Assembly (NCBI RefSeq): GCF_000173355.1
Contig: NZ_ABXA01000014.1
Coordinates: 1-32,461 of the forward strand
Origin: Anaerococcus hydrogenalis DSM 7454
Lineage (GTDB): Bacteria; Bacillota; Clostridia; Tissierellales; Peptoniphilaceae
Reading direction: 5' to 3'
Length of the DNA: 32,461 nt
Shown piece by piece: positions 1 to 32,461 of the stretch. Below the pieces are notes generated by a model. It was not told the DNA's origin. It worked only from the letters and a program-made list of their open reading frames with translations, and did no database searches. The position numbers were made by a program, and so were the translations under genes. How positions within the stretch are numbered: the stretch's first letter is position 1; every line of letters begins with the position of its first letter.

Positions 1-296
1 TATCTGTTTTACATTTCTAAACTTAAGGCTTGGCAAAATCTTTTCATTTTAATGGATTTATTACACTTACAAAAACCTTCATTTACTAAACTAATTAAGA
101 TAGGAATATGATAAATTTCTGTTGCTTCCATAACAATTTTTACATCTTCATCTAAAGATTTAATTTTACCAATTAATCTATTTACATCATTTTTTACATG
201 ATAAATATTAAATGGTTTAAAGATAAGTTCTTTTCCAAATCCTAAGGCTGCAACTGTGCTTTTAGATTTTGATACATCAATTCCTATTGAAATCAT
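1..296 (-). pseudogene. IS110-family transposase, N-terminal part, frameshifted
   Basis: The protein starts with the RuvC-like DEDD fold of IS110 recombinases: GIDVSKSKS with the first catalytic Asp, then the VMEATEIYH segment carrying the conserved Glu. The start at 296 is preferred over the ATG at 308 because GGAGG (302-306, minus strand) lies a few bases before it. After residue ~76 the frame is lost: VSVINPLK is readable in another frame at about 61-80, the frame then returns to read MKRFCQALSL, and is lost again near 20. Each break fits a small deletion in a T or A run. The gene runs off the window at base 1. The family call is secure; whether the breaks are real decay or sequence error cannot be told here. 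Confidence 0.75.
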
Positions 297-317
297 AAAT
301 ACCTCCATTAAATTTTT

Positions 318-508
318 ACCTACCTACACAATTATCCACTCAGTTTAGCTCGTTACACGGGTGTATTAACCCAACCTGCTTAATCGAATTCTTGATAATG
401 AAAGGTAGCGGACTGTTTCGAGTACGGGTGTATTATCCCAAATGGGCTGCGTCCGTTACCTTCATTATATTAAAAAAAGTGTAGGTAGAAAGTTTTTTCT
501 ACTTACAC
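318..508 (-). ncRNA. Candidate IS110 bridge RNA / structured leader
   Basis: Immediately upstream of the IS110 transposase, the minus strand can fold into a 5' hairpin (508-479, arms 499-508 and 479-488 plus flanking bases), then a long hairpin with an 18-bp stem (arms 451-468 and 395-413, one bulged A, one wobble) around a 37-nt loop. Position 479-488 is also perfectly complementary to 320-329, so an enclosing stem can compete with the 5' hairpin. A 17-nt motif occurs twice, at 424-440 in the long hairpin loop and at 357-373 downstream (16 of 17 identical). Size and position match the bridge RNAs known from IS621-type IS110 elements, which carry a target-binding and a donor-binding loop. The fold is seen; the bridge RNA function is inference. 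Confidence 0.5.
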
Positions 509-520
509 TTTTATGGTACT

Positions 521-554
521 AAATGGATGAAAATTTAGTTTGTCAATAGTCTGA
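521..554. repeat. Copy of a dispersed-element end (inverted relative to 3701-3734)
   Basis: The 34 bases are the reverse complement of 3701-3734 with two differences. In both places the end reading TCTGA abuts a terminator hairpin followed by a T run. It therefore looks like one end of the same MITE-like family, into which the IS110 element may have inserted. Confidence 0.7.
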
Positions 555-587
555 GCATTCTTAGTTAATCTAGGAATGCTTTTTTAT
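555..587 (+). terminator. Rho-independent terminator, plus strand
   Basis: A 10-bp stem (GCATTCTTAG with CTAGGAATGC, one wobble) and a 5-nt loop is followed by TTTTTT. It stops rightward transcripts just before the end of the convergent phosphatase gene at 588. Confidence 0.7.
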
Positions 588-1412
588 TTAAAATTTTTCA
601 AAATTATTTTCAATTAATTTTTCTATGGCCTCTCCAACACCTGCCTTATTGTTTGATAAAGTTATATAATCAGCATGAGGTTTTAGGTAATCGTTGGCAT
701 TTTCCATAGCTACAGAAAATCCTGCCATATCTAGCATGGGAATATCGTTCATTTCATTTCCTATTGCCATAATTTCATCGATTTTGAAACCGAGTTTCTC
801 ACTCATCAATTTAATGGCATTTCCCTTGTTTGCGTTTTTATTCATTACCTCAATTAAAACTGGGGCAGTTTTTGCATAGTAATAATTTTCGTTTACATAG
901 CTTGGCATATTGTCCATTACTTTTTCTATATTCCAAGGCCAGCCCATAATTAAAAATCTACCAAAATTTTTGTCTTGATCAAAATCATGGTAGGAGACTT
1001 TTTTAAGTTTTAGCTTGGTTAAAAAAGAATCGACCTTTGTAAATAAATTTGGATTTTTGTGCCTTGTATAAAAACTATCATCATCCATGGCTGAAACTTG
1101 AACCTTAAATTTTTTTAAAGAATCATCTAGGGCGATTAAATCTTTTGGTTTTTGAAAAACTCCTGTAATTACTTCCTTAGTGTAGTTGTCAAAAATATAA
1201 GAACCATTTTGAGAAATTGAAAAATGTCCTTCATGTTCAAGATCTAGTTCTTTCACATAGGGAAGAATTCCAGAAAACGGCCTACCACTTACAAGAGCGA
1301 TGTGGCATCCTAATTTTTTTGCCTTTAATATCATTTTTTTGTTTTTTTCAGGTAGACGCCTTAAATCAGTTAGTAAGGTTCCGTCTATATCAATTGTAAT
1401 TAGCTTAATCAT
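588..1412 (-). CDS. Cof-type HAD-IIB phosphatase
   Basis: A soluble HAD-superfamily hydrolase of 274 residues, the usual size of Cof/YcsE/YxeH-type sugar-phosphate or flavin-precursor phosphatases. Visible motifs: DIDGTLL with nucleophile D8 and acid/base D10, the SGR motif at 42-44, the conserved Lys at 196 in a NANKG context, and the Mg-binding GNEMND at 218-223 (GN in place of the commoner GD). The region between motifs II and III forms the C2B cap, which sets substrate choice, so the substrate cannot be predicted. The gene stands alone on the minus strand and diverges from the LCP gene across an 87-bp AT-rich spacer. Confidence 0.9.
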   Translation of the reverse strand: MIKLITIDIDGTLLTDLRRLPEKNKKMILKAKKLGCHIALVSGRPFSGILPYVKELDLEHEGHFSISQNGSYIFDNYTKEVITGVFQKPKDLIALDDSLKKFKVQVSAMDDDSFYTRHKNPNLFTKVDSFLTKLKLKKVSYHDFDQDKNFGRFLIMGWPWNIEKVMDNMPSYVNENYYYAKTAPVLIEVMNKNANKGNAIKLMSEKLGFKIDEIMAIGNEMNDIPMLDMAGFSVAMENANDYLKPHADYITLSNNKAGVGEAIEKLIENNFEKF

Positions 1413-1468
1413 AGATAGATTATATCATATATTTTTTGATTTTATCATTTTTATTAAGGATATTTTTA

Positions 1469-1494
1469 TGCTATAATTACAAGATGAGAAGGAG
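1469..1494 (+). promoter_or_regulatory. Extended -10 promoter and SD for the LCP gene
   Basis: TG-C-TATAAT (TATAAT at 1472-1477) forms an extended -10 element. No good -35 is visible. The SD GAGAAGGAG follows a few bases before the ATG at 1500. Confidence 0.55.
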
Positions 1495-1499
1495 ATTTT

Positions 1500-2642
1500 A
1501 TGAAGTTTAAAAGATTGTTAATTACCTTATTAACTGTAGCTACTGTATATTTCGGGTCTAATCTTTTTTTAAATAGGCTAGAAAATAAAAAAAATATTAC
1601 AAATTATGGAAAAGAAGCTGCAAGTGAAAATAAATACCAAAAAGTTGACCATGAAATTTTAGTTTTGATGGTTGGGGTTGATGTTAATGAGAATAATGAA
1701 AATCCAGATTTTACAAGAACTGATACAATAATGTTGTGTAAAATAAATGCAGAAACTGGAAAAGTTGATCTTTTATCTATTCCAAGAGATTCAAGAATTA
1801 AGGTTAGAGATGAATTTACAAAGGCAAACCATGCTCACGCCTATGGTGGAATTGGTTTAACTTTAAAATCTTTGAGAGATTTTTTGGGACTTGATATAGA
1901 TTATTATGTGGAAATTAATTATGACGCCTTGGTTAATATAGTAGATGGCATGGGTGGTTTAAAATATAAGGTTCCAAAGGGAATTTCTATTGACCATGGA
2001 GATGTTCATATTAGACCAGGTATTAATGATATGGACGGAATGGATGTCTTGTGGTATTTGAGAACTAGAAAAATTTATAATAATGGAGACCTTGGTAGGG
2101 TTAATGCTCAACAAGAATTTTTGAAGACAATAGTTAATGAATTAGTTAAAAAATCTAAAGAAATTAGCATGACATCTTTGATAGAAACGTATTTTAAGGA
2201 TGTAAAAACCAACCTGCCTTTTTCAACCATGGTTGAGTTTGCAAATAGCATGTCTAATTTTTCATCTGATAAATTTAAAACTTATACAGTCCCAGGTGAA
2301 GCAAGTATGATTGATGGAATTTCTTATTATATTCCGGATTATGAGGCTACATGGGATATTGTAAATAAAGTTTTTCCTAAATATAAATTAAAGGGATGGA
2401 AGAAAGAAGATAGTTATTATTGGGAATATGAATATTATAATTATTCTTACAAAAATTATGGTTCAAATGAAGATTATAATAAGATAAAAGAAAATAAAGA
2501 TAATAATTTGAACAATTACAAGGATTTTGACGATAATAAAGATGAGAGAAAAGAAAAAACTGATGATTATGAAGATAATTCATTAGATAATAAAAATTAT
2601 TTGAATGATGAAATTGAAGATTTTACAGAAGATAATTATTAG
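1500..2642 (+). CDS. LytR-CpsA-Psr (LCP) family cell-wall glycopolymer ligase
   Basis: Membrane-anchored enzyme of 380 residues that in this family moves lipid-linked teichoic acid or capsule polymers onto peptidoglycan outside the cell. One N-terminal membrane segment lies at residues ~5-24. The LCP domain spans ~50-265 with the hallmark residues: RTDT at 73-76, SIPRDSR at 93-99 (pyrophosphate-binding arginines), YLRTRK near 176-181 and GRVNAQQEF from 199. After residue ~300 the protein ends in a low-complexity tail rich in Asp, Asn, Lys, Tyr and Glu, which is unusual for the family and probably extends into the wall. The gene ends 8 bp before fni and may be cotranscribed with it. Confidence 0.9.
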   Translation: MKFKRLLITLLTVATVYFGSNLFLNRLENKKNITNYGKEAASENKYQKVDHEILVLMVGVDVNENNENPDFTRTDTIMLCKINAETGKVDLLSIPRDSRIKVRDEFTKANHAHAYGGIGLTLKSLRDFLGLDIDYYVEINYDALVNIVDGMGGLKYKVPKGISIDHGDVHIRPGINDMDGMDVLWYLRTRKIYNNGDLGRVNAQQEFLKTIVNELVKKSKEISMTSLIETYFKDVKTNLPFSTMVEFANSMSNFSSDKFKTYTVPGEASMIDGISYYIPDYEATWDIVNKVFPKYKLKGWKKEDSYYWEYEYYNYSYKNYGSNEDYNKIKENKDNNLNNYKDFDDNKDERKEKTDDYEDNSLDNKNYLNDEIEDFTEDNY

Positions 2643-2650
2643 GTGATATT

Positions 2651-3667
2651 ATGGATGAAAAAAGAAGAGCAAGAAAAGATGAACATATTGAAAATTATCT
2701 TAGGAGTGAATTTAGGTCAAAAACTCTCTTAAATAATATTTATGTTGAACACAATGCCCTAAGCAAGATAAATTTTGATGAAATTGATACATCTATTGAA
2801 TTTATGGGAAGAAAAATTTCTATGCCAGTTATGGTAAATGCTATGACAGGAGGAACAGAAATTAGCGAGGACATAAATGAAGATTTATCAAATATTTGTG
2901 CTGATTTAAATATTCCTATGGCTGTGGGAAGTGAGTCTATTGCCCTAAAGGATATCAAGGCTAGAGAATCTTTTTCTTTATTAAAAGATAAGAATAATGT
3001 TTTTAAAATAGGAAACCTAGGCCTTGAAAATAGTTTAGAAAATTTTGAATTTGCCAAAGATTTAATCGGGGCTAGTGCCATGCAAGCCCATTTGAATATT
3101 GCCCAAGAGCTAGTTATGGATGAGGGAGAAAGAGATTTTTTAAATAATTTTGAAAATTTGAAAAATATAAGAAAAAATCTTTCAGCACCTTTGATTGTCA
3201 AAGAAGTTGGCTTTGGAATGAGTAAGGAAGTTGGCAAAAAACTTTTGGATATTGGAATTGAATATATAGATGTCGCTGGAAAAGGTGGAACTAACTTTAT
3301 TGAAATAGAAGATATGAGAATTTTTGATAAAGATTATTCAGAATTTTATTCTTGGGGCATACCAACAGCAAAATCAATCCTTGATTTAAGAAGTTTATCT
3401 GATGATTTTTTCTTAATTTCAAGTGGTGGTATAAGAAATGCTACTGATGTATGTAAATCTATAATAATTGGGGCTGATATGTGTGCAATTTCTGGAGAAG
3501 TTTTGTCATTTCTATTAAGAGGTGATTATGATTATGCCCAAAAATATTTGGAAGAATTGCAAACTAAAATAAAAATATTTATGGCCCTTGTCGGAGCAAA
3601 AAACATAGAAGAACTTAAAAAAGTTCCATATAAAATAACAGGAAGGTTAAAAGAATTAATTAATTAA
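2651..3667 (+). CDS. fni: Type 2 isopentenyl-diphosphate isomerase (FMN-dependent)
   Basis: Cytosolic flavoenzyme interconverting isopentenyl and dimethylallyl diphosphate, needed for isoprenoid lipid carriers. The 338 residues match the family length. Motifs in order: RKDEH at 8-12, NAMTGG near 63-68, the AHLNIAQE segment with the catalytic Gln region, VKEVGFGM, DVAGKGGTNF, WGIPT and the SSGGIRN phosphate-binding turn. The SD AGGTGAT overlaps the stop of the LCP gene. Its presence usually goes with the mevalonate route, whose genes are not in this window. Its natural terminator is interrupted by the element at 3700. Confidence 0.93.
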   Translation: MDEKRRARKDEHIENYLRSEFRSKTLLNNIYVEHNALSKINFDEIDTSIEFMGRKISMPVMVNAMTGGTEISEDINEDLSNICADLNIPMAVGSESIALKDIKARESFSLLKDKNNVFKIGNLGLENSLENFEFAKDLIGASAMQAHLNIAQELVMDEGERDFLNNFENLKNIRKNLSAPLIVKEVGFGMSKEVGKKLLDIGIEYIDVAGKGGTNFIEIEDMRIFDKDYSEFYSWGIPTAKSILDLRSLSDDFFLISSGGIRNATDVCKSIIIGADMCAISGEVLSFLLRGDYDYAQKYLEELQTKIKIFMALVGAKNIEELKKVPYKITGRLKELIN

Positions 3668-3683
3668 ATTTCTTGATAAACAA

Positions 3684-3699
3684 AGAAGGAGTAATCCTT
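3684..3699 (+). repeat. Left copy of a 16-bp duplication around an inserted element
   Basis: AGAAGGAGTAATCCTT here is identical to 3957-3972. The right copy is the first part of a complete terminator; this left copy lacks the T run. The pair is best read as a target duplication of the original fni terminator. Confidence 0.75.
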
Positions 3700-3956
3700 A
3701 TCAGACTGTTGACAAACCAAATTTTCATCCATTTCGAGCGAACGTAGTGAGTCGAGAAATCTCATGAGATCTCTCCATGCGTTCGTTTCACTCACACTAA
3801 AACATATTTGCTACGCAAACTTTTTCATGCTTTCGCACTTAGTTTTAGGGATAAATATGCCAAATCAAGGCATATTTATCTAGTCGAGATGGTACTTAGC
3901 TTAATTTTTATTTCGAAATAAAATATTAGCTAAATTCATACTTTGTCTACGCTCTG
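3700..3956. mobile_element. MITE-like multi-hairpin dispersed element
   Basis: A 257-bp non-coding insert bounded by the 16-bp duplication. The ends are imperfect inverted repeats: TCAGACTGTTGACAAA at 3701-3716, matching 13 of 16 bases of the reverse complement of the right end. Inside are several hairpins: a perfect 12-bp stem at 3850-3861/3869-3880, a near-perfect palindrome at about 3898-3935, and the CGAGCGAACG...CGTTCG region around 3735-3790, which resembles dispersed repeats seen in many genomes. No ORF of note. A second copy of one end lies at 521-554. Confidence 0.7.
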
Positions 3957-3982
3957 AGAAGGAGTAATCCTTCTTTTTTTAT
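3957..3982 (+). terminator. fni: Rho-independent terminator (originally of fni)
   Basis: GAAGGA-GTAA-TCCTTC followed by TTTTTTT. It is now separated from fni by the 257-bp insert, so fni transcripts would carry the insert as a 3' UTR. Confidence 0.75.
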
Positions 3983-4009
3983 TACAAAATATTTATTTCT
4001 TGCTATAAT
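3982..4009 (+). promoter_or_regulatory. Promoter for the subtilase gene
   Basis: TTACAA at 3982-3987, a 16-bp spacer ending in TGC, and TATAAT at 4004-4009. The SD AGGAGGG precedes the ATG at 4036. Confidence 0.65.
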
Positions 4010-4035
4010 AAAACAAAGAGAACTAGGAGGGAAAG

Positions 4036-6582
4036 ATGAAATCTTATAAGAAAATTGCTATTGGGTTTGGTATAGGCTTGCTTGTCATTTTAGTTTTTTA
4101 TTTTGGAAAAGGTTTTTTAAATTTAGGACCTAAAAGGGATAAAAATTCAAAAAATCCAGATGTTATTTTGAGTAACAATAAAGAGAAAAATAGTAATTCT
4201 AATAGCAAGGCTAAGGCAAAATATATTGAAAAAAGAGTTTCTATGAAAGAAAATTACCCACAAAAAAGTCAAAAGTTAGAATTTTCTGATAAGAAAAATT
4301 TCTTTACAATTCCAGGAAAAGAAAACATAAAAGAAGATAATTTTGGAGAATATGTTGATGGTGAGATTTTAGTTGATGTAGACTTGGATAAGTTTGATGA
4401 AAAAATATTTGATAAGTACGGGGCAAAAGTAATAGGAAAATGTGACATTTGGGGTGGTTATCAAATTAATATTCCAAATAAATCTATAGATGAGCTAGAA
4501 AAAATTGCTGAGAAAATTAAAAAAGAAGAGGGAGTAGTGGTTTCTAGAGTTCATTGGTTGATTCCAGTTGGAATAAATGAATCGTATCCGGATGATAATT
4601 TCAAAATTGGTAAAAAGAATTTTGATAAAAATAATTTATGGGATGGTTATGATTTAGATAAAGGATTTGATAGAAAAAATAAAATTAGTGAAGATGATCC
4701 TTATTGGTCATATAAAATAACAAACTTATCATATATGTGGAAAAATCTTGATTTTAAAGAAGAATCTCATGTTGGAGTATTTGAAAATGGAAAAATAGGA
4801 ACCAGTAAAAACAAGGATACATTTATAGAAAAAGATTTAGACTTTCAAAATTTAAATACTCAAGTCATTGAAGATGAAAATAAAAGATCAAAGTCAGAAA
4901 AGTTCTATAAAGAAGCAACAAAAGATATGAAAATTCATACATATTTAGTTTCTTCAATATTAGCGGCGAGACATAATAATTTAGGATTTAGTGGTGTAGG
5001 TAAAGATACAAAAGTATATCCTACTGTTTTTGATTTTAGTATTTTTCCATACTTGTTGGCATATAGGATAGATAATTCAAGTAATCAAATAAAAATATTT
5101 AATTTAAGTTGGGGATATTTAAAAGAAGTTCTATATTACTTAAATACAGATAAAGAAAATATAGAAAAAGATTCTAAAAGCAAGAATAGGACTTTGCGTA
5201 GAATTGCGAAGTTCGGGCTAAGATCAGAGGGCAGAAATCAAAAACAATATTATAGAAGATTTCAATTATATCTTAGAGATAATTCTATGGTATATAATGT
5301 AGCTTTAAAGAAATTAAAAGAACAGGGCAAAGATTTTTTGATAGTAAATTCAGCAGGTAATGAAGGGGAAATAATAAGAGATATTGAAGAATATTCTGAT
5401 GTAGAGATAAAGAAAACAACCTTTTTTGAAGAAGTAGATGATGATATTAAAAAAAGAATAATAATTATTGGAGCTTCAAAGCCAGAAATAAATAAAAATG
5501 GTAAAACTATTTTTTTGGAAAGACTCAACTACTAGAAATTTAGATATTGTAGCACCTGGTAATAATGTACCTGGATATGATGAAAATGGTAAATTGATGT
5601 TGTGGGATGGAACATCAGCTTCTGCTCCTTTTGTAGCAGGATTGGCAGCAAATCTTTATAGTGCCTATCCTGATAAAATGAATGGTGAATTGGCAAAAGA
5701 ATTAATAGTTAAGTCTGGAAATATTGATGTAATAGATGAATTTAATGGTGAAAATTCAAAACTTGTTGATGCAAAAAAATTAACTGACCTTGCTAAGGAA
5801 AAATTTGAAGAAAAAAAAGAGGATAAGAAAGATCAAAAGAAAATTAATAGAAAAATTATTAGGGAAAATAAAAAGATGATAATAAAGGAAATTTAGAGCA
5901 AATTGAAAATGTGCCTTCTAATCAAAGTTCTAATAAAGATCAAGAAAATCCTCCAAGTGCTAGTAATGATGAAAATCTTTCTAAAGATAAGACCTATAAA
6001 GTAATTCAAGATGGAAAAGACCAAGGAAAAATTTCCATTTTGGATATGGGAGATGCTTATTTTATAGATGTGGATAAGTTAGATGAAATTTATTTTTCAG
6101 ATTCGCCTTATTTAACAGATCCTGAGTATTCTAATATTGCAAATAAATACAAGAAAATTTTAGCAGAAAATCAAGGAAGGCATATAAAAGAAAATTCTGA
6201 CGGAACCTATTATTTTGGATTATTTCCTGGAAATATAGATGTTTCAGAAAATATCCCTAATTATGCCTACCAATATTTTCCAGATTATGGGGTTTTCGCT
6301 TTTGCAAGATATGATTATATGAAAGAAGATAAGGTATGTTTTCTACCAAGTAAATATGCAGGGGTAATTCTTGATGGAAAATTATATGTAGATTCAAATT
6401 GGCTAGCTTGGTCGTTTGGTTTTGAATTGGATTATACAATTGATTCTAAAAATAAAATTTTTAAATATAGTAGAGAAGGTCACGATATTGGCCAAGAAGG
6501 AGTAGATTATATAAATATTTCAACAGAAAATTATGGAGATATTTATGAATTATTGGATGATAATTTTGAAAAAATAAATTAA
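4036..6582 (+). pseudogene. Membrane-anchored subtilase-like (S8) protease, split by two frameshifts
   Basis: Read through the two breaks, this is one protein of about 848 residues. Residues 7-25 form a membrane anchor, followed by a charged linker, a prodomain-like region (~100-185) and the S8 domain. The His segment HTYLVSSILAA (H301), the oxyanion Asn in SAGNEGE (N442) and the Ser motif GTSASAP (Ser codon 5615-5617) are present, but the catalytic Asp position reads VFENG with E250. The frame breaks at a T7 run (5510-5516; one T too many) and at A5 (5870-5874; one A too few); the three frames join cleanly. The C-terminal 200 residues include a segment like the copper amine oxidase N-terminal (stalk) repeats, as found on surface proteins. 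Function if intact: extracellular proteolysis. Decay and sequence error are both possible. Confidence 0.8.
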
Positions 6583-6586
6583 AAAT

Positions 6587-6610
6587 GAGGAGAAATTTCT
6601 CCTCTTTTTA
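6587..6610 (+). terminator. Rho-independent terminator after the subtilase gene
   Basis: GAGGAGAAATTTCTCCTC, a perfect self-complementary hairpin, followed by TTTTTATTTTTT. Confidence 0.8.
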
Positions 6611-6634
6611 TTTTTTGGGTATAAAGATAAAGAA

Positions 6635-6658
6635 TATAATTTTTAATAGAAAGGAGTA
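6635..6658 (+). promoter_or_regulatory. -10 element and SD for the nfeD-floA unit
   Basis: TATAAT at 6635-6640; no convincing -35. The SD AAAGGAG lies just before the ATG at 6661. Confidence 0.4.
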
Positions 6659-6660
6659 TT

Positions 6661-7284
6661 ATGTTAGCAGATATTTTATTAGCCCTGTCTTTTAGTTTAG
6701 CTTTTATAAGTATTGTGGCTATATTTTTTACTGACAAGAAAATTTTATTTTCTATAATAGCCCTGGCACTTTTTGCTTATTTTTATAAGGTGGGATTTGA
6801 TAGGGGTCAGGCAGATTTGATAACTATTATTTGTTTTATTTCTGGTATCTTGTTACTAGTAATAGAGCTAATAACGCCAAGTTTTGGAATTTTAGGAAGC
6901 TTGGGCTTAGTTTTGACAATTTATTCTCTTATGGATTCACTAGATAATTCCTTGTTTGGAGTAATTGTTTTGATGATAACAGCAGCATCTGTTTTTATAA
7001 GTATAACCATTTTTATAAGATTAGGTTTTTCTGCTAAAGTTTTTGAAAAGTCAATTCTTACTAAAGTTCAAACAAAAGAGAGAGGTTATAATTCAAAAAA
7101 AGATTATTCCTTTCTTTTAAAAAAATCTGGAAGGACACTTAGCATTTTAAGACCTACAGGAAGGGTAGAAATTGATGGAAAAATCTATGATGCTAGAACT
7201 TATGGAGAATTTATCAAAAAAGATGTAGGAATAAAAGTAGTAGAAATAAAAGATGGAAACATTTATGTTAAGGAGGATATATAA
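6661..7284 (+). CDS. NfeD-family membrane protein
   Basis: Integral membrane protein of 207 residues with four to five hydrophobic segments in the first 125 residues, including GFGILGSLG-like turns (here [10 protein letters not shown]), then a soluble C-terminal domain with [17 protein letters not shown], the typical OB-fold signature of NfeD proteins. NfeD partners the flotillin encoded next to it and is thought to help organise membrane microdomains; the exact biochemical role is not settled. The stop overlaps the floA start by one base (TAATG), so the two are translationally coupled. It corresponds to yqeZ of Bacillus by position but is the short form without the N-terminal protease domain. 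Confidence 0.85.
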
Positions 7285-8225
7285 TGCCAATAATTATTCC
7301 AGCTTTGATAGTAATTTTAGTAGTAGTATTTTTATCTTTAGTTCCAATTGGATTATGGATAACAGCAAGATCATCAGGAGTTCCAGTTTCTATGGGCTCT
7401 CTAGTTGCAATGAGATTTAGGAGGGTAAATCCTAGACATATTGTTTATGCCTTAATCAAATCTCACCAAGCAGGTATACAAATTGAAAGTTCTGATCTTG
7501 AAAGCCATTTTCTTTCAGGAGGAGATGTAAACCAAGTTGTAGATGCCTTGATTGCAGCTGAAAGGGCAAATATTGATTTGACCTTCCAACAAGCAGCAGC
7601 AATGAATCTTGCAGGAAGAAATGTTTTTGAAGCTGTACAAGTTTCTGTAAATCCAAAAGTAATAAATACGCCAACAATTGCGGCAGTTGCAAAAAATGGA
7701 ATTGAAGTAAAAGTAATTGCAAAAGTTACTGTAAGAGCAAATATTGAAAGACTTGTCGGAGGAGCAGGAGAGGAAACAATTATAGCAAGAGTTGGTGAAG
7801 GAATTGTAACAACAGTTGGTTCATCTCATACTCACGCAGAAGTTTTAGAAAATCCAGATAATATTTCCCAAACAGTTTTGGAAAAAGGACTTGATTCAGG
7901 AACTGCTTTTGAAATTTTATCAATTGATATAGCAGATGTTGATGTTGGACGAAATGTTGGGGCAGAATTACAAAGAGACCAAGCAGAAGCTGACAAAAAT
8001 ATTGCCCAAGCTAAAGCTGAAGAAAGACGTGCCCAAGCTATAGCTCTTGAACAAGAAAACAGGGCCAAAGTTGTAGAAGCTCAATCAAAAGTACCTCTTG
8101 CAATTGCCAAGGCGCTTGAAAGTGGAAATCTTGGAGTTTTAGATTATTATAATATGAAAAATATTAATGCCGATACTCAAATGAGAAATAAAATATCAGA
8201 AACCGATAGTAGAGATGAATATTAA
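7284..8225 (+). CDS. floA: Flotillin-like protein FloA (UPF0365)
   Basis: Scaffold protein of functional membrane microdomains, 313 residues against about 330 in Bacillus. An N-terminal membrane hairpin lies at residues 3-28. The conserved start [15 protein letters not shown], the middle SPFH-like region ([30 protein letters not shown]) and the Ala/Glu/Gln-rich coiled coil [19 protein letters not shown] (about 235-265) are all present. It overlaps nfeD by one base and the next small gene by one base. No lesion is seen. Confidence 0.95.
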
Positions 8226-8649
8226 TGGCAAAAGATAGTTTAAAAACTAAGTTTTATAAATTTATCTACAAATTAGATAAGGAAAATAATAAAGAAGAAG
8301 GAAAATATACTCCTGATTTTGACACTTGGTTAAAAGAATTAAATAATCAAAACAAAAGAAAAAATACCACAAAAAAGAAAATGAGTTTTGGTCAGGCTAT
8401 GTCCTCTCTTGCAAAAGATGAAAAGAAAATAAAAAAACTTTTGATAAGGCTTACAAAAAAGTTCAAAGAAAAAATAATAAGGATTCCTATAATAAAAAAA
8501 TAAAACAATTCAAAAAATCTTCAGATATTTACTCAAAACAAATAGAGGATTATGAAAAAGAAAGACAAAAAATAAAATTAGATAAAAATGAATTGAAAAA
8601 GGCTATAATATATTCAGAAATTATAGGAAAGCCAAAAGCTAAAAGATGA
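8225..8649 (+). pseudogene. Small Lys-rich hypothetical protein, frameshifted
   Basis: It starts with an ATG overlapping the floA stop. The first frame gives 92 residues, but it changes character after about residue 70. Adding one A to the A7 run at 8431-8437 opens a continuous frame to a TGA at 8647-8649, giving about 141 residues ending in SEIIGKPKAKR. The protein would be soluble, rich in Lys, Glu and Asn, probably helical, and I do not recognise a family. Its place between floA and phoH matches the slot of small yqfB/yqfC-type genes in Bacillus, but no sequence link is claimed. Confidence 0.6.
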
Positions 8650-8668
8650 GATTTTCTCATCTTTTTTA
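8644..8668 (+). terminator. Rho-independent terminator overlapping a stop codon
   Basis: AGATGAGA-TTT-TCTCATCT followed by TTTTT. The left arm includes the last codons of the preceding gene. Confidence 0.8.
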
Positions 8669-8680
8669 TTTACCCTAAAA

Positions 8681-8713
8681 TGGTATAATAATCTCAAAGG
8701 AGTGATTAAAATT
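8681..8713 (+). promoter_or_regulatory. phoH: Extended -10, SD and possible ATT start of phoH
   Basis: TGGTATAAT (TATAAT at 8684-8689) is followed by the SD AAAGGAG at 8696-8702. The in-frame GTG at 8702 overlaps the SD itself and is too close to be used. ATT at 8711 lies 8 nt after the SD, an ideal distance, and falls where related PhoH proteins start. Confidence 0.5.
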
Positions 8714-9691
8714 AAGGAAATAATACAAATAAATAACACCGATATAATCATGGGTTTATTCGGTAATTTTGATAAAAATAGAAAATATATTGAAAATAGG
8801 TTTGATGTAAAAATAAAAACTGAAAATGGAAATATAAGTATAAAGGGTGAAGAGGTAAATGTAAATCTTGCCATAAGGCTTATTGAAGAAGTAATAGAAG
8901 TTATAGAAAAAGAAAAAAGCATTGATTTTCAAAAATTAAAATACTTTTCTGATATGCTTGTTTCTGAAAACAAGGAAGTGATAAAGTCATCCTTGGACCA
9001 AGTTATTGTTACAACTGCAAATGGCAAACCTATTAAGCCAAAAACCTTAGGACAAAAATCTTATGTAAGTATGATCAATAATAATGATGTTGTTTTTGGA
9101 ATTGGGCCTGCAGGAACAGGAAAAACTTACTTGGCAGTTGCCATGGCCATAAGAGCCTTTAAAAATAATGAAGTAAATAGAATTATTCTTACAAGACCTG
9201 CTGTTGAAGCTGGTGAAAGTTTAGGATTTTTGCCAGGAGATTTGCAAGATAAGGTCGACCCATATTTAAGACCACTTTATGATGCGCTTTTTGAAATTTT
9301 TGGTTTTGAAACCTATCAAAGTTTAGTTGAAAAAGGAGTGATAGAAGTTGCTCCACTTGCTTATATGAGGGGAAGAACTCTTGATAATTCTTTTGTAATT
9401 TTAGATGAGGCACAAAATACAACCTTTGAACAAATGAAGATGTTTTTGACAAGACTTGGATATGGATCAAAGGCAATTATCACTGGAGATATTACCCAAA
9501 TAGACCTTCCTCGTGGGAAAAATTCTGGCTTAAAATCTGCCTCAAGAATTCTTAGAAATGTAAGAGGAATAGAATTTATGGAATTTACTGCAGTAGATGT
9601 AGTAAGACATCCTCTTGTTCAAAGAATTATTGAAGCATACGATAAGGCTGATAAGGAAAAAGAAAATAAAGATGAAATTAATAATAGATAA
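8702..9691 (+). CDS. phoH: PhoH-family ATPase
   Basis: Cytosolic P-loop NTPase of about 326-329 residues with the usual PhoH plan: a KH-like N-terminal region, Walker A GPAGTGKT at about 135-142, TRPAVEAGESLGFLPGD, Walker B VILDEAQN at about 232-239, and the TGDITQIDLP motif. It lies upstream of ybeY, its usual neighbour, which links it to RNA and ribosome metabolism. The end of the gene overlaps ybeY by 20 bp. The span is given from the GTG at 8702, the first in-frame candidate; by SD spacing the real start is more probably ATT at 8711, and the ATG at 8750 has no SD. Confidence 0.92.
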   Translation: MIKIKEIIQINNTDIIMGLFGNFDKNRKYIENRFDVKIKTENGNISIKGEEVNVNLAIRLIEEVIEVIEKEKSIDFQKLKYFSDMLVSENKEVIKSSLDQVIVTTANGKPIKPKTLGQKSYVSMINNNDVVFGIGPAGTGKTYLAVAMAIRAFKNNEVNRIILTRPAVEAGESLGFLPGDLQDKVDPYLRPLYDALFEIFGFETYQSLVEKGVIEVAPLAYMRGRTLDNSFVILDEAQNTTFEQMKMFLTRLGYGSKAIITGDITQIDLPRGKNSGLKSASRILRNVRGIEFMEFTAVDVVRHPLVQRIIEAYDKADKEKENKDEINNR

Positions 9692-10136
9692 TACTACAAA
9701 TGAAGATTTGACCCTTCAAAAAGATTTGGAAAAAGTCATAAAGGAAGTTTTGAAAGTTGAAAATGTAGATGAGAAAAAATGCGAGATCTCCCTTTCTTTT
9801 GTAGATGAGATAAAAATAAGGGACTTGAATAAGGATTTTAGGCAAACTGACAGGGTAACAGACGTTTTATCCTTTCCTATCGAAGACTTCTTCAATGAGG
9901 ATAGAAAAACCTTACTAGAAAAACCATATTTGATGCTTGGAGATGTGGTTATTTGTACAGATGTTGCAAGAAAGCAAGCAAAAGAATTGGGACATTCTTT
10001 TGAAAGAGAGATAATATATCTAACCTGCCATTCTATACTTCATCTGTTAGGATATGACCATATGGAAGAAGATGATAAAAAAATAATGAGATTAAAGGAA
10101 AAACAAGTTATGAAAAATCTTGGAGTATTCAAATGA
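9672..10136 (+). CDS. ybeY: Endoribonuclease / rRNA maturation factor YbeY
   Basis: Single-domain zinc protein of 154 residues acting in 16S rRNA 3' maturation and ribosome quality control. The signature HSILHLLGYDH supplies the three zinc histidines (HxxxHxxxxxH). DRVTDVLSFP and GDVVICTDVA are the other conserved blocks. The start at 9672 (MKLIIDNTT) is preferred over an upstream ATG at 9615 because it gives the family's N-terminus; it lies inside the end of phoH, so translation is coupled. The stop overlaps the next ATG (ATGA). Confidence 0.95.
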   Translation: MKLIIDNTTNEDLTLQKDLEKVIKEVLKVENVDEKKCEISLSFVDEIKIRDLNKDFRQTDRVTDVLSFPIEDFFNEDRKTLLEKPYLMLGDVVICTDVARKQAKELGHSFEREIIYLTCHSILHLLGYDHMEEDDKKIMRLKEKQVMKNLGVFK

Positions 10137-10951
10137 AAGACGAAAAACAATTAATTGAAGAAATTAAAAGTCAAGTTAAAGAAGAATTAAAAGAAGAAAA
10201 AAGAAGAGAAGACGAAGCCCAAAAATATATTCCAAAGACCAGATCTGCTGGGGAAAAATTTGTTAAGGGTTTTGACTATGCCTTTGAGGGTCTTGTTTTT
10301 GCTATAAACAATGAAAAAAATATGAAGTTTCATGTTTTGACCTCTATTCTTGTCCTATTTGTTTCCTTATTTTTAAATGTTTCAAGGGTAGAGATGATGT
10401 TTTTGGTTTTTTCTATTGCCTTTGTAATTTCTTGTGAACTTTTAAATACATCTTTAGAACAAGCAGTAAATCTTGCAGGTGAAGGGAAAAAATCCAAGGA
10501 AGCTAAGGCCAGCAAGGACCTATCAGCAGCTGCTACTTTTGTATCAGCCCTAAATACAATTTTTGTTGCCTACTTGGTATTTTTTGATAAGGTCGCAAAT
10601 TTCTCATCCTCAGTTGTACTAAGGATTTCAAGAAGACCATCTCATCTTGCCCTTATTGCAGTATCAATAGTAATTATTTCAACCATATTTTTTAAGGGGA
10701 TTTTTTATAAGGGACACGGAACAGCCTTTCATGGTGGATTTGTTTCAGGTCATACATCAATTTCTTTTTGTCTTGCAACAATTGGGGCTATGAGAGTTGA
10801 TGAGGGACTATTAATATTTATATTTTATGGACTTGCTATTATAGTTGCAGAAAGCAGGTTTGAGGCAAATATCCACTCACTTCCAGAAATTATTAGAGGG
10901 GCAATCCTAGGTACGGCAATAGCACTTTTAATATTTGGAGTATTTTCATGA
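10133..10951 (+). CDS. dgkA: Diacylglycerol/undecaprenol kinase fused to a PAP2 phosphatase
   Basis: Integral membrane protein of 272 residues. After a charged, helical N-terminus (1-40), residues ~43-150 are a DgkA domain: FDYAFEGLVFAINNEKNMKF, the CELLNTSLEQAVNL helix and AKASKDLSAAA. Residues ~165-270 are a PAP2 domain: SGHTSISFCL (core of the second phosphatase motif) and SRFEANIHSLPEIIRG (third motif with catalytic His). The kinase half phosphorylates a lipid alcohol, in Gram-positives mainly undecaprenol; the phosphatase half removes phosphate from lipid phosphates. Together they suggest balance of the undecaprenyl phosphate pool. ATGA overlaps join it to ybeY and cdd. Confidence 0.9.
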   Translation: MKDEKQLIEEIKSQVKEELKEEKRREDEAQKYIPKTRSAGEKFVKGFDYAFEGLVFAINNEKNMKFHVLTSILVLFVSLFLNVSRVEMMFLVFSIAFVISCELLNTSLEQAVNLAGEGKKSKEAKASKDLSAAATFVSALNTIFVAYLVFFDKVANFSSSVVLRISRRPSHLALIAVSIVIISTIFFKGIFYKGHGTAFHGGFVSGHTSISFCLATIGAMRVDEGLLIFIFYGLAIIVAESRFEANIHSLPEIIRGAILGTAIALLIFGVFS

Positions 10952-11351
10952 AAAAAGATTTAAAAGAACTAATAAAAGAGGCTATAGAAAATAAAAAAAT
11001 TCTTATTCACCTTATTCAAAATTTAGGGTATCAAGTCTAGTTTTGACAAAAAAAGGAAATATTTATAAGGGAGTAAATATAGAAAATGCTGCCTATTCTG
11101 TAACACTTTGTGCAGAAAGATCTGCCCTATCATCGGCAATAAGTGCAGGAGATAAGGAAATTGGTACTATAATAATTACAGGAGATAGTGATATGACCTA
11201 TCCTTGTGGAGTTTGCAGGCAATTTATGGCAGAATTTTTAGATTCAGATTCAAAGATTGTAATAGCAAATTCAACAGAAGATTATAAGATATATGGATTA
11301 AGGGATATTCTTCCATATAACTTTTCAAAAAAAGATTTGGAGGAGAAATGA
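10948..11351 (+). pseudogene. cdd: Cytidine deaminase, one-base frameshift near the N-terminus
   Basis: The ATG at 10948 overlaps the dgkA stop. Its frame reads MKKDLKELIKEAIENKK and then meets a stop at 11038. Adding one A to the A7 run at 10993-10999 gives NSYSPYSKFRVSS, the expected N-terminal cytidine deaminase block, and joins the long frame to 11351. That frame has the zinc-site motifs CAERSALSSA (Cys and catalytic Glu) and PCGVCRQ (two Cys), plus the NIENAAYS substrate loop. Full length would be about 134 residues, normal for the homotetrameric enzyme that deaminates cytidine and deoxycytidine. It lies between dgkA and era as in Bacillus. Confidence 0.88.
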
Positions 11352-12208
11352 AATCAGGTTTTGTATCGGTAGTTGGTAGGGCAAATGTAGGAAAATCTAC
11401 CCTAATGGAAAAAATTTTGGGAGAAAAAATTTCAATAATTTCAAATAAACCCCAAACAACAAGAGATGAAATAAAAATAATATATAACGACGAAAATTCA
11501 CAAATAATTTTTCTAGACACACCAGGTATCCAAACACCAAGAAATAAACTTCAAGAACACCTGCTTGAAGTTTCAGAAGATAGCCTTAAAGATTCAGATA
11601 TAGTAACATTTATAGTCGATAATTCCCTAAAAATTGGAAGGCTTGATAAGATGATTTTGGATTTATTAGAAAAATAAAAGTACCAAAAATTCTTCTTATA
11701 AATAAGTGTGACCTATTAGAAGAAGGGGAAATTGATCAAATAAAAAAGACCTACATAGGTTTAAATGCTTTTGATTATATAATTCCAATTTCAGCCTTAA
11801 ATGATGAAAATATTGAAAAATATATACAAACAATAAAAGAAATTTTACCTGAAGGACCCCTATATTATCCATCAGATATGATAACTGACAAAAATGAAAG
11901 ATTCATAGTATCTGAAATAATTAGGGAGAAAGCTTTAAGAAATCTTTCAAATGAAATCCCTCATGGAATTTTTGTAAGAATTGATCAGTTCAAAAAGAGA
12001 GATGATAAAAACTTATATGATATTTACGCTAGTATAGTTGTAGAAAGACCAAGCCATAAAGAGATAGTTATCGGTAAAAACGGAAGAAAAATCAAAAAAA
12101 ATCGGCATGGATGCAAGAGAAGAAATAGAAGTATTTATGGATAGCAAGATAAATTTAAAATTGTGGGTCAAGGTCGAAAAAGATTGGCGTAAAAACAAAA
12201 ATTGGTGA
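11348..12208 (+). pseudogene. era: GTPase Era with two compensating one-base indels
   Basis: Era binds the 3' end of 16S rRNA and couples 30S assembly to GTP. Three frame segments join into about 286 residues. Segment 1: G1 GRANVGKS at 10-17, QTTRD, and G3 DTPG. The frame stops at 11675; adding an A to the A5 run at 11670-11674 continues with KVPKILLINKCD (G4) and SAL (G5). Segment 3 starts after the KH motif [11 protein letters not shown], where an A8 run (12094-12101) has one A too many; removing it gives [10 protein letters not shown] and the normal C-terminus [11 protein letters not shown]. Everything the protein needs is present, so an intact gene misread at two A runs is the simplest view. 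Confidence 0.9.
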
Positions 12209-12214
12209 ATAGGT

Positions 12215-12972
12215 TTGGTTACAAGTGATAATTCAAATGTAGAAGGCTTTGTTTTAAGAGAATTTACTTACAAAGAGTCAAGCAAAATCATAGAAATTTT
12301 TACAAAAAATATGGGAAAAATTTCTGTGATTGCCAAGGGAGTTTTAAATAAAAAAAATACAAATCTTTCATCAACCCAAAGATTTGTAAAAGCTTCCTAC
12401 AATCTTTATAAATCTGGAGACAAATTTTTTGGGATAAAAGATGCCTCATTAATCAAATCTTATTCGAAATCTAATAAAAATTTTGATATAATAGTATATA
12501 AATCGGCTATTTGCGATTTATTATTAAGAACAATTGATTTTGACCAAAAAGAGCTTGTCTATAATTTATTAGACAAGACTTTTGAGAGCTTTGAAAAAGC
12601 AAGTGAAAATTATTTAAATATTTTCCTTTGCTTTTTATTAAAGTACATATCTTTTTCAGGCTTCAAACCAAATTTGAAAGGATGCTCCATCTGTGGAGAA
12701 AATATCAAGCCAAATTATGTATATTTTTCTATAGAAGATGGGGGAGTGGTTTGTAATTCTTGTAGGAGGAGAGACCATCAGTTGATTTATCTTACAAAAG
12801 AAGAATATTTGTTTATATTAAAATTAATCTACACTCCAACTGATAAGGTAGAAAAAATTGATTTAAAAATAGAAAAGAAAAACTTTTAAATTTGATAACA
12901 GCTTATGTTTTAGATTGTTTAGAAATTAGAAAATTTAGCTCACTTGAATGGGTAATTAAATTAGTCAAATAA
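12215..12972 (+). pseudogene. recO: DNA repair protein RecO, 3' frameshift
   Basis: RecO loads RecA onto SSB-coated DNA in the RecFOR path. The frame opens at a TTG (12215) and has the N-terminal OB fold (EGFVLREFTYKESSKIIEIF, GKISVIAKGV) and a zinc finger C-S-I-C ... C-N-S-C (GCSICGENIK, VVCNSCRRR). It stops at 12889, about 28 residues short. Adding one A to the A5 run at 12878-12882 leads into KLLNLITAYVLDCLEIRK and on to a TAA at 12970-12972, the expected C-terminal helix. Full length about 252 residues. The SD is weak; translation is probably coupled to era, which ends 6 bp upstream. Confidence 0.88.
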
Positions 12973-12984
12973 ATAGGAGAGAAA

Positions 12985-13860
12985 ATGTATTTTGAAGATT
13001 TAATGCTAAAATTAATAGAATATTGGGAAGGACAAGGTGCATCTTTCATGCTTCCTTACGATTCAGAAAAAGGAGCAGGAACAATGAATCCTCACACTTT
13101 TTTGAGATCTTTGGGAAAAGAACCTTGGAAAGTTGTTTATGTAGAACCATCAAGAAGACCAGCTGATGGTAGGTATGGAGAAAATCCAAATAGATTATAC
13201 CAACACCACCAACTACAAGTTTTGCTTAAACCAACTCCAGAAAATATTCAAGACTTATATTTAAAAAGTCTAGAAGTAATTGGAATTAATCCAAAAGAAC
13301 ACGATATTAGATTTGTAGAAGATAACTGGCAATCACCAACTCTTGGAGCTTGGGGACTTGGCTGGGAAGTTTGGCTTGATGGAATGGAAATAACCCAATT
13401 TACTTATTTTCAACAAGTAGGTGGAATAAACTGCGAGCTTGAAAGTGGAGAAATAACCATGGGCCTTGAAAGAGTTTGTATGTACTTACAAAACGTGGAC
13501 AATGTTTTTGATATTCAGTGGTCTGAAAATTTAAAATATTCTGATGTCTTTAAGTTACCAGAATATGAAAATTCAAAATATTCCTTCGAAGATGCTGATA
13601 GCGAAGTTTTGGAAAAATTATTTGAAATATACGAATCTGAAGCAAACAGATTAATTGATAAGGGACTTGTATACCCAGCTTATGATAATGTATTAAAATC
13701 ATCTCACACATTCAACACCTTGGATGCTATGGGAGCAATCTCAGCATCAGAAAGAAGTCACTATATTAAAAGAGTAAGAGATATTTCTAGTAAAGTTGCA
13801 AAAGCATATATTGAAAAAAGAGAAGAACTAGGATATCCACTTTTAAGAAAGGATAAGTAA
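12985..13860 (+). CDS. glyQ: Glycyl-tRNA synthetase alpha subunit
   Basis: Catalytic subunit of the bacterial alpha2-beta2 glycyl-tRNA synthetase, 291 residues. Class II features are clear: [19 protein letters not shown] at the start of the active site, [18 protein letters not shown] (motif 2 with its Arg), [37 protein letters not shown] and the C-terminal [14 protein letters not shown]. The SD AGGAGAG is well placed. The stop overlaps glyS by one base. No T-box leader precedes it, as it sits 12 bp after recO inside the operon. Confidence 0.97.
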
Positions 13861-15929
13861 TGAGCAAATATTTATTAGAAATAGGAGTTGAAGAATTTCC
13901 TTCAGCTTATATAAATTCAACAAAAAAACAACTTGAAGAAAAATTCAAAAAATTAATTGAAGAAAATAAATTAAGCCTGGAAGAAATAAAAGTAGAATCT
14001 ACTCCAAGAAGATTTGCAATCTTGCTTGATGGACTTGAAGAAAACAAATCAGAAGAACTTGTAAGCGTAAAGGGCCCTTCCAAAAAAATTGCCTATGATA
14101 ATGAAGGAAATCCATCAAAGGCACTTTTAGGATTTCTAAGAGGACAAAAGGCAGATATTTCTGATGTAATAATCAAAGATTTTAAGGGTGAAGAATATGT
14201 TTATGTAGAAAAAAAAGAAGAAAGCCCTTCTATAAAAGAAGTTTTGCAAAAAAATATTTATGAGCTTGTAAAATCATTAAACTTCCCAAGGTCTATGAGA
14301 TGGGGAGGAAGATCAATTAGATTTGCAAGACCAATTAGGTATTTCTTATCACTTCTTGACGATGAAATTTTGGATTTTGATGCTGAAGGAATAAAAGTAT
14401 CAAACACAACAAAGGGACATAGAGTTTTAGGAAAAAGCGAAATTGTAGTTGATAAAATTGATTCTTATTTAGACCTACTTAAAGAAAATTTTGTAATTTT
14501 ATCTTACAAAGAAAGAAGAGAAATAATTCTTAGAGGCCTCAATCGCTATGCTAAAGAAATTGGTGGTAAATTTCTAAAAGATGAAGATTTACTAGAAGAA
14601 GTTATAAATATAGTAGAATATCCTACAGTTTTGATGGGTGAGCTTGACCATGAATACTTAAAATTACCAAAAGAGGTAATTATAACACCAATGAAAGATC
14701 ACCAAAGATATTTCCCAATTGTAGATGACAATGAAAATTTGATGCCATATTTCTTACTTGTAAGAAATGGTGATGATTATGCTAAAGAAAATGTAATAAG
14801 TGGAAATAAAAAAGTACTTACAGCAAGACTTGAAGATGCAAAATTCTTCTATGACATTGACAATAATAAAAAGTTAGAAGAATATGTAGATCAATTAGAC
14901 AGACTAACCTTCTTTGAAGGTCTTGGATCAATGAAACAAAAGACTGAAAGATTGATTTCTTTATCAAAAAATTACCTTGAAGAATTTAAACTTGGAGAAG
15001 ATGTTTCTGATAATTTATTAAGGGCAGCTTATCTTTCAAAAGCAGACCTTGTTACAAAAATGGTTATAGAATTTACAGAACTTCAAGGAACAATGGGAAG
15101 AATCTATGCTACAAATTCTGGCGAAAATATCCAAGTTGCAAATGCAATAGAAGAAGCATATAAACCAAGAAGCTCAGAAGATTCACTTCCAAAGTCAGTT
15201 GCTGGAATTGTCTTATCAATAGCTGATAAGATTGATACAATAACAGGTCATTATATAATCGAAGATTATGTAACAGGAAGCCAAGACCCATTTGGACTTA
15301 GAAGATCTGCAATTGGTGTAATAAATATAATAGCTGATAAGAAAATTGATGTTGACATAAAAGATTTAGTAAAAGATTCTTTATTTGTATATACAGAAAA
15401 AAATGAACTTTCATTCGACTATAATCAAACTTTAGAAAAGATTACAGAATTTTTCATTGATAGGTTAAAAAATATGATGAATGATAAGGGATATAGGTAT
15501 GATCTTGTAAATGCAGTATTAAATACTGGAGAATCAAATGTGCTTTCTGTAATTGAAAAGGTAAAAGCCCTAGAAGAATTTGTTAAAAGAGATGATAGCG
15601 AAGAAATTTTAAACTATTTCACAAGAATTAATAACTTTACAAAAGACTTTGACTTAATTGATGTAAATGTTGAAAAATTAGATGAAGGATTAGAAAGACA
15701 ATATTATGATTGTATAAATAATCTTGAAAGTGAAAAATATCTAAGCCAAAAACTTTACCAAAAAGCTTTGGAAGAAATTGCATCAACAAGACAAATTGGT
15801 AACGACTACCTAGACAACACTATGATAATGGTAGATGATGAAGAAATAAAAAATAATAGATTGGCTCTATTAAATAAACTTGCTAAAGATATTTCGAGGG
15901 TATTTAATATAAAAGATTTAGTAAAATAG
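13860..15929 (+). CDS. glyS: Glycyl-tRNA synthetase beta subunit
   Basis: tRNA-binding subunit of 689 residues, full length for the family. It opens with LLEIGVEEFPSAYI, followed by ESTPRRFAILLDG, KGPSKKIAYD, the FPRSMRWGGRSIRFARPIR block, ITPMKDHQRYFPIVD, LTARLEDAKFFYDID and the HD-like region with SKADLVTKMVIEFTELQG. GSQDPFGLRR marks the C-terminal half before the anticodon-binding domain. No indel is seen over 2 kb. It starts on the last base of glyQ (TAATG) and is followed after 8 bp by the PPDK regulator gene, as in Bacillus. Confidence 0.97.
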   Translation: MSKYLLEIGVEEFPSAYINSTKKQLEEKFKKLIEENKLSLEEIKVESTPRRFAILLDGLEENKSEELVSVKGPSKKIAYDNEGNPSKALLGFLRGQKADISDVIIKDFKGEEYVYVEKKEESPSIKEVLQKNIYELVKSLNFPRSMRWGGRSIRFARPIRYFLSLLDDEILDFDAEGIKVSNTTKGHRVLGKSEIVVDKIDSYLDLLKENFVILSYKERREIILRGLNRYAKEIGGKFLKDEDLLEEVINIVEYPTVLMGELDHEYLKLPKEVIITPMKDHQRYFPIVDDNENLMPYFLLVRNGDDYAKENVISGNKKVLTARLEDAKFFYDIDNNKKLEEYVDQLDRLTFFEGLGSMKQKTERLISLSKNYLEEFKLGEDVSDNLLRAAYLSKADLVTKMVIEFTELQGTMGRIYATNSGENIQVANAIEEAYKPRSSEDSLPKSVAGIVLSIADKIDTITGHYIIEDYVTGSQDPFGLRRSAIGVINIIADKKIDVDIKDLVKDSLFVYTEKNELSFDYNQTLEKITEFFIDRLKNMMNDKGYRYDLVNAVLNTGESNVLSVIEKVKALEEFVKRDDSEEILNYFTRINNFTKDFDLIDVNVEKLDEGLERQYYDCINNLESEKYLSQKLYQKALEEIASTRQIGNDYLDNTMIMVDDEEIKNNRLALLNKLAKDISRVFNIKDLVK

Positions 15930-15937
15930 GAGATAAA

Positions 15938-16751
15938 ATGGCTCGTGGTGTATTGAATGTTTATATAATAAGTGATTCTACTGGAGAGACGGCTCAAACT
16001 TTTGCAAAATCAGTTGTAACTCATTTTCCAAATGTTAATTTCAATATAAATAGAAAATTTAATATTGACAGTGAAAATAAAATTGATAAAATAGTTAAAA
16101 AAAATCCCTGAAAAATCAATAATAATCCAAACTATTGCTGAAAAAAAGCTAGAAGAATATGTGAAGGAAAAAGCTTTAGAAAAAAATATAGAAGTAATAG
16201 ATATACTAGGACCGGCCCTTTCTTTGTTTGAAGAAGTTACAGGAGAGAAAGCCTTAAGGGAGAAAAAACTTACAAGAAAACTATCAAAAGATTATTTTTC
16301 AATGATAGAGGCAATAGAATTTGCTGTAAAATATGATGATGGAAAAGACAAAAGGGGAATAAAAGAAGCAGATATTGTTCTTCTAGGAGTATCAAGAACA
16401 TCCAAAACACCAGTAACTATGCTTTTGGCAACAAAAGATTTTAAAGTTTATAATCTTCCCTTAGTTCCAGAAATAAGACTGCCAGAGGAAGTTTTTGATA
16501 TAGACCCAAAAAGAATAATAGGATTAACTATAAATCCAGATAAATTATCAAAAATTAGGGAAGACAGGTCAAAAGGACTTGGTATAAATTCAAAAAGTGA
16601 TTATTTTGATAAAGAAAGAATCAATAGAGAATTAGAATATGCTAAGGAAGTCTTTGAAGATTTGGATTGTAAGGTAATAGATGTAACTTTAAATACAATA
16701 GAACAAACAGCTACAGACGTTCTAGAATACTATAAAAAGAATTTTTCATAA
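15938..16751 (+). pseudogene. PPDK / PEP synthase regulatory kinase-phosphorylase (DUF299), frameshifted
   Basis: Bifunctional regulator that inactivates pyruvate, phosphate dikinase with ADP and reactivates it by phosphorolysis. ATG at 15938 with AGGAGA upstream. The N-terminus VYIISDSTGETAQTFAKS is diagnostic. The frame ends at 16111; removing one A from the A8 run at 16097-16104 continues with KKIPEKSIIIQT and joins the frame that carries the P-loop-like GVSRTSKTPVTMLLA and the C-terminal TLNTIEQTATDVL. Repaired length is 270 residues, exactly typical. It is the last gene of the operon, and equivalents of Bacillus yqfL sit in the same place after glyS. Confidence 0.9.
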
Positions 16752-16757
16752 AATATT

Positions 16758-16780
16758 GCTGCTTTAGCAGCTCTATTTTT
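16758..16780 (+). terminator. Rho-independent terminator ending the phoH-glyS operon
   Basis: GCTGC-TTTA-GCAGC followed by TCTATTTTTT. Confidence 0.8.
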
Positions 16781-16795
16781 TATAAAAGGAGAATT

Positions 16796-17311
16796 ATGGA
16801 AAATACGAAACTTATACTATCAAGAAGGTTGATAATAAGAAGGTTTGAAAAAGAAGATTTGGAAAAAGATTTAGAATTTATAAAAGACCCAAAATTTTTC
16901 TATATGTCAAAAGTAGAAGATGAAAAAGGATTAATAGATACATGCCTTTCAAACTATGAAAATAAAAATAATTACAATTTTTGGCACATAGTAAACAAGG
17001 GGATGAATGATTCTATAGGAACAATAAGAGCAAACGAATGCGAAAATGGAGTTAGGATTTATATAATAATAAACAAGTCATTAAGAAATAGGGGCTATGG
17101 TAGGGAGGCCCTAGAAGCTGTAATAGATTATTTCTTTACCCTCGGGCAAGAAGAAGAAGTTTATGTAAAAGCAGGAAAAAATAATGAATCCTTTAAAACT
17201 CTTATAGATAAATTACACTTTAAAAAGTATGATGAAGATACAAAGTATAACTACTACAAGATGGATAATCTTGATTATATGAAATATTTTGCAATATTTG
17301 GAGAAATATAG
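16796..17311 (+). CDS. GNAT-family N-acetyltransferase
   Basis: Soluble protein of 171 residues with an RimJ/RimL-like GNAT fold: N-terminal SRRLIIRRFEKEDLE, beta strands around SIGTIRANE, and the acetyl-CoA pyrophosphate loop RNRGYGREALEAVIDYFF (R/Q-x-x-G-x-G/A). The later helix carries AGKNNESFKTLIDKLHFKKY, the usual place for an Asn-x-x-S. The substrate cannot be told. It has its own SD (AAAGGAG) after a terminator and ends 9 bp before guaA, so the two are probably cotranscribed. Confidence 0.82.
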   Translation: MENTKLILSRRLIIRRFEKEDLEKDLEFIKDPKFFYMSKVEDEKGLIDTCLSNYENKNNYNFWHIVNKGMNDSIGTIRANECENGVRIYIIINKSLRNRGYGREALEAVIDYFFTLGQEEEVYVKAGKNNESFKTLIDKLHFKKYDEDTKYNYYKMDNLDYMKYFAIFGEI

Positions 17312-17320
17312 GAGGGGTAG

Positions 17321-18856
17321 ATGGAGAAAAAATCTGAAATAATGGTATTGGACTTCGGTGGCCAATACAATCAACTTATAGTAAGACGAATAAGAGAAAT
17401 GGGAGTCTATGCAACACTTCATGATTGCGATGTTGACCTAAAAACTCTTGATCTAGAAAACTTAGATGGAATAATTTTGACAGGTGGACCACAATCAATC
17501 CATAGTGACCAAAGTTTAAAATTAAATCCAGAAATATTAGACTTAAACGTTCCAATACTTGGAATATGTTATGGAATGCAAGCCTTAGCTTTCCACTTTG
17601 ATGGAGAAATATCCGAAGCTGAAAAAGGAGAATACGGTAAAACTCCTTTATTTGTTGACCAAAGATCAAAATTATTTGAAAATGTAGCACAAGAATCAAT
17701 AATTTGGATGAATCACAGAGACCAAGTTACAAAAATTTCTGATGGTTTCAAAAAAATTGCCTGGTCATTAAATTGCCCAATAGCAGGATTTGAAAATGAA
17801 GAAAAAAATATATATGCAGTACAATTTCATCCAGAAGTTGCCCATTCCGAATACGGATTCCAAATGCTAGAAAACTTTGTTTTAAATATTTGTAAGGCAA
17901 AAAAAACTTGGATAATGAAAGACCTTGCAAAAGAAACAATAGAAAAAATAAAAGAAAAATATGCTGGAGAAAAAATGATTTGTGGACTTTCAGGTGGGGT
18001 TGACTCAACAATAGCTGCAACACTTGTTCACAAGGCAATAGGAAATGATCTACAATGTATATTTGTAGACCATGGTTTACTAAGAAAAGATGAAGCAAAA
18101 TCTGTTATGGACCAATACAAAGAAATTGGTTTAAATGTAAAAATGGTAGATGCATCAAAAGAATTTCTTGATTTACTAAAAGGCGTAGAAGATCCAGAAG
18201 AAAAAAGAAAAATAATAGGAAACCACTTCATAGAAGTATTTGAAAGAGAAGCCAAAAAATTTGGTGATGCAAAATATTTAGTACAAGGAACAATATATCC
18301 TGATGTAATAGAAAGTGGAAAAGGAAAAGGCTCAGTAATAAAATCTCACCACAACGTAGGTGGACTTCCAGAAGATATGCTCTTTGAAGGAGTAGTAGAG
18401 CCACTAAGAGAACTATTCAAAGATGAAGTAAGAGCCCTTGGAGAAAGCATCGGAGTTCCGGAAGAAATGGTATGGAGACAACCATTTCCAGGACCAGGAC
18501 TTGCAATTAGAGTTATAGGAGATATAACAGAAGAAAAATTAGAGATTGTAAGAGAAACCGATGCAATCCTTAGAGAAGAAGTAAAAAATGCAGGATTAAA
18601 CAGAGACATCTGGCAATATTTCACAGTATTTACCCCACTAAGAACAGTAGGAGTAAAAGGTGACGAAAGATCTTATGACTATGTTGTTGTAGTAAGAGCC
18701 GTATCAAGTAAAGACGCAATGACAGTAGAAGCATTCGATATGCCATACGAACTCCAACAAACCCTATCAAACAGAATGATAAACGAAGTAAAGGGAGTTG
18801 GAAGAATAGTCTACGATATAACATCAAAACCACCAGGAACAATTGAATGGGAATAA
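17321..18856 (+). CDS. guaA: GMP synthase (glutamine-hydrolysing)
   Basis: Amidates XMP to GMP with ATP and glutamine in the cytosol. The 511 residues include the class I glutamine amidotransferase domain (GGQYNQLI, GGPQSIH, GICYGMQ with C83, QFHPEVAH with H170 and E172), then the ATP pyrophosphatase P-loop SGGVDS at 224-229, the LVQGTIYPDVIES segment, and the dimerisation domain with RQPFPGPGLAIR and the C-terminal KPPGTIEWE. Intact; the SD AGGAGGGG is very strong. It is the last housekeeping gene before the accessory island. No clear terminator follows directly. Confidence 0.97.
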   Translation: MEKKSEIMVLDFGGQYNQLIVRRIREMGVYATLHDCDVDLKTLDLENLDGIILTGGPQSIHSDQSLKLNPEILDLNVPILGICYGMQALAFHFDGEISEAEKGEYGKTPLFVDQRSKLFENVAQESIIWMNHRDQVTKISDGFKKIAWSLNCPIAGFENEEKNIYAVQFHPEVAHSEYGFQMLENFVLNICKAKKTWIMKDLAKETIEKIKEKYAGEKMICGLSGGVDSTIAATLVHKAIGNDLQCIFVDHGLLRKDEAKSVMDQYKEIGLNVKMVDASKEFLDLLKGVEDPEEKRKIIGNHFIEVFEREAKKFGDAKYLVQGTIYPDVIESGKGKGSVIKSHHNVGGLPEDMLFEGVVEPLRELFKDEVRALGESIGVPEEMVWRQPFPGPGLAIRVIGDITEEKLEIVRETDAILREEVKNAGLNRDIWQYFTVFTPLRTVGVKGDERSYDYVVVVRAVSSKDAMTVEAFDMPYELQQTLSNRMINEVKGVGRIVYDITSKPPGTIEWE

Positions 18857-18895
18857 TCGCAAAATTTTCTAAAATGGCTTAATTACAAGCTATAA

Positions 18896-18995
18896 AGAGA
18901 ATGAAAAATGGCTACTGGTACTCAAATGGTACTGGAAGTAAAAAAGAATAATTAAAATAATAGTTCCAAGTGGTTTACATTTGGACAAAAAATTA
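18896..18995 (+). repeat. Direct repeat D, left copy (gene 3' end plus flank)
   Basis: About 100 bp matching 29185-29284 with few differences. In one frame both encode the same C-terminal peptide, KR-M/I-KN-G/S-YWYSNGTGSKKE followed by TAA, and then share about 45 bp of non-coding 3' flank ending ACATTTGGACAAAAAATTAG. No upstream ORF belongs to it, so each copy is the leftover end of a lost gene. The copies lie 10.3 kb apart around the accessory genes. Confidence 0.75.
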
Positions 18996-19007
18996 GACCG
19001 TAGTTTC

Positions 19008-19067
19008 AATGGTTCTATAATAAATGTTGGGATCAACCTAGACTCCAATATTTATTGTAGAACCATT
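19008..19067 (+). other. Long imperfect hairpin between guaA and the ATPase gene
   Basis: Arms 19008-19031 and 19044-19067 pair over about 24 bp with two or three mismatches or wobbles, with a 12-nt loop. No T run follows directly. It may stop guaA readthrough or be a small repeat unit. A minor inverted repeat (AAATCT/AGATTT) follows at about 19079-19096. The rest of 18857-19145 is AT-rich without genes. Confidence 0.5.
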
Positions 19068-19145
19068 TTATTAAGTTAAATCTTCAGGTTAGATTTAAAT
19101 AAAACGATTGTATTAATTTGAAGCTAAGTTTAAGAGGTAAGCAAT

Positions 19146-20762
19146 ATGTTGAAGAATTTGAAAATTTATAAGTATAAACTACCTACAATTAATGGTGAAT
19201 CTAAAGAGCATACAACAAATAATAATTCAATAATTATTATAGGGGCAAATGGTAGTGGAAAAAGTAAATTGGGTGCTTGGATTGAAGAAGAGGACCCCTT
19301 AGAAGTTCATAGAATTGGAGCACAAAGAAATCTTAACTTTAAAGAAAATATACCACTGAGTAATTATGATTACGCTAAAAATAGAATTTTTTTTGGAACT
19401 GATAATGAATATGACATTCAAAATAAAGATAAGGGATCTAGATGGGATTATGGAAAAGCATATACCACTAAACTTTTAAATGATTTTGATATAGTGTTAG
19501 CGGCATTAATTGGTTTATATAACAATGAGACGTCGAATTATTTTAATGATTGCAAAATAGCTGAAAAAAATAACTATCCTAAACCTAACATTTCATTTAC
19601 AGTTTTGGATAAATTAATAAATATTTGGAATAGCATATTTCCACAAAGAACACTTATATTTGAAGATTCTAAGTTCTTTGCTTATGAAAGAAACAAACCT
19701 ACTAAAAAGTATTCTGCAAATCAAATGAGTGATGGAGAAAGAGCTGTTTTGTATTTAGCGTCACAAGTTCTGGTTGTACCAGATAATAAAACTTTAATAA
19801 TAGATGAACCTGAATTACATCTTCACAACTCAATAATGAATATTTTATGGGAACAGTTAGAGAATTATCGTCAAGATTGTTTATTTATTTATATAACACA
19901 TGATACAAATTTTGCTGCTTCCCATAAGAATTCGGAAAAGATATGGATAAAGAATTATGATGGGGAAAATTGGAATTTAGAAAAAATAATTTCTAATGAA
20001 TTACCAGAAAAGTTACTATTCGATATTCTCGGATCACGTAAAAATATTTTGTTTGTAGAAGGAGAAGAGAGTAGTTTTGACAATCAATTATATTCTATTT
20101 TATACCCAGACTATTTTATCATTCCTTGTGGAAGTTGTATGCAAGTCATTATGAGAACAAAATCTTTTAATTCAACCCAAAAGATTCATAATTATAGTGT
20201 TTATGGATTAATTGATCGTGACTTTCGAACAGAAGATGAAATAAATAAATTAGAGAAAGATAATATTTACACATTAAAGGTTGCCGAAGTTGAAAATCTA
20301 TTTATTATAGAAGAACTAATTAGTTTTTTATCAGATTATTTAGGCAATAATTTTAATGAAATATTTAGTAATATCAAAAATTATGTCATAAATGAAAGGT
20401 TTGATAATCAAATTCGTGGTCAGATTAAGAAAAATGTAGTATCTCAGATAAAACATAAATTATCCTTGGCTGAAATTTCTGAGATTAATACAAAAGAAAG
20501 TTTAAAAAAGGCTATTGAAAATATTGATGCCGATAGAATTTATGAAGAAACATTAAAATCATATGAAGAAGCGTTGATAAGTAATAATTATAAAAAAGTG
20601 ATAAAAATGTTTAATGAAAAAGGATTATCTAAATCAATAGGTCATTATTTTGGTCTTCAAAATAATGTTTATTTAAATATAGTTATTTCTATTTTGCGAA
20701 ATAAGGAACAAGAGGAAGTATTTGGAATATTTAAAAACTATGTCCCAAGGCTTTCGGATTAA
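19146..20762 (+). CDS. ABC-type ATPase fused to a TOPRIM-like DUF4435 domain (merged PARIS-like defence protein)
   Basis: 538 residues in two halves. Residues 1-~275: P-loop GANGSGKS at 33-40, the family block RIGAQRNLNFKENIPL, the ABC signature SDGERA at 185-190, Walker B LIIDEPELH at 207-213, and the switch THD at 241-243. Residues ~285-538: a TOPRIM-like DUF4435 segment with ILFVEGEE (E295) and LIDRDF (D337, D339), the acidic triad of such nucleases. PARIS systems pair an AAA/ABC ATPase (AriA) with a DUF4435 TOPRIM protein (AriB) and also occur as one fused chain; this gene has that composition. An OLD-like nuclease outside PARIS is the main alternative. Base composition is AT-richer than the housekeeping block. 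Confidence 0.8.
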   Translation: MLKNLKIYKYKLPTINGESKEHTTNNNSIIIIGANGSGKSKLGAWIEEEDPLEVHRIGAQRNLNFKENIPLSNYDYAKNRIFFGTDNEYDIQNKDKGSRWDYGKAYTTKLLNDFDIVLAALIGLYNNETSNYFNDCKIAEKNNYPKPNISFTVLDKLINIWNSIFPQRTLIFEDSKFFAYERNKPTKKYSANQMSDGERAVLYLASQVLVVPDNKTLIIDEPELHLHNSIMNILWEQLENYRQDCLFIYITHDTNFAASHKNSEKIWIKNYDGENWNLEKIISNELPEKLLFDILGSRKNILFVEGEESSFDNQLYSILYPDYFIIPCGSCMQVIMRTKSFNSTQKIHNYSVYGLIDRDFRTEDEINKLEKDNIYTLKVAEVENLFIIEELISFLSDYLGNNFNEIFSNIKNYVINERFDNQIRGQIKKNVVSQIKHKLSLAEISEINTKESLKKAIENIDADRIYEETLKSYEEALISNNYKKVIKMFNEKGLSKSIGHYFGLQNNVYLNIVISILRNKEQEEVFGIFKNYVPRLSD

Positions 20763-20810
20763 ACATTGATATAAACTTAGTTCGGAACAATTATAATTTC
20801 TCCGGTACTG

Positions 20811-20945
20811 GGACTGGGACGGGACTAAAAATCTGAAAACATCCTATAATTAGTAAGATTTATTGGTACTATAAAAAATAGAACCTAGTATTTTGAATGG
20901 TTTGGGATATATCGGACATTTGGAAAAGAAGAATGGGAGTGATTA
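20811..20945 (+). repeat. Dispersed repeat, copy A
   Basis: Similar over about 130 bp to 27536-27680 (B) and more loosely to 29564-29700 (C). It opens with codons for RYWDWDGTK, where one extra A spoils the KI-stop seen in B and C, then continues with a shared AT-rich flank containing TGGTTTGGGATATATCGGAC. It sits just after the ATPase gene, with no upstream reading frame for its peptide. Confidence 0.75.
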
Positions 20946-21026
20946 AAAATAGGTTTTAAAGCCTTATAATTAACCGTTTTGTGAGCGTTGTGCTTGCAAA
21001 GTGCTTGCAGATTATTATTTCATATA

Positions 21027-21066
21027 AAAAACGCTATTCAGTTTTAATGGATTGAATAGCGTTTTT
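21027..21066. terminator. Bidirectional terminator between convergent genes
   Basis: A perfect 14-bp stem (AAAAACGCTATTCA with its complement) and a 12-nt loop, with T runs on both strands. It serves both the plus-strand ATPase gene and the minus-strand cluster. 20946-21026 holds nothing else clear except a 9-bp direct repeat, GTGCTTGCA, at 20990 and 21001. Confidence 0.85.
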
Positions 21067-21075
21067 GCAATTAAC

Positions 21076-21217
21076 TCATTTTTTTATTAGTTTAGATACC
21101 GATTTTATAGCTGGGAATATAATTACACCTAAAGCAATTTTTCCTACTGGTTTGATGAATTTACCTACTTGACTTGCGGTTTTATAAATGTTTTTTCTTT
21201 TTATTGGTTGTTTTCAT
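21076..21217 (-). pseudogene. Small hydrophobic/cationic protein, possible frameshift
   Basis: An ATG at 21217 overlaps the end of the upstream 354-residue gene. With one base fewer in the run of six at 21191-21196, the frame gives 46 residues: a Lys-rich start, then ASQVGKFIKPVGKIALGV and a hydrophobic stretch IIFPAIKSVSKLIKK, ending just before the terminator. Without that correction the ATG frame stops after 11 codons. It looks like a small membrane-active or membrane-anchored protein of the same transcript. Function unknown. Confidence 0.4.
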
Positions 21218-22265
21218 TATCCCTTGCCTCCAAAAGTTCATTACCTTTAAATTTTATTAGTATATTGCCATTATCAAGATTTTGTTCATAAGTGGTTAGT
21301 AATCGTGTTTTATAATATTCTGGTGATTTATACCACATTTTTTCAAAATTATCACGAGATAACATAGGTTCAATTTTTGATATTCTATATAAATTTTGAT
21401 GTTCAAAAACTTTTTTGCTATCATCCAACAATGAGCATATTAGATGAGGCTGTTTTAAGTATGTGTATGCATATGCCATAGGCTCTATGGACATATAATA
21501 ATATTGAAAATATTCTTGTATGTCATTATATCTTGTAGTTTGAGTTTCATAATAATTTGTTTTTTTAAAACAAGTCCATATTAGTTTTAGCTTCGATTCG
21601 GGAATTTCTTCCAAAGAATTTAATTTATCAATTAGTGTTTTTTCAATCAGTTCTCTTCCTTCTCTTAGCATAGAAAGTGAATCAAGTATGAGCTTTCTTT
21701 TTTCATCAAGATTACCTTTATAATTTAATGCATCTATTAAATGCTTTCTACCTGCATTTACCTTGGCGAATCTATCATTATCTTGTCCTCTTTCAATTCT
21801 TTTTGCAATTATATGCAACTCTTGGATTTCTTCCATTAGAAGTTGATATTGTTGCTGCTCAAACATATTATGTATGGCATTATGGAAATTTATCATGTCT
21901 TGATTTGTCACTTTTCCTTTAATTTCTAATCGAATTTTTCCACTTAAGCCTTTTTCGGTATAATCATATAAATCAGGCAATAAGTCCCCAGTTATTTTAT
22001 CTTTTAGAAAACGAACATCGTGCATTTCCATTTTTTTTAACAATTCAGGAGTAAATTTGACTGCATAGTCTAATTCTGGGTTAATTATTTTGTTAGCTGT
22101 TTTTCCAATTTCAAAAGTATTTATCAATTGGTGTAACAATATCTTGGCATCAGTTTGATAGTCTTTCATGGAAAATGTATTGATATTATCATTACTACTT
22201 ATAAAATGTTTTTTAGACAAATCTATTTTATAGTTTTGTTTTTCCAACTCTTTTTTCTTACTCAA
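21201..22265 (-). CDS. Uncharacterised 354-aa protein next to the FRG gene
   Basis: Intact frame starting with TTG at 22265, 8 nt after the strong SD AAGGAGGG, and ending inside the small downstream frame. The protein is soluble, charged and largely helical, with a likely coiled region around EEIQELHIIAKRIERG. No catalytic motif, P-loop or membrane segment is visible, and I do not recognise a family. It follows the FRG-domain gene by 25 bp on the same strand, so the two were probably one operon. Given the neighbours on both sides, a role in phage defence or as a toxin partner is plausible but unproven. Confidence 0.7.
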   Translation of the reverse strand: MSKKKELEKQNYKIDLSKKHFISSNDNINTFSMKDYQTDAKILLHQLINTFEIGKTANKIINPELDYAVKFTPELLKKMEMHDVRFLKDKITGDLLPDLYDYTEKGLSGKIRLEIKGKVTNQDMINFHNAIHNMFEQQQYQLLMEEIQELHIIAKRIERGQDNDRFAKVNAGRKHLIDALNYKGNLDEKRKLILDSLSMLREGRELIEKTLIDKLNSLEEIPESKLKLIWTCFKKTNYYETQTTRYNDIQEYFQYYYMSIEPMAYAYTYLKQPHLICSLLDDSKKVFEHQNLYRISKIEPMLSRDNFEKMWYKSPEYYKTRLLTTYEQNLDNGNILIKFKGNELLEARDNENNQ

Positions 22266-22290
22266 ATGAATGAACCCTCCTTATAATTAA

Positions 22291-22881
22291 CTATATCTCT
22301 TGAAGCATATTACTTTTTTTGAGATATTCAATATGCTTTTTCACTCTTTCATCTCTTGACAGTGCTTCAAATTTTTTCTGTGTTAGTGGTAAAGAATAAT
22401 ACTCTACAGACTTATTTTTCATAGAATCAAACTGTTCTTTTGTAATAGAGCAAGACCCCAAGTCAAACAGGTTATCCGATAGTTCCTTTAAAATATTGCA
22501 TACATCAGCATTAAAAAATCGGTTTCCTATCTCTTTCACGTCACGATTAATAGAGACTATATCATTTTCACAGGCGAAATATAGTGATACTATTGGATTT
22601 TCAGTTATATCTAATAGTTCTGTTGGTAATCCATTATGTTGACTATATGCTATAAAACTTTCTCTACTATCACTGTCTAACATGTAGCCAATTTCTCTAA
22701 AGTAATCACGTCTAGCTTCCCTTAGATTATTTTGAAATTGTGTTTTTCTATAGCCACTAGCTAGTAAAGGCTTTTTGTACTTAGCGCCTTAACCTCTAAA
22801 GAAAAATTTACTTCCATTTGATGTTATTTCTTGAAGAACTTCCATAAAACTAATTAAGTTTTTTATTTTAAATTTTTTCAT
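22291..22881 (-). pseudogene. FRG-domain protein with an in-frame stop in the FRG motif
   Basis: From the ATG at 22881 one frame runs without indels to 22291 (196 codons) but for a TAA at 22789-22791. The stop falls right after FFFRG, where FRG-domain proteins have Gln (FRGQ), so a CAA-to-TAA change is likely. Downstream the domain is well kept: SRESFIAYSQHNGLPTELLD, then ITENPIVSLYFACEND, the hallmark second half of the FRG domain. Translation could restart at the ATG at 22683, giving 130 residues without the FRG motif. The FRG domain is of unknown biochemistry and occurs in accessory and defence-type loci. Confidence 0.8.
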
Positions 22882-22883
22882 GT

Positions 22884-22896
22884 TATAATTATACCA
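22884..22896 (-). promoter_or_regulatory. Extended -10 very close to the FRG start codon
   Basis: On the minus strand TGGTATAAT (TATAAT at 22893-22888) lies only 6 nt before the ATG at 22881 and no SD is visible, which would give a leaderless or nearly leaderless mRNA if both are used. Confidence 0.35.
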
Positions 22897-22974
22897 CTTA
22901 ATAATCGAAATAATACCTTATAGAATTGTTAGATAATATATATTTTGTTTGTATGCTTTAATAAGAGAAACTGG

Positions 22975-23340
22975 TGAGTGCTTCAGTTAAGTAAAAATAA
23001 TGGTCAAGAATTAATAATAAAGGAATATGATGATACTTACAATCAAACTGATGAATAAAAAAATCAGGACTTAATTATAAAAAAACATTAAAAGCAGAAA
23101 TAATATAAAAACAAATATTTAAATAATAAAATAACATTAGATATTACGTCTGGTTTGAGTAACGCATATTAATTTATTTAGAATTCTAGATCAAAATAAA
23201 AAAGATTGGTATCATACTGATGAAATTTTATAATTTCCAAACGTTAATTTAGGATTGTTAAAAAAAGAAAATATTAATACATGAATGAACAAATAATAAG
23301 GACAGCTGGTTATGATTAACCGTAAATTGTTATTATAACT
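22975..23340 (+). pseudogene. Heavily decayed gene remnant upstream of the SIR2 gene
   Basis: The 580-bp gap before the SIR2 gene has no intact frame but shows coding-like pieces: NNGQELIIKEYDDTYNQ at about 22997-23050 and, in another frame from about 23180, LDQNKKDWYHTDEIL then FPNVNLGLLKKENINT, interrupted by TAA, TGA and TAATAA. Most of these stops lie where Gln or Trp codons would fit. No family recognised. The remaining bases are AT-rich, without RNA genes. Confidence 0.4.
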
Positions 23341-23377
23341 ATGGATTTTAATAAAAATATATTATTATTAGAGTAAG

Positions 23378-23386
23378 TGATATAAT
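23378..23386 (+). promoter_or_regulatory. Extended -10 upstream of the SIR2 gene
   Basis: TGATATAAT, 78 bp before the coding start; no clear -35. GGAAGG lies directly before the ATG pair. Confidence 0.4.
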
Positions 23387-23463
23387 TTCTAAATGATATC
23401 TAGAATTGATTCAATAGAAATTAGTATAAGTTTAATAATCTATATACTTATTATGGAAGGATA

Positions 23464-26400
23464 ATGATGATAATAAAAAATATTGAGTACCCTGAATTAT
23501 TGGTAGAGTCAATAAAAAATGATAACCTTGTGATTTTTTGTGGGGCAGGTATATCGATGGGTGAACCAACCAATCTACCTAGCTTTAACGAACTTTCGGA
23601 TAAAATAGCTGAATTGACTAATCAAGAAAAAAGAAATGATGAGTCCGATGAGCAATACTTAGGTAGAGTTGAAAATTTAGGTCATGATGTACACAGTAAA
23701 GTTTGCGATATACTCAATGCAACTCAGACTCAACCAAATACAAATCATGAAACTTTGATTGATTTTTTTAAAAAAGACATTCGTATTGTTACTACTAATT
23801 ATGATATTATGCTTGAAAGTGCCTTAGAAAAAAAGGGAAGAAAGGCAAATATATATTCTTATCCAGCACTTCCATATGGTGATAAATTTAATGGAATTGT
23901 TCATTTACATGGTGATGTTAATAATCCTACAGATATTGTGCTTACAGATTCTGATTTTGGAAAATCTTATATGTATCATGGAAATATAACAATGTTTTTA
24001 AGAGGTTTATTTGAGTCAGAATATACTGTACTTTTTATTGGATATAGTTATAGTGATATTGTAATGAAGTATTTTACAAGGTCATTACCAGATTTATCTG
24101 GTAAAAAAAGATATATTTTTACTAGTAGTGACCAAGCTAGTAACTATAAACCACTAGGATTAACTCCTATAATTCATGAAAAAAATAATTATAAGCAAAT
24201 ATATGATTCCCTACTTAGAATAGCTAATTTAGTAACCAGGGATGATAATAGCTGGAGTTTAAGAATTAAGGATATTTCAGAAGAAGTACCCAATAAAATA
24301 AATGATGAATTTGACTTCGAAATCAAAGAAATATTAAACAATATACACTATTCTGATAAGTTCTTTTCAAAAATAAAAAGTAGGGACTGGGCAGAATACC
24401 TTTTTAACAAGGGATATTTTGATGAGATCTTTTCTAGTAATAAAGTAGATGATTTTGGTACTCAAAGAATAGAATGGTTATCTAGAGAAATAATTATAAA
24501 TGAAACTGATTTGTTTTTAAAATTTTGTTATGATAAAGATTTTATATTGAGCAAGAAATTACAGATAGAAATTGCGACAATAATTTGTAATAAAAATACT
24601 AAAATTGAAAAAATCGAAAAATTAATTAATTTAATTGATTTTAATAATTTAGATTTTATGTTGGTAGATCTATTGTTAGATGTTTGTTATACAAATAGAC
24701 CTAAGTTAGATTTTGTTGCAAACGAAATTTATTCTTCAAGTTTATCGTTCATATTAAATAAAAAAACAATCATCTCTACGGATAAAATAGGTATAGATTT
24801 TAAGTTCGAAAACAACATTATGAAACAGTTGTGGAATAAGTACAAATTGTTTAAGAATAAATATTATATTAATATACTAAATAATATATCAAATCAACTA
24901 TATAACTTGAAAAGATATAAAATTATGGGATTTAATGTAGAAGAATTTGAATTTGATTCGTTCTATCCGAGACCTGAAGAGTATCTAAGCAATCATGAAC
25001 AATTTTTTATTATTTTCAAAGAACTTTTATTAGGTATGGATAATAAGAATAAAGAATATTGGTATAAAACATATATTTCATCAGATATTCCTATATTACT
25101 TAGATCTTCCTTGTTAATATTAAGGCACATGTCTAACATTACAGGTAAAGAGAAATTAAATTTATTGAAATCTAATAATATTAAAATCTTAGATATAAGC
25201 TTAAGGGAAGAGTTATTTTGGCTATATGCAGATATCTTCCCTAAATTGGAAGATGATGATAAAAAAATATTTTTAAATGAAATAATGAATGAAGAAAAAC
25301 TTAATAAAAATTTTACTGATAAATCGTACTTTTATCAAAAATATAACTTACTAATTTGGCTACAAAGGTTTGATAAAAGTAATCAGGATATTATTAATAA
25401 GATAAATTCTATTAAAAATAGATATGATTATTTTAAACCAAGAGAAAATCCCGAAAAATCAATTGGTCCTACTACTCTAAGATTGAGTGATGCACAATTA
25501 CCATACACTGAAATAGAAATCGTTAATAACTTAGAAGGAATTATTGATGAATTATTATCCTATGAAGGAGATGGGTTTGAACGAGCGGAGAGAATAACGC
25601 TGATTAGAAAATTAGAGAAAATTTGTTCTGAAAATGAAAATTTTAGAGAGAAGCTTATAGAAATATTAATCAAGGAAAATGAATTAGATACCGATTTATG
25701 GAGAGGCATTATAATGTCTTTAGAAAAATCTAATTTATCTGAACAAAAGTTAATATATACTTTTAATAGGGTATTTTTTAATCCGATATTTGATATCTAT
25801 AATCTTGAGATATCTCGTGTTATTTTTTCAATTGTAAATACAAGAAATAATATTAGTGATAAACTTGTAAATTTCTTTTATAAAAAGATTAATTTATTAT
25901 GGAAATATTCTAGTAATACAGAAGAAAAATCACTTGATTATATGACTAGAGCATTGAATTCATCCAAAGGTAATTTAGCTTTATCATTAATTAAATTAAT
26001 AGAAATTTCAGTAAAAAATAGTGGAGAAAAATATTTAGAGGATAGATTTAAATATTTTTTAGAACAAATGTTAAATGAAGAGGGATACAATGATTCTCTA
26101 GTTGTTATACTAGGGAATGCATCTTTCTTTTATAGTATTGATAGTGATTGGTGCAAAGAAAATATTTTATATAGATATAGATCTAAAGATAAAGAAACCG
26201 TAAATATAGCGTGGAATGGATTTGTACATCAATCATATTTATACACAGAATTTACGTTGATTTTTGAGCCTATATATCATGAAGCTATTAAAAACTTAGA
26301 TATATTTGGTAAAAATCTGAGAAAAATAATATTAAAAGGATATGTATCTTTAATTTTTAAATTTTCAGAAAATCCTTTAAGAGATTATATTCCTAATATA

Positions 26401-26895
26401 TTTAGTGGTGATATTGCAGATGCAACATTAGAATTATTTTATTTTGAGTTATCGAAAGGTATTGACCAATTAGATAAAGCTGGAAGAAAAGAAATATTTG
26501 ATAAATGGATAAAAGAATTCTTAGACAGACGAGCAGAAAATTATCCAATAAAAACATCTAACCATGAAAAAAACCTTATTATCAAATTTTTAGTGAAATT
26601 TCCTTACTTTACTAGCAATTTAGAGGAAATATTAAAGAAATTTAATAAAGAATTTACTATAGAGCAATCTACTTTATATTTTTTCACACAAGCTATTGAA
26701 ATATCAAAAGATAATGCAGAGCTGGTAAATAAATTAATGATATTTATTACTGATCAAATGATAAATAATACACAGGAGTTAATAACTTATGATATTAAAG
26801 AAGATTTGAAAAGTGTATATTATAAAATTTTAAAATATGAAGTGGATATATATAACTTAGAAGAAAACCTTAGGTTTATGAATATTATTCAATAG
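23464..26895 (+). CDS. Large SIR2-domain protein, defence-associated sirtuin (DSR)-like
   Basis: 1143 residues, intact. Residues ~10-230 form a SIR2 NAD-binding/NADase domain: VIFCGAGISMG with GAGIS at 27-31, TTNYD at 110-114, HLHGD at 147-151 (probable catalytic His149) and FIGYSYSD at 192-199. The following 900 residues are helical, Asn/Lys/Ile-rich, with no P-loop, so this is not a SIR2-STAND (Avs5) protein. Such architecture is that of defence-associated sirtuins, single large proteins that sense a phage component with the C-terminal part and deplete NAD+. SIR2-DUF4020 proteins have a similar plan. The SD GGAAGGA fits the second ATG (23467) slightly better. No partner gene (HerA, ThsB) is adjacent. 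Confidence 0.82.
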   Translation: MMIIKNIEYPELLVESIKNDNLVIFCGAGISMGEPTNLPSFNELSDKIAELTNQEKRNDESDEQYLGRVENLGHDVHSKVCDILNATQTQPNTNHETLIDFFKKDIRIVTTNYDIMLESALEKKGRKANIYSYPALPYGDKFNGIVHLHGDVNNPTDIVLTDSDFGKSYMYHGNITMFLRGLFESEYTVLFIGYSYSDIVMKYFTRSLPDLSGKKRYIFTSSDQASNYKPLGLTPIIHEKNNYKQIYDSLLRIANLVTRDDNSWSLRIKDISEEVPNKINDEFDFEIKEILNNIHYSDKFFSKIKSRDWAEYLFNKGYFDEIFSSNKVDDFGTQRIEWLSREIIINETDLFLKFCYDKDFILSKKLQIEIATIICNKNTKIEKIEKLINLIDFNNLDFMLVDLLLDVCYTNRPKLDFVANEIYSSSLSFILNKKTIISTDKIGIDFKFENNIMKQLWNKYKLFKNKYYINILNNISNQLYNLKRYKIMGFNVEEFEFDSFYPRPEEYLSNHEQFFIIFKELLLGMDNKNKEYWYKTYISSDIPILLRSSLLILRHMSNITGKEKLNLLKSNNIKILDISLREELFWLYADIFPKLEDDDKKIFLNEIMNEEKLNKNFTDKSYFYQKYNLLIWLQRFDKSNQDIINKINSIKNRYDYFKPRENPEKSIGPTTLRLSDAQLPYTEIEIVNNLEGIIDELLSYEGDGFERAERITLIRKLEKICSENENFREKLIEILIKENELDTDLWRGIIMSLEKSNLSEQKLIYTFNRVFFNPIFDIYNLEISRVIFSIVNTRNNISDKLVNFFYKKINLLWKYSSNTEEKSLDYMTRALNSSKGNLALSLIKLIEISVKNSGEKYLEDRFKYFLEQMLNEEGYNDSLVVILGNASFFYSIDSDWCKENILYRYRSKDKETVNIAWNGFVHQSYLYTEFTLIFEPIYHEAIKNLDIFGKNLRKIILKGYVSLIFKFSENPLRDYIPNIFSGDIADATLELFYFELSKGIDQLDKAGRKEIFDKWIKEFLDRRAENYPIKTSNHEKNLIIKFLVKFPYFTSNLEEILKKFNKEFTIEQSTLYFFTQAIEISKDNAELVNKLMIFITDQMINNTQELITYDIKEDLKSVYYKILKYEVDIYNLEENLRFMNIIQ

Positions 26896-26985
26896 AGACT
26901 TATATATCGCAAGTAATCTAAGAAAAATTTATTTAGAAGAATTAAAATTTATCTCTTTTAGTATCTTTACTAAAGAATCCTATTA

Positions 26986-27203
26986 GACTGGATAAAAGAA
27001 TACGACGTATACATACCAATTACTTAAATACTCTTTTGGCGTTAAATTCCTAGTTTTATAAAGTCAGTTATTGAAAATAGAAAATTAGTTTCAAATAGGA
27101 AAATGGAATGAAAATTACAAAATTTTATGACTATGGTGGGAAGAATTATGTTCTCTGTGCGGTTGGAACAAATGGTTTTATAGTAAGTTTTTACTCAAGA
27201 TAG
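26986..27203 (+). pseudogene. Decayed C-terminal domain, toxin-like remnant
   Basis: Pieces in shifting frames add up to a coherent protein end: DWIKEYDVYIPIT, then YSFGVKF, then IKSVIENRKLVSNRK, and finally ITKFYDYGGKNYVLCAVG followed by TNGFIVSFYSR and a TAG at 27201-27203. The last block resembles nuclease-like toxin C-termini, but this is from memory of the style only. It lies 9 bp before the next decayed small gene, the arrangement of a toxin followed by its immunity gene. Confidence 0.4.
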
Positions 27204-27212
27204 GAGCTTGTT

Positions 27213-27572
27213 ATGAAAAAATTAGAGATAATATTAGATTTAGGTGATTGACAAGTAGCTAGTAACTATTACGACGAAAAATCTGATTGCTTGTTTACAG
27301 GCATAGATGTAGTTGACAATGATGAATACATTTAAGAATTAAATAATGAAATTCATGATTTATATTCATCACATTATAAAATAAATTACAATGATGAACT
27401 TGTATATTTTGACAGGGAACAAGAAAAAATATAAGTACAAGATGTTTAATTTACTTGAAAATATATAAAACGCCTTTATGAAGTAAATGACGGTTCCTTC
27501 GAGATTGATGATAGGGAAACTGAAAGAGTTAAAAACCCAAGGTACTGGGACTTCGATGGACCTAAAATTTAA
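27213..27572 (+). pseudogene. Small acidic protein gene, five in-frame stops and no indel
   Basis: ATG at 27213 with AGGAG seven bases before it. One frame of 120 codons runs to TAA at 27570-27572 without any frameshift, yet holds internal stops at codons 13 (TGA), 41, 74, 79 (TAA) and 82 (TGA). Between them the protein is acidic and coherent: MKKLEIILDLGD, YYDEKSDCLFTGIDVVDNDE, and the C-terminus NPRYWDFDGPKI. Each stop is one transition from a Gln, Trp or Arg codon. Size, acidity and place after a toxin-like end suggest an immunity-type protein. Its 3' end is part of repeat B. Confidence 0.6.
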
Positions 27573-27680
27573 AAATGTCCTATAATTAGATGTATTTAGT
27601 GATATTAGAAAAAATAGAACCTAGTATTTTGAATGGTTTGGGATATATCGGACATTTGGAAAAGAAGAATGGGAATGATG
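27536..27680 (+). repeat. Dispersed repeat, copy B
   Basis: It contains the end of the small acidic gene (RYWDFDGPKI-stop) and about 110 bp of shared 3' flank. 27595-27680 is near identical to 20858-20940 of copy A. A short open frame across the flank (from 27590) has no independent support. Confidence 0.75.
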
Positions 27681-27700
27681 AAAAAAATTTATCAGAAAAT

Positions 27701-27948
27701 GATTTACTATTCATTAGTGTTTCAGTAGGAAAATCACTGTTAGGCAAATTCTCTTATGGTCATAAATTACGTAGTTCACGCAGTAAAAATTTTTAATGAA
27801 ACTTCCTTTAAATAATGATAAAATAGATTGGACCTATATGGAAACTCTAACACAGGCTATTAAAAAACTTGTAATTAAAGATCTTGTTTTATATACAGAT
27901 CAAAAGATATCCGCTAGTAAAAAAGTTATTGCTAATAATAAGGAGTGA
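27701..27948 (+). pseudogene. C-terminal fragment of a probable restriction-modification protein
   Basis: Frame 1 reads VGKSLLGKFSYGHKLRSSRS then KNF and stops at 27796; frame 2, from 27796, reads MKLPLNNDKIDWTYMETL, then KKLVIKDLVLYTDQKI and stops at 27948. One extra T in the T5 run before the ATG would join them. The combined sequence resembles C-terminal parts of restriction endonuclease/specificity proteins (SYGHKLRSSR and the VIKDLVLYTD-K helix), recalled, not searched. Nothing of the N-terminal part is present. Confidence 0.4.
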
Positions 27949-27952
27949 AAAA

Positions 27953-29085
27953 ATATCAAATAACAATTTTGAAGTATTAAATGAATCAGAAATCCGTGGA
28001 AAAATTATTGTAAGGACGAGTATTATTGGAATAATAACCAATGTTTTATTAGCGGTCTTCAAGGCAATACTTGGGGTTTTGGTCAATTCCATTGCCTTAA
28101 CCCTTTATGCTGTTAATAACTTGTCTGATGCTCTTTCTTCTCTTGTAACTATCATAGGAGAAAAATTTGCAAGCAAGGCTCCAGATAGAAAACATCCCAT
28201 GGGTTATGGAAGGATTGAATATATTTCTTCAATGATCATAGCTGCTCTTGTCTTATATGCTGGAATCACTTCTCTAGTAGAGTGTGTTAAAAAATTATCA
28301 ACCCAAGCCCCGCTTCCTACGCCAGGCTTTCTATTTTTGTAATTGGTATTGCTGTTGTAGTGAAGTTTTTCTTAGGAAACTATGTCAAAAGACAGGGAAA
28401 AAAAGTAAACTCAGGAGCTTTAATTGCATCTGGGTCAGATTCACTATTTGATTCAATTCTTTCACTTTCTGTTTTTCTTTCTGCCATTGTTTTTATGGTT
28501 TTTGGACTTTCTCTCGAATCTTATGTAGATCTTGTCATTTCTGTATTTATGATTAAAGCAGGAATAGAAATGATTCTTTCTACTATTGATGATTTAATTG
28601 GTCATAGATCCGATCCAGAAATGGTGAAAAAGATTGAAGACTTAGTAAAAGAAGAAGACCCTGTAATTGGAGTATATGACCTTGCACTTTTTAATTATGG
28701 TCCTAACAAATATTACTGCTCTCTTCATGTTGAGCTTCCAGACCATATGGATGTTGATGAAGTAGATAAACTTACAAGAAAATTACAATACAAAATCTAT
28801 AAAAAAACTGGTATTATCTTGATTGCTTTAGGTGTTTATTCCTACAACACAAGGGACAAGGAAGATGGAGAAATTAGAAGAACAATTGAAAGAAAGATTA
28901 TGAATCACGATTGGGCTCTCCAAGTTCATGGATTTTATATAGACAAAAATAATAAAAGTATTAGGTTTGATGTTATCTTGAGTTTTGATGTGGAGAGAGA
29001 TGAAGCATTAAAAGTTATTGAAGAAGAAATTTCTAAACTTTATCCTGATTACAAAATACAAATTGTTCCAGATATTGATTTATAA
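27953..29085 (+). pseudogene. Cation diffusion facilitator (CDF) efflux transporter, frameshifted
   Basis: Inner-membrane metal/proton antiporter. The SD AAGGAG (27940-27945) precedes ATA at 27953, where ATG would be expected. Residues then give the CDF core: NNLSDALSSLV with metal-site Asp, the KHPMGYGRIEY loop, and after a break SGSDSLFDSILSL, a second membrane site with Asp-x-x-x-Asp rather than His-x-x-x-Asp, which suggests Mn or Fe over Zn. The frame is lost near 28298: frame 1 ends at 28342, while the other frame reads SPASYARLSIF then VIGIAVVVKFFLGNYVK. One extra T restores about 377 residues, ending in the cytosolic ferredoxin-like domain. It is followed by no terminator. Confidence 0.85.
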
Positions 29086-29184
29086 TTATAGGTCACTGAG
29101 TAGGAAGCACTTTTTTTATTTTATCACTGAATGCCCCCCAATTACAAAGAAATTTTCAAGTATGATATAGACACACTCAAACGC

Positions 29185-29284
29185 AGAGAATAAAAAATAG
29201 CTACTGGTATTCAAATGGTACTGGAAGTAAAAAAGAATAAATTGAATAATTCTTCCAAATACTTTACATTTGGACAAAAAATTA
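29185..29284 (+). repeat. Direct repeat D, right copy, interrupted by a MITE
   Basis: Matches 18896-18995; same C-terminal peptide KNSYWYSNGTGSKKE-stop and flank. The MITE at 29285 begins where the shared flank ends. Beyond the MITE, CACAAATGTAAAG can pair with CTTTACATTTG of the repeat, so the MITE sits in what was the loop of a hairpin. 29086-29184 otherwise shows nothing. Confidence 0.75.
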
Positions 29285-29478
29285 GGGGCTGTTGCAGAAT
29301 GAATAAATTGTACCAATATCATTAGATGAACCTCCACGGAAAGTCTCACTAGGCCGACGGGCTAATATAGCCTCCATCATCTGGTAGGCGCCGATCGGCC
29401 CACCGGACAGGAGAGGTAAAATTTCCTAATAGAAGCTTCTAACGATGGTGCGATAATTATTCATTTTGCAACAGCCCC
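29285..29478. mobile_element. GC-rich 194-bp MITE with 22-bp terminal inverted repeats
   Basis: The left end GGGGCTGTTGCAGAATGAAT plus AA matches the complement of the right end (29457-29478) at 21 of 22 positions. The interior is clearly more GC-rich than all surroundings and holds small hairpins (GGCTAATATAGCC, GCCGATCGGC). No full ORF; the minus strand has a coding-like stretch ending MMEAILARRPSETFRGGSS. No target duplication is evident. The ends resemble those of IS1182-type elements, which is recollection only. Confidence 0.75.
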
Positions 29479-29563
29479 TTTTTCTATGCACAAATGTAAA
29501 GAGTTTCAGGGTCAAGATAAATAGTTTAATTGTATAAAATATGGTTGGAAACTAGGTCTAGAT

Positions 29564-29700
29564 TGAGTTACTGGGATAGAGACGGGACTAAAATCTGAAA
29601 ATTTCCTATAATTAGGTAGGTTTGATATATTTTTAAAATAGAATCTTGTATTTTGATTGGTTTGGAATATTTCTTATGTTTGGAAAAGAATAATGAGAGT
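29564..29700 (+). repeat. Dispersed repeat, copy C (most diverged)
   Basis: It begins with codons for LSYWDRDGTKI-stop, as in copies A and B, followed by the same flank in diverged form (TTTTGATTGGTTTGGAATAT, TTTGGAAAAGAA). No gene of its own upstream. The rest of 29479-29796 is AT-rich and empty. Confidence 0.65.
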
Positions 29701-29796
29701 AAAAATATCTATAAATGGTAGGATTTGGTTTATTATTTTTTTATTAGTTATAATTTAAAGCTTTCTACTTACTGGTCTTATATTTTTTTAATAAAA

Positions 29797-29844
29797 AAAC
29801 TGGCTCTAGTAGTTAGTTTTATTGCTAACTTTTGGAGTCAGTTT
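29797..29844 (-). terminator. Terminator of the YeiH-type gene
   Basis: Outer stem between 29797-29808 and 29833-29844 (10 of 12 pairs), with an inner stem GTTAG/CTAAC; on the minus strand it is followed by TTTTTTT. Confidence 0.7.
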
Positions 29845-29858
29845 CTAAAAGATTTATT

Positions 29859-30893
29859 TTATAAGATACCTAGTACTTTTTGTAGTATTAGGGTTATTGA
29901 GGTTATTGCTATGAAACACACGCCACCTAGGGCAATGGGTCTTGCTTCTGATTTTAATAGTTTTACTATATCACTATTAAAACCAATAGCTGACATTGCC
30001 ATTACAATAAAAAATTTGGATAAGTCCTTAAAGGGTTTGAAAAATTCAATATTTACTCCTTTGGCTAGGGCTATGGTAGTAATCAAACTTGCAAGGATGA
30101 AGTAGATTATAAAGAATGGGAAAATTTGTATTATAGAGATTTTTTTATTATCTTCTTGATTAGCGTTTCTCATCTTAATGAGGGCTAGTCCTAAGCATAT
30201 TGGAATTATTGCTAGGGTTCTAGTCAATTTTACTGTTACAGCCTTGTCAAGCGTCTGACTACCTAGATTATATATTGTATCCCATGTTGATGCACATGCT
30301 GTAACTGATGATGTATCATTAACAGCAGATCCTGCAAATATACCAAAGGCATGACCATCAGTAGTTGAAAATCCAATCATACGACCTAAGCTTGGAAATA
30401 AAATAGCAGATAAGATATTAAAAAAGAATATAACAGATATAGCTTGGGCTATTTCATCTTCATCTGCATCTATAACTGGAGCGGCAGCTGCAATTGCAGA
30501 GCCTCCACAAATTGATGATCCAACACCAACAAGAGTTGCGATATGTCCTTTTATAAGTCCAGACTTATAGGCTAGGTATGCGATTATAAGTGATGTTGAT
30601 ATGGTAGATAGGATGATTGGAAGTGATTCTTTACCAGTTTTTAAAACAATTCCAAGATCAAGACCAAACCCAAGGAGGATTACAGAATATTGAAGGATTT
30701 TCTTTGATGTAAATCTCACACCACCAATATAAGGTTTTTTGTCTTTTATAATTTGACCTAGGGCCATTCCAATTAGAATACCAAAGACTGCTGGGCCTAC
30801 TAGTGGGATTTTTTTGCCGATTATCTGGGATATTATTGCAATTATAAGGCAGAGAATAATCCCTTTTATATTTTTTTCTATAGATTTTATCAT
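29859..30893 (-). CDS. YeiH-family putative sulfate exporter (UPF0324)
   Basis: Integral membrane protein of 344 residues with about ten hydrophobic helices. Diagnostic blocks: GPAVFGILIGMALGQ, KKILQYSVILLGFGLDLG, VGVGSSICGGSAIAAAAPVI, the FAGSAVNDTSSVTA region and KLTRTLAIIP. It belongs to the PSE/YeiH family; export of sulfate, sulfite or taurine-derived compounds is suggested for members but not proven. The start at 30893 is chosen over 30908 because AAAGGAG lies between them at the right distance. It diverges from the LysR gene, the usual control pairing for this family. Confidence 0.9.
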   Translation of the reverse strand: MIKSIEKNIKGIILCLIIAIISQIIGKKIPLVGPAVFGILIGMALGQIIKDKKPYIGGVRFTSKKILQYSVILLGFGLDLGIVLKTGKESLPIILSTISTSLIIAYLAYKSGLIKGHIATLVGVGSSICGGSAIAAAAPVIDADEDEIAQAISVIFFFNILSAILFPSLGRMIGFSTTDGHAFGIFAGSAVNDTSSVTACASTWDTIYNLGSQTLDKAVTVKLTRTLAIIPICLGLALIKMRNANQEDNKKISIIQIFPFFIIYFILASLITTIALAKGVNIEFFKPFKDLSKFFIVMAMSAIGFNSDIVKLLKSEARPIALGGVCFIAITSITLILQKVLGIL

Positions 30894-30902
30894 ATATTCT
30901 CC

Positions 30903-30955
30903 TTTCACTTTTTTTTATTATATAATAACTTTCACTTTTGTTATTATATAATAAA
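30903..30955. promoter_or_regulatory. Tandem 26-bp repeat with perfect palindromes in the divergent promoter region
   Basis: TTTCACTTTT followed by the 14-bp palindrome TTATTATATAATAA occurs twice in tandem (palindromes at 30915-30928 and 30941-30954, 26 bp apart). The spacing places both on one face of the helix at about 2.5 turns. It lies between the yeiH-type gene and the LysR gene and is a likely operator. Confidence 0.55.
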
Positions 30956-31025
30956 TAGATATAATGTAAAATTATAATTATTTACTATATGATAAAAATT
31001 TGTTATGATAGATGTGGAGGATGCT

Positions 31026-31901
31026 ATGTTAGATTTTAGAATAGAAAGTTTTTTGGAAGTATGTAAATATATGAATTTTACAAGGGCTGCTGAAAGTCTT
31101 AATATAACACAGCCAGCCATATCTACTCATATTAAATATTTAGAAACCTATTACAATTGTAAACTTTTTTATAGAAATAAGAGGAATTTGTGTCTAACAG
31201 ATGAGGGCAGGATTCTAAAATCTGCTTTACTTTCTATGTCAAATGATCAAGATAAGTTGAAGATGATATTATCTGAGAAAAAAACTAAGAGTGAAAAAAT
31301 TTCCCTGGGTTTTACTAGGTCGGTAGGAGAATATCTAATATTGGATAAGCTTATAGCCTTGATTAAAGAAAAACCTTCTTGTGATTTCCATATTTATTAT
31401 GAAAATACGGACGAGATTTTAAATGATATTGATAGTGGGAGGATAGACTTTGCCATTATAGAGGGATTTATAAAATCTAGTGATTATTTTATTAAAAAAT
31501 ACAAAAGCGATAGGATTGTTTGCATCAGCCACAAGGACCACAAGTTTAAAAAACAAGTAAAAAAGTTAACAGACTTATTAGATGAAAGAATTATTATTAG
31601 AGAAGACGGATCTGGTACCTTAGATATATTAAAAAATTTTCTAAACATGGACAATATTGATACGAAAGATTTTGCAAATATCATAGAAATAAATAATATG
31701 CGTTCCATAGTAGAAATGCTCAAATCGGATTGTGGCATAAGTTTTATTTTTGAATCTTGTGTAAAAAAAGAACTAGAAGAAGGTATTCTCATGGTTATGG
31801 ACCTAGAAGATTTCAATCTAGTTCATGATTTATCCATTGTTGCCAGTAAAAATTCAATATTTACTGATTTGTATTTGCAAATAGCTGAAACTTTTTATTA
31901 G
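31026..31901 (+). CDS. LysR-family transcriptional regulator
   Basis: 291 residues from the ATG at 31026, chosen because GTGGAGG (31014-31020) precedes it; an ATG at 31005 would lie upstream of that SD. The N-terminus FRIESFLEVCKYMNFTRAAE then SLNITQPAISTHIKYLE is the LysR winged helix-turn-helix. The substrate-binding domain has RIDFAIIEGF and the IVEMLKSDCGISFIFES block. Family practice (YeiE/CysB-like with YeiH) suggests it controls the divergent transporter in response to a small anion or sulfur compound. It is intact. Confidence 0.92.
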   Translation: MLDFRIESFLEVCKYMNFTRAAESLNITQPAISTHIKYLETYYNCKLFYRNKRNLCLTDEGRILKSALLSMSNDQDKLKMILSEKKTKSEKISLGFTRSVGEYLILDKLIALIKEKPSCDFHIYYENTDEILNDIDSGRIDFAIIEGFIKSSDYFIKKYKSDRIVCISHKDHKFKKQVKKLTDLLDERIIIREDGSGTLDILKNFLNMDNIDTKDFANIIEINNMRSIVEMLKSDCGISFIFESCVKKELEEGILMVMDLEDFNLVHDLSIVASKNSIFTDLYLQIAETFY

Positions 31902-31993
31902 AAAAAATTTCATAGTATTAGGATAAGCTAAGATAGCTAAAGAAAAATATCGTTTTATAAAATCAAAAAAATGGCTAATCTCAATGATATGTA

Positions 31994-32026
31994 ACCCTCT
32001 TTACTGGACAAACCGGTAAGGAGGGT
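31994..32026 (+). promoter_or_regulatory. Hairpin that buries the SD of orfA
   Basis: ACCCTCTTTACTGG pairs with CCGGTAAGGAGGGT (12 of 14 Watson-Crick, two wobbles), loop ACAAA. The right arm contains the whole SD AAGGAGGG of the transposase gene. Confidence 0.65.
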
Positions 32027-32032
32027 ATTTTT

Positions 32033-32461
32033 ATGAAATATAGTTATGAATTTAAAAAAGAATGTGTACAGTTGTACAGAGAAGGAAAATGGGCAGATAC
32101 ACCTGAAGGAATTAAAGAAAAAATATTTCATGATACAATCAGAAAATGGTTTAAATTAGAACAACTTCATGGTCCAGAAATTTTAAAACATGGAAATAAT
32201 ATCAAGTGGAAAACTGATGAGAAGCTAGAAGTGGTAAGCAAAGTATTATCTGGAAATACTATAGGGTCTGTAGCGATTGAAGTCGGTATTAATCCTGGAC
32301 AACTTTATTCATGGGTTAACAAGTATAAAATTTATGGATATAATGGTCTTGTAAACAAAAAGAAAGGTCGTAAACCTAAGAATATAACTATGAAAAAACA
32401 AATATCCATAAACCAAAAAACTTGATGAATCTGAACGAGAAGAATTAATAAGACTTAGAGC
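32033..32461 (+). pseudogene. IS3-family transposase OrfA, frameshifted and cut by window edge
   Basis: DNA-binding half of an IS3-type (IS150-like) transposase. There are two helix-turn-helix units: MKYSYEFKKECVQLYREG at the start and SGNTIGSVAIEVGINPGQL with YSWVNKYKIYG at about 75-105, then GLVNKKKGRKPK. The frame stops at 32425 after ISINQKT. Skipping one base in the A6 run at 32415-32420 gives KKLDESEREELIRLR, the normal OrfA leucine-zipper start, which runs to the window end. The direction is wrong for the usual -1 slippage between orfA and orfB, so this is a one-base insertion, real or artefact. Confidence 0.8.

Follow-up and report, generated by a model that had tools for sequence, protein, structure and literature searches.

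In the parts of PMC11208160 and PMC11208158 that were accessible, the bridge RNA of IS621 from Escherichia coli is placed in the left end of the element, upstream of the recombinase gene, and begins with a 5' stem loop. The accessible parts of PMC11187229 describe seekRNAs, in which non-coding regions adjacent to the transposase genes of ISEc21 (IS110 type) and ISEc11 (IS1111 type) guide insertion; the RNA of ISEc11 is downstream of its transposase gene, and both systems use a circle with a junction promoter. For ISPpu9 of Pseudomonas putida, two small RNAs regulating the transposase are reported in the accessible parts of PMC8450116.

The window analyzed in this study is a stretch of 32,461 nucleotides from Anaerococcus hydrogenalis DSM 7454, whose positions 1–523 are, on the minus strand, the left portion of an IS110-group insertion sequence. 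Judged from its sequence and by analogy with IS621, the leader of this element is very probably a bridge RNA gene (probability roughly 0.94), for which circle formation, transcription, RNA binding and recombination would proceed as in IS621. The element boundaries, the empty sites, the guide–target and guide–donor matches, the covariation and the catalytic residues in intact relatives were observed directly. The leader can be regarded as a well-supported new example of the IS110 bridge RNA, a kind of RNA that is already known, although its discovery is recent.

The element and its recombinase gene

The features of the locus are as follows.

524–554, minus strand: left part of the target repeat, MITE-like, with the inverted end TCAGACT
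521–523, minus strand: TTT with the TT core, left element boundary (filled versus empty sites)
513–518, minus strand: TACCAT, predicted -10 at the joined right and left ends (homologues; the -35 would be supplied by the right end, which is not in the window)
477–510, minus strand: 5' hairpin of the bridge RNA, then seven T (folding)
337–468, minus strand: bridge RNA core with its two loops, matching model R1 over the full length (E 2.8e-16)
451–468, minus strand: target-loop stem, 5' strand (covariation, folding)
440–446, minus strand: left target guide CCCATT and one linker T (guide parsing)
426–439, minus strand: target-loop apical hairpin GGGATAATACACCC, inside the repeated motif (sequence, covariation, folding)
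416–422, minus strand: right target guide CTCGAAA, which pairs with TTTCGAG (guide parsing, comparison with contig C13)
395–413, minus strand: target-loop stem, 3' strand (covariation, folding)
373–380, minus strand: left donor guide AGCAGGTT, the same sequence as at the right end of sister copies and at the right ends on contigs C13 and C24 of the window's own genome
359–372, minus strand: donor-loop apical hairpin GGGTTAATACACCC, inside the repeated motif (sequence, covariation, folding)
344–348, minus strand: right donor guide CTAAA, complementary to TTTAG at the left end
338–342, minus strand: donor-loop basal stem, 3' strand, with the partner 385–389 (covariation, folding)
320–329, minus strand: GTGTAGGTAG, just upstream of the ribosome-binding site, a possible pairing partner of 479–488, the 3' arm of the 5' hairpin (sequence, homologues)
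1–296, minus strand: 5' portion of the IS110 recombinase gene, truncated where the contig ends (alignment; PF01548, E 1.5e-9)
3703–3957, plus strand: an empty target repeat, CATCCATTTCGAGCG, also inside the window

The recombinase gene starts with the codon at 296–294 and reads to position 1, and positions 297–523 constitute the left end of the element. The initial annotation had assigned the leader to an IS110 element without naming the strand; the match of the gene fragment to PF01548 (DEDD domain) and the model match upstream of the gene bear out this assignment on the minus strand. An intact relative, L042, matched PF01548 at E 2.4e-28 and also possessed the C-terminal PF02371 domain, upstream of which the window copy is cut. 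The catalytic residues D11, E60, D102, D105 and S241 of IS621 were invariant in 5 of 5 aligned relatives, whose serine aligned with S241. Unlike in the IS1111 group, whose bridge RNA belongs to the right end and follows the transposase gene, the model match here was upstream of the gene.

The recombinase frame of the window copy stops at about 95 codons because of two small deletions, which the alignment with six A. jeddahensis copies revealed. Moreover, no intact recombinase of the window's subgroup was seen in its own genome, where the pieces on contigs C26, C24 and C13 contained stops or were at contig ends. Given that the transposase is frameshifted, the guide could work only with a recombinase from another source, and the window copy could be a relic or be mobile solely with a recombinase supplied in trans. 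The comparison thus supports the initial interpretation of the leader as a bridge RNA, with the correction that the transposase frame of this copy is broken. Elsewhere in the window, a subtilisin-like gene (4036–5896, plus strand) and a cation-efflux-like gene (27884–29085, plus strand) also seemed to be split into adjacent frames, as judged by eye from the reading frames.

By DNA similarity, 15 of the 31 genomes of the genus, including its own, matched positions 1–535 of the window, several with short matches only, and the scan gave 34 loci. Two of the genomes were those of A. jeddahensis SB3 and A. marasmi. More homologues were found in Peptoniphilus, Helcococcus, Streptococcus halichoeri, Ruminococcus and a Lachnospiraceae bacterium as well as in Clostridium hydrogenum, Anaerovorax and Tissierella. 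In the family, 21 of 130 genomes had model matches at E 0.001 or better. The element was present at three places in its own genome, of which one, on contig C50, belonged to a sister subgroup. The left guide of this sister copy (L010, about 74642–76100), CGTCTTTT, was identical to its own left flank, its C-terminal part continued in another frame, and a tRNA-like sequence was noticed by eye past its right end. L045 and L046 of A. jeddahensis, 135 and 202 bp long, are copies with internal deletions that had lost most of the leader and gene; they retained both element ends and were in the same target repeat.

Insertion sites and the target repeat

The filled sites of A. jeddahensis read YCCA-TTT-AGTAC...CCTAGCAGG-TTT-CGA, and the empty sites read YCCATTTCGASCG. 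Complete copies were 1,558–1,560 bp in length. Comparison of the filled with the empty sites revealed specific insertion around a short core, TT within TTT, which is typical of the IS110 group. The empty repeat pattern was found 7 times in the window's own genome, 18 times in A. jeddahensis and 6 times in another Anaerococcus genome (G002), and not in A. marasmi; the reversed pattern was found 0 times, versus 31 empty target repeats in the three genomes. The DNA similarity scan found no full copy of the window's subgroup in G002.

Every copy of the window's subgroup with readable ends was inserted in one repeat type, which is dispersed, about 168–257 bp long and has inverted ends. In the window (3701–3973, plus strand) and in L006, L160, L161, L163 and L164, the repeat resembled a MITE, with the inverted ends TCAGACTGTTGACAAA and TTTGTCTACGCTCTGA. 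The flanks of the repeat often duplicated a whole hairpin, which in the window was GAAGGAGTAATCCTT on both sides, followed by seven T. Inspected by eye, the hairpin-forming sequence was the same on both sides in 7 of the 11 empty copies printed, partly so in 2 and not in 2. It is as if the duplicated target of the repeat were a terminator hairpin of variable length. Two matches to SpR18 (RF02446), a Streptococcus sRNA family, were also identified in the window, at 18882–19015 (plus strand, 107.1 bits) and 29173–29302 (plus strand, 67.3 bits), and are possibly another dispersed element.

Contig C13 starts with the end of a transposase gene, followed by CCTAGCAGGTT and then TCGAGCGAACG. The repeat on C13 ends beside GCATTCTAGATTAACTAAGAATGC, which is nearly the hairpin flanking the left side of the window. 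From these sequences, we infer that C13 is the other half of the window's insertion.

Structure and covariation of the leader

After a 5' stem loop, the left end of the element has two further stem loops, each with an internal loop, which is the arrangement expected of a bridge RNA. Each loop is ordered as left guide, apical hairpin and right guide, the layout reported for IS621. The long stem noted initially, 395–413/451–468, does pair, with one bulge, around a 37-nucleotide loop at 414–450. The 17-nucleotide motif ACGGGTGTATTAWCCCA likewise occurs twice, at 357–373 and 424–440, with 16 of 17 positions identical. However, this motif was rejected as the guide, because it covers the apical hairpin between the guides and the sequences that match the flanks lie to its left and right.

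The direct repeat (18 nucleotides with at most one mismatch) was longer than any found in 300 dinucleotide shuffles (0/300). The minus-strand RNA from 510 to 330 folded at a z score of -4.45, and 0 of 200 shuffles were equally stable. For ungapped inverted repeats (14 pairs with one mismatch permitted), 3 of 60 shuffles reached the observed count; thus, the long stem without its bulge is not clearly beyond chance alone, and it is the covariation that establishes the stem.

A covariance model of the two-loop part was built from 19 well-aligned sequences, all from outside the window's subgroup, followed by re-alignment. This model recovered the window at 337–468 on the minus strand with the E value listed above. 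The resulting alignment comprised 63 model matches, or 39 distinct rows, and leans toward the structure to which it was fitted. Among the distinct homologue rows, 96.4% of the pair cells were standard, and 12 of the 32 pairs had changes on both sides, compared with a shuffle mean of 5.8 (0/500 shuffles), in agreement with the proposed stems. When the partners were slid, pairing fell to 35–49%. Although the alignment is biased to the structure, both controls, shuffling and sliding, were far below the observed pairing.

Owing to a small misalignment in a plain MAFFT alignment of 28 sequences, RNAalifold failed to recover most of the target stem. A search of the window with Rfam at the gathering threshold found no IS110 RNA. 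IS621 (L111), one of the 39 sources searched with our model, gave no match up to E 1. The model also weakly matched the opposite strand of many leaders (best E 2.9e-5), as expected of a hairpin-rich sequence.

Guides, targets and donor ends

On the RNA strand, CCCATT and the linker T precede the first apical hairpin and CTCGAAA follows it, so that this loop specifies CCCATTTCGAG. In the second loop, AGCAGGTT, identical to the element right end, precedes the hairpin and CTAAA follows it. At the window's own site, the left flank TCCATT fits the guide CCCATT at 5 of 6 positions, and the right flank TTTCGAG fits at 7 of 7, provided that C13 is the other half.

The guides of 24 Anaerococcus elements, a set that omits L045 and L046 with their internally deleted leaders, L049 and the elements without a right end, fitted their own flanks better than swapped guides did (left 108/168 versus 67.4, right 116/144 versus 78.2; p 5e-5), and a one-base slide cut the fit to 76/62 and 73/46. 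A broader set was derived from the 63 model matches, of which 61 remained without the unparsed L009 and L158 and 49 had both flanks; L157 is the same locus as L106 and was counted once, leaving 48 elements. The right ends of L096, L104 and L105 were set by a second pattern, and the Ruminococcus rows with both flanks were retained, in which the left guide seems one base out of register. In this set, which covers more genera, the fits were 199/336 versus 125.8 for swapped guides on the left and 236/288 versus 151.4 on the right, and none of 20,000 swaps was as good, a count that does not represent independent trials because the elements are related. The same was true of the 27 distinct guide pairs (0/20,000). 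At the fixed register, the left target guide did not fit in C. hydrogenum (L096, L104 and L105) or Ruminococcus (L091–L094).

In several lineages, the donor guides tracked the element ends. The left ends TTTAG, TTTGG, ATTGG and TTGT met matching right donor guides, and right ends AACAGG met left donor guides AACAGG. The misfits were L106 (AATAGGTT) and L095 (GGCAGGTT), both compared with AGCAGGTT, L058 (GGTA versus GGTT) and L143, whose right donor guide did not fit its own left end. The expectation that loop bases would match target and donor DNA was borne out, and the matches changed along with the flanks and ends.

These matches bear on whether the leader is merely a regulatory 5' untranslated region that limits translation or transcription of the transposase, as in ISPpu9, without any guide role. 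In favor of this, the leader is structured and separates the element end from the ribosome-binding site, the accessible parts of PMC8450116 report a translation-inhibiting 5' untranslated region for ISPpu9, and the hairpin arm 479–488 has two possible partners. Regulation alone, however, fails to explain loop bases that match both target and donor and change with both, and is very improbable as the sole role of the leader, in which regulatory and guide roles may coexist. Also very improbable is that the matches reflect descent rather than guidance, the copies having spread with one target while their loops stayed alike. The copies of the window's subgroup with readable ends are indeed all in one repeat type, but 43 elements outside this subgroup, from 22 genomes and with varied guides and unrelated sites, still fitted their own flanks (178/301 versus 125.2 and 212/258 versus 149.3; 0/20,000). 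In addition, the Anaerovorax element (L098) has an AT core in its target, its donor, both target guides and the right donor guide; only its left donor guide keeps TT.

Junction promoter and alternative pairing

In most elements, the joined ends would provide TTGACT or TTGATT, 17 bases and TACCAT or TACTAT, a promoter predicted by sequence fit only. Compared with the host-left junction, the score of the joined ends was higher in 41 of 48 elements, equal in 2 and lower in 5. In L044 of the window's subgroup, the host repeat provides TTGACA, 17 bases from TTTAGT, which outscores the junction and lacks the A of a good -10.

The arm 479–488 pairs at 9 of 10 positions with 499–508 and at 10 of 10 with 320–329, and the initial annotation had taken this as a sign of alternative folds. 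The complementarity does recur in homologues: in 9 of 11 representatives, no other part of the leader pairs better with the arm than the 3' segment does. The controls, however, were mixed. Shuffled segments were as good in 0 to 7 of 300 cases for seven representatives and in 27, 45, 54 and 74 of 300 for the other four. Own pairs exceeded swapped pairs (p 0.016, without correction for relatedness), and in only one case was the own partner the top-ranked of the 11. Furthermore, the two partners of the arm resemble each other, so that complementarity to one partly implies complementarity to the other. Although seven T follow the 5' hairpin, it was rejected as a classical intrinsic terminator, since a consensus scan of 290–620 called only the hairpin at 553–581.

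In addition to its guide role, the leader might be a bistable switch in which the 3' arm of the 5' hairpin pairs with the 5' arm in the guide RNA or with 320–329 in the transposase messenger. The best-partner ranking, the swap comparison and the IS621 copy read, which lacks the segment and has its start codon directly after the bridge RNA, speak for such a switch; the shuffles of the four representatives, the relatedness and single first rank behind the swap comparison, the resemblance between the two partners and the terminator scan speak against it. On balance, we consider the switch unlikely.

Terminator-type insertion sites

A hairpin of -6 kcal/mol or better ending at the T-run of the insertion site was used as a proxy for a terminator. 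It was found at 28 of 51 sites of elements outside the window's subgroup and at 81 of 854 TTT sites in their upstream flanks (Fisher p 1.4e-14); the control sites share the loci of these elements and are not independent. By family, the proxy was found at 27 of 40 sites in the window's family and at 1 of 11 in the others. The left guides outside the window's subgroup often resembled a stem arm plus U-tract, such as GGGTCTTTT, GGCTGTTTT and GGTGCTTTT. The target repeat of the window's subgroup was also often at terminator-type hairpins; thus, both this subgroup and the elements outside it tend to land behind genes.

A tentative explanation, to which we give somewhat less than an even chance, is that a bridge RNA lineage centered in the Peptoniphilaceae evolved many target loops that read the ends of intrinsic terminators (stem arm plus U-tract, then TTTTATG-like), so that insertion would land behind genes with little harm. 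The window's subgroup would get there indirectly, via the MITE-like repeat at terminator hairpins. The leader would, in addition, contain an alternative fold, recurrent among homologues, by which it may alternate between guide RNA and transposase messenger. Our literature search, which left subscription papers and preprints mostly uncovered and is weak in this respect, found no report of terminator-aimed IS110 guides. Should such guides hold up, they would illustrate how an element guided by RNA can aim at a functional class of sites instead of a single sequence, and the contrast of varied target loops with almost constant donor loops shows how the guides of bridge RNAs evolve.

Comparison with known systems

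By analogy with IS621, the joined ends of an excised circle would rebuild a promoter, from which an RNA of about 170–180 nucleotides would be made. The first internal loop would pair with both target strands, CCCATT on the left and TTTCGAG on the right, overlapping at the TT core, and the second with the joined element ends, AGCAGGTT on the right end and TTTAG on the left end. The recombinase bound to the bridge RNA would then insert the circle into the dispersed Anaerococcus repeat.

Similar to IS621, as described in the accessible parts of its reports, the first internal loop is for the target and the second for the donor, each with a left guide, a stem loop and a right guide; a core is common to the guides; the junction carries a promoter in IS621 and a predicted one here; and the catalytic residues are DEDD plus S241. 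Different from IS621, the protein is only 26–28% identical, the core is TT instead of CT, both loops have short apical hairpins of about four pairs, the targets differ, and about 35 extra bases, with a segment complementary to the 5' hairpin, precede the start codon.

Similar to the seekRNA systems of the accessible parts of PMC11187229, a non-coding region adjacent to the transposase gene would provide the guide, and a circle with a junction promoter is proposed; the host group and the targets are different, and so is the position of the RNA compared with ISEc11. Similar to ISPpu9 in the accessible parts of PMC8450116, the element is inserted in extragenic repeats and has a structured 5' untranslated region before the transposase gene. 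To these systems, the elements of this study, one lineage of which has an AT core, add natural guide–target pairs that can be read from the genomes and compared with the insertion sites.
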